From: an uncultured Bacteroidales bacterium
GTDB taxonomy: Bacteria; Bacteroidota; Bacteroidia; Bacteroidales; Muribaculaceae
Direction: 5' to 3'
Length of the DNA stretch: 64,000 nt
Assembly: GCA_947573135.1 (NCBI GenBank)
Contig: CANPDU010000005.1
Location: forward strand, 42,809 to 106,808
The notes under the pieces are model-generated. The model saw only the letters and a list, made by a program, of their open reading frames with translations, was not told the origin of the DNA and did not search any database. Position numbers and translations under genes: made by a program. Below are positions 1-64,000 of this stretch, in pieces (the first letter of the stretch is position 1; each line of letters begins with the position of its first letter).

Positions 1-1047
1 CTTTTCTTGGGGGCGGAGTTCGAGATAAATCACCGCGCCAAGACGGTGGACTTCGCTTTCACACACGAAGTCATGGACGCTTCGGGTACGGTGGAACTGC
101 GCGACGTGCTTTCCGAACACTCCACGGAGGTAGCCGTGGAGGACGCGCAGTGCGAGTATGCCGAGGCTAAGAATCTTGTTTACAAGGAGTGCGACCACGC
201 CGTTTGGAAATACTACTCTTGCGACTGGTTCATCAAGGCGTGGAAAGACCGTGCCGTTGTCTATGAATCGCTGAACGAGCTTTTGGAGGCCAACAGCGTA
301 TGGCGCACTTGGGACGGCCAGCACCACCGCAACAGTCAGATCGACCGGCTGCTTTATGCCAAAGACGCGGACGCTTATTTTGTTATCCGCGCCGTCAGCC
401 GCTCCGCATACTTCGACCGCGTGAGGCTCCGCTTCAACTACAAATGCGTGTTGCAGCCCGTGAATCTTTTCGGAGGCCGTATCGTAGACGAGAGCGTGGA
501 CGCAGACCAAATCGAAATCGAGTTTGTTCCGGCGCGTATCGACTACACGGAGGAAAAGTACGGGCGGTGCCTGTTCCTTTCTTTCTCCGGCTACGACGAG
601 GACAACGGCACAGGGGAGGACGAAAGCAGCTATCCTTTTATGCAGACCTATTCGATACAGAGCATCGAGGCCGGGGAGAAAGAGAAGAAAGCCGAGTATT
701 ACGACCGTATCTATGTCGGCTTTTGGGACGGGGCGCAGAACACTCGCGGCAAGCTCCCTTATCCGCAAGTGGAGGATATAGAAATAATGGAAGACTGGAG
801 CAACTTTCAGTATCTCCATTTCAATATGCGCCTCAATAACCGCCAACTCAACAGCCGCCGGATTGTGCATCACATTGACACAGCAAAGAAAACTACCTTT
901 AAGTTCATTGCCGACGCTATCCCGAATGTCAGGAGCGTGTTCGTCATACACGGCAAGAAATACATCTGCGAAAAAATAACCGCGACCTTCTCCGAACAGG
1001 GAATGTCGCAGTTACTCAAAGGCGTTTTCTATCCTATTACCGAGTAA
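1..1047 (+). CDS. 5'-truncated phage-like protein of unknown function
   Basis: The frame is open to the left edge of the window. The TTG at position 7 used by the ORF track is probably internal, so the true start lies outside. The visible 346 or so residues are mostly beta-strand-like, rich in aromatic and acidic residues, with no signal peptide or membrane segment, and end in GMSQLLKGVFYPITE. I do not recognise a named family. The position beside a convergent integrase (4 bp between the stop codons) suggests a prophage structural or accessory protein, possibly tail-associated. That assignment rests on context, not on a catalytic or structural motif. Confidence 0.55.
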   Translation, partial: LFLGAEFEINHRAKTVDFAFTHEVMDASGTVELRDVLSEHSTEVAVEDAQCEYAEAKNLVYKECDHAVWKYYSCDWFIKAWKDRAVVYESLNELLEANSVWRTWDGQHHRNSQIDRLLYAKDADAYFVIRAVSRSAYFDRVRLRFNYKCVLQPVNLFGGRIVDESVDADQIEIEFVPARIDYTEEKYGRCLFLSFSGYDEDNGTGEDESSYPFMQTYSIQSIEAGEKEKKAEYYDRIYVGFWDGAQNTRGKLPYPQVEDIEIMEDWSNFQYLHFNMRLNNRQLNSRRIVHHIDTAKKTTFKFIADAIPNVRSVFVIHGKKYICEKITATFSEQGMSQLLKGVFYPITE

Positions 1048-1051
1048 GGAA

Positions 1052-2317
1052 TTACGCTGCTTCTGCATTTTTTCGAGGCCGACCGCGCCGTTTTGCCGTG
1101 GCAATTTCCGGCTTACGCCAATCCTTGCCGTAAAGTACCCAGTCAAGTACTTTTCGGTTGGCTTCATCTACCTTGCTCATATCATATTCGATGTAGATGT
1201 CGGTTACTGTGTTGCCTCCATGACCGAGTGCTGCCGCTATTGTATCTTTGGGAATATCGAGGCTTGCGGCTATCGTAGCCCACGAATGGCGCGCCCAATA
1301 GGTTGTCAGTTCGTGAAGTCCGAGTTTTTCTTTCACGGCTTTCAGTCCTTTGCACAGATTGTTGTAGAAGTGGCGGTAATTGACGCAGCAGTCGAGATAA
1401 TTTAGCAGATGTTTCTCTCCGCTGTATTTCTCAATTAAAGCAAGTGCCTCCGGCTCTACCTTAATCGAATAAGGGCGGTGTGTCTTGGCGCGAATGTAGT
1501 TGACGCGACCAGACACCATTTCTTCGAGGTTGCAGAGATCTACCACGTTTATGCCTATCAACATAAACGTAAGCGCGAAGAAATCGCGGTATTTTTCCTC
1601 CCAGTCCTCCAATCCTTGCGCAGAGAATATGGTGCGGAGTGTTGTTATATCGAAGTTGCGCTTGCGTGTTGCCTCGCTCTTTATCTTGAAGCGGCGAAAG
1701 GCATAGGTGTTTGTTACCTCGTTGTCGATGGCGTAATTGACTACGGTACGAATGTTGCGCATATGTATCGCTATTGAGTTGACCTTGCAGGTCTTGGCCA
1801 AAAAGTCCTCGAACTTTTCGAGCCACGCAATTTTGATGTCCTCGAACTTCACTCTTGCGAGTTCTGCTTCTCCGAGCCATGCCACGAGGCGGCTGCGTGT
1901 CGCCTCATAGATTGCTTTTGTGCGACCTTGTTTGCGCCCTGTGAAGCGGTCGAACCATTTTATAAATGTGTTCGGATCTTCTTCCGGCTTTTCAACCTTT
2001 TCTTCTTTGGGTGCTATCTTGGCAAGAATGTAATCCTTTACATCTTTTGCCCTCATTCCGCTGATTAGCTCATCATCGAGTAATGAAATAAGCACCTTTT
2101 CCACCTCGACCTTGCGGCCTCCGATAAATGCGTTTAGCTGAAGCTGATTGGGGTGGTCTATTACTTTTTCCGTTACCGAATCCCACTGGTGTGGTAAAAC
2201 GTAAACGTTCAGTGAGATTAACGAGGTCTGCCTGTCGTGGCAGATTGAGATTTTGAGCGGTGCAGCCTTTCCTTCTTTGGCTGCTCGCCTGTCGAGAATA
2301 ATTTTTACGGTTGTCAT
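1052..2317 (-). CDS. Tyrosine-recombinase integrase (phage-type, SAM-like N-terminal domain)
   Basis: Site-specific recombinase for integration and excision of the adjoining element. The track ORF begins at 2443, but its first 42 codons run through direct repeats. MTTVKIILDRRAAKEGK at 2317 is the typical N-terminus of Bacteroidota integrases and gives 421 residues. An N-terminal arm-binding domain is followed by a core-binding SAM-like helical domain (about residues 110-210) and the catalytic domain. ELTTYWARHSWATIA holds the conserved His/Arg region, LGHGG the second box, and DIYIEYD the tyrosine nucleophile. The Box I arginine is not obvious: the segment reads GINVVDLCNL, as in many phage integrases of this phylum as I recall them. 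The gene points away from tRNA-Ser. Confidence 0.88.
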   Translation of the reverse strand: MTTVKIILDRRAAKEGKAAPLKISICHDRQTSLISLNVYVLPHQWDSVTEKVIDHPNQLQLNAFIGGRKVEVEKVLISLLDDELISGMRAKDVKDYILAKIAPKEEKVEKPEEDPNTFIKWFDRFTGRKQGRTKAIYEATRSRLVAWLGEAELARVKFEDIKIAWLEKFEDFLAKTCKVNSIAIHMRNIRTVVNYAIDNEVTNTYAFRRFKIKSEATRKRNFDITTLRTIFSAQGLEDWEEKYRDFFALTFMLIGINVVDLCNLEEMVSGRVNYIRAKTHRPYSIKVEPEALALIEKYSGEKHLLNYLDCCVNYRHFYNNLCKGLKAVKEKLGLHELTTYWARHSWATIAASLDIPKDTIAAALGHGGNTVTDIYIEYDMSKVDEANRKVLDWVLYGKDWRKPEIATAKRRGRPRKNAEAA

Positions 2318-2370
2318 AACATTAAACTCAACTTCCGAACTGCCTTGACAGCCTTTCAAGCCCCCAAAAA

Positions 2371-2431
2371 TTTGCGTGCATGTTGCGTGCGCTTTGCGTG
2401 CAAGGCCATAATTTGCGTGCATGTTGCGTGC
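2371..2431. repeat. Phased TTGCGTGC iterons upstream of the integrase
   Basis: Five copies of TTGCGTGC start at 2372, 2383, 2394, 2413 and 2424, with spacings of 11, 11, 19 and 11 bp. A 20-bp unit, TTTGCGTGCATGTTGCGTGC, occurs exactly twice (2371-2390 and 2412-2431). Helically phased short repeats just upstream of an integrase and near the tRNA junction fit arm-type integrase or excisionase binding sites. This is inferred from position and spacing. The repeats also argue that the N-terminal extension of the track ORF is not coding. Confidence 0.65.
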
Positions 2432-2519
2432 AGACCTCGGCATTTTTCGGCTTTATTCGGCTATTTTCGGCAATTTTTCCGTTTTTTTTAATGCCGTTTC
2501 CGAGGGAGAAAAAGAAAGA

Positions 2520-2563
2520 AACACGTTGAATCAACGTTTTAATTCGTTGTCTTTCAACGTGTT
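2520..2563 (-). terminator. Stem-loop downstream of tRNA-Ser, probable terminator
   Basis: AACACGTTGAA (2520-2530) pairs perfectly with TTCAACGTGTT (2553-2563). On the minus strand the hairpin begins 5 nt after the tRNA and is followed by a T-rich tract (TTCTTTCTTTTTC), as expected of a rho-independent terminator. A third half-site, TCAACGT (2531-2537), makes a nested palindrome with the first arm. A recombinase core site is therefore an alternative reading. Confidence 0.55.
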
Positions 2564-2568
2564 CCTTG

Positions 2569-2656
2569 CGGAGTGAGGGGGATTCGAACCCCCGAGCCGC
2601 TTTTGGCGACTACACGCTTTCCAGGCGTGCCTCTTCAGCCACTCGAGCACCACTCC
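2569..2656 (-). tRNA. tRNA-Ser (anticodon GGA)
   Basis: On the minus strand the acceptor GGAGTGG pairs with TCACTCC, with discriminator G. The anticodon stem CACGC/GCGTG encloses CTGGAAA, giving anticodon GGA. A long variable arm (GTCGCC...GGC) and a T-arm GGGGGTTCGAATCCCCC identify a class II serine tRNA. The length is 88 nt. The 3' CCA is not encoded (GCAAGG follows). The integrase lies just beyond its 3' end, so it is the likely attachment site of the element. Confidence 0.96.
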
Positions 2657-2696
2657 ATGGCTGCGGCGGAGTCTTTACCACTCGCGTTATCGCTCA

Positions 2697-2704
2697 CAAA
2701 GTTA
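2697..2704 (-). promoter_or_regulatory. Promoter -7 box for tRNA-Ser
   Basis: Minus-strand TAACTTTG exactly matches the Bacteroidota -7 consensus TAnnTTTG. It lies 40 bp upstream of the mature tRNA, leaving a short leader. No clear -33 element is seen at the expected distance. Confidence 0.55.
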
Positions 2705-2713
2705 CTAACTTTT

Positions 2714-2745
2714 TTTGAATTATCGGGGAATGATTGCTAAATTTG
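2714..2745 (+). promoter_or_regulatory. Bacteroidota-type promoter for prfB
   Basis: TTTG (-33 element, 2714-2717), then exactly 20 nt, then TAAATTTG (-7 element, 2738-2745). Both elements match the primary-sigma consensus of this phylum. The predicted start leaves a leader of about 45 nt before the prfB ATG at 2796. Confidence 0.75.
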
Positions 2746-2795
2746 TATTCTCATATCACCGTGTTTTTTATCAATTATTTGAATTATAATCATAT

Positions 2796-3918
2796 ATGAT
2801 TACTCAGGAACAATTAAAAGAGACTTTTGAGCGCAAGCTGGCGCTGAGGAGGTATCTTTGACATCGACAGCAAGTTAATACAGGTAGAAGAAGAAGAGCT
2901 CCGCACCCACGTCCCCGATTTTTGGGAGCACCCCAAGGAAGCCCAGCTCCAGATGAAAAAGATCAAGGATCTCCAGCAGTGGATCGACGGCTACAAAGAC
3001 GTTGAGTCGGCAGTCGACGAACTTTCTGTCGCATGGGACTTTATCAAGGAAGGTCTCGTCGAGGAGGACGAGCTCGACCGCCTCTATGCCGACGCCATCG
3101 CCAAGATCGAGAACCTCGAGCTGCGCAACATGCTTCGTCGCGAAGAAGACAAACTCGGCGTAGTCCTCAAGATCAACTCCGGTGCCGGAGGCACCGAGAG
3201 CCAGGACTGGGCCTCGATGCTCATGCGCATGTATCTCCGCTGGTGCGAGAAAAAAGGCTACAAAACGTCAATCGCCAACCTTCTCGACGGCGACGAGGCC
3301 GGCATCAAGTCATGCACAATCAACGTCGAAGGCGACTTCGCCTATGGCTATCTCAAGAGCGAGAACGGCGTCCATCGCCTTGTGCGCGTGTCGCCTTACA
3401 ACGCTCAGGGCAAGCGCATGACTTCTTTTGCGTCCGTCTTCGTCACCCCCCTTGTCGACGACACTATCGAAGTAAAGGTCGAACCGGCTCTCCTCTCCTG
3501 GGACACATTCCGAAGCGGCGGCGCCGGCGGTCAGAACGTCAACAAGGTCGAGTCGGGTGTCCGTCTGCGCTACCAGTTCACCGACCCATATACCGGCGAG
3601 AAAGAAGAGATCCTCATCGAGAACACCGAGACCCGCGACCAGCCCAAGAACAAGGAGAACGCTCTCCGTCAGCTCAGGTCCATTCTCTACGACAAAGAGC
3701 TGCAGCACCGCCTTCAGGAGCAGGCCAAGGTCGAAGCCGGAAAGATGAAGATAGAGTGGGGCTCACAGATCCGCAGCTACGTCTTCGACGACCGTCGCGT
3801 AAAGGATCACCGCACCAACTATCAGACTTCCGACGTCAACGCCGTGATGGACGGTGAGCTCGACGGCTTCATCAAGGCCTATCTTATGGAATTTGCCGCC
3901 TCCGAGGCGCAGGAATAA
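2796..3918 (+). CDS. prfB: Peptide chain release factor 2, programmed +1 frameshift
   Basis: RF2 releases finished peptides at UGA and UAA codons on the ribosome. The track shows only the part from 2953. The true start is ATG 2796: 21 codons run to CTT (2856-2858), followed by in-frame TGA and C. Shifting by one base (GAC, 2860-2862) joins the rest without interruption, for about 373 residues. The slippage site AGGAGGTATCTTTGAC has the internal Shine-Dalgarno-like AGGAGG three bases before CTT, as in the known autoregulated prfB sites where scarce RF2 favours the shift. GGAGGQ (about residue 245) is the peptidyl-hydrolysis loop. The stop-recognition tripeptide reads SPY (about 199-201), not SPF. 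It is not a pseudogene. rnz follows 7 bp downstream. Confidence 0.96.
2847..2862 (+). promoter_or_regulatory. prfB +1 ribosomal frameshift site
   Basis: AGGAGG TAT CTT TGA C: a strong internal Shine-Dalgarno-like sequence, a slippery CTT codon and an in-frame TGA with the unfavourable 3' C. It differs from the classical E. coli site by one base (AGGAGG for AGGGGG). RF2 itself decodes the TGA, so the element is a negative-feedback sensor of RF2 level. Confidence 0.93.
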
Positions 3919-3925
3919 TCGTTTG

Positions 3926-4840
3926 ATGGCAAATTTTCAGGTCAACATTCTCGGCTGCGGCTCTGCCACGCCTTCTGTCCGCCATATGCCGGCGTGTCAG
4001 GTCATCGACTTCCGCGATCGATTGTTCATGATCGATTGCGGCGAGGGCGCGCAGCTCCAGATGATGCGTCAGCGGCTCAAGTTTTCGCGCCTCTCCCATA
4101 TCTTCATATCCCATCTCCACGGCGACCACTTCCTCGGCTTGCCCGGTCTGTTGTCCACTCTTGCCCTTCACGAAAAAGGCGGCACCCTCACCATCCACAC
4201 CTTCGATGAGGGCGCCCGCATCCTGCGACAGATCATGGCCGTTTTCTGCCGCGAGACATCGTTTGAGATCAACTACAACATAATCACGCCTTCCCGTGCC
4301 GTCATTTTTGAAGATCATGCCATTACGGTCGAGACCTTTCCGCTCTACCACCGTGTGCCCTGTGCCGGCTTTAAGTTCACCGAGAAGCCCAAGCCCCGTC
4401 ATCTGCGCGGCGACATGATCCGTTTCTACAATATCCCCGTCAGCCGCCTTGAGGATATCCGGCATGGCGCCGACTACATCACTCCCGACGGCACTGTCAT
4501 CGCCAACGACCGTCTCACCACCCCTGCCGATCGCTCGGCCAGCTACGCCTATTGCTCCGACACTGTCTACAATCCGGCCGTGGCCGACGATGTCCGCGGT
4601 GTCGACGTCCTCTACCACGAGTCCACCTATGCCGACGACTTTGCCGCAAAGGCCGCTCCGCGCGGTCACTCCACGGCGCGAGAGGCCGGACGCATAGCCG
4701 CTGCCGCAGGGGTAGGGCGTCTCGTCCTCGGCCATTATTCCAAGGCCTACGACAGCGAGGAGCCTTTTCTCCGCGAGGCCTCCGAAGAGTTTCCCGATGT
4801 CATTGCCGCCCGCGAAGGCATGAAAATTGATCTGCTATGA
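3926..4840 (+). CDS. rnz: Ribonuclease Z (tRNA 3' endonuclease)
   Basis: A metallo-beta-lactamase-fold nuclease that removes 3' trailers from tRNA precursors. This matters here because tRNA-Ser lacks an encoded CCA. ATG 3926 gives MANFQVNILGCGSATPS and 304 residues, the usual RNase Z length; the longer track ORF extends back into prfB. Seen in the translation: the N-terminal GCGSATP motif, the zinc-binding HLHGDHFLGL (HxHxDH) near residue 62, a later metal-ligand region YCSDT, and HSTAREAG and LGHYS toward the C-terminus. It is probably cotranscribed with prfB and tadA, whose ATG overlaps its stop codon. Confidence 0.93.
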   Translation: MANFQVNILGCGSATPSVRHMPACQVIDFRDRLFMIDCGEGAQLQMMRQRLKFSRLSHIFISHLHGDHFLGLPGLLSTLALHEKGGTLTIHTFDEGARILRQIMAVFCRETSFEINYNIITPSRAVIFEDHAITVETFPLYHRVPCAGFKFTEKPKPRHLRGDMIRFYNIPVSRLEDIRHGADYITPDGTVIANDRLTTPADRSASYAYCSDTVYNPAVADDVRGVDVLYHESTYADDFAAKAAPRGHSTAREAGRIAAAAGVGRLVLGHYSKAYDSEEPFLREASEEFPDVIAAREGMKIDLL

Positions 4841-5313
4841 CCGATTCCTCTTCTCCCATAACTCTTGCCGACGACGAGCGCTACATGCGTCTTGCGCTTG
4901 CCGAGGCCCGGCAGGCCGCCGAGCTCGGCGAGATCCCTGTCGGAGCCGTCATCGTCACCGCTTCCGGTCGTATTGTCGGCCGTGGCCATAATCTGACCGA
5001 GGCGCTTTCCGACGTTACGGCCCACGCCGAGATGCAGGCAGTCACGGCCGCCGCTCAGACCCTCGGCGGAAAATATCTGACCGGCTGCACCCTCTACGTC
5101 ACTCTTGAGCCTTGCATCATGTGTGCCGGAGCGATAGGCTGGAGTCAGCTCTCGCGCATTGTCATCGGCGCAGATGATCCTCGTCGCGGTTACTCGTCGC
5201 TGACCGTCCGATCGCCGTTTCATCCCCGCGCCACAGTCACCCGCGGCGTCTGTGCGGCCGAATGCCTCGCCCTCGTTCAAAACTTTTTCCGCGACCGTCG
5301 TTCCGAAAAATAA
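4837..5313 (+). CDS. tadA: tRNA-specific adenosine deaminase
   Basis: Converts A34 to inosine in the wobble position of tRNA-Arg(ACG). It is a 158-residue cytidine-deaminase-fold enzyme with the zinc and catalytic motif HAE (in TAHAEMQAV) and PCIMCAGAI carrying the two zinc cysteines. The length fits bacterial TadA. Its ATG overlaps the rnz stop (ATGA), indicating translational coupling, and puts it in a tRNA-maturation and translation cluster with prfB and rnz. The alternative of guanine or cytosine deaminase is less likely given the length and the LEPCIMCAGAI signature. Confidence 0.92.
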   Translation: MTDSSSPITLADDERYMRLALAEARQAAELGEIPVGAVIVTASGRIVGRGHNLTEALSDVTAHAEMQAVTAAAQTLGGKYLTGCTLYVTLEPCIMCAGAIGWSQLSRIVIGADDPRRGYSSLTVRSPFHPRATVTRGVCAAECLALVQNFFRDRRSEK

Positions 5314-5330
5314 TTACAGATCTTTCCACT

Positions 5331-6452
5331 ATGCACTATTTCATAATAGCAGGCGAAGCATCCGGCGATCTCCATGGCGCCGCTCTGATCGAAGCTCTGC
5401 GCGAGGCCGACAGCGACGCCCGCTTTTCGTTTCTCGGCGGCGACAGGATGGCAGTCGCAGCCGCATCCGGTCCGATCATTCACAACCGCGACATGGCCTT
5501 TATGGGCTTCAGCGAGGTGCTGCGCCATCTCCCCAAGATCTTTTCCAATCTTTCTGTGACCCGTCGCGCGCTTCTTGACCGCCGTCCCGACTGTCTCATT
5601 CTCATCGACTATCCGTCGTTCAACCTTAAGGTCGCAAAGACAGCTTCGGCCGCCGGCATACCTGTTTTTTACTATATCTCTCCCAAAATATGGGCGTGGA
5701 AAGAGTGGCGCATCAGGGCTATCCGCCGCTATGTCAGCCGCATGTTCTCCATCCTTCCCTTCGAGCGTCAGTTCTATGCCCGTCATGATTTCCCGGTCGA
5801 CTATGTCGGCAATCCTTCGGTTGAGGAGATCGACTCTCTGCGTTCCTCGCTTATGTCCCGTGACCGTTTTCTGGCCGAACATAAGCTCCGCGACCGCCCG
5901 ATAATCGCTCTCCTTCCCGGCAGCCGCATGGGAGAGATCCGCTGCAATCTTCCCGTTATGGCCGAGGCCGTCCGCCGTTTCCCTCAGTATCGTCCCGTCA
6001 TAGCCGGCGCTCCGGCCATCCCCGACGATGCGTATAGCACCGTTTGTGACTATCCTGTGTTGCGCGACTCTACTCTCGACCTTCTTGCCAACAGCCGCGC
6101 AGCCCTCGTCACATCCGGCACAGCTACTCTTGAAACCGCTCTTATCGGCACTCCTCAGGTTGTCGTCTACCGGTCCAACGGCTCTAAGATCGCTTACAAT
6201 ATTATGCGTCTCCTGATCAAAGTCGACTACATCTCCCTTCCCAATCTCATCGCCGGACGTCAGATCATTCCCGAACTGATACTTCACAATTGTACGCCTG
6301 ACACGATCTCCGCCGACCTCGCGCCACTGCTCACCGACACTCCCGTACGCGCCGCTCAGCTAAGCGGCTACGCCGACATGCGCCGCGAACTCGGATCGTC
6401 GACCGCAGCCGTTACCACCGCCCGACTCATCGTCGACGCACTCAAAAAATAA
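5331..6452 (+). CDS. lpxB: Lipid-A-disaccharide synthase
   Basis: A peripheral inner-membrane GT19 glycosyltransferase that joins lipid X and UDP-diacylglucosamine into the lipid A disaccharide. ATG 5331 begins MHYFIIAGEASGDLHGA, the diagnostic LpxB N-terminus, giving 373 residues; the track start at 5262 lies in tadA. Other conserved stretches are DCLILIDYPSFNL, YYISPKIWAWKEWR, LPFE, YVGNPSV, LLPGSRMGEI and VTSGTATLETAL with VVVYR. It follows tadA by 17 bp and ends the operon, facing a convergent terminator. Confidence 0.95.
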   Translation: MHYFIIAGEASGDLHGAALIEALREADSDARFSFLGGDRMAVAAASGPIIHNRDMAFMGFSEVLRHLPKIFSNLSVTRRALLDRRPDCLILIDYPSFNLKVAKTASAAGIPVFYYISPKIWAWKEWRIRAIRRYVSRMFSILPFERQFYARHDFPVDYVGNPSVEEIDSLRSSLMSRDRFLAEHKLRDRPIIALLPGSRMGEIRCNLPVMAEAVRRFPQYRPVIAGAPAIPDDAYSTVCDYPVLRDSTLDLLANSRAALVTSGTATLETALIGTPQVVVYRSNGSKIAYNIMRLLIKVDYISLPNLIAGRQIIPELILHNCTPDTISADLAPLLTDTPVRAAQLSGYADMRRELGSSTAAVTTARLIVDALKK

Positions 6453-6516
6453 ATCTCCGCATCCGCTCTGCCATCCTATACTAATTTATGCTATTTTAAT
6501 TAATAGCCAAAATATT

Positions 6517-6553
6517 AAGAGCCGGTTTGACACATATGGTCTAACCGGCTCTT
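6517..6553. terminator. Bidirectional terminator between lpxB and the secreted-protein gene
   Basis: AAGAGCCGGTT (6517-6527) and AACCGGCTCTT (6543-6553) form a perfect 11-bp stem with a 15-nt loop, between convergent genes. The minus-strand side is followed by an AT-rich tract and the plus-strand side by a weaker one. Confidence 0.75.
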
Positions 6554-6572
6554 CGAGAATTATTATCGGATG

Positions 6573-9380
6573 TTATTTCACTGCCACTTTCATCGTCTTC
6601 TTGCCGGCTTTTATAAAATATATACCTGCGTTTTCGGGCAGTTTGACATTATCCTTGCCCGACGCGACGACTATGCCGCCAAGGTTATATACAGTAATAC
6701 TCATGCCTGAGGCTTTCGCTGTATTGCCGTCGATTGTGATAGCTTCATCGCCGTCGCTGACTATGTTTTCGATACCGGTAGTAGTGATTCTGAAGCTGTC
6801 ATAGCTATAGCGGTCGGTTAAGCAGTCTGATGTACCGTCGTCGTATATCGTGTATGTCTTGTGTTCTTCGAGCATACCGTTATTCTCATTATATGTATAG
6901 ACATTTTTCTGGTGAGAGTTCCATACCTCCGGGCCTTCATTTTCGCGGCAGGTTGTTTCTTTGACTATTGTTTCGTCAAGTGTTATGCGGTACGCGTTGT
7001 CGCGTTCGATGGTTTGAACCGTTGTCTTTTGTTTAGTTTCATTCGACCATCGGTCTGCTTCTTGTTCAGTACGGCTGATTTTGGCTTGGTTTCCGTTGAT
7101 TTCGACTTTTGTGATATCGCTTCGGCTGATTTCCCAGTCATTCTTTTCAGCGTTCCATTCATGAATTATTTCATTCGTTCCCTGTATTTCACCGCCAAAG
7201 TTGTAATACTCATCTGCAAGCACTACAACATATTCATCATCATATAAACTGATTGGGTTGAGACTATAAGCTGAAATAGTATAAAAATCATATCTGTAAT
7301 GTGAAATTACTGTCTTGTTTTCGCCTATCCAGCAATTGTTTTCTTGATCCCAGCGATAATCGGCAGACATTCTGAAGCTTATACCGTTCTCATCTTCAGT
7401 TTCTTTCGACTCATATTTTCTTTCATTGATTGCGTAACTTTCATCATCCGACAGTGAGCGTGTGATCATCACTGTAATGCCGTCTTCTGTAACATATGAT
7501 TCCTCGATGGCGTTGGCGTATGTTTTAATCCATGTGCCGTTGTCATAATTGTAATAAGTCCGGACATTATTCTTTACTGTTGTGCGGTTTGCTTCGTCTA
7601 CTTTGCCGCTGCCATTTTCGGCGTAGTACCAGTCTGTGCGCTCGATTGTGCCGTCGGCGAGTGTTTTTTGTTCCAGTTTTTCCGATTGATAGAGTTTGCT
7701 GATGTCTTTAGGGTTAAGCACTTCGTATGTCGAAAGTACAAAGTCGTCATTGTCTCCGTAGGCGAAAAGTTTCTCCGATATCTTGAATTCTTTGCCGTTG
7801 TTGAAGCGCGAAGTTGTGATATATTCGGTGATTGATTCGGGTTTGCCGTTGGTGCCTGTCTTGTAGACTTCTCGGAATTTTGCACCGTCTTCTTCATAGT
7901 TAAGCGTATATTCGTCAAGTGATTCCCACTCATCTTCGCCGGCACCCTTAATACTGAATTCATACTCGTCATAGAGCTCGTTGGTCACCTGTCTGATAAT
8001 TTTTTGCAACTCGCCTGTGGCCGAGTAGTATTCATAAAGATAGTAATCCGGACCGACGCTTTGTGATATTTCTTTGACATAGTAGTACGATTTGTCGTCG
8101 TTGATAACTGCAGGATAGAGCTCCCATTCTGAACGTCCGTAATCGCTTTCAATAAGTTCCGCTTTAACGATTTCTATAAGCGTATGACCATAGCTGTTGG
8201 TCGTAATCTCGCATAATCCGTTATCCAAAACGTGATTCTTTACTGACAGTTCATAGACCTTTGTCCAATTTCCGTCAGTGTAATTGTACTGCGTGAGCGT
8301 ACGGTTGAAGTCCTTGGTGTAGTCGATGTTATCTTCTGCCATATCAGGAGAGTAAACTATCTTTTGATATGGTATGAATTTATCGTCTTTATAATTGTAT
8401 TCGATCTCCACGCTGTCGCCTGACGCATCTCTGTAACACTCGTGGATCATAGACCGTTCTTCATCGACATTCCCGTTTTCGTCATAGATTTTGGTGTATT
8501 CTCCTTGTTTGTCGCCAAAAAAAGTTATAGACTCATTGATGAGCCGCTCCGTCTGATTTTCAGCGTTGATCTCATAATGTCTCGCTGTTAGTCTGTCTTT
8601 GCCGATTTCACTCTCCATACGGCTATAACCTTTGTTATAGAAATATGTCGCATAATATTCTTTGGCCGGCTCAATCCATGTGTAACGGGCTTCATTGTTT
8701 ATATTGCCTTCTTCATCATAGCGTACTTCTCTTGTGATTGCGGCCCCGAGGATATCGACACTTGGAGTATTGGCCGTTTGTCCCTGACGGTATTCAAACT
8801 CATAAGAGATTTCTTTGAAGGGTTTTTCTTCTGAGCCGGTGTTATATATTGTCAGACCGGTGACATAATCGTTTTCGATTATGCGCTCTTCAATACTGTT
8901 GACACGCCAGCCATCCCGTCCGTTTTCCTGACTTTCAATCTTACGCGAAAGCCAGCGGCCTTTTCCGTCGGTTGTATATGTGTAACGCACACTACGGTCT
9001 GACTCCTTCATCATCGTACGATAACCGTGATCATCATATTCTATCGTTACGAGGTTGTCTCTCGTTTCTTCTGAGTTTGTGTTTGTATATATGCGGTCAT
9101 AGCTTGTTACAAGCATTGTGTCGACAGTTTTGGTAACGGCATCAGACGCGTCGAGAGCTGTACCTGAGATGCGGGCGGTCGGAACGCTCTTGTGTTGTCC
9201 TGTCTCGCCGGCGGTTTTCCCTTTAGTGAGGTTCTGAAGCCCTGTGTTCATCGACTTCAGATTGTCAAGTCTTAATTCAGCGCCTGGCATCAGATATGCG
9301 GGAGCTTTTTGGTTCGCACGGGCTGCGACGAAGAGGGTGCCCGTCAGTGTAAAACTTAGAAATAAGTAAAATAATTTCAT
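6573..9380 (-). CDS. Large secreted protein with repetitive beta hairpins and a T9SS-like C-terminal domain
   Basis: A secreted or surface protein of unknown function, about 935 residues from MKLFYLFLSFTLTGTLFVAARA, which is a clear signal peptide. Upstream in-frame ATGs (9404, 9416) are less likely because they delay the signal peptide. The body is a long series of imperfect acidic, aromatic-rich beta segments such as YDDHGYRTM, YDEEGNINNEARYTW and YDENGNVDEE, loosely like YD/RHS-type strands. It ends in an 80-residue domain with VYNLGGIVVASG...GIYFIKAGKKTMKVAVK, the pattern of T9SS cargo sorting domains in Bacteroidales. It is monocistronic, with its own -7 box. An adhesin-like role is possible but not shown. 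Confidence 0.8.
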   Translation of the reverse strand: MKLFYLFLSFTLTGTLFVAARANQKAPAYLMPGAELRLDNLKSMNTGLQNLTKGKTAGETGQHKSVPTARISGTALDASDAVTKTVDTMLVTSYDRIYTNTNSEETRDNLVTIEYDDHGYRTMMKESDRSVRYTYTTDGKGRWLSRKIESQENGRDGWRVNSIEERIIENDYVTGLTIYNTGSEEKPFKEISYEFEYRQGQTANTPSVDILGAAITREVRYDEEGNINNEARYTWIEPAKEYYATYFYNKGYSRMESEIGKDRLTARHYEINAENQTERLINESITFFGDKQGEYTKIYDENGNVDEERSMIHECYRDASGDSVEIEYNYKDDKFIPYQKIVYSPDMAEDNIDYTKDFNRTLTQYNYTDGNWTKVYELSVKNHVLDNGLCEITTNSYGHTLIEIVKAELIESDYGRSEWELYPAVINDDKSYYYVKEISQSVGPDYYLYEYYSATGELQKIIRQVTNELYDEYEFSIKGAGEDEWESLDEYTLNYEEDGAKFREVYKTGTNGKPESITEYITTSRFNNGKEFKISEKLFAYGDNDDFVLSTYEVLNPKDISKLYQSEKLEQKTLADGTIERTDWYYAENGSGKVDEANRTTVKNNVRTYYNYDNGTWIKTYANAIEESYVTEDGITVMITRSLSDDESYAINERKYESKETEDENGISFRMSADYRWDQENNCWIGENKTVISHYRYDFYTISAYSLNPISLYDDEYVVVLADEYYNFGGEIQGTNEIIHEWNAEKNDWEISRSDITKVEINGNQAKISRTEQEADRWSNETKQKTTVQTIERDNAYRITLDETIVKETTCRENEGPEVWNSHQKNVYTYNENNGMLEEHKTYTIYDDGTSDCLTDRYSYDSFRITTTGIENIVSDGDEAITIDGNTAKASGMSITVYNLGGIVVASGKDNVKLPENAGIYFIKAGKKTMKVAVK

Positions 9381-9413
9381 AGTGCGATTTTTTGAATGGT
9401 TCATTATGATGCA

Positions 9414-9421
9414 CAAATATA
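9414..9421 (-). promoter_or_regulatory. -7 box upstream of the large secreted protein
   Basis: Minus-strand TATATTTG exactly matches TAnnTTTG and lies about 34 bp upstream of the chosen start at 9380, in AT-rich DNA. No convincing -33 element is seen. Confidence 0.5.
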
Positions 9422-9433
9422 ACTATTTATTTG

Positions 9434-9634
9434 CTATTTTGTTGTTTTTTTAACATTTGTTTTTGTGCCGTTTTCTCGTTTTATGTTCCGCCCGTGTCGT
9501 TTCAGCGACTCCGCTATTATCCATTGCAGCTGGCCGTTGACCGAGCGGAACTCATGCGCCGCCCATTTTTCGACCGCCTCCATTGTTTCCGGATCGAGAC
9601 GCAGCAGAAACCCCTTGCTTTGTTGCGTGGCCAT
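9434..9634 (-). CDS. Arc-like ribbon-helix-helix DNA-binding protein
   Basis: A 66-residue protein. FLLRLDPETMEAVEKWAAHEFRSV resembles the Arc/MetJ ribbon-helix-helix fold: a short beta strand (KGFLLRL), then two helices with the conserved FRSVNGQ turn. The C-terminal tail is basic (KRENGTKTNVKKTTK). It lies 17 bp downstream of the SPFH gene on the same strand, a pairing I recall from many genomes, so it is probably cotranscribed. It may regulate that operon, but no operator could be identified. Confidence 0.82.
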   Translation of the reverse strand: MATQQSKGFLLRLDPETMEAVEKWAAHEFRSVNGQLQWIIAESLKRHGRNIKRENGTKTNVKKTTK

Positions 9635-9651
9635 TGATAGGTTTCCGGATT

Positions 9652-10629
9652 TTACTGATACAGAGATCCGGTGTTGAGCACAGGCTGTGCAGGTTCGTCA
9701 GCGCAGAGCACCACAAGCAGATTGCTCACCATCGTAGCCTTGCGTTCATCGTCGAGCGCCACTATCTGTTCTTCGTCGAGCTGATCGAGAGCCATTTTAA
9801 CCATCGACACCGCGCCTTCTACGATCTTCTCCCTCGCCGAAATTATAGCCGATGCCTGCTGGCGGCGCAGCATCACCGCCGCGATTTCAGGCGCATATGC
9901 AAGATAGTTCAGACGGGCCTCGACAACCTCTATGCCGGCCATTGCCAGACGCTCGTTCAGTTTCTCCTCGAGCTGTTCGTTGATCTCGCTGGCGTCGCTC
10001 CTGAGCGTTATCTCCTTGTGTTCGCCGTTTTCCTCATCATAGGCATAGCGGCCCGTCACTTCGCGCAGGGCGGCGTCGCTCTGTATCCCGACAAACGCGT
10101 TAAGCGCCTTGGCTATCGAATTGGTCAGAGTCGCCGACGCTGCGGCTTTCTCGTCCGTGCTTACTGCGATTGCCGGCACCTGGTCAGCATCCACGTCAAA
10201 CACTGCGCGGTAGGTGTCCTTAACCTTCCACACCAGCACCATGCCTATCATCACCGGATTGCCCACCTTGTCGTTGACCTTGATCGGAGCGATATCCATG
10301 TTGCGTATGCGCAGCGAGATTTTTTTCTTGGTCATGAACGGATTGACCCAGAAGAAACCCGTCTCGCGGTATGTTCCCTGATATTGGCCGAAGAATATCA
10401 TCACGCGCGCCTGGTTAGGCTGCAGCACGAAGAATCCGCACGCTGTGATAATCATCGTAATCAGCCCGATGCCGCTCATCACCCCTGCGAGCCAGTAGTA
10501 TTCGAAGGGCAGAAACACAAACAGCGCCGCTATTATTGCCGGTATTAAAAGCAGCTCCACGGCGAGCATTGCAAAACCGTTGTAAACCTTTCCCTGATAG
10601 GGGACTTCCTTGTCAATTTGAGCTTTCAT
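9652..10629 (-). CDS. SPFH/Band-7 domain membrane protein
   Basis: A 325-residue membrane protein from MKAQIDKEVPYQG at 10629; the longer track ORF reads through intergenic repeats. Two adjacent hydrophobic segments (about residues 16-65) anchor the N-terminus. They are followed by an SPFH (stomatin/prohibitin) domain containing GFFWVNPF, IRNMDIAPIKVNDKVGNPVMIGMVLVWKV and a helical part with EVVEARLNYLAYAPEIAAVMLRRQQASAIISAREKIVEGAV. SPFH proteins form membrane microdomain scaffolds. The exact role of this subfamily is unknown to me. It is followed by the Arc-like repressor gene. Confidence 0.9.
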   Translation of the reverse strand: MKAQIDKEVPYQGKVYNGFAMLAVELLLIPAIIAALFVFLPFEYYWLAGVMSGIGLITMIITACGFFVLQPNQARVMIFFGQYQGTYRETGFFWVNPFMTKKKISLRIRNMDIAPIKVNDKVGNPVMIGMVLVWKVKDTYRAVFDVDADQVPAIAVSTDEKAAASATLTNSIAKALNAFVGIQSDAALREVTGRYAYDEENGEHKEITLRSDASEINEQLEEKLNERLAMAGIEVVEARLNYLAYAPEIAAVMLRRQQASAIISAREKIVEGAVSMVKMALDQLDEEQIVALDDERKATMVSNLLVVLCADEPAQPVLNTGSLYQ

Positions 10630-10659
10630 AAGTGATATTGTTTTGATATTATTTCGATA

Positions 10660-10667
10660 CAAAAATA
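10660..10667 (-). promoter_or_regulatory. -7 box upstream of the SPFH gene
   Basis: Minus-strand TATTTTTG matches TAnnTTTG about 31 bp upstream of the SPFH start, at the border between AT-rich promoter-like DNA and the GC-rich repeats. Confidence 0.45.
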
Positions 10668-10689
10668 TATAAACAATTTCACATCTCCA

Positions 10690-11245
10690 AAAAAAAAAAT
10701 CATCATCCACCCGCGCCTCTGCGTGAAAACAATTTCTGCACTTCGCGCGACATCCCCTAATCGCTTCTCTGACTGACATTCTCCCTTGCGATCTTCGCGC
10801 CTCTGCGCGAGATACCATAAGCCTGGCGTCGAAGCCGCGCAACATCCCTTAATCGTCTCTTCAGCCAGATTTCCCCTTTGCGCTCCCCGCGCCTCTGCGC
10901 GACATCATCTCCCGGCGAAAAAAGCGTCGGAGACGCTCAATATGTTAATTCCCATAATTAGCGCTGAAAGCGTGGTTTATGGGGTGACAGGCGTCACCCT
11001 CAAATATGCGCATCGGAGCCGCGCGACATTCCATAATCGCCTCTCTGACTGACATTCTCCCTTGCGATCTTCGCGCCTCGGCGTGAGATATTTCCGGCTC
11101 TCCGCGCGATGTTACGCCAAGTGCGTCGGAGACGCTCAATATGTTAATTCCCATAATTAGCGCTGAAAGCGCGGTTTATGGTGTTTCAGGCGTCACTCTG
11201 AAAAAGGCGCGTCGGCGACGCGCGACACCCCCTAATCGCTTCTCC
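10690..11245. repeat. Intergenic repeat cluster
   Basis: A 624-bp gap without a credible gene. A 53-bp unit (CTGACTGACATTCTCCCTTG... to ...GAGATA) occurs at 10762-10814 and 11038-11090 with few differences. A second unit, beginning GCGTCGGAGACGCTCAATAT, occurs at 10924-10996 and 11123-11195, 199 bp apart. Shorter relatives of the GCGCCTCTGCGCGA core recur at about 10714, 10798 and 10888. Several motifs are self-complementary (GCGTCGGAGACGC, GCGTCGGCGACGC). Overlapping track ORFs with HAEARRSQGRMSVREAI are translations of the repeat, not genes. Confidence 0.75.
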
Positions 11246-11253
11246 CCTCCCTG

Positions 11254-11688
11254 CTATTCCAGCGGCTTCCGCATTTTGTTCATCTGGCGTCGGTAGAAAA
11301 CTGTGTCGGGCAGTTTGCTACGGTCAAGCGCGTATTCAAAATATCCCACTATCTCACTATTGCCGGGATTGGTATAATCATACGCTACAAAAATCGAATC
11401 TCCTTCAACTATTTTAGAAAGTCCACCATACCCGGCTCTTCCGCGAAAAATCGAATCACCTACATAAAATTCATATAATTTACCGGGATTACGGTCTAAT
11501 TTAATTTTATAAATAACACCAACCGTATACGCCGTATGGTTGTTCAGACTCTTTGTACGCATTATTTCATAAGGTATCATTAAAGAAAACATGATAATGA
11601 AGCCGGCGGCACAGATATGATCCTCATCATACACCTTCTTTTTCAGATACTTTAATCCAATCATAAATATCTTAGCGAAACTTTTCAT
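11254..11688 (-). CDS. Small single-pass membrane protein of the Rhs island, unknown function
   Basis: 144 residues with one hydrophobic segment (about residues 26-45, ICAAGFIIMFSLMIPYEIM) after a basic N-terminus, then a soluble domain rich in beta strands (YTVGVIYKIKLDRNPGKLYEFYVGDSIF). No family is recognised; the layout recalls DUF3592-like proteins. It is AT-rich and sits last in the minus-strand Rhs island, after the lipoprotein gene. By position it could be an immunity protein for a lost or neighbouring toxin tip, or a recruited orphan. That is a guess from location only. Confidence 0.6.
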   Translation of the reverse strand: MKSFAKIFMIGLKYLKKKVYDEDHICAAGFIIMFSLMIPYEIMRTKSLNNHTAYTVGVIYKIKLDRNPGKLYEFYVGDSIFRGRAGYGGLSKIVEGDSIFVAYDYTNPGNSEIVGYFEYALDRSKLPDTVFYRRQMNKMRKPLE

Positions 11689-11804
11689 AACGAGCTGTTT
11701 GGGGGGATTGTTGACCTGGCAAAAGATTTAGACGCTTGAATATTACGAACTTCCTATGTTTAACTTTTTCAACTGATAAATATTGTTACCTATTTGGTAC
11801 CCAG

Positions 11805-12248
11805 TCAATCCACAGCATATAATGTGTAATTCCCATTTCTGAAATCGAATAGACTGGATTTGTATATAGCAAGGTCGAGCCTTTTATGTGTACCTTTCTC
11901 CTGTCCGAAAACTACAATGATTGAATCTGTATGAGAATCATAGAGCGAATCACAACTATAGAGATCTTCAATTTTGCAAGATTTAATATCATCATTTAGT
12001 AATGTATTATAATCCACAACAATACCACCTTCTACTGCGATGCCATCATCATAAATGATGAGATCAGGTATTGCTGAATAAGTTGAGAGCGTATGTCGAT
12101 TAATTAATTCTATACAGATAAATTTTCTACATTGCTCTTTTAAAACCACTCTGAAATTAGAGTTTTCATATATGTATTCTTTTTCTCCTACTATACATGA
12201 TGCAAAAAGGAATAGCAATGCAATTATTGGTTTTAAACGACGATACAT
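11805..12248 (-). CDS. Lipoprotein; candidate immunity protein for the CHAP-type toxin tip
   Basis: A 147-residue predicted lipoprotein. MYRRLKPIIALLFLFASC is a signal peptide ending in a lipobox (LFASC), so the mature protein would sit in the periplasm or on the outer membrane. No domain is recognised. It begins 46 bp downstream of an orphan Rhs tip carrying a putative peptidoglycan amidase. Toxin-immunity pairs are adjacent in that order, and a cell-wall hydrolase would have to be blocked outside the cytoplasm, which fits a lipoprotein. The immunity role is an inference. Base composition is clearly more AT-rich than the Rhs core. Confidence 0.65.
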   Translation of the reverse strand: MYRRLKPIIALLFLFASCIVGEKEYIYENSNFRVVLKEQCRKFICIELINRHTLSTYSAIPDLIIYDDGIAVEGGIVVDYNTLLNDDIKSCKIEDLYSCDSLYDSHTDSIIVVFGQEKGTHKRLDLAIYKSSLFDFRNGNYTLYAVD

Positions 12249-12294
12249 CTCGATGTCTTTTACATTAATTAATAGATTGATTGAGGCTTTTTCA

Positions 12295-13428
12295 TTACCG
12301 AGTAGTATGTACTCCTATCGAACGCCCTCTAAGATTAAATTCTGGCAAAGAGATATTTGAGGCAGAATGATTTGTTGGGTAAACATATTTTAATACGTTG
12401 TTTGTGGAATTTGGGGACAAATTAACTGCATCATTTTGATTGCCACCCAATATAATAAGACGACCATCTTTATTCCGACCGACAACAAAACCTACATGGC
12501 TGTAATTCATTATCGCTATAGAGCCGAACTGCGGAATGGAATAAGATTGCCCCCATGTTTTGAATGTATAAACAGCCGCATGATTACTCCCTTCTATGCC
12601 TGAGTTTTCTAAACAAAAGTTGACAAAAGCAGCACACCAAGCTGTTTTATCGGTCTGTGACGCAAGAGTGCCTTTTAATTGAGTATAATCAAAATATTTT
12701 AGAATTTCTGGATTATCGCCTGTTTCTGAAATATCTTTATTCATTTCTTCTACTGCAACATCAATCCATGGAGTATTATTCTCATATGTCATTTTTCCGT
12801 TTGAATTATAAAATTCAGTCATAAGCCCGCTCTCACTATTTCCACGGACATTAATATCCATCCAGATTTTATCTCTTTTATAGGATGTTCCGCGATAAAT
12901 TTCATTTTCAGACAGGACCGAAGTATAATTTTTCTCATTAACATCCTCTCTCCAATTTATATCTCCTTCTTCATTTTCGACCCAATCCTTCCCGTCTTCA
13001 TCCACTCTGTTAATCGGATCGCCGCCGCAGTAGGAATATGGGGATATGGGATAGAATTTCCAGGCAAGCGGGTCGGGGGTCGACCAGTTGCCGTAGGGGG
13101 TGAGGATGCGGGCGCCGAAGTCGTAGGCGTTGCGGCCGCCGGAGTGCTCGCGTTCCTTGCCGCCGAAGAGGTAGCGCTGACCGCTCGGCTCTACCGTCGG
13201 CTCGCCGTAGGGATAATAGGTCGTCTCCTGGACTACATTGCCTCGGTTGTCGGCCACGACGGCATTGTTGCCCTGCCAGTCGGTAAGATAGTACATCGTG
13301 CCGCCCTGAGGATCGAAGTAGCCCCCGGCGAATGCCGAGTATTCGAGCTTGCCGTCGCGGGACACATGCGGCCCGACAGACTCTTTGAGACGGTAATAGG
13401 AGTATTCTTCCTTTATGATAGTCAGCAT
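12295..13428 (-). CDS. Orphan Rhs tip with CHAP/TIGR02594-like peptidoglycan amidase domain
   Basis: 377 residues without a signal peptide. Residues about 17-135 copy the end of the Rhs core (VGPHVSRDGKLEYSAF to SPYSYCGGDPIN, then VDEDGK), nearly identical to the full Rhs protein. After that junction an unrelated tip begins. Residues about 280-345 read TAWCAAFVNFCLE, then PQFGSIAI, SHVGFVVG and LGGNQ, with the Cys, His and Asn/Gln layout of CHAP/NlpC-P60-like TIGR02594 domains that cleave peptidoglycan cross-links. Homology to the parent reaches back to an MLT at its start, so this is the 3' remnant of a second rhs gene or a stored cassette. It could be silent, or translated from its own ATG. 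Confidence 0.8.
   Translation of the reverse strand: MLTIIKEEYSYYRLKESVGPHVSRDGKLEYSAFAGGYFDPQGGTMYYLTDWQGNNAVVADNRGNVVQETTYYPYGEPTVEPSGQRYLFGGKEREHSGGRNAYDFGARILTPYGNWSTPDPLAWKFYPISPYSYCGGDPINRVDEDGKDWVENEEGDINWREDVNEKNYTSVLSENEIYRGTSYKRDKIWMDINVRGNSESGLMTEFYNSNGKMTYENNTPWIDVAVEEMNKDISETGDNPEILKYFDYTQLKGTLASQTDKTAWCAAFVNFCLENSGIEGSNHAAVYTFKTWGQSYSIPQFGSIAIMNYSHVGFVVGRNKDGRLIILGGNQNDAVNLSPNSTNNVLKYVYPTNHSASNISLPEFNLRGRSIGVHTTR
13008..13378 (-). repeat. Direct repeat of Rhs core DNA (copy in the orphan tip)
   Basis: A 371-bp segment matching 15571-15941 of the full rhs gene without a gap (constant offset 2563). I counted about 22 differences by eye. It is GC-rich, while the DNA on its 3' side (coding sense) is AT-rich and unrelated in the two copies. 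This is the homology needed for recombination between toxin tips. Confidence 0.9.
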
Positions 13429-13481
13429 AATAGATGACTTAATATAATTATTTTAGCACACTCGCAGCTTGTTAATATCAA

Positions 13482-14198
13482 TTATTCATATTGTACGACC
13501 TCTATCTTCTTGTTGAAATCAAGACCTGTCAGGCCATTGGCTTTGGCTATTTCTACAAAGCGTTCGCTTACAAAGGTACCGGAAAAATTAAATTTAAAAA
13601 AATCAAGATCAATTGGGAATGTACCGTTCACTGCGATCCGGTCAACGCCTAAAATGTGCGTATAACCATATATATAATAATCGTCAATGGATTTGAAAAT
13701 AGGAACTTCCGTATCAATCTTTCTATATTGTGTTGAGCCTATTTCATCACCGATTGACTCCTTTTCATACTCGGAAAAACTGCATTTATCCCATATAATA
13801 TAATCAAACTGTTTAAGCCGAAACGTTCCGACAAAATAATAAAGCGTTGGCTTCCCTTTTATATAGATTCTTACAGGGTACACCCTATGATCTCCAATAT
13901 TTAGCTCCTTTAAGCAGCCAAATGCTTTTTTACTTATAAACGGGACAAGAGTATAAATACAGTTAATAAAATCAATTGTCTTGGCTTTTCGTGATAGTTT
14001 GAACTCCCCGATCGTAGGTTTGAAATCAGGGTATGTCAGACCTTTATATATCCAACGTGCAACCTTAAACAGATTACTCTTATCATACGGATAGCCCTCT
14101 TTTAAATAATTGATGTTATATGGACTGATCTTGCCAACGATTTTATCATTGGTAGTTGTATCGGCGCGATAGAATATTTTTTTCTTTTTAAACCTCAT
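13482..14198 (-). CDS. Putative Rhs immunity protein (second paralog)
   Basis: A 238-residue soluble protein without signal peptide, paralogous to the gene upstream along its whole length. Shared features include HRVYPVRIY, a ...DYIIWDKC motif, DTEVPIFKSIDDY and a C-terminal FVSERFVEIAKANGLTGLDF. The SERF...GL-GLDF ending resembles DUF1629/Imm11- or Imm43-type immunity proteins of polymorphic toxins, recalled by pattern only. The two copies are separated by 57 bp. Such duplications usually accumulate behind a toxin tip and then diverge, so this copy may protect against a variant tip. Confidence 0.72.
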   Translation of the reverse strand: MRFKKKKIFYRADTTTNDKIVGKISPYNINYLKEGYPYDKSNLFKVARWIYKGLTYPDFKPTIGEFKLSRKAKTIDFINCIYTLVPFISKKAFGCLKELNIGDHRVYPVRIYIKGKPTLYYFVGTFRLKQFDYIIWDKCSFSEYEKESIGDEIGSTQYRKIDTEVPIFKSIDDYYIYGYTHILGVDRIAVNGTFPIDLDFFKFNFSGTFVSERFVEIAKANGLTGLDFNKKIEVVQYE

Positions 14199-14255
14199 AA
14201 TGTGTTAAATCAAGAATTATTGATTACGTGACGGTTATTTATGCAATTATACTGA

Positions 14256-14981
14256 TCAGATATATTGTACAATCTCTATTTTCTGTTTAAAATCAAGACC
14301 TATCAGACCATTTGCCTTGGCTGTCTCGACAAATCGTTCACTTACCAGTTTGTTAACAAAGGCGTTATAGAATTTGACATAATCAAGCTCGATTGGAAAT
14401 TTTTCGTTTACAGCAATCGATTCTACCTCCGGCCAATGCGTGGCGCTAAAAGCGTCGAAATCATCGACAGATCTGAATACTGGTACTTCGGTGTCGAGCC
14501 GTTTGTCGTAGATGCTGTCAAGGTCGGCACTTTTGAATGCAAGTTCGGTATCATAAAACCGGCATTTATCCCAAATTATATAATCAGCTTGTTTATAAGG
14601 TAGTACCCCGGCAAAAAAATATAATATAGGCTTCAGCCTATGATAGACTCGGACTGGATAAATCCTATGAGTTCCGAAGTTTAACGGTCTAAGACAGTCA
14701 ACTGCTTTCTTACTGAGGAGCGGTTTGTCAAACATTGAGGTGCTTAGAAAATCCGTGGGCTTGGCTGATTTCATAAGTTCTATACCCCCGAGCAGTGGTT
14801 TAGTACGCGGAAAGATGAAGCCTGACCCTATCAGTCTTTGTACATGATATATCCCACGGGGAGTGTCGACATAGCTGTTCATTCCCTTTAGAAATTCGCG
14901 GCACTGCGGAAACACCCAACCTGTATCCTTATCAATTGTATGCTTTGGACAGTAAAATGTTTTTGATCTCTTTATTTTCAT
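14256..14981 (-). CDS. Putative immunity protein for the Rhs nuclease tip
   Basis: A 241-residue soluble protein starting 26 bp after the rhs stop codon on the same strand, the expected place for the cognate immunity gene. It has no signal peptide, in keeping with neutralising a nuclease in the cytoplasm. The C-terminus LVSERFVETAKANGLIGLDFKQKIEIVQY resembles Imm11 (DUF1629) or Imm43 endings. It is a paralog of the next gene. Both are AT-rich compared with the Rhs core, typical of exchanged tip and immunity cassettes. Binding to the toxin is inferred, not visible. Confidence 0.75.
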   Translation of the reverse strand: MKIKRSKTFYCPKHTIDKDTGWVFPQCREFLKGMNSYVDTPRGIYHVQRLIGSGFIFPRTKPLLGGIELMKSAKPTDFLSTSMFDKPLLSKKAVDCLRPLNFGTHRIYPVRVYHRLKPILYFFAGVLPYKQADYIIWDKCRFYDTELAFKSADLDSIYDKRLDTEVPVFRSVDDFDAFSATHWPEVESIAVNEKFPIELDYVKFYNAFVNKLVSERFVETAKANGLIGLDFKQKIEIVQYI

Positions 14982-15007
14982 AATGTTCAGCTTTTTATGC
15001 GAAAAGA

Positions 15008-18000
15008 TTATATTTCCGGATGCTCGTGCGGTAAAAAATCACGCTTTCCTTTGTTCTCGGGTTCGTTCAACATCTTTCTCAATTGATCCAAAATTGGCGG
15101 CACAGTCTGAAATTCCAGATCATTAATTTTGACATCAGGATTATCTATTATTTTTTGTCTGATTTCTTCAACGATGCGGTTAAAATCCTCTAATGGGATT
15201 TTGTAAGGGCTATCGGCATCTTTATTCACATTATCTAATTCTTTAGATGCTTTCTCTAATTTATCAGCGACCCTTTCGGTATATTTGCCATGCTTAGCAT
15301 GTCTGCCAGTACCCGTCGTTTTTGAAAATTTTTCCACAGGGATCTTATTGCCTTTCCCGTCAAGTTTAAAGCCTTGCCGGATAGCATCCTGCAATAGTTG
15401 ATTCTTACCACTTAATGAACGAGGAATAATATGATGATTTTCAATTGGATTTGGCCCCTTAGGAGCAACACGTGGAATGACAGGTTTTGATGCGGATAGC
15501 AGAAGTGGATTGTTCATACCTAACAGCGGAGGAGGTAAAACAAATACTTGTTTTCCGTCGGGATCTATATTGTTAATCGGGTCTCCGCCGCAGTAGGAAT
15601 ATGGGGAGATGGGATAGAATTTTTCGGCGAGCGGGTCGGGGGTCGACCAGCTGCCGTAGGGGGTGAGGATGCGGGCGCCGAAGTCGTAGGCGTTGCGGCC
15701 GCCGGCATGCTCGCGTTCCTTGCCGCCGAAGAGGTAGCGCTGCCCGCTCGGCTCTACCGTCGGCTCGCCGTAGGGATAACAGGTCGTTTCCTGCACTACA
15801 TTACCCCTATTGTCAGCCACGACGGCATTGTTGCCCTGCCAGTCGGTAAGATAGTACATCGTGCCGCCCTGAGGATCGAAGTAGCCCCCGGCGAATGCCG
15901 AGTATTCGAGTTTGCCGTCGCGGAACACATGCGGACCGACATACGACCGCCGCGACTGCAGCTTATACTCGCTGTCGGGATATACGGTCTCGGGCGTCGT
16001 GAGCATGGCTTCGGGAACCTGCGAGTACTCCACCGAGAGCTTGCCGCCGAGTCCGTCATAGGTGATATGCTGCCGCTGCCCGCCCGTCAGGTAGACGTCG
16101 GCAGGCTGATTGAGACGGTTGTATTTTATCTGAAGAATGCCGCGCGAGGGATCGGCCGTGAGGTTGCCGTTGGTGTCGTATGTAAAGCCTGTGACCGTGC
16201 CCGAGGCGCTCACGCCCGTGCGCCCCTCATAATCGGCGCCCTCGCTGTCGGCCTCCATTTTGGTGAGCCGGTTGTAGGTGTAGGTCATCGTCAGGTCGCT
16301 CTGAACTCCGTAGACGTTCTTACCGCCTACGATGTCGACGATGCCGCGCCGCATCATCGTTTTGATATTGGCGTTGCGGTCGTAGGTGTATTCGGTCGAG
16401 AAGTCGGGCGCATCCTTAAGGCTTATGGGTCCCGAGCTTCCTGATGTCGAGGCCGACAGCCGGCCGTGGCTGTCGTAGCTGTAAGCGGTGTGGCGGCCGT
16501 CGCGTGTGCGCCCCGATATCTTGCCGTCGTAGCGCGCCGTGCTGCCGCTGCCGCTTTCGGCGTAGTGGAGCTTCTCGTTGAAAATGGTCGCCGTGTAGGT
16601 CGGTGTCAGCGATGAGGCGCGCTGCGCGCCGCCCGTCTCGCCGAGCTGTATCACCGGCGGCAGTCCTGACCGCACGACCGTAGCCGACGACGAGGTGAGC
16701 CATCCGTTGGCGTTATAGCCGAATGTCCGCGTGATACGCCCTGAAAGCAGTGTTTCGGATATGCGGCCGGCATCGTCGTAGGTGTACTCAAAGCGCGCCG
16801 TGTCGGCTCCCTGTCTCACCGTGACATCACGGAGATGGCCCGACGAGTAATAGCGCCGGGTGATGCGCTGCTCGGGCGCCGACAGGCCGTATTCGGTCAC
16901 AAAACGTTCCTCGACGGGCTTGCCCTCGTAGTCGTAGCGCGTGAAACGGCAGTTTTCGGGGAAATCGATATATGATCCGCGGGCCACGCGCACCTCGCGG
17001 CCGAGGTTATCGTAGTGGGTGACGGTCAGCCGCTTTTCGGCGAGAACGGCCGTCAGCAGCCCTTTTGCATCTGTCCGCGGCGTCGGGAAGCCTGCCGGGG
17101 GTGTGTATGACGCCCATCCGCTCTCGACGGAAGACACAGACGCGTAGTCGTCATAATAACGGGCTTCGGCGAGTTCGGTGAGGTTGAAATTCGTCGGCGC
17201 GCCGATAATGATGTAACCTCCGGTGGCATCGGTGACCGGCCGCGATGACGGCGCTGCCGTCATATACAGCGTCTGCATGTTCCCGACAGTCTGCTCTGTC
17301 GCTGAAGCCAGAGACTGAACCACTTCGCGGCCCAGTCGGTCATAGAAATGGAACAGCCAGCGGCCTTGAGCGCGCAGATTGCCGTCCTGCTCAGCGAAAA
17401 GGCGCCCGCCGATGTCGTAGCGGCAGAGCGTCGGCTCTCCGCCGGGCAGCGACTTTGACACGCATCTGCCGCGGGCGTCATACTCATAGCTGAACGTCGC
17501 TTTAACAGGAACAGTACGCGAGGTCTGAAGCGGCTGTATCACGTTTGTCAGATCGCCGAAGTCGTTGTAGACATAGCGTGTGTCGTTCCAGTCGCCGGCG
17601 CAGCCTTCGCGTGTCATGACCGTCAGACCCCGGCGGTCGGTGAAGGTCATCGTCACGTGGCCTTCCTCGTCGGTGATCTCCTCGACGGTCAGAGTGCCGG
17701 CCGGATAGTTTGTCGCGCCACGGACCTGAGTGGCGCTGTAGGGCTTATAGTTGTAGCAAGAATAATTGCCCGATACGGTGTTGACGAGACGCCGCACGGT
17801 CACCCGGCGGTCGGCGTCGTGCCATTCCTTGCCGGCTTTACGCGATCCGGCGGTGACGGCAAGGGGCGACGCTTCGTAGTAGGTGGTCGAATATGCGTAT
17901 GATGTGCCGTAAAGACTGCGGGCGGCAGTCGAGATCTCAGACGCCGAAGGGTGTCTGCCGTTGACATGGACGGGCGACCACGAGCGGTAAGGCCTGTCCA

Positions 18001-21000
18001 TGGCGTCGTACTGCGTCAGAGCGGCATAATAGCCGCCGTCCTTTATGGTCAGGGGCGGTGTAAAGCGCGCGGCTGAGATACCGCCTCCGAAATCTGACAC
18101 GAAAGCCTCATTCGGGTTCGGAGCGACGGTCAGTCGCGACGACTCGCGGCCGAGGCCGTCGTAATTGATTATTTCGCGTATGGACGCCGAGGTACCCGTC
18201 GCCGACTTGAACACGCCCGATGTCATATAGTTATGGCCGTCATCCTGCACGTGATAGCTGTAGCCCTCGACCGGACCGTGGCCGTCGATCGCCGTCCTGA
18301 TCAGGCGCCCGGCCGAGTCGTAGCCGTAGGTCGTCGTCAGCCCGTCGGGGCGACGCAGCGACGCCATGCCGACAAGAGGTTTCCACAATACCTTGGTCAC
18401 ATGCCATCCGGCCGGCAGAGCCGGTGTTACCAGCTCGGCTGAACCGTTGGTGAAATTGGGCGAGGAACTGTATGCTGCCGCCTGTGCATACCTGACGCCG
18501 TCGATGCGGTAGACGGGATAAAGGCCGCCGTAGCCCCACAGATATGTTGTCACGACGCTGTCCTCGCCGCGGTACTGGCGTATGTTGCCGAAACTGTCGT
18601 AGTCGTATTCGCCGGCGAGCCATTCCGTAGCTGCGCCGCGTCTGAGCCATGTTTTCTCCGGACGGTAGACGCGGTTGCCGTAATGCTTCATCTGGTGACG
18701 GACGGTAGTGACGGCGTCGCCGAACGTGCGGCGTGTCTGTATCGGAACGGAAACGATATTGGCGCTGACCATCGACCGTTCGACGGATGTGCCTGAGGCC
18801 GAGGGATAGGTGAGGTCTATGCGTTCTCCGCGGCTGTCGCCGGGAACTGTGGTCACGACCGAGGTTATGATCGAGGTGCCCGGTTTGTATTCGTAAGTCT
18901 CTGTCTGCGAGAAATCACCGTTCTCGAGATGCCGTGTCACCGTCTTCGACTTCAGCCGCTCGGATTGAAGATAGATAGTATAGGGTTCGACCCGGTAAGG
19001 GCTGCTGCCGTTATAAAGTTCCGGAGAATAAACCTCACACAGATCAATCTGTAACGCTTCGGTATCTGTACCACCGAAAGATCCGGTGTGTTGGAACAAC
19101 CAGCGCAGATAATGACCGTTTAAGAAATCTGGCGCTTCGAGCGAATTTGTGAGCGTCTGTATAAGATAGCGCGATATATGTGTATTGACAATTTGGCCAT
19201 TCTGAACGCCTGATAACTGAATGATTTTTTCATAGGAGCATATTTCGTCCGCCACGGGACGATATGTGCCGGAAGAATCGGTCTTATATGTTTTAGTTCT
19301 GATAAGCTGAGCTCCTTTGCTGAACACATTGTTCATCTGTACCGGATGGGAATACCCCCACTCCCGGTATTCGGAGTCGGACGGCAGTGTACGGTTGAAA
19401 CTGTACTCTGTCTTGCCTTCGGGATAGGTTTCGTTGACACGCCTGTACCATATAGCATCCTCACCCGTGCGGTTGGTCATGTAATTGGAACTATAACCGA
19501 CATTGACCATCCTGTAAAAATAGCACTGGGTTTCAAATGTTCCCGGGTTCATCAGGCCGATGCCTTTTGTAACAGAGATAAAACTTGCGGCCGACGGAAC
19601 AGATACAACCTGAACGGAATCATATGAATACCGGCGGATATGAGGGGATCTGTCATTTTCACCGGCATATGTGGCAATGCTTTTTATCCTAAGACCGCCG
19701 CCAGAGTCAAGTTCGGGATCATATTCGTCTTTAATATTGCCTGACGAGGGCAGCTTCGTCTTAGGAAAACGATGAGGCTCATAATCAAACTCACTGTAGC
19801 CTCCTGTCGGATATGTGATTCTTTTAATCAGTCCGGCCTTCATCTTCTCCGCGTCTACAGAGCGGTCTGCGTCTCCGATACTCTCATAATAGCTGTAGCC
19901 GTTACGTTGTTGCTGTGACTTTATGGAAAGGGCGGGAGTTAGAGAAGTGTTATTTTTTCCATTGTAATATCCCCACCAGTCCGTACTAAGTCCGGCGCGT
20001 TCGGTTGCGGACCAAATTTCATTGTAGGCGAAGCTATAGACATTGTCCTCATTGATAGAAACGGATTGGAGCAATTTCTTTTGCGAACCGTCTGACCCGT
20101 ATTTCAAAATGACATGATTTACAAGTTCGCTTTTATTATTATAGACTGATATTTCTGAAAGAAATTTTTCAGTATATCGGAAGCTGATAGAGCCCCCCGG
20201 GAATGTAACGTTTTTTAAATGTAACCTTGCTCTATATGCTCCGTTATTTACAAATTGCACGTCTGACGAGGGGCTGATCCACCCGACTGAAGGATCGTAA
20301 AATTTATTGTAGGCATCTCCGGGCGAATAAGAATCCTTGCCGGTTTTCCCTCCAAGTATACTTATGCGATCATGCGTGAAAGACTCCCAGTCAGTTTCAA
20401 TGGTACGTCCTGACGGAAGCTTAATCGTTTTGAGAGCCCAAGCCGTATGATAAGGTGTTGTACTATATTCTTCGTCAGGTGAATAATCCTCGAATTTATC
20501 TTTGAAAGTATAGACAATACCTGTTGCATCTGTGGCTGTTATAACTCCAAGCCCGGCAGTTCCGGTAATCTTTATCTCGTTGTCACTGCCGCCACCTATA
20601 AAATCCCATCCGCTGCCGTTATTGACGATTATTCTTGTGTATACACCTGATGGGAGCGATATCATAAATATGTCCTTCTCAGGGTCATACCTGTTTTCAG
20701 TATAGTCTAATGTTCCGCCGGAAGGTGTGTTGTCATTGCACATTGCCGAGAATGTCATTTCGGGAGAGAGAGCCAGGTCTCCCGGAACGTCACCTTTATA
20801 TTCAAATCTTTCATCACAGCGTCCCCGGACTGTGCGAGTGACCTTTAACGCCGGCGTAAGACTCCATCCATAGCCGCACGGATAAGGATCGTCTGTAGGC
20901 TTGATGCCCGAGGTGTGATAATTGAGGGTGAACGGTATTTGCAGTCCCTCGACATCGATCGTATAGAGCGGTATCGAGAGGTTGACAGCGCCAGTGGCCA

Positions 21001-21169
21001 GTGCCGGCTGGGGACTCTGATAGCGGATCTGCTGCGCGCTCGACGGGGTCGGCGGAATGATCTCGTTGGTCTGCGGCGATATCATCAGCCCTGACGAACC
21101 TTGCGCCTGCGCCGACAGCACAGACAGCACAAATGCGAGCAACAGCGATATTATATTGTAGTTTTTCAT
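15008..21169 (-). CDS. Rhs/YD-repeat polymorphic toxin with C-terminal HNH/AHH-like nuclease
   Basis: A 2053-residue secreted protein. An N-terminal signal peptide (MKNYNIISLLLAFVLSVLSAQAQ) leads to a Bacteroidota-type beta-rich domain (ALATGAVNLSIPLYTI, CGYGWSLTPALKVTR), then many YD/RHS repeats (for example YGYDSAGRLIR, YEYDARGRCVS, YSYDSHGRLSAS) that form the shell enclosing the toxin. The core ends with YDFGARILTPYGSWSTPDPL...SPYSYCGGDPINNIDPDGK near residue 1873. The last 180 residues are a different, AT-rich module with ENHHIIPRSLSG and GRHAKHGKYT, the His-His pattern of AHH/HNH nucleases. The stop is followed by putative immunity genes, and the start lies 2 bp from a secreted partner. 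A role in contact-dependent antagonism is known for the family and inferred here. Confidence 0.9.
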   Translation of the reverse strand: MKNYNIISLLLAFVLSVLSAQAQGSSGLMISPQTNEIIPPTPSSAQQIRYQSPQPALATGAVNLSIPLYTIDVEGLQIPFTLNYHTSGIKPTDDPYPCGYGWSLTPALKVTRTVRGRCDERFEYKGDVPGDLALSPEMTFSAMCNDNTPSGGTLDYTENRYDPEKDIFMISLPSGVYTRIIVNNGSGWDFIGGGSDNEIKITGTAGLGVITATDATGIVYTFKDKFEDYSPDEEYSTTPYHTAWALKTIKLPSGRTIETDWESFTHDRISILGGKTGKDSYSPGDAYNKFYDPSVGWISPSSDVQFVNNGAYRARLHLKNVTFPGGSISFRYTEKFLSEISVYNNKSELVNHVILKYGSDGSQKKLLQSVSINEDNVYSFAYNEIWSATERAGLSTDWWGYYNGKNNTSLTPALSIKSQQQRNGYSYYESIGDADRSVDAEKMKAGLIKRITYPTGGYSEFDYEPHRFPKTKLPSSGNIKDEYDPELDSGGGLRIKSIATYAGENDRSPHIRRYSYDSVQVVSVPSAASFISVTKGIGLMNPGTFETQCYFYRMVNVGYSSNYMTNRTGEDAIWYRRVNETYPEGKTEYSFNRTLPSDSEYREWGYSHPVQMNNVFSKGAQLIRTKTYKTDSSGTYRPVADEICSYEKIIQLSGVQNGQIVNTHISRYLIQTLTNSLEAPDFLNGHYLRWLFQHTGSFGGTDTEALQIDLCEVYSPELYNGSSPYRVEPYTIYLQSERLKSKTVTRHLENGDFSQTETYEYKPGTSIITSVVTTVPGDSRGERIDLTYPSASGTSVERSMVSANIVSVPIQTRRTFGDAVTTVRHQMKHYGNRVYRPEKTWLRRGAATEWLAGEYDYDSFGNIRQYRGEDSVVTTYLWGYGGLYPVYRIDGVRYAQAAAYSSSPNFTNGSAELVTPALPAGWHVTKVLWKPLVGMASLRRPDGLTTTYGYDSAGRLIRTAIDGHGPVEGYSYHVQDDGHNYMTSGVFKSATGTSASIREIINYDGLGRESSRLTVAPNPNEAFVSDFGGGISAARFTPPLTIKDGGYYAALTQYDAMDRPYRSWSPVHVNGRHPSASEISTAARSLYGTSYAYSTTYYEASPLAVTAGSRKAGKEWHDADRRVTVRRLVNTVSGNYSCYNYKPYSATQVRGATNYPAGTLTVEEITDEEGHVTMTFTDRRGLTVMTREGCAGDWNDTRYVYNDFGDLTNVIQPLQTSRTVPVKATFSYEYDARGRCVSKSLPGGEPTLCRYDIGGRLFAEQDGNLRAQGRWLFHFYDRLGREVVQSLASATEQTVGNMQTLYMTAAPSSRPVTDATGGYIIIGAPTNFNLTELAEARYYDDYASVSSVESGWASYTPPAGFPTPRTDAKGLLTAVLAEKRLTVTHYDNLGREVRVARGSYIDFPENCRFTRYDYEGKPVEERFVTEYGLSAPEQRITRRYYSSGHLRDVTVRQGADTARFEYTYDDAGRISETLLSGRITRTFGYNANGWLTSSSATVVRSGLPPVIQLGETGGAQRASSLTPTYTATIFNEKLHYAESGSGSTARYDGKISGRTRDGRHTAYSYDSHGRLSASTSGSSGPISLKDAPDFSTEYTYDRNANIKTMMRRGIVDIVGGKNVYGVQSDLTMTYTYNRLTKMEADSEGADYEGRTGVSASGTVTGFTYDTNGNLTADPSRGILQIKYNRLNQPADVYLTGGQRQHITYDGLGGKLSVEYSQVPEAMLTTPETVYPDSEYKLQSRRSYVGPHVFRDGKLEYSAFAGGYFDPQGGTMYYLTDWQGNNAVVADNRGNVVQETTCYPYGEPTVEPSGQRYLFGGKEREHAGGRNAYDFGARILTPYGSWSTPDPLAEKFYPISPYSYCGGDPINNIDPDGKQVFVLPPPLLGMNNPLLLSASKPVIPRVAPKGPNPIENHHIIPRSLSGKNQLLQDAIRQGFKLDGKGNKIPVEKFSKTTGTGRHAKHGKYTERVADKLEKASKELDNVNKDADSPYKIPLEDFNRIVEEIRQKIIDNPDVKINDLEFQTVPPILDQLRKMLNEPENKGKRDFLPHEHPEI
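15571..15941 (-). repeat. Direct repeat of Rhs core DNA (copy in the full rhs gene)
   Basis: Partner of 13008-13378, covering the last part of the Rhs core up to the DPDG junction. Coding-sense downstream of it, the two loci diverge completely into a nuclease tip here and an amidase tip there. Confidence 0.9.
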
Positions 21170-21171
21170 AG

Positions 21172-22215
21172 TCAGCGGATTATAATAATTTCTTTTTTAG
21201 GTTGAACCGGAAAGCCCGCCACCCCAATGGCCGCGATATACTGTCCGGAGCGCAATGATGAGCAATCAAGCGAAATTTCATCGGCTGACCCGCTTGATTC
21301 TGCTGACTTGTGAAGATAAAGGCGACCGGCGGCATCCATGATGTCAAGAGAAATATTAAGCCCGGAAACAGGCATTTCTATACTGACAGTCACGTTTCTG
21401 CCGTCATATTTGAGATCCGCTCCGTCAAGGGCGCCGCTGACAGCTTCAGGATCAACAGAATTATGATCGAATGGCTCATCGCCTGATTTTTCGCTTCTGT
21501 CACATGCTCCTCTGTCGGGAAGATATGCCGAAGACGAAAGCGGAGCAGTATCGGCTGCAATAGTTCCCGAAGCATAAACCGATCTCTGAACGGCAAGCGG
21601 AAGCAGCGATGAGGCTCCGTCACTGTCGTACCACCGATAAGTTTCTGTAGTTAAATATGTTTCAGCTGCAACACTGTCATCGGGGAATGTCGCGGCTGTG
21701 TACCGGCGCTCCCGCGTTACAGTCACATTACGGATCGTATCCCCCGGTGTCATTATGAGTGTCCCGACGCACGGAGCACTCATAAATTCAAGTGTGCCGT
21801 TCTCTTTGATTGCAAAACGTTTGCCGCCGCCGGTGCCCGACGCATCAAACTTATATCCGCCGTTTCCGGCGCCGGATCGTAAAGGCAAAGACGCAACATA
21901 TACCGGGTTACTTGCTGTGATTGTCGTAAGACGGTCCTCTTCACCTAGATACAATATTGAATCACCGCTTATGCCGTACCAGTACCGACGTCCTCCGATT
22001 GTCTCGGCCATTAAAGAATCGCCATAAACAGATATCAGAGTCCGCGCTTTGTCGTCAGACATCCATTGCTGCGAAAAATCCCATGTCCGCGCCTGCAGAA
22101 TGTCCCCTTTGAGAGGAGATAACTCAATTGGCATCGCAATTTCCTTCGTCATCGCCGGCAACGCGATTAAAAAAGAAAAAGCGAACATACACAAAGCTAT
22201 TCTGAGTCGATTCAT
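21172..22215 (-). CDS. Secreted partner protein encoded directly before rhs, T9SS-like C-terminus
   Basis: 347 residues with a signal peptide (MNRLRIALCMFAFSFLIALPAMT) and a C-terminal, roughly 80-residue beta domain (LNISLDIMDAAGRLYLHKS...LRSGQYIAAIGVAGF) that resembles T9SS sorting or por-secretion domains. The central part is Ser, Thr and Gly rich, with no recognised catalytic motif. Its stop codon is 2 bp from the rhs start, so the two are almost certainly one transcript. It may be a delivery, anchoring or chaperone partner of the Rhs protein. That role is inferred solely from the tight coupling. Confidence 0.75.
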   Translation of the reverse strand: MNRLRIALCMFAFSFLIALPAMTKEIAMPIELSPLKGDILQARTWDFSQQWMSDDKARTLISVYGDSLMAETIGGRRYWYGISGDSILYLGEEDRLTTITASNPVYVASLPLRSGAGNGGYKFDASGTGGGKRFAIKENGTLEFMSAPCVGTLIMTPGDTIRNVTVTRERRYTAATFPDDSVAAETYLTTETYRWYDSDGASSLLPLAVQRSVYASGTIAADTAPLSSSAYLPDRGACDRSEKSGDEPFDHNSVDPEAVSGALDGADLKYDGRNVTVSIEMPVSGLNISLDIMDAAGRLYLHKSAESSGSADEISLDCSSLRSGQYIAAIGVAGFPVQPKKEIIIIR

Positions 22216-22245
22216 GGCGATAGCGGATTAGATTGTCAGTTTTCG

Positions 22246-22253
22246 CAAAGATA
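22246..22253 (-). promoter_or_regulatory. -7 box for the Rhs operon
   Basis: Minus-strand TATCTTTG exactly matches TAnnTTTG and lies about 31 bp upstream of the secreted-partner start at 22215. It is the only good promoter match before the rhs genes. The expected -33 position holds no TTTG. Confidence 0.55.
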
Positions 22254-22433
22254 ATGATTCTTTTTAATAATGGAGATAAAAACTGCAGCTAAATTTTTTT
22301 CAAAAAATTGAATGCGACGAATTTGGCTGTAACTTGCTTGTAAACAGTAAGGTAAATCGAAAATATAGCATGAACCGATGTGTTAAACCGACCGTCTCGC
22401 CTAAAATGCTAAAAATCCGCTTCATCCTTGCTG

Positions 22434-22441
22434 TAACTTTG
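22434..22441 (+). promoter_or_regulatory. -7 box before the 22483 reading frame
   Basis: TAACTTTG matches the -7 consensus, 41 bp before ATG 22483. With the divergent box at 22246 it makes this 267-bp gap a two-way promoter region. Confidence 0.5.
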
Positions 22442-22482
22442 CAGGCAAAAATATGATTATTCACTTTTGAAACCATCAACCT

Positions 22483-23049
22483 ATGAGAATTCATCGCAAA
22501 TCTCCTTTTTCGGCCAACTTTACTCGCCGCTGTCTGATCGATCTGCCTTCGGTCGGGGCTGCCGCTTCGCTTCCCTGCACCATGCGACTTGCCGCCAAAG
22601 ACATCATCGAGGAAAATAAGTACAATCCTGATGAAAATTATCTCCCCATGCTTTGCCGTGTCCGGCTGTATGACCGCAACGACAAGCTGATCTACACTTC
22701 GCGCCGCTACGCTGTGGGCGGCGAGTTCCCTCAGGTCTTCTTAGAACTGGGATATTATTACCGTTATGTCGCCACATGCCGGCTCTGGACTCTTGAAGTC
22801 GACACTGACAGGATTGTGCCTTTCAGGCTGCGCAGCCGTGCCGTCCGCGCCGAGGTTGTAGCCTGTCCCGACGTGCCCCGCGACTACCGTCCGCGCGAGC
22901 GCGTGATTAAGACGATCACTCTTACTCCGTGGGCGACGCGGCTGTTGCTGCCCGTCGATCCGTCGAAAGATAAAAAATCAAAACGCACTGACAGTCCGTG
23001 GGGTCGCCGTTTGCGCCTCTCCCGAAAAAATTGTAAATTCGCCCTTGCT
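22483..23049 (+). CDS. Protein of unknown function, in frame with and open into tilS
   Basis: 189 codons from MRIHRKSPFSANFTRRCLID up to the TilS methionine, without a stop between. It is basic, Arg-rich and beta-strand-like (YLPMLCRVRLYDRNDKLIYT, FPQVFLELGYYYRYVATCRLW, IVPFRLRSR). No signal peptide, membrane segment or recognised family. The last 20 or so residues before tilS look like translated intergenic DNA (TGTAAATTCGCCC resembles a -7 box). It may therefore be an independent gene whose stop codon has been lost, or a true N-terminal extension of TilS. Confidence 0.5.
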
Positions 23050-24417
23050 ATGAAACGTAAGTACGACAAATCGACTCTTACTGACGCTGTTGCCGATGCC
23101 ATCAGGCGACATTCGCTGCTCGACCGCGGCGACAGGGTCATCGTGGCTCTCAGCGGCGGGGCCGATTCTGTCGCGTTGCTGTCGGTGCTCACCGGTCTGG
23201 GCTATGACTGCGTGGCCGCTCATTGCAATTTCCATCTCCGCGGCGACGAGTCGCAGCGCGACATGCGCCATGTCGAGGATCTCTGCCGCCGGCTCGGTGT
23301 CGATCTTATTGTAAAGGACTTCGATGTCGCTGCGCGACAGGCCGCTACGGGCGAGTCTGTCGAGATGGCATGCCGTTCGCTCCGCTATGAGTGGTTCGAC
23401 TCTCTTGTCGCCTCTGAACATGCCCGAGCGGTCGCTGTCGGCCATCACTGTGAGGACAGTGTCGAGACTATTCTGCTCAACATGATGCGCGGCACCGGTA
23501 TCGACGGTCTGCTCGGCATACGCTACAAGCGTGACTGTATCATCAGGCCCATGCTTGCATGTTCGCGTGAGAAGATCGAGGAGTATCTTGCGGCGCATGA
23601 TCTGACCTATGTCACCGATTCCTCCAATCTTTCAGACGACTATCAGCGCAATTTCGTGCGCAACCGTGTCCTGCCTTTGCTGTTGAAACGCTTTCCCGGA
23701 GCGGTCAGAGCCATACTTGCCACTGCCGCCAATCTTCAGTCGGTCGCAAACATCTATCACAAGGCCATTGCCGCATACCGTGACCGTTATCTCGACCGCG
23801 AGGGGCATATAGATATCGCCGGACTCGTTGCCGAAGCCGGTGACGACGCTCCCGCCGTGCTACGCGAATTTCTGAAGGACATTGGCATCTCTTTCACGCA
23901 GTGTCGCGACATTGTGGCCTCGGCCGGAAAGTCTGGACTGCGTTTCGAAGCCGATGACGGCATAGTCGTCGAACTTGACCGCGGTGTGCTGACCGTGAGC
24001 CGTCCTGAAGTCCTGCGGCGCGACGACGTATATCCCGTAAGACTCGACCGCGACATTCTGCAACCGGTCGATCTCCGTGTCAGTCGCCATGATATTGCCG
24101 AATTCCGACCCGTGCGAGATCCTGACACCATCTATCTCGACGCCTCGGCCCTCGACGATGACCGACTCTGGACACTGCGGCGCTGGCGTCTCGGCGACCG
24201 CATCCGCCCGTTCGGCATGAAGGGTAGTCGTCTCGTCAGCGATCTCTTTGCCGAAGCTCACTATTCTGCCGCCGACAAACGCAATGCCTGGCTGCTCACA
24301 TGCGGTGACGAAGTCGTATGGGTTGTCGGGCTGAGGGCTTCAGCTCTCTATCCGGTGACTCCCGAAACCCGTGATTTTATTAAAATTAATTACAAACATA
24401 AAAATACATTTCAGACC
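23050..24417 (+). CDS. tilS: tRNA(Ile)-lysidine synthetase
   Basis: Modifies C34 of the CAU-anticodon tRNA-Ile to lysidine with ATP and lysine, an essential decoding step. The start is MKRKYDKSTLTDAV at 23050. The PP-loop ALSGGADSVALL (about residues 33-44), HCNFHLRGDES, GHHCEDSVETILLNMMRGTGIDGL and RPML follow, then a C-terminal TilS domain with WRLGDRIRPFGMKGSRLVSDLFAEA and VVWVVGLRAS. About 446 residues would be a normal length. The frame then runs through AATTACAAACATAAAAAT without a stop into the glycosidase. A single-base change (for example TAA to TAC) could have removed the stop, as could an assembly error. Confidence 0.9.
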
Positions 24418-26685
24418 ATGAACATTCAACCGACCGTTTCCCGGGCTTTGTCACTGGCAGCTCTTGTTTTGTCTGCGGCTGTCCCGGCTTCAGCCGACGA
24501 CGTGATCATCTCGACCGACGCATACACGTGGCGTGGAGACACTATCATCCAGGGCGAATATCGCGCCTGGGCACCTTCTGAAAATCAGATCGTTTCAACC
24601 TATCACGCTCAGCCCGGATATTATATGGGCATCGAAAGCGAGTGGAACCGCAAAAACGACCTTTCGGCCTATCCGGCGCTCGTCACACCAAACCGTCTCC
24701 ATACTGCGATCTATAATCTCGGTCTCGATGAGATGGTCAATGCTGTCGAGCCTGATACGACTCTGCGCACCGGCGCCGCATGGGGCGGAGTCTGGACCCG
24801 CGACGTCAGCTATTCGATAATCCTTTCGATGGCCTACATGCAGCCTGAGGCTTCGATGGTGTCGCTGATGAAGAAAGTCAACGCCAACGGACGCATCATC
24901 CAGGATACAGGCAGCGGCGGCGCGTGGCCTGTCAGCTCCGACCGTATGATCTGGGCGGTTGCCGCTTATGAGATCTACAAGGTGACAGGCGATAAGAAGT
25001 GGCTGAAATATATCTACCCCATAATCAAAAATTCGCTCTACGATGACACTAAGGTGGTCGATGCCGACAACGGCCTTGTTCAGGGTGAGACTTCGTTTAT
25101 CGACTGGCGTGAGCAGAGCTATCCGCGCTGGATGCAGACTGCCGACATCTATCAGTCGCAGGCTCTCGGCACATCGGTCGTCCATGCTCAGGCCTGGAAG
25201 GTCCTCTCTGAGATTGCTGCGGCTTTCGGCGACAAGAAAGTGGCTGCCGACGCTCTTGAGCGCCACAACCGCATCGCTGCCGCAGTCAACACTGAACTAT
25301 GGATGCCCGAAAAAGGTTACTATGCTATGTACAACTATGGCCGACAGTTCCCGATCGTCAATCCGAGAGCCGAGACCCTCGGTGAGGCTCTCGCCATAAT
25401 CTATGGCATTGCCGATCATAAGCGCGCCGTGTCGATCACCGAGAACAACCCGACGACTCCGTTCGGTGTTGCGATATTCTTCCCGCAGATTGCCGATATG
25501 CCGCCTTACCACAACAATGCCCTGTGGCCCTGGGTTGCGGCTTACTGGGCCATCGCCAATGCAAAGGCCGGCAACGAGGAGGGTACTCTCGAGGCCATCG
25601 GCTCGATCTATCGTCCGGCTGCTCTGTTTGCAACCAACAAAGAGAATTTTGTCCTCGACAACGGTGATATCGCCACTCAGCTCAACTCTTCCAATATGCT
25701 CTGGTGTCTGGCCGGCAACATTGCCGTGACTCACAAGATCTTGTTCGGCATCCATTTCGATGTTGACGGCCTGACTTTCGCTCCTTTTGTGCCCGAGGCT
25801 CTTGCCGCAAAGCGTTCGCTGACAGGTTTCAGATACCGTGATGCGGTCCTCGATATCAACATTTCGGGCTACGGCGACAAAATCAAGTCGTTTAAACTCA
25901 ACGGTAAGGAACACAAACCGTTTATACCGTCAAAAATCAAAGGGAAAAATACTGTCGAAATCGTGATGGCCGACAATAAGATCGAGCCCCTCAAAGTCAA
26001 CCGTATGGCTAATGTCAAGGCTCCTCTTACGCCAATCGCATGGATTGAAGGCGGACGTCTTAAATGGAATCCGATCGAATATATCAACCACTATGTCGTG
26101 CTTCGCGACGGTCAGCGCATTGCCGAGACCCGCGAAACTTCGTTCGCTCTTGATGTCCCCGGTGAATATCAGGTCATAGGGGTAGCTGACGACGGCACTG
26201 AATCTTTCGCTTCCGAACCCCGTTCGAACGCTGAGCGGATTATTGTCCAGATGCCCGGCGAATCGACTCGTTTCATCTCGGAAGAGATTTTCTATGAGCC
26301 GACAAGCCCCATAGCGGGTTATACAGGTGCCGGCTTCGTTGAGATTGATCACAAATCGGGTGCGGTAGACTTTGATGTCGATGTCCCGGCCGACGGTCTT
26401 TATGCTGTCTCATTTGTATATGCCAATGGCAACGGTTCGGTTAACACCGAAAACAAATGCGCGATACGCACGCTCGCTGTCGACGGCAGCGATGTGGCGC
26501 CGGTCGTGATGCCTCAGCGAGGCGAGGGCAAGTGGAGCGACTGGGGTCGTTCGAGTGTTGTCCGTGTGCCGCTCAAGGCCGGCTCTCACAGAATGTCGGT
26601 CGTATTCCGTCCCGAAAACGAGAATATGAACCTTAAGACCAACCACGCCCTCATCGACCGCGTGGAGCTGGTCCGCATTAAATGA
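24418..26685 (+). CDS. Secreted (alpha/alpha)6-barrel glycoside hydrolase
   Basis: 756 residues from MNIQPTVSRALSLAALVLSAAVPASA, a clear signal peptide, which marks 24418 as the real start despite the open upstream frame. The catalytic region (about residues 90-470) is helical, with WTRDVSYSIILSMAYM, TGSGGAWPVSSDRMIWAVAAYEIY and FIDWREQSYPRWMQ, like six-hairpin glycosidases (debranching-enzyme- or rhamnosidase-type). A beta-rich C-terminal part follows, perhaps fibronectin- and carbohydrate-binding-like (VDFDVDVPADGLYAVSFVYANG). I cannot assign the GH family or substrate. It probably acts on glycans in the periplasm or at the cell surface. Confidence 0.7.
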   Translation: MNIQPTVSRALSLAALVLSAAVPASADDVIISTDAYTWRGDTIIQGEYRAWAPSENQIVSTYHAQPGYYMGIESEWNRKNDLSAYPALVTPNRLHTAIYNLGLDEMVNAVEPDTTLRTGAAWGGVWTRDVSYSIILSMAYMQPEASMVSLMKKVNANGRIIQDTGSGGAWPVSSDRMIWAVAAYEIYKVTGDKKWLKYIYPIIKNSLYDDTKVVDADNGLVQGETSFIDWREQSYPRWMQTADIYQSQALGTSVVHAQAWKVLSEIAAAFGDKKVAADALERHNRIAAAVNTELWMPEKGYYAMYNYGRQFPIVNPRAETLGEALAIIYGIADHKRAVSITENNPTTPFGVAIFFPQIADMPPYHNNALWPWVAAYWAIANAKAGNEEGTLEAIGSIYRPAALFATNKENFVLDNGDIATQLNSSNMLWCLAGNIAVTHKILFGIHFDVDGLTFAPFVPEALAAKRSLTGFRYRDAVLDINISGYGDKIKSFKLNGKEHKPFIPSKIKGKNTVEIVMADNKIEPLKVNRMANVKAPLTPIAWIEGGRLKWNPIEYINHYVVLRDGQRIAETRETSFALDVPGEYQVIGVADDGTESFASEPRSNAERIIVQMPGESTRFISEEIFYEPTSPIAGYTGAGFVEIDHKSGAVDFDVDVPADGLYAVSFVYANGNGSVNTENKCAIRTLAVDGSDVAPVVMPQRGEGKWSDWGRSSVVRVPLKAGSHRMSVVFRPENENMNLKTNHALIDRVELVRIK

Positions 26686-26696
26686 TTTAATTTGAT

Positions 26697-27572
26697 ATGA
26701 GATTAGACGGACGACGCAACAGTTCAAACATCAATGACCGACGCCGCATTTCGGGCCGCACGGCCGGTATCGGAGGAGGTATAATCGGCATAATTGTCAT
26801 CGCTGCGGTGACGCTCTTCTCGGGCGGCGGTCTCGGCGACGTGATCGGCAATGTGGCCGGACAGTTTGCCGGAGGCAATATCAGCCTCGGCAGCGGCTCG
26901 CGTGAGCCCGATGCCGAAGATCAGAGGCTTTATGACCTGGCGTCGAAGGTCCTCGCCGGAACCGAGGATGTCTGGACGCGCGAATTCCGCCGGCAGGGCT
27001 GGGGCGAATATGAGTGTCCGCAGATGGTGGTCTACTCCGGTTCGGTCAATTCTGCTTGCGGACAGGCTACGTCGCAGGTCGGACCGTTCTACTGTTCGGC
27101 TGACCAGACCGTCTATATCGATCTCGATTTCTTCAGGGACATGCAGAGCAATATAGGCGCCTCGGGCGATTTTGCCTATGCCTATGTGATCGCTCATGAA
27201 GTGGGTCACCATGTGCAGTATCTTTTGGGCACGCTTACCGACGCTCATCAGGCCATGGAGTCGATGAGCGAGCGTGAGGCCAACCAGATGAGCGTGCGGC
27301 TTGAGCTTCAGGCTGATTTTCTCGCCGGCGTGTGGGCTCATCAGGACAATGAACTGTTTTCGTCGATCGAACCGGGTGATATCGAGGCTGCCGTCAGTGC
27401 CGCCTCGAAGATCGGCGACGACTATCTCCAGCGCAAGGCTTACGGGCGTGAGATGCCCGACTCGTTCAATCACGGACGGTCGGAGCAACGTGTCCGCTGG
27501 CTGACGAAAGGCATTGAGACCGGAAATCCTCTTGAAGGCAATACGTTTGACGTCTCTTACAGTGCGCTCTGA
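26697..27572 (+). CDS. Putative neutral zinc metallopeptidase (YpfJ family)
   Basis: 291 residues. A short basic N-terminus is followed by one transmembrane segment (about residues 24-42, GIGGGIIGIIVIAAVTLF), then a zincin domain. AYVIAHEVGHHVQYLLG carries the HExxH zinc site (HEVGH, about residue 165), and LELQADFLAGVWAH has the downstream metal-binding region of the YpfJ/zincin family. NSACGQATSQVGPFYCSADQTVYIDLDFF is a hallmark of this group. The location is probably the inner membrane facing the periplasm. Substrates are unknown for the family. It starts 11 bp after the glycosidase stop and ends next to ribD. Confidence 0.88.
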   Translation: MRLDGRRNSSNINDRRRISGRTAGIGGGIIGIIVIAAVTLFSGGGLGDVIGNVAGQFAGGNISLGSGSREPDAEDQRLYDLASKVLAGTEDVWTREFRRQGWGEYECPQMVVYSGSVNSACGQATSQVGPFYCSADQTVYIDLDFFRDMQSNIGASGDFAYAYVIAHEVGHHVQYLLGTLTDAHQAMESMSEREANQMSVRLELQADFLAGVWAHQDNELFSSIEPGDIEAAVSAASKIGDDYLQRKAYGREMPDSFNHGRSEQRVRWLTKGIETGNPLEGNTFDVSYSAL

Positions 27573-27573
27573 T

Positions 27574-28593
27574 ATGTTTGTTGACGAAAGGTATATGCGC
27601 CGTGCGCTTCAGCTTGCCCGCAACGGACTCGGCGACGTGTCACCCAATCCTATGGTCGGAGCGGTGATCGTGGCTCCCGACGGCACTGTCATCGGCGAGG
27701 GCTGGCACCGCCGCTACGGCGAGGCTCACGCCGAGGTCAACGCTGTCCGTTCGGTTTCCGATCCGGCACTGCTGGCTGACTCGACGATATATGTCACCCT
27801 CGAGCCCTGCTCCCACTACGGCAAGACTCCCCCGTGCGCCAAACTGATAATCGACAGCTGCATACCGCGTGTGGTGGTCGGCGCCGGCGATCCTAATGAT
27901 AAGGTCAGCGGACGCGGCATCGCGATGCTGCGAGAGGCCGGTGTCGAGGTAGTCACGGGTGTGCTCGCCGAAGAGAGCCGCCGTCTGAATGCAGCTTTCA
28001 TGACGGCTCACAGTCAGCACCGTCCTTTCGTGGAACTGAAATGGGCACAGAGCGCTGACGGATGGCTTGACGTTGTCCGCGGTCCGTCTGTTCCGTCAGC
28101 CGCAATCTCATCGCCTTTGGGACGACAGCTGGTGCATCGTCTGCGTTCGATGTTCGACGGCATACTTGTCGGCTCGGGAACAGTCATTGCCGACGATCCT
28201 CTGCTCGACACCCGTCTGTGGGGCGGCCGTGCGCCGCGGCCTGTGATACTCGACCGCCGCCGGCGCGTTACCGGAGATTACCGCATTCTCGGCCGCGATC
28301 CGGTGATTATCGACCGTCACGACGGTATCGCCGACATTCTTGTCAGGCTTTATTCACTCGGCATTACCTCGCTGCTTGTCGAAGGCGGACCGACGGTTCT
28401 GCAGTCGTTTATCGACTCCGGACTTTGGGATGCGGCCCGCGTCGAGACATCGCCGGTGGTATTCGGTTCTCATGGCACCGCCCGCGCTCCGCATCTCGGT
28501 GCAGTCCCCTGTCTGAGTTATCCCATCTCCGCTAACACGGTCAGCTTCTATTCCAACAGTCCCCTCGTCACAGCGGCCAGCATCTATAGCTGA
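27574..28593 (+). CDS. ribD: Riboflavin biosynthesis deaminase/reductase
   Basis: Bifunctional cytosolic enzyme for the second and third steps of riboflavin synthesis. ATG 27574 (MFVDERYMRRALQLARNG) overlaps the end of the peptidase gene region by frame only and gives 339 residues. The N-terminal deaminase domain has HAEVNAV and TLEPCSHYGKTPPC, with the zinc ligands H, C and C. The C-terminal NADPH reductase domain has FVELKWAQSADGWL, GSGTVIADDPLLDTR and LVEGGPTVLQSFI. The length is typical of RibD. No FMN riboswitch is visible upstream, and no other rib genes are nearby. Confidence 0.94.
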   Translation: MFVDERYMRRALQLARNGLGDVSPNPMVGAVIVAPDGTVIGEGWHRRYGEAHAEVNAVRSVSDPALLADSTIYVTLEPCSHYGKTPPCAKLIIDSCIPRVVVGAGDPNDKVSGRGIAMLREAGVEVVTGVLAEESRRLNAAFMTAHSQHRPFVELKWAQSADGWLDVVRGPSVPSAAISSPLGRQLVHRLRSMFDGILVGSGTVIADDPLLDTRLWGGRAPRPVILDRRRRVTGDYRILGRDPVIIDRHDGIADILVRLYSLGITSLLVEGGPTVLQSFIDSGLWDAARVETSPVVFGSHGTARAPHLGAVPCLSYPISANTVSFYSNSPLVTAASIYS

Positions 28594-28684
28594 CGCAGCC
28601 GTTTATGTCGCCCTATAGTGGACTATATGACGATAATATTGGTCTGAAACGGAAGTAGAGTGCGTGTAAAAACTGGAGATTGAG

Positions 28685-28692
28685 TAATTTTG
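28685..28692 (+). promoter_or_regulatory. -7 box almost abutting the phosphoesterase start
   Basis: TAATTTTG matches TAnnTTTG exactly and ends 4 bp before ATG 28697. If used, the transcript would start at or next to the ATG (leaderless). Confidence 0.45.
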
Positions 28693-28696
28693 CAGT

Positions 28697-29560
28697 ATGA
28701 AAAAAGGTCTGAAATTATTGCTGGCAGGATTGACAGCCGTGGCTCTTTCGGGGTGTGAGCGCTTCGAGTATCATCCCTATTCGATCAAGCTCGACGCTGA
28801 TACGGATACCAACACTAAGACGATCAGGCAACTTGAGGAGTCGGGACTGACAACGCCGTTCAAGTTCGCGTTCATAACGGACACTCAGGGGGCTCTTGAC
28901 GAGACGGCCGAGGCTCTTGATATCATCAGGCGCCGCGGTGATATCGATTTTATAATCCACGGCGGCGACATGACCGATTTCGGTCTGCCAAAAGAATATC
29001 TCTGGACGTGCGACATGCTCGGCGGCTGCGGACTGCCTTATCTGGCCGTGATCGGCAATCATGACTGTCTCGCCAACGGCGAAGATACGTTTGACTGGTT
29101 GTTCGGGCCCGAGAATTTTTCGCTTAATGTCGGCTGCGCACATATAGTCGGGTTGAACACTGTGGCTCTGGAGTATGATTATTCGAGGCCGGTGCCTGAT
29201 TTCAACTTCATAGAGAATGATTGCGACGCAGTCGCCGCGATCAATGCCGAGACGCCCGACAGTCTGACCCATACGATCGTGGTGATGCACTCGCGGCCCT
29301 ATGACGAGCAGTTCAACAACAATGTCGCCAAGCCGTTCAATTACTATATGACGCGCTATCCCGGCATGGACAGGGCTGATGGCTCCGAAGGCACGCCGCT
29401 GAAAGGTTTCTGCATCAACGGCCACAACCATTACACCGACGTGAAGGACATCTTCGACAACGGAATACTCTACTATCAGTGCGCCAACATGGCGAAGCGG
29501 CAGTTTTTCGTATTCACAATAACCGATGACGGCTATGAGTATGAAGTGGTTGAATTTTAA
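28697..29560 (+). CDS. Calcineurin-like metallophosphoesterase lipoprotein
   Basis: A 287-residue predicted lipoprotein: MKKGLKLLLAGLTAVALSGC ends in a lipobox. The metallophosphoesterase motifs are in order: FAFITDTQG (D-x-Q/H variant), IIHGGDMTD, VIGNHDC, VVMHSRP and NGHNH, which together bind two metals. The first motif has Gln where His is usual (DTQ for DxH), a common variant in this family. It acts in the periplasm or at the outer membrane; the phosphoester substrate is unknown. The next gene overlaps its end by 20 bp, suggesting coupling with an outer-membrane protein. Confidence 0.85.
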   Translation: MKKGLKLLLAGLTAVALSGCERFEYHPYSIKLDADTDTNTKTIRQLEESGLTTPFKFAFITDTQGALDETAEALDIIRRRGDIDFIIHGGDMTDFGLPKEYLWTCDMLGGCGLPYLAVIGNHDCLANGEDTFDWLFGPENFSLNVGCAHIVGLNTVALEYDYSRPVPDFNFIENDCDAVAAINAETPDSLTHTIVVMHSRPYDEQFNNNVAKPFNYYMTRYPGMDRADGSEGTPLKGFCINGHNHYTDVKDIFDNGILYYQCANMAKRQFFVFTITDDGYEYEVVEF

Positions 29561-30224
29561 ATATGTAGCCACAGGGCTGATGATGCTGTCGGGAGTTGCG
29601 GCCTCGGCCGCGGCGGAGACTGTGCCGGACTCGGTAATGACAGACGACGAGTTTATGCGCAACGAGGCTTACCACAGCAGGCTGGTGCGCCGTGCGGAGA
29701 GATGGAACAAGCTCATCCCGAATATATTCACACTTCAGTTTGCCGGCGGTATCGGAATGTTCTCGGCCGGTATCGGATGGGATTACGGCCGTTCGGATCA
29801 GTGGGAAACTCATCTGCTCGTCGGCTTTACGCCGAAACGCTATAACTACCAGACATATTGGACGCTGACTTTGCGAGAAGTGTATAATCCGTGGAAAATC
29901 AGACTTGGGCGGCACTGGAGCATGAAGCCGCTCTCGGTCAATCTGGCGCTGAATTCAATATTGCACAACGATTTCTGGATGTCGGAGCCTGACCGTTATC
30001 CGCACGGCTACTACGGATTTTCGAGCCGCATGAGGTTTCATCTCGGACTGGGACAGAGGTTTACGTTTGCCATTCCCGAGCATAAGCGCTGGATCAGCAG
30101 CAGCCTGTCGGTCTACTATGAAGTCTCGACCTGCGATCTCTACGTCAGACAGAAAATTCTTAACAAAAAAATTCCGCTCAAAGACATCATCACCCTCGCC
30201 GTCGGCCTCCAGTGGGCAATATAG
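29541..30224 (+). CDS. Predicted outer-membrane beta-barrel protein
   Basis: 227 residues from MKWLNFKYVATGLMMLSGVAASAAA, a signal peptide whose start (29541) lies inside the end of the phosphoesterase gene. Upstream in-frame ATGs at 29526 and 29535 are possible but lengthen the signal. The rest alternates aromatic and small residues as in small barrels (TLQFAGGIGMFSAGIGWDYG, ETHLLVGFTPKRYNYQTYWTLTL, SSRMRFHLGLGQRFTF), ending with LAVGLQWAI. No named family is recognised. It probably works with the preceding surface or periplasmic phosphoesterase. Confidence 0.75.
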   Translation: MKWLNFKYVATGLMMLSGVAASAAAETVPDSVMTDDEFMRNEAYHSRLVRRAERWNKLIPNIFTLQFAGGIGMFSAGIGWDYGRSDQWETHLLVGFTPKRYNYQTYWTLTLREVYNPWKIRLGRHWSMKPLSVNLALNSILHNDFWMSEPDRYPHGYYGFSSRMRFHLGLGQRFTFAIPEHKRWISSSLSVYYEVSTCDLYVRQKILNKKIPLKDIITLAVGLQWAI

Positions 30225-30285
30225 GTGTTCCGTCTCGCCGAGGTTTACATTGGGGATTCGCATGTTTTGTGTAACCCAATCGTAG

Positions 30286-30339
30286 TAGCTTTTATAGCTT
30301 TTATAGCTTCTGTAGCTCCTATAGCTCCTATAAATCCTA
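30286..30339. repeat. Six tandem copies of a 9-bp repeat
   Basis: TAGCTTTTA x2, TAGCTTCTG, TAGCTCCTA x2 and TAAATCCTA follow head to tail without spacers, in the gap between the outer-membrane gene and pyk. The short unit and lack of spacers rule out CRISPR. It is probably a slippage-generated or spreading intergenic repeat. Nothing else is seen in this 247-bp gap. Confidence 0.8.
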
Positions 30340-30471
30340 TGAAAAGTTTACTTTAAATTCTTCGCGCGATATCATTTACAGTTTTTCGCATGTTTAGCGT
30401 CTTCGACGTACTTTTCGACAAGGATGGGGGAGGATGGCGAACCGGGGGGCGGACCGGGGTGTTGTATTGGT

Positions 30472-31911
30472 ATGAATAGTGAGAAGTTTACCAAGATTGT
30501 CGCGACGGTTTCGGATAAGCGTTGCGATACGGATTTTCTGAAAGCGCTGTATGAGGCCGGAGTCAATGTGGTCAGAATGAATTCGGCTCATCTTGACTAC
30601 GACGGTTTCAAAAGGATAGTCGCCAATACAAGAGCTGCGTCGGAACGGATTGCCGTGATGATAGACACTAAAGGTCCTGAGGTGAGAACGACGGTGACGG
30701 CGACGGGCGAACCTATTGTGTTCACGCGCGGGCAGAAGGTGACCGTGACAGGTGATCCCGAGGCCGCAACTACAGAAAAGTGTATCGCAGTCAATTACCG
30801 CGATATCGGCCGGGCGCTTCACGCCGGCGACCGTCTGCTGATCGATGACGGGGAGGTCGCATTTACGGTCGTCGGAGCTGACGGCGACAAGATTATTGCC
30901 GAAGCAGAGAATGACGGCCGACTGGGTTCACGGAAGAGTGTCAATCTGCCGGGTGTAAGTCTCGATCTGCCGGCGGTAACTGAGCGCGACCGTATAAATC
31001 TCGGGTATGCCGCGGAGCTCGGCGTCGACTTTGTGGCGCATTCGTTTGTGCGTTCGGCCGATGATGTCAGAGCTGTCAGACAGATACTTGATGATCTCGG
31101 CTCGCAGGCAAAAATCATATCAAAGATTGAAAATCAGGAAGGAATAGACAATTTCGACGAGATACTGGCCGAGTCATACGGCATCATGGTGGCTCGCGGT
31201 GATCTCGGCATCGAGGTCGCCGCAGAGCGTATTCCCGGCATACAGGCGATGATGATCAAAAAGTGTATCACGGCTCATAAACCGGTGATTGTTGCGACGC
31301 AGATGCTCCACAGCATGATCGAGCATCCGCGGCCTACGAGGGCAGAAATCTCGGATGTGGCCAACGCTGTCTATCAACGTGCCGACGCCATGATGCTGTC
31401 GGGGGAGACTGCTTATGGAAAGTATCCGGTCGAGGCGGTGAAAACGATGACGAGCGTTGCTAAGGAAGTCGAGTTTGCGTTGAGCGATCAGACGGATGTG
31501 GCGCCTATCGTCGACGGAGATGTGACGTCGTTTCTTGCACGAGAGGCTGTCGCATCGGAGAAAATTGTGGGAACAAAAGCGATCATTACGGATGCTTATC
31601 AGGGAAGATCGGCCCGGTTTATAGCGTCGTTCAGAGGCAATAATCCGACGGTCGCAATATGTCACAACCGCAGTGTCAGCCGGTGGCTGGCACTGAGTTA
31701 CGGCGTCATAACATACTATATCGAAGATGTTAGCGGCCATCAGCCGCGTCACTCGGCAGAAGCCATAGGGAGAATAGTAGGGGCCGGATTGCTTTCGGCC
31801 GAGGACCGGATCGCCTATCTGACGGGCACATGCCGCGGAGCGCGTGCACTAGAGATACTTACTCCGTCAGATATCATGGAAGAGGGTCAAAAGAGCGTGG
31901 CCGAGGGCTGA
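30472..31911 (+). CDS. pyk: Pyruvate kinase
   Basis: Final glycolytic enzyme: phosphoenolpyruvate plus ADP gives pyruvate plus ATP. ATG 30472 (MNSEKFTKIVATVSDKRCD) is preferred over the track start, whose extra residues are Gly/Pro filler. 479 residues. Seen: VVRMNSAHL (in place of the usual RxNxSH region), IDTKGPEVRT, a B domain with LLIDDGEVAFTV, KIENQEGIDNFDEIL, MVARGDLGIEV and ATQMLHSMIEHPRPTRAEISDVANAV. The catalytic lysine of SKIENQ and the acidic metal ligands are in place. Single gene; the upstream gap carries the 9-bp repeat. Confidence 0.95.
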   Translation: MNSEKFTKIVATVSDKRCDTDFLKALYEAGVNVVRMNSAHLDYDGFKRIVANTRAASERIAVMIDTKGPEVRTTVTATGEPIVFTRGQKVTVTGDPEAATTEKCIAVNYRDIGRALHAGDRLLIDDGEVAFTVVGADGDKIIAEAENDGRLGSRKSVNLPGVSLDLPAVTERDRINLGYAAELGVDFVAHSFVRSADDVRAVRQILDDLGSQAKIISKIENQEGIDNFDEILAESYGIMVARGDLGIEVAAERIPGIQAMMIKKCITAHKPVIVATQMLHSMIEHPRPTRAEISDVANAVYQRADAMMLSGETAYGKYPVEAVKTMTSVAKEVEFALSDQTDVAPIVDGDVTSFLAREAVASEKIVGTKAIITDAYQGRSARFIASFRGNNPTVAICHNRSVSRWLALSYGVITYYIEDVSGHQPRHSAEAIGRIVGAGLLSAEDRIAYLTGTCRGARALEILTPSDIMEEGQKSVAEG

Positions 31912-32008
31912 CAGTGGCGTTAAAAAGCTATAAAAAGCGAGGAAAAAGTCTTATTTAACTGTAAGTGTTTGGGGTTTTCTCCGCAAAAGTCTAATTTTGC
32001 AGATTGTA

Positions 32009-32354
32009 AGAGCTTGTTTAATAATAAATGTTGCCCGCAGGGTTGCATAGCTTGAGGAGATTTTGTAAGGAAACGAAGGAGCGTACCTGACGTACGCGAC
32101 TGAGGAGCAATGCAAAAAGCGTCCAAGACATGCGAAGCAAAGGTGACTTTAATTAATCAATCTCTTACCAATGGTATTAAAACAGATAAACCGATGTCAG
32201 TAAAATGAAAATAAATAGCAACCGACTGCCATTCGCCGACATATTTCCGTCTGCTCTTCGGTCGTTATGGAACCCCATAACTCCCTCATCACATCCAAAA
32301 ATCTGCACGGCGACTGACCGCCCTGTCGGTAACATTTATTTTTAAACCAGCTCT
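32009..32354. mobile_element. Noncoding element bounded by inverted repeats (MITE or IS remnant)
   Basis: The left end AGAGCTTGTTTAATAATAAATGTT (24 nt, 32009-32032) matches the reverse complement of the right end (32331-32354) at 22 of 24 positions, and weaker pairing continues inward (GCCCGCAGGG against ACCGACAGGG). The roughly 346-bp interior has no credible ORF. It contains a GCGTAC-CTGAC-GTACGC hairpin near 32084-32100. No clear target-site duplication was seen. This fills most of the 462-bp gap between pyk and the next gene. Confidence 0.6.
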
Positions 32355-32373
32355 AATATTTTATCACTATAAC

Positions 32374-33798
32374 ATGTCAAGACTTTCTGCTTTCTGCTTG
32401 ATCATATGTGCTGCCGGATTTGGCTTTGTCGGATGTAACACGACGAGCGAGACTCTGGAGTATGAGGTTCCGACAAGTGCGCTTGTCAAAAGTTTCTCAT
32501 TGTCGGCCGACACCAAAGTTCTGGATAATCTGGACAAAGTTTTCTTTTCGATAGATCTCGTCACAGGAAATATATTCAACGCTGACTCTATGCCTTACGG
32601 TACGAAGACCGACAAGCTTGTGCCTGTGATCACGACAGGCGGCGCGTCGGCTGTGGAACTTGTGGTGCCTCGCCCGGGTCAGAGCGATACGACCTACAAT
32701 TATCTTGAAAACTCGACAGACTCGATTGACTTTTCCAGCGGGCCTGTCAAACTCAAGATACAGTCGCTCAATGAGTCAGTGACGAAAGTCTATACGATAA
32801 AAGTCAATGTCCATAATGTCAAGAGCGACTCGCTGTCGTGGGGCGACATCGCTTACATGGAGCTTCCTACCAGTCTGCCCTATGTCGAGGCGCAGCATAC
32901 GCTTAAGTTCAAGGGCAAAGCTTACTGTCTGACGAGCGAAGGCAACAATTATTGTCTGGCGTCGAGCGACAATCCTGCGGCCAAAATATGGGAATACAAA
33001 AAGGTAACATTCGGACAGAACATGAAGGTGTCGACATTCAGAGCATCGAATGATGCGATGTATATTCTTGATATCGACGGCAATATGTACAAGTCGGCCG
33101 ATTTGGGAGAGAGCTGGACACAGACCGGACAAAAATATGAATATCTTATCGGCGGTTACGGCGACATTATGCTCGGAACGGTCAAGGACGGCGACAAATG
33201 GAAAATTGCCGGCACAGACGGGTCGTCGACCGATGCACCGGCCGAATTCCCGGTCACCGGTACTTCGGTTCCGCTTGAGTATACGTTCCCGATGAGCTCA
33301 ACACGTCAGCTTACAGTTGTCGGCGGAGTCAAGGCATCGGGTGAGCTTACGGGCTGCGCCTGGGGCTTTGACGGCAGCAACTGGGCCTGTCTGTCGAGCG
33401 CTCCGCTACCCGACGCACTCGAAGGTGTGACGCTGGTACCATATTATGTATTTGCAGAAAATGAATACTGGGTCGCAACAAAAGAGTCGATCTTTGTTGC
33501 TATCGGCGGTAAAAATGACACCGGCGAGTGCAATACAACGACCTACATATCATATGACTACGGTATGAGCTGGCGGAAAGGATCCGACCTGATGCAGCTC
33601 CCGAAATATGTACCGGGACTTTATGACGCCCAGACACTTGTGTTCACGAGCGAACTCGGCAGCCGGGCATCGGAGGCTATCACATCGTGGGAATGCCCTT
33701 ACATCTACATGTTCGGCGGCGAATTTTCCAACGGCCTGATCAGTAACACCGTATGGCGCGGAGTGATCAACCGTCTTTCGTTTAAACCTCTGCAATAA
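32374..33798 (+). CDS. DUF6242-like lipoprotein with Asp-box motifs
   Basis: 474 residues. The N-terminus MSRLSAFCLIICAAGFGFVGC is a lipoprotein signal. The N-terminal third is a beta sandwich-like domain (VKSFSLSADTKVLDNLDKVFFSIDLVTG). The rest is propeller-like, with two clear Asp boxes (S-x-D-x-G-x-x-W): SADLGESW near residue 245 and SYDYGMSW near 392. The arrangement recalls DUF6242 proteins that sit before the uppS-bamA cluster in Bacteroidales. Probable outer-membrane or surface lipoprotein, function unknown. DUF6089, uppS and bamA follow on the same strand with short gaps. Confidence 0.82.
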   Translation: MSRLSAFCLIICAAGFGFVGCNTTSETLEYEVPTSALVKSFSLSADTKVLDNLDKVFFSIDLVTGNIFNADSMPYGTKTDKLVPVITTGGASAVELVVPRPGQSDTTYNYLENSTDSIDFSSGPVKLKIQSLNESVTKVYTIKVNVHNVKSDSLSWGDIAYMELPTSLPYVEAQHTLKFKGKAYCLTSEGNNYCLASSDNPAAKIWEYKKVTFGQNMKVSTFRASNDAMYILDIDGNMYKSADLGESWTQTGQKYEYLIGGYGDIMLGTVKDGDKWKIAGTDGSSTDAPAEFPVTGTSVPLEYTFPMSSTRQLTVVGGVKASGELTGCAWGFDGSNWACLSSAPLPDALEGVTLVPYYVFAENEYWVATKESIFVAIGGKNDTGECNTTTYISYDYGMSWRKGSDLMQLPKYVPGLYDAQTLVFTSELGSRASEAITSWECPYIYMFGGEFSNGLISNTVWRGVINRLSFKPLQ

Positions 33799-33822
33799 GC
33801 GCCTGACATCGAGGAAACAAAC

Positions 33823-34515
33823 ATGCGGACAATTCGCCTGATCATAACGGCTTTATTGCTATCTGCGGCAACATTTTCGGTTGCCGGCCAGTCGACTCTC
33901 TACAAGTTTGATGCGGGAGCCGGTCTTGGCATGAGCGGTTATTTAGGCGATGCCAACCGGTCGTCGCTGCTGAAGCATCCCGGCTTTGAGGGCGAATTAT
34001 CGTTCAGGTATCTGCCAAATGTGAGATGGGCATTCAGAGGTGTGCTGTCGGCGTTGTCTCTAAGCGGATCTACGGCGGATATGGATAATGTACTGCCGTC
34101 GTCGGGCGCAGAAACGTATGATTTCAAATCGACAGTCTATGATCTCGGAGCCAGAGTAGAGTTTAATTTCCTCAACTACGGCATTGGTGAAACCTACAAG
34201 CGTCTGCGCCGGTGGTCACCATATCTGACGGTCGGTGTCGGCGTCAGTCTGTCGTCGTCGGGCGGAGAGACATCAGTAGCACCCAATCTGCCGATGGGCA
34301 TGGGTATAAAGTTCAAAATCAGCCAGCGAGTTAATCTTGCTGCTGAATTTACGATGACAAAAGTATTCGGCGATAAGGTCGACGGACCCGTGCTGAACGA
34401 TCTGAATATGATAAAAACAGCATTTTACAAGGACACAGACTGGTACTCGCGTCTGACGATAGGCATCAGCTATGAGTTCGGGGAGCGCTGTGAAACATGT
34501 CACTATGTAGATTAA
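33823..34515 (+). CDS. DUF6089-like outer-membrane protein
   Basis: 230 residues with a signal peptide (MRTIRLIITALLLSAATFSVAGQ). The body has the alternating pattern of a small outer-membrane barrel: YKFDAGAGLGMSGYLGDAN, GELSFRYLPNVRWAFRG, VGVGVSLSSSG, YSRLTIGISYEFG. The C-terminal GERCETCHYVD has two cysteines that could bind a metal or haem-like ligand, but a lone CxxC is weak evidence. Its place directly before uppS matches DUF6089 genes in this order. Lies between DUF6242 and uppS, with 24- and 9-bp gaps. Confidence 0.82.
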   Translation: MRTIRLIITALLLSAATFSVAGQSTLYKFDAGAGLGMSGYLGDANRSSLLKHPGFEGELSFRYLPNVRWAFRGVLSALSLSGSTADMDNVLPSSGAETYDFKSTVYDLGARVEFNFLNYGIGETYKRLRRWSPYLTVGVGVSLSSSGGETSVAPNLPMGMGIKFKISQRVNLAAEFTMTKVFGDKVDGPVLNDLNMIKTAFYKDTDWYSRLTIGISYEFGERCETCHYVD

Positions 34516-34524
34516 AACGACGAA

Positions 34525-35274
34525 ATGACAACGAGCAACGACATATCAGGCAACAGACCGGAAAATCTTCCGCGTCATGTGGCCATCATCATGGACGGCA
34601 ACGGCCGCTGGGCGCAGGCTCGCGGACTTGACCGTTCGGAAGGACACAGCGAGGGCGTAAAGACGGTGCGCCGCATCACCGAGGCGGCATCACGCGCCGG
34701 CATCGAATATCTGACCCTGTACACGTTTTCAACCGAGAACTGGAACCGTCCGCAGGCCGAGGTCGACGCTCTGATGCATCTGATTGTGATCGCAATCGAG
34801 CGTGAGACTCCCGACCTGATCAAGAACAATGTGAGGCTTCAGATGATAGGCGACAAGTCGCGCATGCCTGACGAGGCTCTGCACCGTCTCGAACGCTGTA
34901 TCGAAGAAACGTCGAAAGGCACCGGCCTGACATTAGTGCTTGCAATAAGTTATTCATCGCGCTGGGAGATAGTCGAAGCGTGCAAACGAATTGCTTCAGA
35001 AGTATCGGAGGGAATTATGTCCCTTGATAAGATCGACGACAAAATTGTCGCCAGTCATCTGTCGACGGCCGGAATGCCCGATCCGGATCTGCTGATCCGC
35101 ACCGGCGGAGACATGCGTGTGAGCAATTTCCTTCTGTGGCAGATCGCCTACTCGGAACTATATGTGACATCGACTTACTGGCCCGATTTCTCGGAAGAGG
35201 ACTTTCAAGAGGCCATAACATCATATGGCAGCCGTCAGCGCCGTTTCGGCCTGACAGGAGAACAGGTAAAATAA
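34525..35274 (+). CDS. uppS: Isoprenyl transferase (undecaprenyl diphosphate synthase)
   Basis: A cytosolic and membrane-associated cis-prenyltransferase that makes the C55 lipid carrier for peptidoglycan and surface glycans. 249 residues. HVAIIMDGNGRWAQARG holds the catalytic Asp and substrate-binding residues. SEGHSEGVKTVRRI, LTLYTFSTENWNRP, ISYSSRWEIVEA and the C-terminal PDLLIRTGGDMRVSNFLLWQIAYSELYVTSTYWPDF are all UppS signatures. bamA follows 36 bp downstream, a conserved neighbour in this phylum. Confidence 0.96.
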   Translation: MTTSNDISGNRPENLPRHVAIIMDGNGRWAQARGLDRSEGHSEGVKTVRRITEAASRAGIEYLTLYTFSTENWNRPQAEVDALMHLIVIAIERETPDLIKNNVRLQMIGDKSRMPDEALHRLERCIEETSKGTGLTLVLAISYSSRWEIVEACKRIASEVSEGIMSLDKIDDKIVASHLSTAGMPDPDLLIRTGGDMRVSNFLLWQIAYSELYVTSTYWPDFSEEDFQEAITSYGSRQRRFGLTGEQVK

Positions 35275-35310
35275 CACAAACAAAACAGACAATCACATCT
35301 CAATCATATT

Positions 35311-37947
35311 ATGCGATATAGACTGACCGTAATCACAGCACTGCTGATGCTGGCCTGCACATTTGCGAATGTGTCGGCACAGACAGCCAATGATACCATC
35401 TATAATCCGCCGGTTATCTATGGAAATATTCCTAAGGTATTTGAAATCGCCGGTATTAAGGTGGAAGGTGCGCCAAATTATGAGGACAACATCATACTCG
35501 GCTATGCCGGGCTTAAAGTGGGCGACCGACTGGCGATCCCCGGTGAAGAAGTGACCAATATAGTTAAGCGTCTGATGCGTCAGGGTCTGTTTGCGCAGGC
35601 TCAGTTTGTGGTAGACAAGACAGCCGACGGCAAGGCATGGGTCACACTCAAACTCAGGCCCCAGCCGAGAATTTCTAAGGTCAACTATAACGGTATGAAG
35701 AAAGGCGAACGCGAGGATATTCAGGAGCGTCTTCAACTGCTTAAGGGCAACCAGATCACACAGAATATCATCAACCGCGCCGAGGCAATAATCAAACAAT
35801 ACTACGACGGAAAAGGCTTCGGCAACGCTCAGGTCAACATCATCCTTCACGAAGACCTGTCGGCTCCGAATGAGATGATAGTCGATATCAATGTCGACAA
35901 ACACGACAAGGTCAAGGTTCATAAGATCTATATCGACGGCAATGAGGTGATGAGCGACCGCCAGATACAGCGCGCGATGAAGAAAACCAATGAAAAGGGC
36001 AAGCTGATCAATCTTTTCCGTCAGAAGAAATTTGTCGAAAGCGACTACCATGACGATTTGAACCGCATACTCGAAAAATATAACGAAAAAGGTTACCGCG
36101 ACGCCAAGATCGTGAGCGACAGCGTAGTTCCTTATGATGACCGTCTGGTTGACGTGCATATCACCGTCGACGAGGGCAAACGATATTATATCAAGGATAT
36201 AAGCTGGGTAGGCAATACGATAAAATCGAGCGAGGAACTAGCGTATTATCTCGGAATGCAACCGGGCGATGTCTATAATCAGAAACTTCTTGACAAACGA
36301 CTTAATACGGATGACGATGCAGTCGCCAACCTGTATATGAACAACGGTTATCTGTTCTATGAACTTGTGCCGGTCGAACGAGAGATCAGCGGAGATTCGA
36401 TTTCGCTTGAAATGCGTATAGTCGAGGGCCCTCAGGCGAGGATCAACAATGTGGTGATCAACGGCAACGACCGACTTTATGAAAAGGTCATCCGCCGCGA
36501 ACTGCGTGTGCGTCCCGGCGATCTGTTCAGCAAGCAGGATCTTGTGCGTTCGGTTACGGAGATTGCACAGACGGGCCACTTCAATCCGGAGACTCTCGAT
36601 CCGAAAGTTGAGCCGAACGCAGAGAACGGAACAGTCGATATAGTCCTTAACCTCGAGTCGAAAGCCAACGACCAGATCGAATTCTCGATGGGCTGGGGCC
36701 AGACCGGAGTGATCGGCAAGCTGTCGCTGAAATTCACCAACTTCTCGATCAAGAACCTGTTTCATCCGAGCACTTATCGCGGAGTGATACCTCAGGGAGA
36801 AGGCCAGACATTCACAGTCAGCGCCCAGACCAACGCGCGCTATTATCAGGCATACTCTGTGTCGTTCCTCGATCCGTGGTTCGGGGGCAAGCGACCGAAC
36901 TCATTGTCGGTTTCGGCCTACTACAGCCGTCAGACGGGTGTAAACTCCTCGTATTATAACTCTACGTGGGCCAACTCGATGAACTATATGGGTTACGGCG
37001 GTTACTATCCGGGCTATATGGGCAATTACAACGACTACTATCAGAACAGCTATCAGGCGTCGTATGACCCGAACAAGGTGCTTCAGATGGTAGGTCTCAA
37101 TGTCGGTTTCGGCAAGCGCCTGAAGTGGCCTGACGACTGGTTTACGTTTACAGCAGAACTCGGCTATAACTGGTATTATCTTAAAAACTGGGATTATCTC
37201 TATTATATGAACAACGGAACGTCGAACGCTCTTGTGCTGGGTCTCACACTCTCGCGCCGATCGATCGACAACCCGCTTTTCACACGCCGAGGCAGCGACT
37301 TCTCACTGAGTCTGCAGCTGACTCCGCCCGCTTCTCTTTTCGGCGGCCGCAAGGACTGGAAAAAACTCAGCGAAGAAAACACCGTCGAGTCAAAGAAAGA
37401 ACTTTACCGCTGGATCGAATACTGGAAACTTAAATTCAGATCGCGTACATACACGTCGCTTATCAGTCCGGAGACCACCCAGTGGACACCAGTGCTGATG
37501 ACGCGAGCCGATATCGGCCTACTGGGCAGCTATAACAAATACCTGAAATCGCCGTTCGAAACATTCTATGTCGGCGGCGACGGTATGTCGGGCAGCTATA
37601 CTTACGCGACAGAGACCATTGCCCTTCGCGGCTATGACAACGGCCAGTTCACGCCCTGGGGCAGTGAAGGCTATGCGTATACACGTTTCGGCGTCGAGCT
37701 GCATTTCCCGCTGATGCTTCAGGCATCGACCACAATCTATGCGTTGACCTTCCTCGAAGGCGGTAACGCATGGACATCGGTCAAGCAGTTCAATCCGTTC
37801 AGCATGAAACGCAGCGCGGGTGCGGGTGTGAGAATCTTCCTCCCGATGGTCGGCATGATGGGTATCGACTGGGCATACGGCTTTGACAGGGTATTCGGCC
37901 AGAAGGGCGGCAGTCACTTCCACTTTATCCTCGGTCAAGAGTTCTAA
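35311..37947 (+). CDS. bamA: Outer-membrane protein assembly factor BamA
   Basis: Core of the BAM machine that inserts barrel proteins into the outer membrane. 878 residues: a signal peptide (MRYRLTVITALLMLACTFANVSAQ), five POTRA domains (about residues 30-430; for example INNVVINGNDRLYEKVIRRELRVRPGDLFS) and a C-terminal 16-strand barrel. AETIALRGYDNGQF contains the conserved RG(F/Y) loop-6 motif, and the end HFHFILGQEF is an outer-membrane beta signal. An extracellular loop is notably Tyr/Gly rich (MGYGGYYPGYMGNYNDYYQ). It sits with uppS and two Skp-like chaperones. Confidence 0.96.
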   Translation: MRYRLTVITALLMLACTFANVSAQTANDTIYNPPVIYGNIPKVFEIAGIKVEGAPNYEDNIILGYAGLKVGDRLAIPGEEVTNIVKRLMRQGLFAQAQFVVDKTADGKAWVTLKLRPQPRISKVNYNGMKKGEREDIQERLQLLKGNQITQNIINRAEAIIKQYYDGKGFGNAQVNIILHEDLSAPNEMIVDINVDKHDKVKVHKIYIDGNEVMSDRQIQRAMKKTNEKGKLINLFRQKKFVESDYHDDLNRILEKYNEKGYRDAKIVSDSVVPYDDRLVDVHITVDEGKRYYIKDISWVGNTIKSSEELAYYLGMQPGDVYNQKLLDKRLNTDDDAVANLYMNNGYLFYELVPVEREISGDSISLEMRIVEGPQARINNVVINGNDRLYEKVIRRELRVRPGDLFSKQDLVRSVTEIAQTGHFNPETLDPKVEPNAENGTVDIVLNLESKANDQIEFSMGWGQTGVIGKLSLKFTNFSIKNLFHPSTYRGVIPQGEGQTFTVSAQTNARYYQAYSVSFLDPWFGGKRPNSLSVSAYYSRQTGVNSSYYNSTWANSMNYMGYGGYYPGYMGNYNDYYQNSYQASYDPNKVLQMVGLNVGFGKRLKWPDDWFTFTAELGYNWYYLKNWDYLYYMNNGTSNALVLGLTLSRRSIDNPLFTRRGSDFSLSLQLTPPASLFGGRKDWKKLSEENTVESKKELYRWIEYWKLKFRSRTYTSLISPETTQWTPVLMTRADIGLLGSYNKYLKSPFETFYVGGDGMSGSYTYATETIALRGYDNGQFTPWGSEGYAYTRFGVELHFPLMLQASTTIYALTFLEGGNAWTSVKQFNPFSMKRSAGAGVRIFLPMVGMMGIDWAYGFDRVFGQKGGSHFHFILGQEF

Positions 37948-38011
37948 TAAACTTTTGAGCGTTTCAAACGTCTAATATAGAAACAATCACTCAAACTAAA
38001 CCAAAAAGACA

Positions 38012-38527
38012 ATGAAGAAACTCATCCTCATCATGGCTATCGCATTTGCCGGTGTATGCACGGCAGCGGCTCAGAAATTCGCGTTGGTCGATATGGAATA
38101 CATTCTTAAAAACGTGCCGACATATGAAATGGCCAACGAGCAGCTCAACCAGCTGTCACAACGCTGGCAAAAAGAAGTTGAGGCAATCGGAAAGGAAGCC
38201 GAGACGATGTATCAGAGTTATCTGTCGGACAAAGTGTTCCTGACCGAAGAGCAGGCTAAGAAACGTGAAGAAGAAATCGTTGCCAAAGAAAAAGAGGCCA
38301 CCGAACTGAGATATAAATATTTCGGGCCGGAGGGCGAGCTCTACAAGAAGCGTCAGACGCTGCTCAAACCGGTACAAGACGATGTATATAACGCAGTTAA
38401 GAAGGTCGCAGAAGAACGAGGCTATCAGGCAATCTTCGACCGGGCATCGGCGAGCGACATCATATATGCGTCGCCACGAATCGACGTGAGCAATGAAGTG
38501 CTTGCAAAATTGGGCTATTCCAAATAA
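38012..38527 (+). CDS. OmpH/Skp-family periplasmic chaperone
   Basis: 171 residues: signal peptide (MKKLILIMAIAFAGVCTAAAQ), then KFALVDMEYILKNVPTYEMANEQLNQL, a long charged coiled coil (about residues 45-125) and a C-terminal beta strand region. This is the Skp/OmpH layout that cradles unfolded outer-membrane proteins on the way to BamA, encoded 64 bp upstream. It is the first of two tandem paralogs. The central AKKREEEIVAKEKEATELR is the tentacle helix. Confidence 0.9.
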   Translation: MKKLILIMAIAFAGVCTAAAQKFALVDMEYILKNVPTYEMANEQLNQLSQRWQKEVEAIGKEAETMYQSYLSDKVFLTEEQAKKREEEIVAKEKEATELRYKYFGPEGELYKKRQTLLKPVQDDVYNAVKKVAEERGYQAIFDRASASDIIYASPRIDVSNEVLAKLGYSK

Positions 38528-38595
38528 AATTAGTACTTTTACGGCGCGAAACTATAACGTAAAAAATTAACTTAAAATCATAACAAGAAAATATC

Positions 38596-39105
38596 ATGTT
38601 CAAAAAAATTATCCTTGCTCTTGCAGTAATTTTCCCTATGAGCGTTTTTGCTCAGAAATTCGGTGTCGTTGATGTTGACAATGTATTTCAGGCAATGCCT
38701 GAGGCCGCAACAATGAGAACAACACTCGAAGAAGCTTCGAAAAAATATCAGTCGGAACTTCAGCAGCTTCAGCAAGAACTTGACAAACTTTATTCTGAAT
38801 TCCAGACCCTCAATCAGGATCCGGCAACGCCCGAAAGCATCAAGCAGCGTCGCCTTGATGATATTCAGGAACGCAACGAAAAGGCCAATCAGTTCGCCTC
38901 TAAAGCACAGCAGGATCTCGAGCGTCTGCGTCAGCAGCTCATTGAGCCGATACAAGTTAAGGTATTTGATGCGATAAAGACAGTCGGCCAGGAAGGCGAT
39001 TACACATTAGTGTTCCCTAAAGCTCAGGATCTGCTGCTCTATCAGGGTGCTAATGTTGTGGATCTTACGGAAACCGTTAAGGCCAAACTCGGCATACAGC
39101 AATAA
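38596..39105 (+). CDS. OmpH/Skp-family periplasmic chaperone (second copy)
   Basis: 169 residues with a signal peptide (MFKKIILALAVIFPMSVFAQ), the shared KFGVVDVDNVFQAMPEAATMRTTLEEASKKYQ start, and a Gln-rich coiled coil (LQQLQQELDKLYSEFQ). It is a paralog of the preceding gene, most likely from an old tandem duplication that is common in Bacteroidota. The Gln-rich coil differs from the Lys/Glu-rich coil of copy 1, so the two may serve different clients. Followed by a strong terminator. Confidence 0.9.
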   Translation: MFKKIILALAVIFPMSVFAQKFGVVDVDNVFQAMPEAATMRTTLEEASKKYQSELQQLQQELDKLYSEFQTLNQDPATPESIKQRRLDDIQERNEKANQFASKAQQDLERLRQQLIEPIQVKVFDAIKTVGQEGDYTLVFPKAQDLLLYQGANVVDLTETVKAKLGIQQ

Positions 39106-39165
39106 GCCGCATATCTTATACATCGCGAAGCGATGTCCCGCGCCATGTCGCGGTAAACCGCGCAG

Positions 39166-39203
39166 GCAAAAGCCCGGATTTCGCATGAGATCCGGGCTTT
39201 TGC
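39166..39203 (+). terminator. Strong stem-loop terminator after the bamA-skp cluster
   Basis: GCAAAAGCCCGGAT (39166-39179) pairs perfectly over 14 bp with ATCCGGGCTTTTGC (39190-39203), with a 10-nt loop. The T-run lies inside the descending arm. A smaller hairpin, CATCGC-GAA-GCGATG, precedes it at 39121-39135. Confidence 0.85.
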
Positions 39204-39265
39204 TAAAAAGCAAGTGTAGAGAATTATCCGCGGTCAATGATATTATAGACTATTGAAGATAGAAA

Positions 39266-39289
39266 AGTTATCAACATATGTTGATAACT
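39266..39289. promoter_or_regulatory. 24-bp perfect palindrome upstream of tdk
   Basis: AGTTATCAACATATGTTGATAACT reads identically on both strands. It lies 71 bp before the tdk start and well after the upstream terminator, so it is in the tdk promoter region. Perfect symmetry without a loop suits a dimeric repressor operator better than a terminator. The half-site TTATCAACA is one base from a DnaA box (TTATCCACA). Confidence 0.6.
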
Positions 39290-39359
39290 ATTTCAGCGGT
39301 TAAAACCGGTAGCAAAGACAAAAGTTGCTAACTTTACAGATAATATAGATCATATAAAA

Positions 39360-40046
39360 ATGTACAGGAAAGGCAAACTATATTTTCGCTACGGCACAAT
39401 GGGATCGGCCAAGACCGCCCTGCTGCTCACAACGGCCTATAATTTCGAGGAGCGCCATATAGAGTATCTCTGCATGAAGCCGGTGATAGATACCCGAGAG
39501 GCGCGCAATGTGATTAGATCGAGAATCGGCATAGAACGTGAATGCCGGTGGATCTATCACGATACGAATCTCTATGAGCTGGTCAAAGATATCTATCGCG
39601 AAACGCATAAGGTGATTGAATGGTTTCTTGTTGACGAAGCGCAGTTTCTCACAGAAGCTCAGGTCGACCAGCTTTCACGGGTCGTGGATGATTTCGGCAG
39701 CAATGTCGTGTGCTATGGTCTCCGGACGGATTTCAAAACGCATTTGTTCGAAGGTTCGCGCCGTCTGTTTGAGATAGCCGATACGATAGACGAAATCAAG
39801 TCGACCTGTAACTGCGGCCATAAGACCATAGTAAATGCGCGAATCGACGCCAACGGAGATTTTGTCGAAGAAGGCGCCCAGGTTGAGATCGGCGGAGATG
39901 ACCGTTATGTGGCAGTGTGCCGAAAATGCTGGCGAAACAAGCGCATTGAGCAGAGCACACGCGGAACATTGCCGTTTTTCGAAGAGGAAACGGAAGAAGA
40001 AACAGTTAATATTGACAAAGTGACAGAAAAATATGATAGTTTGTGA
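39360..40046 (+). CDS. tdk: Thymidine kinase
   Basis: Salvage enzyme that phosphorylates thymidine with ATP (class II TK1-like). 228 residues. KLYFRYGTMGSAKTALLL contains the P-loop (GTMGSAKT). WFLVDEAQFLTEAQVDQL carries the DEAQ motif with the catalytic Glu region, and VVCYGLRTDF binds the base. A zinc ribbon is visible as CNCGHK and, later, CRKCWRNKR. The C-terminus is a Glu-rich tail (FFEEETEEETVNID). yhcH overlaps its 3' end by 14 bp, so the two are translationally coupled. Confidence 0.94.
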   Translation: MYRKGKLYFRYGTMGSAKTALLLTTAYNFEERHIEYLCMKPVIDTREARNVIRSRIGIERECRWIYHDTNLYELVKDIYRETHKVIEWFLVDEAQFLTEAQVDQLSRVVDDFGSNVVCYGLRTDFKTHLFEGSRRLFEIADTIDEIKSTCNCGHKTIVNARIDANGDFVEEGAQVEIGGDDRYVAVCRKCWRNKRIEQSTRGTLPFFEEETEEETVNIDKVTEKYDSL

Positions 40047-40485
40047 TATAGCAGACGCGCATCGCTTCAAGGGCCTCAGTCCTCTTATCGGCGAAGCGAT
40101 AGAATGGCTTGAGAGCTATCGAGACGATAATTTTGTGAAAGGGACTGTCGAAATCGGCGCCGAAGGCCGTATCAGAGTAAACTCGGAGGAACCTCATTTG
40201 CGCGCTCCCGAAGTGTCTGAACTCGAGGCGCACCGCCGTTATATCGATATCCATGTGCCGCTTAAGAACAGCGAAACCATAGGCTGGGCATCGGTGGCAG
40301 GCCTGAAGTATCCTCACGGCGGCTATGATGACGAGCGCGACATCTGTTTCTATGGAGATTCGGCAACCTGTCTGCTGCATGTCAGGGTAGGGCAGATCGC
40401 TATATTTTTTCCCGAGGATGCCCATGCTCCCAATATAGGCATCGGTACTCACCGTAAACTTTGTATAAAGATACCTGTTGAATAA
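40033..40485 (+). CDS. YhcH/YjgK/YiaL-family protein
   Basis: 150 residues, soluble. VEIGAEGRIRVNSEEPHLRAPEVSELEAHRRYIDIHVPLKNSETIGW is the family signature (E-x-H-x-x-x-D-I-x), followed by a cupin-like core and IFFPEDAHAPNIG with the conserved His. YhcH-type proteins are linked to sialic acid and other sugar metabolism, possibly as anomerases, but no sugar genes are adjacent here. Its ATG lies inside tdk, so expression is coupled to nucleoside salvage, a context that does not explain the role. Confidence 0.88.
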   Translation: MIVCDIADAHRFKGLSPLIGEAIEWLESYRDDNFVKGTVEIGAEGRIRVNSEEPHLRAPEVSELEAHRRYIDIHVPLKNSETIGWASVAGLKYPHGGYDDERDICFYGDSATCLLHVRVGQIAIFFPEDAHAPNIGIGTHRKLCIKIPVE

Positions 40486-40490
40486 AGACT

Positions 40491-41258
40491 ATGAAGATAA
40501 AGCGTAAATGTCTGGCATTACTGTCTGCTGCGTTGCTCGGCACAGCAGCTGCAGCCGCTATGCAGTTCAATGATGAATCATTGAGCTATAAAGTGAATTA
40601 TAAATGGGGGCTTATCCACAAGCAGGCAGGCCATGCGACACTTACGCTTAAAAACGACGGACCATATTATTACGCGCAGCTTACTGCCGCTTCGGAACCG
40701 TGGGCCGATCGATTTTTTGAGGTGCGCGATACTCTCAACGGGGTAATCAAGCGTGACGGTTTTGTGCCGATATTTTACGAAAAGATAGCCCATGAAGGCG
40801 GCGAGGATAAGCACGACACGGTTACATTCATCTATGACGGCAATAATAAGGTAAGAGGGGAATGTACGCGCCATGTAGTCAAGAAGGGCAAAGAGCGTGT
40901 CAACCAGAAGATCGAACTTGAGGCCGAGGGCATGACAGTCGATATGATGAGCGCATACTATTATATGCGTGCACTGCCGTATGAAAACTGGAAGCCGGGT
41001 CAGACGGAAACGATAACGATTTTTTCAGGCAAGCGCAAAGAAGCTCTCACTATAAAATATCACGGAACAGAAGATGTGAAGGCAGACAAGAAGACATTCA
41101 GATGCTATCACATCACCTTTATATTTACGTCAGACGGTGGCAAGAAGACATCAGACGATATGGACGCGTGGATCAGTGCCGACGGGAGGCGGATACCTGT
41201 GAGACTTGAAGGTAAATTGCCCGTCGGAAAGGTGCATTGTGTTTACACGGGACAATAA
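40491..41258 (+). CDS. DUF3108 secreted protein
   Basis: 255 residues with a signal peptide (MKIKRKCLALLSAALLGTAAAAA). The mature part is beta-rich, with the DUF3108 pattern: SYKVNYKWGLIHKQAGHATLTL near the start, then GDxxxV-type repeats and KTFRCYHITFIFTSDGGKKTSDDMDAWISADGRRIPVRLEG. The family is periplasmic and of unknown function in Bacteroidota. It lies 6 bp after the YhcH gene and just before rpoN, probably in one transcript. Confidence 0.88.
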   Translation: MKIKRKCLALLSAALLGTAAAAAMQFNDESLSYKVNYKWGLIHKQAGHATLTLKNDGPYYYAQLTAASEPWADRFFEVRDTLNGVIKRDGFVPIFYEKIAHEGGEDKHDTVTFIYDGNNKVRGECTRHVVKKGKERVNQKIELEAEGMTVDMMSAYYYMRALPYENWKPGQTETITIFSGKRKEALTIKYHGTEDVKADKKTFRCYHITFIFTSDGGKKTSDDMDAWISADGRRIPVRLEGKLPVGKVHCVYTGQ

Positions 41259-41285
41259 TAGAACGGCATAACAGCAGATTTGGGA

Positions 41286-42737
41286 ATGGCATCGAATGAC
41301 AGACTGAATATCGAGCAGCAATCTAAGCTGCAGCAGCGGTTGAATCCGCGGCAGGTCATTTTCGGCCGCTATCTTGAGATGACCGCTCCCGAGTTTGAAG
41401 AAGAAGTGCGGCGCGCCATTGATGAAAATCCGGCGCTTGAAGTCGTTTCCGAACATGCCGACATGTCGGCGGATGAGACAGGCGGCGACAGTTTTGATGA
41501 AAGTGCCGAACAGTTGCAGCTCGCCGACTATGGCAGTGAGGATGATGTGCCGAGCTATAGGCTGGAAGCAGACAACAATATGCGCGATATAGCTGATGCT
41601 CATGATTTTCTTACTTCGGGCGACGACCGTTCGCTCATGGACGTGATGATGAGTCAGCTCGCAGATATAGATCTGACAGAACGCGAGCAGACTATAGCTG
41701 AATACATAATCGGAAATCTCGATGACAACGGGTATATGACCCGGTCGTTGGGCGATATTGCCGATGATGTGGCAATAGCCGAAAGTATATCCCCGGACAT
41801 TACCGAGGTAAAAAAAGTGTTTGCAAAGATAAGGAAACTCGATCCGGCGGGCATCTGTGCAGTCGATCTCCGCGACTGTCTGCTTTTGCAGATAGATCGG
41901 TTCCCGACTACGCTCACGACGAAAATCGCGCGCGAGATAATAGCAGATTGGTTCGACTTATTCTCGAAGAAACACTTTGATCAGCTGAGGGGGCATATGG
42001 GCATCGATGCTGATGAGATGCATGCGGCTCTCGATTTTATCAAAGGTTTGAATCCCAAACCCGGCGCTCTGATCGAAGGATCGACCGTCAATGACAGGCT
42101 GCGGCATATAATTCCGGATTTTTCGGTCGATATAGACGGAGAAGGACATGCTACGGTCGGGTTGCTTAACAATTTACCCGAACTTGCTATCGAAGAGAGC
42201 TTCAGACTTGACGATGGCCGCCAGTTAAAACCGATACGGAGAGATGCTGATGCACTGGCCTTTATCAGACGCCGTCATGATGACGCTTCGGCATTCATCG
42301 AAATGATGAAGATGCGCGGAGACACTCTGATGGCAGTGATGAGGGCTATAGTCAAAATACAGCGCCGTTTTTTTGAGACTGACGACAAGTCGACCATAAA
42401 GCCGATGATTATAAAAGATATAGCAGCACTGACGGGACTCAACATCTCGGTGATATCGCGAGCTTCGGCCGGAAAGTATGTGCTGACGGCCCACGGGGTG
42501 TATCCGCTGAAAATGTTTTTCAATGAGCGGCCAAAGGAGGATAACGATACGTCGTCGCATGAAATACTTGATGTCTTGTCACGGATCATAGACGAAGAGG
42601 ACAAGCGTCGTCCGCTAAGTGACGAAGCACTGAGCGAAAGGCTGGCAGCAAAAGGATATGATATAGCCCGAAGGACTGTGACGAAATACCGCGAACGTCT
42701 CGGTCAGCCCGTCGCCAGACTTAGGAAACAATTTTAA
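41286..42737 (+). CDS. rpoN: RNA polymerase sigma-54 factor
   Basis: Alternative sigma factor that needs enhancer-binding ATPases. ATG 41286 (MASNDRLNIEQQSKLQQRLNP) is chosen over the TTG at 41280; 483 residues. Region I is Gln-rich (EQQSKLQQRLNPRQVIFGRYLEM), followed by an acidic linker (about residues 60-110) and the core-binding region III. The C-terminal RpoN box reads ARRTVTKYRE, near the canonical ARRTVAKYRE. No enhancer-binding regulator is in the window. Confidence 0.95.
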   Translation: MASNDRLNIEQQSKLQQRLNPRQVIFGRYLEMTAPEFEEEVRRAIDENPALEVVSEHADMSADETGGDSFDESAEQLQLADYGSEDDVPSYRLEADNNMRDIADAHDFLTSGDDRSLMDVMMSQLADIDLTEREQTIAEYIIGNLDDNGYMTRSLGDIADDVAIAESISPDITEVKKVFAKIRKLDPAGICAVDLRDCLLLQIDRFPTTLTTKIAREIIADWFDLFSKKHFDQLRGHMGIDADEMHAALDFIKGLNPKPGALIEGSTVNDRLRHIIPDFSVDIDGEGHATVGLLNNLPELAIEESFRLDDGRQLKPIRRDADALAFIRRRHDDASAFIEMMKMRGDTLMAVMRAIVKIQRRFFETDDKSTIKPMIIKDIAALTGLNISVISRASAGKYVLTAHGVYPLKMFFNERPKEDNDTSSHEILDVLSRIIDEEDKRRPLSDEALSERLAAKGYDIARRTVTKYRERLGQPVARLRKQF

Positions 42738-42748
42738 AATATGTGGCA

Positions 42749-43390
42749 ATGAGTGATAACCGCGAACATACAATGACTGAACGCGTGGCGCAGGTGATAA
42801 GTGATCTGTTTTCGCCGATAGTGCTACCGGCCTATATGATGGCTGTAGCGATGTGGCTGTCACCGCTTGTGGCTGTTCCGGAGCGTACAAGGCTTGTCTC
42901 GATGGCTGTTGTAGTGGCACTGACCGCCATTATTCCGACTGCTGTAATACTTACACTTATCAAGCTCGGCAAAGTCAGGGATGTCAGTCTGTCGTCAAGA
43001 TCCGAGAGGATGGTGCCTTATGTGGTGAGTATATTGTGCTATATCGCTACAGTGCTGTTTTTAAGGAGTGTACATGCCCCGATGTGGCTGTGTGCCTTTT
43101 ATCTCGGCGCGGCACTGACATCGGTATGTGCAGCAGTTATAACCAGAAGATGGAAGATAAGCGCCCATTCGTCGGCTGTAGGTGGAGTTGCGGCAGCTCT
43201 CGTATGGATGGGCTTCAGAGGTTTGTTGCTTGCCGGATCGATCTGGTGGGTTACCGGTGGAATAATTCTTTGCGGTCTTGTGGGTACATCGCGCCTGATA
43301 CTGCACCGTCATACGCCGGCACAAGTGTTTGCGGGGTATGCGCTCGGTGCGGCGTCGGTCACGGCAATGTTGTTTTTACTGGCAAATTAA
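42749..43390 (+). CDS. PAP2-like membrane phosphatase family protein
   Basis: 213 residues with about six hydrophobic helices. KISAHSSAVGGVAAAL (about residue 135) and LHRHTPAQVFAGYALG (about residue 188) match motifs 2 and 3 of PAP2 lipid phosphatases, with both catalytic histidines present. The first motif (KxxxxxxRP) is weak: SSRSERMVPY is the best candidate. Likely acts on a lipid phosphate in the inner membrane, for example undecaprenyl or lipid A phosphate. ATG 42749 is preferred over GTG 42743. Lies between rpoN and purE. Confidence 0.75.
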   Translation: MSDNREHTMTERVAQVISDLFSPIVLPAYMMAVAMWLSPLVAVPERTRLVSMAVVVALTAIIPTAVILTLIKLGKVRDVSLSSRSERMVPYVVSILCYIATVLFLRSVHAPMWLCAFYLGAALTSVCAAVITRRWKISAHSSAVGGVAAALVWMGFRGLLLAGSIWWVTGGIILCGLVGTSRLILHRHTPAQVFAGYALGAASVTAMLFLLAN

Positions 43391-43406
43391 TAAGAAAAAC
43401 GAATAT

Positions 43407-43913
43407 ATGAAACCAATCGTTAGTATTATCATGGGCAGTACATCAGATCTGCCCGTTCTCCGTAAGGCGGCTGATTTTCTTGAAGAAATGGAAGTGGCGT
43501 TTGAAATGAACGCTTTGAGCGCTCACCGCACTCCTCGCGAAGTTGAGTCGTTTGCCTGCGGTGCGTCAGATCGTGGAATCAAAGTGATTATCGCGGCCGC
43601 CGGCATGGCCGCTGCCCTTCCCGGAGTTATCGCCGCCCTGACGCCGCTGCCGGTGATCGGTCTGCCCATCGACTCAACACTTCAGGGGCAGGATGCGTTA
43701 CTGTCAATTGTCCAAATGCCCCCGGGTATACCTGTTGCTACCGTCGGTATCAACGCCGGACTCAATGCGGCGATACTGGCTGTGAGGATGCTAGCGCTGA
43801 GTGATGAAAAGCTTGCTGAACGTTATGCCGGCTATTGCGCCTCGCTGTCAAATAAAATAGTCAAGGCGAATGCCGAGCTGGCAGCTATCAGCGATTATAA
43901 ATACAAGGTTTAA
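43407..43913 (+). CDS. purE: N5-carboxyaminoimidazole ribonucleotide mutase
   Basis: Purine-biosynthesis mutase that moves a carboxyl group to give CAIR. 168 residues from MKPIVSIIMGSTSDLPVLRKA at 43407; the longer track start lies inside the PAP2 gene. SAHRTPREV (conserved active-site His) and IIAAAGMAAALPGVIAALTPLPVIGLPI are PurE signatures, and MPPGIPVATVGINAG completes the subunit. No other pur gene is adjacent. ispG follows after 22 bp. Confidence 0.95.
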   Translation: MKPIVSIIMGSTSDLPVLRKAADFLEEMEVAFEMNALSAHRTPREVESFACGASDRGIKVIIAAAGMAAALPGVIAALTPLPVIGLPIDSTLQGQDALLSIVQMPPGIPVATVGINAGLNAAILAVRMLALSDEKLAERYAGYCASLSNKIVKANAELAAISDYKYKV

Positions 43914-43935
43914 TCAATAATTATCCGGCATCATA

Positions 43936-45498
43936 ATGTCACGAGAAAATTTCCGTCGCAAAACCACGCAGGTGAGGGTAGGTAATACGACCATAGGCGG
44001 AGACGCGCCTATAAGACTGCAGTCGATGACCAACACATCGACACTTGACACCGAGGCATCGGTGGCACAGTGCGCGGCTATAGCTGCGGCCGGTGCAGAT
44101 ATAGTAAGACTGACTGCTCAGGGAGTAGCCCAGGCCAAAAATATGGGTGAGATACGGCGCCGGCTCAGAGAGTCGGGTATAAATATTCCTTTGGTCGCCG
44201 ACATCCATTTCAATCCTGCAGCGGCTTTCGAGGCTGCGACTCAGGTCGAAAAAGTCAGGATCAATCCCGGCAATTTCGTCGACCCCGGCCGTACCTTTAA
44301 AAAGCTCAGTTATACGGACGAGGAATATGCGGCCGAGCTTCAGAAGATTGCAGATAAACTTGTGCCGTTTCTTAAAGTTTGCCGCGAGAATTCGACGGCA
44401 GTGAGACTGGGAGTGAACCACGGTTCGCTTTCCGACCGAATAATGAGCCGTTACGGTGATACTCCGGCCGGAATGGTTGAATCGGTGATGGAATTTCTGA
44501 GAGTCTGCCGCAAAGAGGATTTCAATGACGTTGTAATTTCAATCAAGGCCTCGAATGTCGTAGTGATGACGCAGACGGTCAGAATGCTCGTCAAGGCAAT
44601 GGATGCGGAGGATATGCATTATCCTCTTCATCTCGGAGTCACGGAGGCCGGCGACGCCGAGGACGGACGTGTGAAATCGGCGGTCGGAATAGGTTCTCTG
44701 CTGGCCGACGGCATAGGCGATACGATAAGGGTGTCGCTCAGTGAGGCTCCGGAGAATGAGGTGCCTGTCGCGCGGATGCTGGTCGAACATATCGAAAGAA
44801 TTGCGTCTGACGAAATGCCGCGCGCCGATCATCCCGAATATGATGTTCCGCGCACAGGAAAAGTGCCTGTCGCAGCCGGCGTCGATTTTGACGAGACAGC
44901 CGGTGTGCCTGACGGTTATGATGTGGTCGAGTCATCACGCGCAGATGCGATATCGGATATCCGGCGTAAGCTGGCCGAACGTAACGCACAAGGTAAAACA
45001 ACTCCGGTCATACTTAAAATCAGTTATCCGGCTGACTTTGACGCCGAGCGCGTGACAGTGGCCGCTTCAGTTGATTTCGGTTCGCTGTTGCTTGACGGTC
45101 TCGGCGACGGCATATGGATAGACGCTCCAGGAGTAGAAAACGACAGGCTGCATTCGCTTGAGCTGAGCATACTTCAGGCTACACGCCGCCGCATATCGAA
45201 GACAGAATATATAGCCTGCCCCGGCTGTGGCCGCACGTTGTTTGATCTGCCTGCCGTGCTGAAAACCATCAAAGCCGGCACTTCGCATCTCAAAGGTCTT
45301 AAGATAGGCGTGATGGGGTGTATCGTCAATGGCCCGGGCGAGATGGCCGATGCCGATTACGGATATGTAGGCGCTGCCGCCGGCTGCGTGAGCCTTTATA
45401 AGGGCAAGGAATGCGTTGTCAGAAATATTCCCGCAGAAGAGGCATTGCCGCGGCTGATCGCTCTTATAAAAGAGAATGGCGACTGGGTAGATGAATAA
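43936..45498 (+). CDS. ispG: 4-hydroxy-3-methylbut-2-enyl diphosphate synthase
   Basis: [4Fe-4S] enzyme of the MEP isoprenoid pathway, which supplies the precursors used by UppS. 520 residues. The N-terminal TIM barrel starts RKTTQVRVGNTTIGGDAPIRLQSMTNT. The C-terminal cluster domain has ACPGCGRTLFDL (two Cys ligands) and MGCIVNGPGEMADADYGYVG (third Cys plus the catalytic Glu region). An extra central segment (about residues 285-400) corresponds to the A* insertion of Bacteroidota and plant IspG, apparently shorter than in Bacteroides, where I recall about 600 residues. The M16 gene overlaps by 8 bp. Confidence 0.94.
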   Translation: MSRENFRRKTTQVRVGNTTIGGDAPIRLQSMTNTSTLDTEASVAQCAAIAAAGADIVRLTAQGVAQAKNMGEIRRRLRESGINIPLVADIHFNPAAAFEAATQVEKVRINPGNFVDPGRTFKKLSYTDEEYAAELQKIADKLVPFLKVCRENSTAVRLGVNHGSLSDRIMSRYGDTPAGMVESVMEFLRVCRKEDFNDVVISIKASNVVVMTQTVRMLVKAMDAEDMHYPLHLGVTEAGDAEDGRVKSAVGIGSLLADGIGDTIRVSLSEAPENEVPVARMLVEHIERIASDEMPRADHPEYDVPRTGKVPVAAGVDFDETAGVPDGYDVVESSRADAISDIRRKLAERNAQGKTTPVILKISYPADFDAERVTVAASVDFGSLLLDGLGDGIWIDAPGVENDRLHSLELSILQATRRRISKTEYIACPGCGRTLFDLPAVLKTIKAGTSHLKGLKIGVMGCIVNGPGEMADADYGYVGAAAGCVSLYKGKECVVRNIPAEEALPRLIALIKENGDWVDE

Positions 45499-46729
45499 TA
45501 AAAGTCATGAAACAACCACCGGCGTGCTTCCCAACGGAATGCGCGCCGTGCATATGCATTGCCGCGGAAGTGCCGTAGCGATATTCGGACTTATTGTCAA
45601 GGCCGGAAGCCGGAATGAAAGGAATGACGAACAAGGTCTGGCTCATTTTGTCGAGCATACGATCTTCAAGGGAACAGGCCACCGCAGATCGAGCCATATA
45701 ATCAACCGCATGGAGGCCGTAGGCGGAGAACTGAATGCCTATACGACAAAGGAAGAGACCGTCATATACAGCATTTTTCCGGCAGCGCATCTTTCAAGGG
45801 CTGCAGAACTTATTGCCGATCTGACAAGAGACTCGCGTTTTCCGGATCAAGAATTAGACAAAGAGCGCGAAGTGATAGCCGATGAAATCGATTCATATCT
45901 TGACACACCGTCCGAAGCAATATATGATGATTTCGAAGATCTGATATTCTCGGGGTCGCCGCTGGGACACAATATTCTGGGGGACAAGACCAGTATAGCG
46001 CGTTTCGGCAGTGATGCCTGCAAAGGTTTTGTGAAGCGTAACTACGTGCCGGATAATATGGTAGCTTTTTATAGCGGGCCGAGAGGAGCAGACGCTGTTT
46101 TCAAGGTTATGGAGCATTATCTTTCGGTTATAGATAATGAGAAACCGGGCGTTATGACGAGTCCTGTTGTGCCGCCAGTCAACGCGGCTTTTGACAGGAA
46201 GAATATCATAGCCACGCATCAGTCCCACTGTCTGCTTGGAGCAAGAGTCGGCTCTTATCTGGACAAAGACAGATACGCCACAGCACTGTTGACAAACATA
46301 ATCGGAGGTCCGGGCATGAATTCTCTGCTCAACGTAGAGTTACGCGAACGTCGCGGTCTGGTCTACAATGTCGAGGCATCTACTGCATTATACTCTGATT
46401 GCGGTCTGATGACTGTGTATTTCGGTTGTGATCCGTCTGACAGCCGGCGGTGCAGAGATATTGTGACCCGCTGTATTGACAGTCTGCCTGACAGACTGAC
46501 CCCGTCACGTCTTGAAGCGGCAAAAAAACAATATCTCGGGCAGCTTGTCATCGCTTCTGAAAACAGAGAAAACTCAGTTCTGGAAGCAGCCCGATCGCTT
46601 TTATGGAGAAACTATGTGACAGACGTGTCGGATATAGAGAATATCATAAAGGGACTTGATGCGTCAGATCTTCTCTCGGCAGCGGAACCGATTAAAACGC
46701 CGAGCGTGCTCATTTTTTCACCCGAATAG
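45491..46729 (+). CDS. M16-family zinc peptidase
   Basis: 412 residues. The inverted zinc motif HFVEH (in QGLAHFVEHTIFKGT, HxxEH, about residue 56) and the downstream Glu in ELDKEREVIADEI are the M16 (mitochondrial-processing-peptidase-like) catalytic set. The second half, with PGMNSLLNVELRERRGLVYNVEAST, is the inactive M16C-like domain that completes the chamber. No signal peptide, so it is probably cytosolic. The substrate is unknown. Its ATG lies inside the end of ispG, with GATGAATAA overlapping the stop. Confidence 0.92.
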   Translation: MNNKSHETTTGVLPNGMRAVHMHCRGSAVAIFGLIVKAGSRNERNDEQGLAHFVEHTIFKGTGHRRSSHIINRMEAVGGELNAYTTKEETVIYSIFPAAHLSRAAELIADLTRDSRFPDQELDKEREVIADEIDSYLDTPSEAIYDDFEDLIFSGSPLGHNILGDKTSIARFGSDACKGFVKRNYVPDNMVAFYSGPRGADAVFKVMEHYLSVIDNEKPGVMTSPVVPPVNAAFDRKNIIATHQSHCLLGARVGSYLDKDRYATALLTNIIGGPGMNSLLNVELRERRGLVYNVEASTALYSDCGLMTVYFGCDPSDSRRCRDIVTRCIDSLPDRLTPSRLEAAKKQYLGQLVIASENRENSVLEAARSLLWRNYVTDVSDIENIIKGLDASDLLSAAEPIKTPSVLIFSPE

Positions 46730-46810
46730 GGTAAAAATGCCGTGCCGCTGACAGAGGGTTCGAAAAAAAATCCGTAATTTTACGAATCATATACGAATTA
46801 CTGATTTTTA

Positions 46811-47554
46811 ATGAAGCAGCTCATATATATACTCATCGCTATATCTTTCTGCTCGTTGCTGTCTGTATCATGCAGCCGCGATGATCACGATAAGGAAGAA
46901 AATACACAAATCATTCCGATTGAAGATCTTCTGAGCGATGAAATGAACAATCCATATGACATTCATCTTGACAGCGCTCCAGACGAAGAATGTGTCAAAC
47001 TGGCGCTCCGCCATATCGGTCCTCTCAGAAGAGCTTTCAGAGACAGTAACTACCTTCATGTAGATGCGGCCGAGGTGCTTGGAACCGGAGTGATCGAAGA
47101 TCTGAATGATGCATGGTATCTGCGCCGTCCGCTTGTCGAAATCAGGTCGTGCCGGGAGTATTTTGTCGATGAACTGACCCACAGTTATCCTTATCTTGTC
47201 CCCGAAGCTGCCGATCTTCTGCATGAAGTGGGCCGACGCTTTAATGATTCCCTTCAGGCACGGGGAGGAGGCAATTACCGTATCAAGGTGACCAGTGTCA
47301 TGCGCACACCTCTGACTGTCGCGAAACTTAGACGTATAAACCGCAATGCAACCAGCGCGTCGGCGCATCAGTATGGTACGACGTTTGACATAAGTTATTC
47401 GCGTTTTATATGCGATTCGCTCAGTGTCAACCGTTCGTTTGAAGATCTGAAAAATCTGCTTGGCGAGATACTTTACGATCTGCGCGAGGAAGGGCGCTGT
47501 TATGTTGTCTTTGAGAGAAAACAAAGTTGTTTCCATGTAACCGCGCGTCCGTAA
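46811..47554 (+). CDS. DUF5715 lipoprotein (M15-like fold)
   Basis: 247 residues. MKQLIYILIAISFCSLLSVSC is a lipoprotein signal. The family signature SAHQYGTTFDISY (HxxGxxxD zinc-type ligands) and the C-terminal CFHVT His resemble the D-Ala-D-Ala carboxypeptidase (M15/DUF5715) zinc site, and TSVMRTPLTVAKLRRIN precedes it. It may process peptidoglycan in the periplasm, but activity is not proven for the DUF. The next gene's ATG overlaps its stop (TAATGG). Confidence 0.83.
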   Translation: MKQLIYILIAISFCSLLSVSCSRDDHDKEENTQIIPIEDLLSDEMNNPYDIHLDSAPDEECVKLALRHIGPLRRAFRDSNYLHVDAAEVLGTGVIEDLNDAWYLRRPLVEIRSCREYFVDELTHSYPYLVPEAADLLHEVGRRFNDSLQARGGGNYRIKVTSVMRTPLTVAKLRRINRNATSASAHQYGTTFDISYSRFICDSLSVNRSFEDLKNLLGEILYDLREEGRCYVVFERKQSCFHVTARP

Positions 47555-50500
47555 TGGCAGATATATATATAACAGATAAACAGCGTTATCCGCTGTGGCG
47601 CCGACTCGGCAAGATCATACTTTGGTGTGTTCTCGCTGCTGTTTTGGCTTTATACGGATCTTTGCAATGCATCGTGACTCTGCTGTCGCCCGACAAGTTG
47701 ACTCCGCTGGTGTGCAATGTCGCCAACAAAATGACCGATGCGGATATAAAGATCGGTACCGTACAGCTTAACGTGATGAGGTCGTATCCGTTTATGCGTC
47801 TGTCAGTCGACTCGTTGAGCGTCGTAAATCCGCGTATTACCGCCTTGAAATCCGATACCGCTCTCCATTTGCCATGCTATGCTGATACATTGCTGACTGT
47901 CGGTCGTTTTGTCGGGGAACTTGATATGTCACGACTTCCGGCGGGTAAAATACGGATCAACAACATCGCTTTTGACGGGCCGTCAGTCAATATCGTGATA
48001 GTCAATGACTCGATCAATAATTTTGATATATTCGGAGCGGACAGGAGCGCAGATGAAGATAAAACTGTTTCCGAACTGCCTGACATAGAACTGAACCGTT
48101 TTTCCATTGAGCATGCCCAAGCTTTCCGGTACTATGATGCAACTGCGAATGTTGCTGCAAGTGTAGATATCAGGACTATCATAGAACGTAATAATGACGA
48201 GCCTGTCTATAGACTGGATTTCGACGGTGATTTTGCAAGTGAGCTTCTGAGCGATTATAATATAGGACACCTGCCGGTAACACTTGACGGCGATATATTC
48301 TGGAAATCAGACAGGCCATACAGAATTGAACTCAGAGATTTCACGTTCGGAGTGTCATGGATAAAGGTTCTTTTCGGGCTTGATGTCGATTTTACCGACG
48401 CACTGGTGATAAATGATTTTAAAGCCGAATGCAACGGAATAAGTATCGCAGACTTGATGGCGTTTGTGCCGAAACCGTTGGCGGACAGATTAGAACTTAG
48501 GACGCTTGATACGGATGCCCGTCTGTCGGCTGAAGTCAGGCTCGACAGCGCGTTTAATCCTGAGCGCGACAGTTTGCCTTATGCGACAATAAAAATGAGT
48601 GTGAGTCCATGCCGACTCAGATACGGCAACGCCCGTTTCGAGCGACTGGCTGCCGATCTGTCGGCTCAGCTCAGGGGTAATGATATGTCTGAAGCTATTG
48701 TCACGCTCGACAGGCTTGAAGTTGCAGGACCGGCGACACGTCTGTGCATCTCGGGCTCGGTTACGGATGTGACCGGAGATCCGGATTTCAAAGTCAGACT
48801 TGATGGTTTTACCAATCTCGCAAAATTGCCGCCGCCACTGATGAAATTTATAGACGGTTACGTTTCAGGAAAGGTCGGGACAGAGTTGAGTGTCGCAGGA
48901 CGTCTCTCAATGTTTGACCGCAACCGGTTCCATAAGATCAAAGTAGACGGGGATGTCGACGGAAAAGATCTGTACTGGCTGTCATCCGATACAGCCAATA
49001 TGGCATTTGCGAGAAATGTTTGTTTAAAATTCGGTACAAAAAAACGTTTTAACAACAGTCCGGATCTCATGGCTGCCACGATTTCGGTGGATTCGGCCGA
49101 TGTGCTATCAGGTGGAGTTGCAGTGAATGTTACAGGCCTCTCGCTCGGAGTAGGAGTTGAAAATCGCCGTCCAACGGCCGATACAACATTAGTAATACCG
49201 ATGGGGGGCGGTTTGAAATTCGCGACGTTGAATGTAAATTCAATCACAGACTCAGCCGGAGTGCGATTCAGGGATGTTGCCGGCAGGGTAGTTATGCAGC
49301 GGTTCAACAACATGAGCCGTGTTCCGGAGTTCCTGTTCAATCTGAATATTAAACGTATGGCTGCGGGATCACGTGACGCAAGAGTGCTGTTCTCGGATTC
49401 TCGTCTCGACTTCAATGCTCATAAACGCCCCGTCAGCAAGTCGATGATTGCATTCCGCAAGACTGTCGATTCGATATCACGTGTACGTCCCGATCTGTCG
49501 CCTGACTCGGTTATGGCGCTTGCAATAGCCAAAAGAAGGCAACATCGCGGCACTCATCACCGTGTGCATGCACAGATGGCGGATTCGACCGAAATAATCG
49601 ACTGGGGAACTTCGAAGACTCTCAGCCGTCTGCTGCTGACCTGGGATATAAACGGTTCGCTCTCGGCTAAGCGCGCCGGACTTTACACTCCGTTCTTCCC
49701 TCTGCGCAACAGACTGAGGGATCTTGATATAAGCTTCAACAATGATTCAATCTGTCTGAAACAGATCGCTTACAAGGTCGGCCGCTCGGATTTTCTCGCT
49801 GACGGAAAAATAACCAATATGAAGCGGGCTCTGACTGCGCGAAAACGTGTGTCTCCGTTAAAAATTGAGTTTGACGCATTCTGTGATACAGTCGATGTCA
49901 ATCAGATAGCGGAAGGCTTTTTCAGGGGAGCCGCATATTCGCAGCTCAAAGAAAAAGGATTGTCTGTCGATCTCAGCGTAACGGATAATGACAGTCTTTT
50001 CGAGCGGGAAATAGACAAGAGTGTCTCTCAGAGTACAGATACTATGGGTCCGGTACTCATCCCTGCAAATGTGGAGGCTAATCTGAAACTTAGGGCGAAG
50101 AACATATTGTATTCAGACCTGTTGTTGCATGACATGAACGGCAATGTTCTTATATATGACGGGGCTGTGAATCTCCACCAGCTTAAAGCATTGTCTGATG
50201 TAGGCTCGGTAGATCTTTCTGCTCTGTATTCGGCTCCGAATGTCGACAACATGCGTTTCGGGTTCGGTCTTCAGGTTCAGGATTTCGATATTGCACGGTT
50301 TATGAATCTTGTTCCTGCGATAGACTCGATTATGCCGTTGCTACATGACATATCCGGCATAATTGATGCCGATCTGGCAGCCACCGTTAATATTGGCAAG
50401 GATATGAATCTCGATCTGCCGTCGTTGACCGCGGCCATAAAGCTTGAGGGAGATTCGTTGCAGCTTCTCGATGCGGAAACATTCAGAACGATCGCAAAAT

Positions 50501-51030
50501 GGCTGATGTTTAAAAATAAAAAGAGGAATATAATCGACCATATGAACGTTGAGATGATTATAGCCGACAATGAAATGCAACTTTTCCCGTTTATATTTGA
50601 TATTGACCGATATAAAATAGGCGTTCAGGGGCACAATGATCTTGCACTGAATTTCAATTATCTTGTGTCGGTGCTTAAATCTCCGTTACCTTTCAAATTC
50701 GGCATCACGATCAAAGGAAATCCCGATGACTATAAGATCAGACTCGGACGAGCGAAATTTGATGAGAAACAGGCTGTCGAACGCAAACAGATCGTCGATA
50801 CGACGCGGATTAATCTTATAGATCAGATTGAAAATGTATTCCGCCGCGGTGTCAGACAGTCGGAATTTGCAAAGCTGAAGCTTCCCTCTAATAAATCGGT
50901 TGCAGCCGATATAAATCTTGAAAATGATCCCGTGACACCGTCCGACTCGCTGCTGTTCATTAAAGAAGGCCTGATACCGGCACCGGTTATACCCGAAGCA
51001 GAAACGCCGAAAGATAAAAAGAAAAAATGA
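47554..51030 (+). CDS. AsmA-family envelope protein
   Basis: About 1158 residues from MADIYITDKQRYPLWRRLGK at 47554. One N-terminal transmembrane helix (about residues 20-40) precedes a very long periplasmic beta-rich region with AsmA-like starts (VCNVANKMTDADIKIGTVQLNVMRSYPFMRLSVDSLSV) and the C-terminal AsmA_2-type part (VEMIIADNEMQLFPFIFDIDRYKIGVQGHNDLALNFNYLVSVL). The family forms bridge-like proteins that help lipid transport between the two membranes. The C-terminus ends KDKKKK. The following HAD gene overlaps by 4 bp (ATGA). Confidence 0.9.
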   Translation: MADIYITDKQRYPLWRRLGKIILWCVLAAVLALYGSLQCIVTLLSPDKLTPLVCNVANKMTDADIKIGTVQLNVMRSYPFMRLSVDSLSVVNPRITALKSDTALHLPCYADTLLTVGRFVGELDMSRLPAGKIRINNIAFDGPSVNIVIVNDSINNFDIFGADRSADEDKTVSELPDIELNRFSIEHAQAFRYYDATANVAASVDIRTIIERNNDEPVYRLDFDGDFASELLSDYNIGHLPVTLDGDIFWKSDRPYRIELRDFTFGVSWIKVLFGLDVDFTDALVINDFKAECNGISIADLMAFVPKPLADRLELRTLDTDARLSAEVRLDSAFNPERDSLPYATIKMSVSPCRLRYGNARFERLAADLSAQLRGNDMSEAIVTLDRLEVAGPATRLCISGSVTDVTGDPDFKVRLDGFTNLAKLPPPLMKFIDGYVSGKVGTELSVAGRLSMFDRNRFHKIKVDGDVDGKDLYWLSSDTANMAFARNVCLKFGTKKRFNNSPDLMAATISVDSADVLSGGVAVNVTGLSLGVGVENRRPTADTTLVIPMGGGLKFATLNVNSITDSAGVRFRDVAGRVVMQRFNNMSRVPEFLFNLNIKRMAAGSRDARVLFSDSRLDFNAHKRPVSKSMIAFRKTVDSISRVRPDLSPDSVMALAIAKRRQHRGTHHRVHAQMADSTEIIDWGTSKTLSRLLLTWDINGSLSAKRAGLYTPFFPLRNRLRDLDISFNNDSICLKQIAYKVGRSDFLADGKITNMKRALTARKRVSPLKIEFDAFCDTVDVNQIAEGFFRGAAYSQLKEKGLSVDLSVTDNDSLFEREIDKSVSQSTDTMGPVLIPANVEANLKLRAKNILYSDLLLHDMNGNVLIYDGAVNLHQLKALSDVGSVDLSALYSAPNVDNMRFGFGLQVQDFDIARFMNLVPAIDSIMPLLHDISGIIDADLAATVNIGKDMNLDLPSLTAAIKLEGDSLQLLDAETFRTIAKWLMFKNKKRNIIDHMNVEMIIADNEMQLFPFIFDIDRYKIGVQGHNDLALNFNYLVSVLKSPLPFKFGITIKGNPDDYKIRLGRAKFDEKQAVERKQIVDTTRINLIDQIENVFRRGVRQSEFAKLKLPSNKSVAADINLENDPVTPSDSLLFIKEGLIPAPVIPEAETPKDKKKK

Positions 51031-51773
51031 AGGATATAAATACGATATTAACTGATTATATTCGTCGCCACCATTACAGCCGTCTGCAGCCTGTGGCGGC
51101 TCTTATTGACATGGACGGCACGCTTTATGACTCTATGGGCAATCACGCTGAAGCCTGGCGCAGAATGTGTGAAGAAGCCGGACTTGAGGTGACGCGCGAT
51201 GAATTTTTCCTTTATGAAGGCATGACAGGCGCACAGACTATCGATCTGCTGATGCAGCGCTGTCGCGGACGTCATGCTACGCCAGAAGAGTGCGAAACTC
51301 TCTATCACCGCAAGACAGAAATATTCAAGAGTCTTCCACCTGTCCGGCCGATGCCAGGCGCCCGGGAGCTTACCGATCTTATGGTGACCGTCGGCATGAG
51401 AAGAGTACTTGTCACCGGTTCGGGACAAAATTCGCTGCTTGACCGTCTGCCGGAAGATTATCCCGGAGTGTTTTTGCCGGGCATGCGTGTGACCTCACGT
51501 GATGTCACACACGGCAAACCGCATCCTGAACCATATATCCGTGGCATGCAGCTTGCCGGCGTCAGCCCCTCGCAGTCCATAGCGATAGAAAATGCCCCTC
51601 TCGGTGTAAAATCGGCCGCGACTGCCGGCGCTTTTACTGTCGGAGTAGTTACAGGGCCGATACCGCGTGCGGAACTCGAAGGCGCCGGAGCCGCTATTGT
51701 ATTTGATTCGATGAAGGAATGCGCCGAAGAGTTCCCGACACTGTTATATAATATGTTGACACTGACGATATGA
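51027..51773 (+). CDS. HAD-family hydrolase (beta-phosphoglucomutase-like)
   Basis: 248 residues. Motif I ALIDMDGTLYDSMG has the two Asp residues of the HAD nucleophile loop. A helical cap follows, motif II is VLVTGSGQ, motif III is the Lys in THGKPHPEPY and motif IV is AIENAPLGVKSA. The subclass resembles phosphoglucomutase or sugar-phosphatase HADs; the substrate cannot be read from the sequence. It overlaps the AsmA stop by 4 bp and aroB by 4 bp, so the three genes are tightly coupled. Confidence 0.88.
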   Translation: MKDINTILTDYIRRHHYSRLQPVAALIDMDGTLYDSMGNHAEAWRRMCEEAGLEVTRDEFFLYEGMTGAQTIDLLMQRCRGRHATPEECETLYHRKTEIFKSLPPVRPMPGARELTDLMVTVGMRRVLVTGSGQNSLLDRLPEDYPGVFLPGMRVTSRDVTHGKPHPEPYIRGMQLAGVSPSQSIAIENAPLGVKSAATAGAFTVGVVTGPIPRAELEGAGAAIVFDSMKECAEEFPTLLYNMLTLTI

Positions 51774-52843
51774 AACAGAAACTGATGTTTACCAATCATC
51801 CGGGTGCAGCCATAGATGAACTCGCGGCCGGGATGAGTCCGTCGAAAGTATTTGTAATCGTTGATACAAATACTGAGAAACAGGTGTTGCCGTTGCTTGC
51901 CGTCATGTCGGAGAGTGTTGCCGGTGCGCAGGTCATAACCGTCGGGGCAGGGGATGTGAACAAAAACCTTGACTCGCTCGCCGGTATCTGGCGGACGCTT
52001 AACGAGTCTGGCGCCACACGTTCGTCGTTTGTGATCAATGTCGGCGGAGGAATGGTTACGGATATGGGCGGATTTGCAGCCGCCACTTTCAAGCGCGGAA
52101 TGCGTTTTGTCAACGTCCCGACAACGCTGCTTGCAGCTGTCGACGCATCAGTGGGTGGAAAGACAGGCATAAACTTCAACGGTTGTAAAAACGAAGTCGG
52201 CGCATTTGCCGAACCGGAGGCTGCGGTCATTTCCACGATATTTTTCAATACACTGACGACACAGGAACTTCTGTCAGGTTACGCCGAAATGCTCAAACAC
52301 GCTTTACTCGAAGATCGTCAGACTTTTATAGATCTGCTGGATTATAATTTTGCAGGGACCGGTTTTGACAAGGACCGCCTTCTGACTTTGCTTCAGAAAA
52401 GCGTTGCGGTCAAAGAACGCATTGTGTCGGAAGACCTGCACGAACAGGGCATACGCAAGGCATTGAACCTGGGTCATACCGTCGGACATGCTTTTGAAAG
52501 CTATGCGATGACCGACCGTCATTCGCCTGTGCCTCACGGCTATGCAGTTGCATGGGGTATGGTGGTGGAACTCATCCTGTCACATATGGAGCTGAAGTTC
52601 CCGTCAGATATGCTTCAGCGATATGCAGCGTATGTGAGATCGAACTACGGAGTGTTCGACATAACGTGTGACGATTATCCTGCGTTATTGAAACTCATGA
52701 GCCACGACAAGAAAAATGCGTCGGCCGACAGGATCAATTTCACATTGCTCGCCGATATCGGCGACGTGAGGATAGACCGGGAGGCTGACGTGGAAAATAT
52801 AAAAGCCGCGCTCGACATCTACCGCGATATGATGGGCATCTGA
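51770..52843 (+). CDS. aroB: 3-dehydroquinate synthase
   Basis: Second step of the shikimate pathway (DAHP to 3-dehydroquinate) using NAD and a divalent metal. 357 residues. NVGGGMVTDMGGFAAATFKRG is the NAD-binding glycine loop. VPTTLLAAVDASVGGKTGIN and NEVGAF follow. GYAEMLKHALLED, LNLGHTVGHAFESY and PVPHGYAVAWGM carry the metal-binding Glu and His residues. Standard length. Overlaps the HAD gene by 4 bp. Confidence 0.96.
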   Translation: MKQKLMFTNHPGAAIDELAAGMSPSKVFVIVDTNTEKQVLPLLAVMSESVAGAQVITVGAGDVNKNLDSLAGIWRTLNESGATRSSFVINVGGGMVTDMGGFAAATFKRGMRFVNVPTTLLAAVDASVGGKTGINFNGCKNEVGAFAEPEAAVISTIFFNTLTTQELLSGYAEMLKHALLEDRQTFIDLLDYNFAGTGFDKDRLLTLLQKSVAVKERIVSEDLHEQGIRKALNLGHTVGHAFESYAMTDRHSPVPHGYAVAWGMVVELILSHMELKFPSDMLQRYAAYVRSNYGVFDITCDDYPALLKLMSHDKKNASADRINFTLLADIGDVRIDREADVENIKAALDIYRDMMGI

Positions 52844-52847
52844 CATT

Positions 52848-54047
52848 ATGGCCGGCATTTACGAATTCAGACGATATGGCAAAGCGGCGCTGCTGATTAC
52901 AGCTGCCGTGATGGTCGCGCTGTTTCTGTATATTTCCAACGGACTCGTGCGCGATCTTTCGAAACAGGAACGTGACCGTATGGAAATATGGGCAGACGCG
53001 ACCAAACAGATCATCAACCTCGGCTCGGCTGAAGAACCGAGCGCTGTCGATCTCGACTTCCTGCTCGGCATTATAGAGCGAAACACCACTATACCGGTCC
53101 TGCTGACTGACGATGACGGAAACATACTGCAGTATCGGAATCTTGATTTGCCGGATAAGGAAGAAGACGGACTGCTCGGAGAGATGTCGGAGACAAACCG
53201 CCTGTTCCTGCAGAATAAACTTGCAGAATTGTCCTCGACACCTAATGTAATTCATATCGTGATTGCACCTCAGACTATGCAGCACCTTTATTATGAGGAC
53301 TCAACGCTGTTGAAGCGCCTGAGCTACTATCCTTATGTCCAGTTGCTTGTAATGCTTGCTTTTATAGCCGTAGTTTATTTTGCAGTTTTGTCGACCAAAA
53401 AAGCCGAACAGAATAAAGTATGGGTCGGACTGTCTAAGGAGACGGCTCATCAGCTGGGCACTCCAATATCGTCGCTGATGGCATGGATGGAACTCTTGCC
53501 TGAAATGGGAGTGGACAAGGAGACAGTCGCCGAGATGAATAAAGATGTCAGCCGTCTCAGCATGATTGCTTCTCGTTTTTCTAAAATCGGCTCACGTCCG
53601 GTTATGGCAGTCTGCGATCTTAACACTACGGTCGCCAATGCCGCGGCATATATGTCAAGCCGTATATCTCCGCGAATTTCACTGTCGGTAAGTCTCGGCG
53701 AGGGCCGTATGGAAGTCAGCGCCTGTGCGCCGCTGTTTGAGTGGGTGATGGAAAATCTGATAAAAAATGCAGTGGATGCCATAGGCGACAGCGGCAGTAT
53801 AAAGGTTGAAACTCATATCGAAGAGCGGCTTGCTGTCCTTGAGGTGACAGACAGCGGCAAAGGCATAGCTCGAAAAAACTTCAAGACAGTGTTCAATCCC
53901 GGCTTTACCACCAAGAGCCGTGGCTGGGGGCTGGGGCTGACGCTGGCAAAACGCATAATTGAGCAATATCACGGCGGTCTGATTTTCGTTAAGGATTCTG
54001 TCGTAGGTTCGGGCTCAACTTTCCGGATCGAGCTGCCGCTGGTCTGA
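52848..54047 (+). CDS. Membrane sensor histidine kinase
   Basis: 399 residues. Two transmembrane helices (about 12-33 and 163-181) flank a periplasmic sensor of 130 residues with no recognised fold. There is no HAMP domain; instead the second helix leads straight into the dimerisation helix WVGLSKETAHQLGTPISSLMAW, whose His (about residue 201) is the phosphorylation site. The ATPase part shows the N box (MENLIKNAVDAI), G1 (VTDSGKGI) and G2 (WGLGLTLAKRI). No response regulator is adjacent, so the partner must lie elsewhere. It starts 4 bp after the aroB stop. Confidence 0.92.
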   Translation: MAGIYEFRRYGKAALLITAAVMVALFLYISNGLVRDLSKQERDRMEIWADATKQIINLGSAEEPSAVDLDFLLGIIERNTTIPVLLTDDDGNILQYRNLDLPDKEEDGLLGEMSETNRLFLQNKLAELSSTPNVIHIVIAPQTMQHLYYEDSTLLKRLSYYPYVQLLVMLAFIAVVYFAVLSTKKAEQNKVWVGLSKETAHQLGTPISSLMAWMELLPEMGVDKETVAEMNKDVSRLSMIASRFSKIGSRPVMAVCDLNTTVANAAAYMSSRISPRISLSVSLGEGRMEVSACAPLFEWVMENLIKNAVDAIGDSGSIKVETHIEERLAVLEVTDSGKGIARKNFKTVFNPGFTTKSRGWGLGLTLAKRIIEQYHGGLIFVKDSVVGSGSTFRIELPLV

Positions 54048-54149
54048 CGTTAGCCTTAACTTGTCGCGACCAGGCATGTCTTTGGCGGTTTATTGTGCAA
54101 AAATTACGGTAAATTTGTCTGTGGCGTTTTATGCTTGGTGCTAATTGAG

Positions 54150-54157
54150 TAATTTTG
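54150..54157 (+). promoter_or_regulatory. -7 box for the MATE gene
   Basis: TAATTTTG matches TAnnTTTG 25 bp upstream of ATG 54183. A second match, TAAATTTG, lies at 54110-54117. No -33 element at the usual spacing was clear. Confidence 0.45.
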
Positions 54158-54182
54158 TATCTGAATTCATCATTTGACAAAG

Positions 54183-55541
54183 ATGCGTACGGCTGCAAAA
54201 TCGTCTGTCGACATGTTGGGCGGTAATATTTACCGCAATATGTTCATATTCGCGCTCCCTTTGATTGCAAGCGGAGTGCTTCAGCAATCATTCAATTCTG
54301 TCGATGTCGCCGTAGTCGGACGTTTTGTCGGGCATCAGGCGCTTGCCGCGGTCGGGAGTAACGGACCGGTGATAAATCTGATTGTCAATCTGTTTTTGGG
54401 TATTTCGGTCGGTGCCAATGTCGTAATAGCCAATTATATCGGCCGTGCCAACCACGAAGGGGTGAGACGCAGTGTCGCCACGGCGACAGCTTTGGCCGCT
54501 GTCAGCGGAGCATTGCTGCTTGTGCTCGGCGAGTGCGTGGCCGTACCCATTCTTGTCGCGCTCGGGACTCCCGACGAAGTCCTCGGTGAGGCTGTCACGT
54601 ATTTGCGTATTTACTCGCTCGGTATGCCTTTCATGATGGTCTACAACTTCGGTTCGGCAATATTGCGCAGTTTCGGCGACACACGGCGTCCGTTTTACGC
54701 GCTTGTCGCCGGCGGAATAGTCAATGTTGTGCTTAATTTGTTTTTTGTGCTTGTCTGTGGCATGGGTGTGGCCGGTGTCGCGGTCGCTACCGTCGTGGCC
54801 AACGGTGTCAGCGCAACGGTGATTTATATTGTCCTTAGCCGCGAACAGGATCCTTGTAGGGTCAGTCTCAGGCATATGTCGTTAAGGCACGGGGGCGAGC
54901 TCGGCAAAATACTGCGTATCGGTGTCCCGGCCGGAATTCAGGGCATGGTGTTTTCTTTTTCCAACGTGTTTATCCAGTCGGCGATAAACTCTTTCGGCGC
55001 GGATGCCATGGCCGGATCTGCCGCGGCGCTTAACTATGAGCTTTACGGATATTTTGTCATCAACGCGTTTGCTCAGTCTGTAGTCGCGTTTACAGGTCAG
55101 AATAACGGCGCAGGCAACCTGAAGCGTTGCTCCGAAGTGCTTCGTGCCGGACTGATAATGAGTTTCGCTGTCAGCTTATGTTTTGACCTTGCAGTAGGTT
55201 TTTTTGCTGATGAGGCAGTGTCGGTATTCACGACTGTGCCCGCCGTAATATCTTATGCAGTCATACGTGTCCATTGCGGCGCAGCGTTTCAGTTTATTGC
55301 CTGTTCTTATGAAATGGCCGGCGCGTCGCTGCGCGGACAGGGCTATTCGATGACGCCTACGGTCATAACAATAGTCGGCACATGTCTGCTCAGGCTGGGA
55401 TGGGTGATGGTGATAGCCGCGCGCGGCGGATCGTTTATGGAATTGCTTGCTATTTACCCTATATCATGGGCTGTCACCGGAGTTGCTATGCTTGCTGCGC
55501 GTTCGTTTGTGACACGTAGGCTTATCCATGGAGCGGCATGA
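54183..55541 (+). CDS. MATE-family efflux transporter
   Basis: 452 residues from MRTAAKSSVDMLGGNIYRNMF; the track TTG start adds three residues. Twelve hydrophobic segments can be followed, with the MATE family start (LGGNIYRNMFIFALPLIASGVLQQSFNSVDVAVVGRFVGHQALAAVG) and the symmetric repeat in the second half (GIQGMVFSFSNVFIQSAINSFG). An inner-membrane Na+- or H+-coupled exporter; substrates cannot be predicted. It has its own promoter region, separate from the kinase gene. Confidence 0.92.
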   Translation: MRTAAKSSVDMLGGNIYRNMFIFALPLIASGVLQQSFNSVDVAVVGRFVGHQALAAVGSNGPVINLIVNLFLGISVGANVVIANYIGRANHEGVRRSVATATALAAVSGALLLVLGECVAVPILVALGTPDEVLGEAVTYLRIYSLGMPFMMVYNFGSAILRSFGDTRRPFYALVAGGIVNVVLNLFFVLVCGMGVAGVAVATVVANGVSATVIYIVLSREQDPCRVSLRHMSLRHGGELGKILRIGVPAGIQGMVFSFSNVFIQSAINSFGADAMAGSAAALNYELYGYFVINAFAQSVVAFTGQNNGAGNLKRCSEVLRAGLIMSFAVSLCFDLAVGFFADEAVSVFTTVPAVISYAVIRVHCGAAFQFIACSYEMAGASLRGQGYSMTPTVITIVGTCLLRLGWVMVIAARGGSFMELLAIYPISWAVTGVAMLAARSFVTRRLIHGAA

Positions 55542-55601
55542 TAATATAACGCCGCATTTTTATGTTATTGAGCATATTTGTAATAGTTGTTGCCCGAAAA
55601 T

Positions 55602-55632
55602 TTTGACGGTTCGAAAAAACTTGTTAATTTCG
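55602..55632 (+). promoter_or_regulatory. Promoter of the glycogen-type operon
   Basis: TTTG (55602-55605), 19 nt, then TAATTTCG (55625-55632), one base off the -7 consensus. The leader of about 140 nt contains a small hairpin, CCCCG-ACTC-CGGGG (55732-55745). No known riboswitch was recognised in it. Confidence 0.5.
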
Positions 55633-55780
55633 GCAAAATAAACCAAGATTCGTAGACAGGCATGTTGTCAAATCGTGCTGAAGTCGTTATAATACAAAGT
55701 TTATTGATTTTTGAGTAACTAACGTATGGGTCCCCGACTCCGGGGCTCTTAAACCTAAAATACATTAATATCCTGAAGAT

Positions 55781-57733
55781 ATGAGTTATCTGAAGTTTGA
55801 CAAAAATCTGCTGATCAATCTCGACCAATCGTTGCCGAAAGAGATGCTGCGTACCAATCAGGCCGGCGCATACCATTGCACCACGCTTGTAGGGTGTAAC
55901 ACGCGCAAGCAGCACGGTCTTCTGGTCATACCGATTCCCGAGATGGGCAACAAGGCGCACGTCCTGCTGTCGTCGCTCGACGAGACAGTTATTCAGCACG
56001 GTGCGCCGTTCAATCTCGGCATCCACCGTTACCGTGGCGGTGTCCTGAGTCCTAACGGACATAAATATATCCGGGAATTCGATTGTGAGAGCGTCCCGCG
56101 CACTACTTACCGTGTAGGCGGCGTTATCCTGACTAAGGAAAAAATCTTTATCTCCCACGAAAACCGTATTCTCATCCGTTATACTCTTGTCGAGGCACAT
56201 TCTGCCACGACATTGCGCTTCAGGCCGTTTCTCGCTTTCCGCGAAAGCAACAGCCTATGTGTTGCCAACGATGCGATCAATCGCGCGCTCGTGCCGGTCG
56301 AAAATGGTGTGGCAAGCTGCCTTTATGATGGATTTCCGACACTTTACATGCAGTTTAGCCGCAAGCCGGTGTGGGTTGACGAACCCAACTGGTACAACGG
56401 CATCGAATATGTCAAAGATCTCGAACGGGGGGTGCCTTATACCGAAGACCTCTGGGTCCCCGGATATTTTGAGATACCGATCAAAAAGGGCGAGTCTGTT
56501 ATCTTCTCCGCCGGTATATCGGAGGTTAAACCGCGTTCGCTGTCAAAAATGTATGAGGCCGAAATCGCATCGCGCACACCGCGCACAAGTTTTTATAACT
56601 GTCTGAAAAACGCTGCCAAACAGTTCTATCTCAAGGACGGTGACAATATGTATGTCATTTCAGGTTATCCCTGGGGCGTCGTGCTCGCGCGTAATACATT
56701 CATGGCTGTGCCCGGTCTGACACTCGCTATTGACCATCGTGCCGATTTTGAAAAAATAATCGACACCGCATCGCGCGCATTGCTCGAATTCATGGTCAGC
56801 GGCCGTCTCTCTGAGCGCATTCACGGCATAGATCTCCCTGACATACCGCTCTGGGCTGTCTGGGCGCTCCAGCAGTATGCCAGAACTGTAGGAACCGAGG
56901 AAGCCCGCGAAAGATATTTCGACCTTGTGGCAAGTATTCTCGATTTCATCCTCGACAACCGTCACCCCAATCTTCAGGTCGATCAGACCAACGGACTGGT
57001 AAGGACTATAGGCACTTCGACTCCTGTTTCGTGGATGAACTCCACGTTGAACGGGCGTCCGGTAATACCTCGCAGCGGATATCTCGTTGAGTTCAACGCA
57101 TTGTGGTATAACGCTCTGCGTTTCGGAGCTTCGCTCGCAGAGGGTCGTGAAGACCTTGAAAAATCGGCGGCACGCTGGGCAGCGGCTGCCGACATGATGA
57201 AAGAGCCGTTTGTCGAAACGTTCCTTAATGACGGCGGATATCTTTACGACTATGTCGACGGTGCATATGCCGATCCGTCGGTGCGTCCCAATATGGCCGT
57301 GGCGATCGGACTCGATTACTCCCCCCTCGACCGTCGACAGCGTAAGAGTGTGCTCGACGTCGTCACTCGTGAGCTCCTTACTCCTAAGGGATTGCGTTCG
57401 CTGTCGCCTAAAAGCTATGGCTATCGCCCGACTTATGTCGGATCGCCCGAGGAGCGTGAGCTTGCTCTCCATCAGGGACCGGCGCGCCCCTGGCTTATGG
57501 GCTTCTATGCCGATGCCTACCTCAGAGTGTTCGGCATGAGCGGAGTCAGCTATATCGACCGTATGCTGATCGGCTTCGAAGACGAGATGCCCAACGGCTG
57601 TATCGGCTCGCTGTCGCAGCTTTACGACGGCAATCCGCCGTTCTCAGGCCGCGGAGCTATATCCCACGCCACTAACGTTGCCGAAGTGCTTCGCACTCTC
57701 CGCACCCTCAAACGCCTCACTCCCGATTATTAA
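55781..57733 (+). CDS. Glycogen debranching enzyme (archaeal-type amylo-1,6-glucosidase)
   Basis: 650 residues. The N-terminal domain (about 1-260) is the GDE_N beta domain (KEMLRTNQAGAYHCTTLVGCNTRKQHGLLV). The C-terminal (alpha/alpha)6 catalytic barrel contains YPWGVVLARNTFMAVPGLTLA, IGTSTPVSWMNSTLNGRPVIPRSGYLVEFNALWYNALRF and LHQGPARPWLMGFYADAYLR. It removes alpha-1,6-linked glucosyl branches of glycogen-like polymers. Two positions that are Asp in other debranchers as I recall them (GRDT, TWMD) are Asn here (ARNT, SWMN), while the Glu of VEFNALW is kept. First gene of a three-gene operon. Confidence 0.88.
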   Translation: MSYLKFDKNLLINLDQSLPKEMLRTNQAGAYHCTTLVGCNTRKQHGLLVIPIPEMGNKAHVLLSSLDETVIQHGAPFNLGIHRYRGGVLSPNGHKYIREFDCESVPRTTYRVGGVILTKEKIFISHENRILIRYTLVEAHSATTLRFRPFLAFRESNSLCVANDAINRALVPVENGVASCLYDGFPTLYMQFSRKPVWVDEPNWYNGIEYVKDLERGVPYTEDLWVPGYFEIPIKKGESVIFSAGISEVKPRSLSKMYEAEIASRTPRTSFYNCLKNAAKQFYLKDGDNMYVISGYPWGVVLARNTFMAVPGLTLAIDHRADFEKIIDTASRALLEFMVSGRLSERIHGIDLPDIPLWAVWALQQYARTVGTEEARERYFDLVASILDFILDNRHPNLQVDQTNGLVRTIGTSTPVSWMNSTLNGRPVIPRSGYLVEFNALWYNALRFGASLAEGREDLEKSAARWAAAADMMKEPFVETFLNDGGYLYDYVDGAYADPSVRPNMAVAIGLDYSPLDRRQRKSVLDVVTRELLTPKGLRSLSPKSYGYRPTYVGSPEERELALHQGPARPWLMGFYADAYLRVFGMSGVSYIDRMLIGFEDEMPNGCIGSLSQLYDGNPPFSGRGAISHATNVAEVLRTLRTLKRLTPDY

Positions 57734-57774
57734 ACCTCAGAGTCTAACTTCCGCTCAAAGCTAATGTAAAAGCA

Positions 57775-59034
57775 ATGAAAGCACTAATGTTCGGGTGGGA
57801 ATTCCCCCCTCATATCCTCGGTGGTCTCGGCACCGCCAGCTACGGTCTCACAAAAGGCATGTGGGAGTGCGGCAATATGGACATCACTTTCGTTATCCCG
57901 AAGCCGTTCGGTGACGAAGACCGCGAGTTCGCTCATATCATAGGCACTTCACAGGTGCCTGTTGCGTGGCGCGATGTAACCCGTGATTATGTCGAGTCGC
58001 GCATCGGCAAGGTGATGGATCCTGATCTGTATTTCCGTCTGCGCGACCATATATATGCCGACTTCAATTACATGCGCACCAATGATCTCGGATGTATCGA
58101 GTTCTCTGGCCGCTATCCCGACAACCTTCTTGAAGAGATCAACAATTATTCGATAACAGCCGGTGTCATTGCCCGCACGATCGACTGTGACATCATTCAC
58201 AGTCACGACTGGCTGACATATCCGGCAGGCATACATGCCAAGCAGGTGACCGGCAAGCCGCTGGTGATCCATGTCCACGCTACAGACTACGACCGTTCGC
58301 GCGGCAATGTCAATCCGACGGTGTTCAATATCGAACGCGACGGCATGATAAATGCCGATCATATAATTACTGTCAGCAATCTGACGCGTCAGACTGTCAT
58401 AGAACGTTATGGCATAGATCCGGCCAAAGTGACGACGGTTCACAATGCCGTTGTGCCCCTGAGCCGAGAATTGCTTGATGTCGAAGTGCAGAAACCTAAA
58501 GAGAAAATCGTCACATTCCTCGGCCGCATCACAATGCAGAAAGGCCCGGAATATTTTGTCGAGGCTGCCGCCAAGGTTCTTAAAAATGACCATAACGTCC
58601 GCTTTGTTATGGCCGGTTCGGGCGACATGATGGATAAGATGATCGCTCTTGCCGCCGAGCGCGGCATCGCCGATCGTTTCCATTTCCCCGGCTTCCAGAA
58701 AGGCAAGCAGGTCTATGAGATGCTCAAGGCCAGCGATGTCTACATCATGCCTTCGGTTTCCGAACCGTTCGGCATCTCGCCGCTCGAAGCCATGCAGATG
58801 GGCGTCCCGTCGATAATCTCCAAACAGTCGGGATGTGCCGAAATCCTCGATAATGTCATCAAGACCGATTATTGGGACATCGACGCCATGGCTGACGCGA
58901 TCCATTCTATAATCACATATCCGGCGATGTACAATCAGCTCCGCGAGGACGGTCTGGCCGAAGTGGCTCAGATCACATGGGACAAGGCCGGCCAGAAAGT
59001 GATTGACATATATAATAAAGTTTTAAACCGTTAA
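57775..59034 (+). CDS. Glycosyltransferase family 4 (glycogen-synthase-like)
   Basis: 419 residues. MKALMFGWEFPPHILGGLGTASYGLTKG has the GT-B N-terminal Rossmann start with the glycine-rich acceptor loop. The C-terminal part, VTFLGRITMQKGPEYFVEAAAKVL and VYIMPSVSEPFGISPLEAMQMGVPSI, carries the E-x7-E nucleotide-sugar binding motif. In this operon, between a debrancher and a GH57 amylase, it most likely extends an alpha-glucan using ADP- or UDP-glucose. Cytosolic. It begins 41 bp after the debrancher stop. Confidence 0.88.
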   Translation: MKALMFGWEFPPHILGGLGTASYGLTKGMWECGNMDITFVIPKPFGDEDREFAHIIGTSQVPVAWRDVTRDYVESRIGKVMDPDLYFRLRDHIYADFNYMRTNDLGCIEFSGRYPDNLLEEINNYSITAGVIARTIDCDIIHSHDWLTYPAGIHAKQVTGKPLVIHVHATDYDRSRGNVNPTVFNIERDGMINADHIITVSNLTRQTVIERYGIDPAKVTTVHNAVVPLSRELLDVEVQKPKEKIVTFLGRITMQKGPEYFVEAAAKVLKNDHNVRFVMAGSGDMMDKMIALAAERGIADRFHFPGFQKGKQVYEMLKASDVYIMPSVSEPFGISPLEAMQMGVPSIISKQSGCAEILDNVIKTDYWDIDAMADAIHSIITYPAMYNQLREDGLAEVAQITWDKAGQKVIDIYNKVLNR

Positions 59035-59055
59035 CCCTTTACAGATCCAGAAGAT

Positions 59056-60477
59056 ATGAAAGCAATCTGTTTCAATTTCGAAATCCATCAGCCGTTCCGT
59101 CTCAAACGCTACCGTTTTTTTGACATAGGCAACGACCACTATTACTATGACGACTTCCTCAACGACGACATAATCACCCGTATCGCTGAGCGCAGCTATA
59201 TACCTGCGGCGCGCACTTTGTTGAAGATGATCGAGGACAATAAGGGCAAGTTTAAATGCTCGCTTGCCATCACAGGTGTCGCTATCGAGCAGATCGAACA
59301 GTACGTGCCCGAACTTATCGACCTTCTCAAACGCCTTGCCGACACAGGCTGTGTCGAGTTTGTCGCCGAGCCTTATGCTCATTCGCTCGCGTCGCTGATC
59401 GATCCCGAGGAATTTGCCGATCAGGTCAAAGTTGAGTGTGAGAAACTGCATTCGCTTTTCGGAGTAAAGCCAAAAGTGCTCCGCAATTCCGAACTTATCT
59501 ATTGTGACGATCTTGCTCCGCAGATTCTCGCAATGGGCTTCAAAGGGGTGATTACCGAGGGCGCAAAGCATATACTCGGCTGGAAATCGCCCAATTATGT
59601 ATACTCTGCGGCTACAGCTCCGAAACTGAAGATGCTGCTCAAGAATTCGAAGCTCAGCGACGATATCGCGTTCCGTTTCAGCGACACATCGTGGGATGCT
59701 TATCCTCTGACTGCCGATAAATATATCGACTGGATCGCTTCGACGCCACAGGAAGAGCAGATCATCAACCTTTCGATGAGCCTAGAGACCTTCGGAGGTC
59801 TTCAGCCTGCCAATTCAGGCATATTCCAGTTCCTTGAGGCACTTCCTCGCTTTGCCGGCGAGCGCGGTGTGGAGTTCTGCACTCCTTCAGAAGCCATCGC
59901 CAAACTCAAACCGGTCGGCGAACTGTCGGTCGTTCACCCCATTTCAGGTGCCGACGAGGCGCGCGACACATCGGCGTGGCTCGGCAACAAACTTCAGAAT
60001 GAAGCATTCAGCAAACTATATTCTGTTGCCGAACGTGTGCGTCTCTGTACAGACCGCCGTCTGAAACAGGACTGGTGGTATCTTCAGGGCTCGGATCACT
60101 TCTACTATATGTCGACAAAGCACATGGCCGACGGTGCCGTCCATAGTCTTTTCAGTCCCTACGAGACTCCGTTTCAGGCGTTCACAAACTATATGAATGT
60201 TCTTGCCGACTTCATTGTCCGTGTTGAGGAGCAGTATCCTCTCTCGATTGAGAATGAAGAACTTAACTCGCTGTTGACTACGATCCGTAATCAGGCCACT
60301 GAGATTGAGACTCTTAACAAAGAGCTTAACTCAATGCGTAAAAATATCGAGCAGTTTAACGTAGAGCATGCTCTGCGTGAACCTAAAGAAGAAGTCAAGA
60401 CTGTGGAGAAGAAAGCTCCGGCTAAGAAATCTGCCGCCAAAGCAGCGCCTAAAAAGGCTGTCAAGGAGAAAAAGTGA
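59056..60477 (+). CDS. GH57 alpha-amylase-like glycosidase with Lys/Ala-rich tail
   Basis: 473 residues, no signal peptide, so cytosolic. The GH57 seven-stranded barrel begins MKAICFNFEIHQPFRLKRYR. PKVLRNSELIYCDDLAPQILAMGFKGVITEG contains the likely catalytic Glu region, and SDTSWDAYPLTADKYIDWI a candidate Asp partner. A helical C-terminal part ends in a coiled coil (LTTIRNQATEIETLNKELNSM) and a basic, Ala-rich tail (APAKKSAAKAAPKK), unusual for an amylase. It works with the neighbouring debrancher and glycosyltransferase on a storage alpha-glucan. A branching activity is also possible in GH57. Confidence 0.88.
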   Translation: MKAICFNFEIHQPFRLKRYRFFDIGNDHYYYDDFLNDDIITRIAERSYIPAARTLLKMIEDNKGKFKCSLAITGVAIEQIEQYVPELIDLLKRLADTGCVEFVAEPYAHSLASLIDPEEFADQVKVECEKLHSLFGVKPKVLRNSELIYCDDLAPQILAMGFKGVITEGAKHILGWKSPNYVYSAATAPKLKMLLKNSKLSDDIAFRFSDTSWDAYPLTADKYIDWIASTPQEEQIINLSMSLETFGGLQPANSGIFQFLEALPRFAGERGVEFCTPSEAIAKLKPVGELSVVHPISGADEARDTSAWLGNKLQNEAFSKLYSVAERVRLCTDRRLKQDWWYLQGSDHFYYMSTKHMADGAVHSLFSPYETPFQAFTNYMNVLADFIVRVEEQYPLSIENEELNSLLTTIRNQATEIETLNKELNSMRKNIEQFNVEHALREPKEEVKTVEKKAPAKKSAAKAAPKKAVKEKK

Positions 60478-60505
60478 AAGGTTAACAGAGCTTTTGTAAA
60501 GTAAA

Positions 60506-60560
60506 AGGCTGGCGCCTTGTGGTTAACAAGATTTAACTACGCGGCGCCTGCCTTTTTTTA
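60506..60560 (+). terminator. Terminator of the polysaccharide operon
   Basis: AGGCTGGCGCC (60506-60516) pairs with GGCGCCTGCCT (60543-60553) with one mismatch, around a 26-nt loop, followed by T7. It ends the GH57 transcript. Confidence 0.8.
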
Positions 60561-60582
60561 TTTTAATTTCATATTATTTTTG

Positions 60583-60590
60583 TAGATTTG
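60583..60590 (+). promoter_or_regulatory. -7 box for the GLUG-repeat protein
   Basis: TAGATTTG matches TAnnTTTG, 95 bp upstream of ATG 60686, in AT-rich DNA right after the terminator. The leader would be about 90 nt; no structured element is recognised in it. Confidence 0.55.
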
Positions 60591-60685
60591 CGTGATAATG
60601 CATGAATAATATGCGTGTGGTATTATAGTAATAATGAAAAATTTTAAAATCTAATCACCTATATAATTAATTAAAAACCTAACTA

Positions 60686-63600
60686 ATGAAAAAGAAACTA
60701 CTCTCTTTAGCGTTTGTTGCCGCTCTTCTTCCGGCACTTAACGCTTCTGGTGCTTCCGATCCGGGTCTGACTCAGATGTGGAAGACTCCGTTCCTCGAAA
60801 TCGGTGACTGGGATGGGAATGCCGCCAGCTGGTCGACTCCCGAGACTGTTAAAGCTACGCCGTGTGCACGTTTTGCAACAGCAAGAGACGGCAAAGTCTA
60901 CACTGTCAACATGGTGACCATGAGCATTGCAGAAGTTACTGACGAGGGACTCAAGGATATTATCTCACTTCCTTTTCTTGCGTCTGAACCAATGGTTAAA
61001 CTGGCTAACGGAACTGAAGTCCCGCAGATCTATGGTTCTGCAATTTCTCTTGACGAAGCAGGAAACTATCTTATCGGAAGAAACTTTGTAACTCCGACAA
61101 GTTCACTGTATTGGTCAGTTTGTTCAAACGGTAAGACAGTCAATCTTCCCGCGCTTCCTGTGCCCGAAGGCTGGACTATCGGTCGTATCGACTGTGTCGG
61201 TCATGTGCTCGGTGACCTTACTCGTGAAGCATTGTTCTTTATCGCTCCTACTACCGGTTGCACCAACGAAGTGCGTGTGATCAAAGCTACCGGTAACGGT
61301 TCTGTAGAAAGCATCGAGCTTGAGGAAATCGGTACGGTTAAAGTTCCTGCATCATATGCCGGTCAGCAGGGTATAGTGCAGCCGGCATTCGCAACTTATG
61401 CTGAGTATGCTGCAGCTGGTGAGGAAAATTATAATTTCTATTACTCCGGATGTAGTGGCGTAAATACAGCCTATGCATCATATATAAACGGCAAGGTTAC
61501 AACCAACTTTGCTCCTGATATGGCATATTCGATCAATTCAGGTGTAAACGGTTTCGACACTTTCGTGCTCGGAGGCAAGCGCTATTTCGTTCGTAACTAT
61601 TCTACAAAAGCTGATGCCCGTGAGATGGGTTTTGCGGTTTTGAATGAAAAGGGCGATATCTTGTCTACATATATGAATACTGATTACGTGCCCAACGGTG
61701 GCTATTCAACTCTTGTTGCTGAACCGTTGGCCGACAACACTGCCAATATCTATATCTATAATTCTAATGGCAAAGGTGTTCAGGCAGCTCAGGTGAAATT
61801 TGATCCGTCGCAGTGCGGTGAGCCTATTGTTCCCGAAGTACCTGTCGGCGCTACTCCTGACGATGCATACCGTATTTCGACTCCCGAAGACTTTATGAAC
61901 ATTAGCAGCAAAGCAACCGGCGCTGAATTCTATGCTGTTCTTGAGAATGATATTGATTTCGCAGGCTATATTTACACCCCGATCAATACCAAGTCAAATA
62001 TCCATCTCGACGGTCAGAACCATGTGGTCAAAAATGTTTACACATTTGATCCTAAATGGGACAACTGGGGCTTGTTTAAGGCGGTAAAGGGTGAATTCAA
62101 AAACCTCGGTATCGTCAATACATATAATTATGTGGCAAGTGGTTGCGCCGGCGCTCTTATGGGTGAAGCCAGCGGTGATGTGACTATCGACAACTGCTAT
62201 GCAACAGGTTATGTATTTGCTGCTGCGGGCGGTGGCCTTGTCGGCACTGTATGTGCAGGTACGACTACGATTACCAATTCTTACTCATTGGTTAACGTGA
62301 CCGGTCCGGCCTCGGCTTATCTTGGCGGCCTCGTAGGTCGTGTCGGTAGTTACAACGGCAACCCCGGCAAACTTGAAGTCAGCTATTGCTACAACGGCGG
62401 TAATGTGACCGGCGGAGCAACTGTCGGCGGTATTGCGGCTGTTAATGTCGCTACTTCTGAAGTTAAGGTTGATAATGTTATTTCCTGGGGCAGTTTGTTG
62501 TCCGGTACAACTGTTGACGCTTTCTGCGCAGGTATCGACTTTGATCTTGGCGACAATTATTGGATTTACGATGGCCTGTTGATAAATGATGTCCCTGACG
62601 GAGATGCTTCTCAGGAAACTCTTATGGGTGTTATTGCAGGTTGGGACGCATTTAACAAGACAGTCAGTGACGGTCGCGCCGTTCTCGCATGGCAGACTGC
62701 AAACGGCTCGAAGGAAATCCCGGCACGTATTGGTACTGAAGCTAATCCTTATGCAATCCGCACGGCACAGGATCTTGCCGCTATCCGCAACATTCTGTTT
62801 GCCGGTGATAACTATCTAACTGTTGAAAATGACATTGATATGACAGATGTTCCCTATGTGGCTCCGCTTGGCAACAATAACTTCAGCGGTGTTGTAGTTC
62901 ATCTTGACGGAAAACAGCACGTGATCAGCAATCTTAAAGTTGAAAAAGGCGATTATCCTTCGCTTATCGGTGTATTCATGGGTGAGATCAAGAATCTTGG
63001 CCTTGCTGATGTTGAAATTACCGGCGGCGGCGTAGGTCCTTTCGGCGGTTTTGTCGGTCATGCATCCTATGACGGTGTTACAACCATTGACAACTGTTTT
63101 GCAACCGGTAAAGCAACCGGTTCGAGCTATGCTGGCGGTATCGGTGGCTATACTAACGGAAATACTAATATTACCAACTCTTATACTCGTGTACAGCTTG
63201 CCGGTGGACTTTACGCCGGTGGTGTGATCGCTTGGGTTCCCGGTGGCGAAACTGTTATTAAGAATGTCTACGCAGCCGGTTATGTAGAGGCTACCGGTGA
63301 GGCCGGTCGTGCAGCCGGTGTTGCCAACTTTATGACAGGTGTGAAATCAGCTACTCTCAGCGACGTTGTCGCATGGGCTCCCGGCGTATCTGCTGTAGTA
63401 CCCGAGAATGCTGCTGTAATCAATGGAGGTGACGCTACCGCAACAGAGGCTAACGTTGTGTTCAGCGAAGAACTCGTTCTTAATGGCGAAACGACGGTCG
63501 AAGGTGGTAAGGCTGAAACTGAGCTTCAGGCGCTCGTCAGCTCTTGGGAAGCATTCAGCGATAAACTTGACAAAGGTTTCCCGATGCTGAAATGGCAGGC

Positions 63601-63760
63601 TGAAGGTTCTGCCGGTATCAACGATATCGTTGTTGATGAAACTGAAGCAACCGGCCCCGCTGTTTACTACAATCTTCAGGGTGTAGAGGTTGCCAACCCC
63701 GAAAACGGTATCTATATCGTTCGCCGCGGCAACAAAGTGACAAAAGAAATCGTTCGCTGA
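60686..63760 (+). CDS. Large GLUG-repeat surface protein with T9SS-type C-terminal domain
   Basis: 1024 residues with a signal peptide (MKKKLLSLAFVAALLPALNASG). The N-terminal third is an uncharacterised beta-rich domain. Two repeats (about residues 390-640 and 690-900) each start with a shared unit (YRISTPEDFMNISSKATG...LENDIDFAGY and YAIRTAQDLAAIRN...VENDIDMTDV) followed by GLUG-type strands (GGGLVGTVCAG, IGGYTNGNTN, TIDNCFATGKATGSSYAGG). The end, AVYYNLQGVEVANPENGIYIVRRGNKVTKEIVR, is the common Bacteroidales sorting domain. Likely an exported adhesin or glycan-binding protein. Followed by its own terminator. Confidence 0.87.
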   Translation: MKKKLLSLAFVAALLPALNASGASDPGLTQMWKTPFLEIGDWDGNAASWSTPETVKATPCARFATARDGKVYTVNMVTMSIAEVTDEGLKDIISLPFLASEPMVKLANGTEVPQIYGSAISLDEAGNYLIGRNFVTPTSSLYWSVCSNGKTVNLPALPVPEGWTIGRIDCVGHVLGDLTREALFFIAPTTGCTNEVRVIKATGNGSVESIELEEIGTVKVPASYAGQQGIVQPAFATYAEYAAAGEENYNFYYSGCSGVNTAYASYINGKVTTNFAPDMAYSINSGVNGFDTFVLGGKRYFVRNYSTKADAREMGFAVLNEKGDILSTYMNTDYVPNGGYSTLVAEPLADNTANIYIYNSNGKGVQAAQVKFDPSQCGEPIVPEVPVGATPDDAYRISTPEDFMNISSKATGAEFYAVLENDIDFAGYIYTPINTKSNIHLDGQNHVVKNVYTFDPKWDNWGLFKAVKGEFKNLGIVNTYNYVASGCAGALMGEASGDVTIDNCYATGYVFAAAGGGLVGTVCAGTTTITNSYSLVNVTGPASAYLGGLVGRVGSYNGNPGKLEVSYCYNGGNVTGGATVGGIAAVNVATSEVKVDNVISWGSLLSGTTVDAFCAGIDFDLGDNYWIYDGLLINDVPDGDASQETLMGVIAGWDAFNKTVSDGRAVLAWQTANGSKEIPARIGTEANPYAIRTAQDLAAIRNILFAGDNYLTVENDIDMTDVPYVAPLGNNNFSGVVVHLDGKQHVISNLKVEKGDYPSLIGVFMGEIKNLGLADVEITGGGVGPFGGFVGHASYDGVTTIDNCFATGKATGSSYAGGIGGYTNGNTNITNSYTRVQLAGGLYAGGVIAWVPGGETVIKNVYAAGYVEATGEAGRAAGVANFMTGVKSATLSDVVAWAPGVSAVVPENAAVINGGDATATEANVVFSEELVLNGETTVEGGKAETELQALVSSWEAFSDKLDKGFPMLKWQAEGSAGINDIVVDETEATGPAVYYNLQGVEVANPENGIYIVRRGNKVTKEIVR

Positions 63761-63784
63761 TAGCGGGTCGATAATAACATTCAA

Positions 63785-63820
63785 AAGAAGTCCGGGCCAT
63801 CTGGTGCCGGACTTCTTTTT
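63785..63820 (+). terminator. Terminator after the GLUG-repeat protein
   Basis: AAGAAGTCCGG (63785-63795) pairs perfectly with CCGGACTTCTT (63807-63817), followed by a T-run. Confidence 0.85.
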
Positions 63821-63898
63821 GATTCAAGGAACTAAATATTTGTTGTTCAGACTTAAAAAGATCAGCCTGAAAAAAGTCGAAAAAATTACAGCAAAAAA

Positions 63899-63930
63899 CT
63901 TGCACGGTTCGGAAATACTCTGTAACTTTG
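63899..63930 (+). promoter_or_regulatory. Promoter of tRNA-Pro
   Basis: CTTG (63899-63902), a 20-nt spacer and TAACTTTG (63923-63930), an exact -7 match, 20 bp before the mature tRNA 5' end. Confidence 0.7.
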
Positions 63931-63950
63931 CATCGCTTTTGAAAAATAAT

Positions 63951-64000
63951 CGGGGTGTAGCTCAGTTGGTTAGAGTACGCGTCTGGGGGGCGTGAGGTCG
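63951..64000 (+). tRNA. tRNA-Pro (anticodon GGG), cut by the window end
   Basis: The 5' part CGGGGTG with D-arm GCTCAGTTGGTTAGAGT is followed by an anticodon arm CGCGT-CTGGGGG-GCGTG, which gives anticodon GGG. The T-arm and 3' acceptor strand lie beyond position 64000. Confidence 0.88.

Follow-up and report, generated by a model that had tools for sequence, protein, structure and literature searches.

Miniature inverted-repeat transposable elements (MITEs) are usually viewed as deletion leftovers and are defined by their ends alone. Among the described systems, the IS5-type MITEs of Porphyromonas gingivalis (MITEPgRS/MITE464 and BrickBuilt) are close to the element analyzed here; they also reside in Bacteroidales and are non-coding. 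The termini of these MITEs start with GAGAC(C/T)NTTGCA, a sequence common to the ISPg elements of the IS5 family, and stem-loops are predicted for BrickBuilt (PMC4596501). Unlike in the element studied here, the BrickBuilt stem-loops derive from direct repeats and the target-site duplications are irregular; moreover, the accessible part of this source describes neither a covarying arm of approximately 100 nt nor a tandem-GA motif for the P. gingivalis MITEs, which were compared by description only (PMC4596501).

The Correia or nemis elements of Neisseria are short intergenic MITEs with terminal repeats, which enter mRNA and fold, and the transcripts are cleaved by RNase III (review PMC10969869). 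Whereas this cleavage occurs at the paired terminal repeats, the present MITE harbours a conserved internal hairpin of its own in each half and a specific motif. As abundant imperfect hairpins between genes, these structured “arms” also resemble REP/REPIN sequences, but they differ from the latter in their size, the lack of a RAYT link, the target duplications and the IS5-like termini. Elements of the IS1031 group within the IS5 family contain a single ORF and employ a 3-bp target (PMC2516522). The arm-bearing IS5-family elements outlined below encode a DDE transposase with DUF4096 and DDE_Tnp_1 domains (NF033580) and putatively belong to the IS1031 type, and related IS5-family elements occur without arms. 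To our knowledge, structured arms of approximately 100 nt flanking the transposase gene are not a feature of the IS5 family.

The window, i.e., the whole stretch of 64 kb that was analyzed, contains such an element in the gap between the genes for pyruvate kinase (pyk, PF00224) and a DUF6242 protein (PF19755), the very location given by a sequence-only reading of this DNA. That reading had delineated an element of 346 bp at positions 32009-32354. The element itself stands, but its span is 32010-32353 (344 bp), because TAA target duplications occupy positions 32007-32009 and 32354-32356, and the outermost A and T counted previously are part of this duplication. The left TAA equals the right one, and in relatives the target site is present once. 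The predicted 24-bp terminal inverted repeats are real, with 22 of the outer 24 bases matching. The left terminal repeat (GAGCTTGTTTAATAATAAATGTT; 32010-32032, plus strand) is the best-conserved part across copies (0.99), and the right one (32331-32353, minus strand) reads GAGCTGGTTTAAAAATAAATGTT on the minus strand. Overall, the inverted repeat comprises two 34-nt stretches that are 85% complementary (32009-32042 and 32321-32354). The end sequence is found at two sites in the window, both of them ends of the element, and 100 shuffles yielded 0 matches; the whole-strand fold of the element beats dinucleotide shuffles with a z-score of -4.0. The interior lacks a gene, as proposed: of the ORFs with 60 aa or more, a single one extends into it, which is 68 aa long and lies on the minus strand.

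Further copies with the same ends, which the sequence-only reading had suggested searching for, are present in the same genome. This 2.85-Mb draft, in which the window lies on contig C5, harbours eight near-full copies of 344-347 bp with a mutual identity of 85-98%, as well as two remnants with internal deletions (C26, C13), truncated copies (C42, C18) and numerous solitary ends. Seven of the eight near-full copies are flanked on both sides by a perfect TAA or TTA, and the eighth by ATA/TTA. The search for empty sites was likewise successful: in two congeners, L136 (G130) and L137 (G108), the pyk-DUF6242 gap is empty and reads CAGATTG-AAA-TATTTT, compared to CAGATTG-TAA[344 bp]TAA-TATTTT in the window, where the target duplication is visible. 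The first target base differs by one substitution between the empty sites and the window. Since two congeners carry the empty site, the element represents an insertion. G092, which belongs to another genus of the same family, contains at least 17 copies with the same ends, 336-350 bp in length and 72-77% identical to the window copy. Across copies, the termini are conserved best (0.95-0.99), followed by the arms (0.90) and the A+T-rich spacer between them (32139-32222), which is the least conserved part (0.81). Short, devoid of a transposase gene, bounded by terminal repeats and multicopy at unrelated loci, with a target duplication and an empty site, the element is a genuine non-coding MITE and, taken alone, adds one more member to an established class. 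A phage or plasmid origin was discarded, as 50,697 phage and 72,556 plasmid records gave no DNA match.

IS1031-type elements feature GAG ends and a TNA target. The GAG ends of the MITE and its 3-bp TWA target, duplicated in seven of the eight copies, point to an IS1031-like origin within the IS5 family, a reading partly backed by PMC2516522. The suggested search for a full insertion sequence with these terminal repeats turned up IS5-family elements in other genera and none in the own assembly. Near-identical termini (AGAGCTTGTTTAAAAACAAATG...) are found on IS5-family elements of approximately 900 bp, L170 (G022) and L173 (G043), whose open reading frames for the transposase span 267 and 248 aa and score 170.9 and 150.9 bits, respectively, against NF033580 (cut-off 110). 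L173, of approximately 897 bp, is bounded by AGAGCTTGTTTAAAAACAAATG and ..TTTTTAAACAAGCTCT and encodes a transposase of the NF033580 family, and the terminus GAGCTTGTTTAAAAA is common to the window MITE, L170 and L173. From the shared termini we infer that an IS5-family transposase probably moved the window copy. Direct observations are the termini, the copies, the target duplication, the empty site and the near-identical termini on IS5-family elements elsewhere. The MITE would be non-autonomous and mobilised in trans by an IS5-family DDE transposase, which would recognise the terminal repeats (GAGCTTGTTTAA...) and duplicate the 3-bp TWA target. A search of the own 56-contig assembly revealed no intact transposase gene with these termini; hence, the copy may be a fossil, or its helper may be unassembled. 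What the search did reveal is a DDE protein of 420 aa (C12), a distant relative, and degenerate fragments of IS5 on C34 and C22. The gene for the 420-aa protein (L061, C12:52848-53492) is the sole DDE_Tnp_1 gene of the genome with a long open frame; there are no arms in its vicinity, and its relationship to the IS5 transposases compared is remote.

The sequence-only reading had also noted weak pairing inside the element. Pairing exists, but rather than being weak, it gives either half a strong hairpin of its own. If the halves are aligned, each read inward, they yield two inverted interior arms of approximately 100 nt, which diverge in sequence and fold alike. Arm A (32039-32138) folds on the plus strand, inward from the left end, scores 86.3 bits with the covariance model and contains the apical stem GCGTAC..GTACGC, surrounded by a tandem-GA motif. 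Arm B (32223-32324) folds on the minus strand, inward from the right end, scores 97.8 bits and contains the apical stem GTTATGG..CCATAAC. The fold energies amount to -30.0 vs -21.0 kcal/mol on the opposite strand for arm A and to -47.0 vs -23.9 kcal/mol for arm B; in each of the eight arms examined, the inward strand gives the more stable fold (e.g., -53.2 vs -25.9 and -57.4 vs -36.6 kcal/mol). These single-sequence energies are independent of the fitted alignment used for counting pairs. Double-sided changes affect 21 of the 30 predicted pairs already among 11 arms and 28 of 30 among 98 distinct arms. In the latter set 94.0% of the cells are paired vs 65.6% after shuffling, percentages which lean upward, because the structure used to fit the alignment had itself been obtained from some of these arms, and related copies also inflate the counts. 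Covariation in the 98 arms reaches 0.750, while shuffling gives 0.250 and sliding no more than 0.173. There are 224 G-U cells and 31 A-C cells, an excess expected if the inward-reading strand folds. The near-invariant unpaired bases constitute two tandem-GA steps, arranged as 5' GA-RG-GA-[7-bp stem]-GA-CY-GA 3'.

The interior of the MITE thus contains one structured module twice, in inverted orientation and with diverged sequence. A structured RNA had been named as the fallback if the MITE reading failed; instead, both hold, in the form of a MITE with a conserved covarying interior structure. A hammerhead-like core was rejected by inspection, since arm B (CCGAAGA) does not preserve the CUGANGA resemblance seen in arm A, and the layout is different. 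Searches against Rfam 15 gave no match up to E = 1 for the window region or up to 0.1 for 12 loci, and no description of Bacteroidales MITEs with a covarying fold was found in the open-access literature, where most subscription journals are missing.

Within the family, the covariance model detects the arm in 50 of 99 genomes, several of which contain at least 40 candidates. Paired, inward-facing arms surround the transposase gene in the full or near-full IS5-family elements L106/L155 (1112 bp), L156 (1269 bp), L157 (1126 bp) and L158 (1149 bp); the L106 protein matches NF033580 (IS5) above the cut-off, plus PF01609 and PF13340. L172 (1086 bp) has one detected arm, and a search to E = 1 found none in L166-L171, L173 and L176, which are IS5-family elements with the same transposase model. 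A single arm resides inside MITEs of approximately 165-205 bp with other termini, mostly TWA-flanked, in other Bacteroidales families (G389, G390, G153, G310) and in G022 of the own family. Relative to the flanking genes, these single-arm MITEs point in either direction, with no sense-strand bias seen. The widest model matches at least 31 of 393 Bacteroidales genomes, from more than 20 family groups, and phylum-wide at least 6 of 396 genomes, with four weak matches outside the order; as the best 10-13 candidates per genome were scored, these counts are lower bounds. Two of the four weak matches (L244, L247) have the ends CTAGGA(G/A)TCTGTCGG. The shape of the hairpin, not its sequence, is kept in many otherwise unrelated Bacteroidota mobile repeats.

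Several loci display further arrangements. The C34 element of the own genome (L063:1175-1776) measures 602 bp and comprises the ends GACCCCGTTCCCCAATATTTG, a TAA target and two arms. In this element and its relative on C22 (L077:~1500-1980) the arms flank a degenerate IS5 transposase fragment, and the two form a second, related element family with different ends (GACCCCGTTCCCC...) and a TAA target. In G092, three consecutive elements are separated by TTA (L165:1260-2430): a MITE end with the window termini, an intact IS5-family element that lacks arms and a MITE with a single hairpin. The open IS5-family element and the adjoining single-hairpin MITE have a 14-nt end, AGAGATTGTCTAAA, in common. 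In G340, several arm-related hairpins occur in tandem within one intergenic region, without clear IS5 ends (L210:1490-1850).

Because the arm persists in non-coding elements whose termini differ, exceeds the spacer in conservation (0.90 vs 0.81) and shows no constant orientation towards host genes, we infer that it is a functional folded strand serving the element, not the host; the two orientations of the single-arm MITEs argue against an orientation-dependent host role. It is highly probable that the window element is an IS5-type MITE with two inverted structured modules, which would act in folded form, the simplest case being a hairpin of RNA. DNA likewise accommodates G-T and tandem G-A pairs, and therefore, the fold fits either RNA or single-stranded DNA. 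Our preferred reading is a hairpin of RNA (or single-strand DNA) that serves the element, and RNA on entering transcripts is preferred, since the folding strand of each arm reads inward from its end. Such an RNA hairpin would form whenever transcription runs into the element, whether from the left or the right, and would shield the element from read-through transcription, or make the element tolerable to it. Alternatively, a protein would bind the arm through the tandem-GA motif.

More tentatively, and with slightly less than even confidence, we propose that an undescribed structured RNA/ssDNA module with two tandem-GA steps below an apical stem travels with IS5-type transposons of the Bacteroidota and aids their mobility or their survival within the host. 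If true, such MITEs would be fold-dependent parasites rather than passive deletion products, their interior would be selected for a specific fold across element families that differ in termini and sequence, and families with different termini would carry the module singly or as an inward-facing pair. Autonomous relatives with and without the fold provide a natural contrast, which renders the benefit of a structured strand to a non-coding transposon a testable question.

Instead of RNA, the arms might form single-stranded DNA hairpins, which are extruded during replication or upon supercoiling and pair the ends or present them to the transposase or a host factor. DNA can adopt a strand-specific fold that includes tandem G-A and G-T pairs, non-coding MITEs whose termini differ have retained the module, and the absence of a gene-orientation preference is expected for a DNA role in mobility. 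However, we know of no use of single-stranded hairpins by IS5-family DDE transposases, and autonomous IS5-family elements with almost the same termini carry no arms, which implies that the arms are dispensable for catalysis. On balance, this mode of action appears unlikely.

With still lower probability, the arms would be subterminal sites that the transposase binds and that are retained for their sequence as DNA, with the hairpin arising as a by-product of the inverted duplication. While the arms adjoin both termini and contain the short near-invariant motif GA-RG-GA ... GA-CY-GA, the pairing persists as the sequence changes (28 of 30 pairs double-changed, covariation three times that of shuffled arms). 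Furthermore, many single-arm MITEs contain the hairpin once and in their interior, and the autonomous elements L167, L168, L170 and L173 do without an arm.

It is most improbable that the hairpins are REP-like sequences which a RAYT (Y1 HUH transposase) mobilises and which the insertion sequence has captured. They resemble REPs in being repeated, imperfect, strand-asymmetric and intergenic, but 0 arms are located within 1.5 kb of 25 Y1_Tnp matches, the genome of the window is without a Y1_Tnp match, and the hairpins are approximately 100 nt long and mostly belong to elements that are flanked by TWA and have IS5-like termini. A RAYT gene with such hairpins on its flanks, the hallmark of this class, was not found, and a RAYT/REP origin is largely refuted. 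Equally negligible is a host leader or riboswitch that mimics a transposon: the position between promoter and start codon and the conserved RNA-like fold would suit such an RNA, but multiple copies at unrelated loci, target duplications, empty sites in congeners and the missing Rfam match refute it as the primary identity of the element.

The consensus promoter of Bacteroidota consists of a -33 TTTG and a -7 TANNTTTGY box (PMC8748976). A promoter of this type, TTTG-N20-TAATTTTG(C), at 31968-31999 on the plus strand reads into the element; taken as TTTG-N20-TAATTTTGC at 31968-32000, it fits the consensus and is kept in both empty-site relatives. The element lies just downstream of this promoter and 17 bp upstream of the start codon of the DUF6242/BamI-like gene (32374-33798, plus strand), the leader of which holds the insertion; the encoded protein matches the BamI model below the cut-off of that model. 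In the empty-site relatives the start codon is within approximately 30 nt of the -7 box, whereas the window leader is longer by 347 bp. The native promoter would now read through a foldback leader of approximately 350 nt before reaching the DUF6242 start codon. The MITE is at the head of a same-strand run (32374-37947) that comprises DUF6242, an OMP beta-barrel gene, uppS and the gene for a BamA-like POTRA protein, and, judged by its location within the leader of genes that include uppS and bamA, the element may tune envelope assembly in this lineage. A preference for 5' leaders as a general rule was dropped, given that an inward TAnnTTTG box occurs at 2 of 20 G092 loci. Among the eight copies of the own genome, four (L001, L005, L007, L008) have a TAnnTTTG box just outside that points inward, with arm A first.
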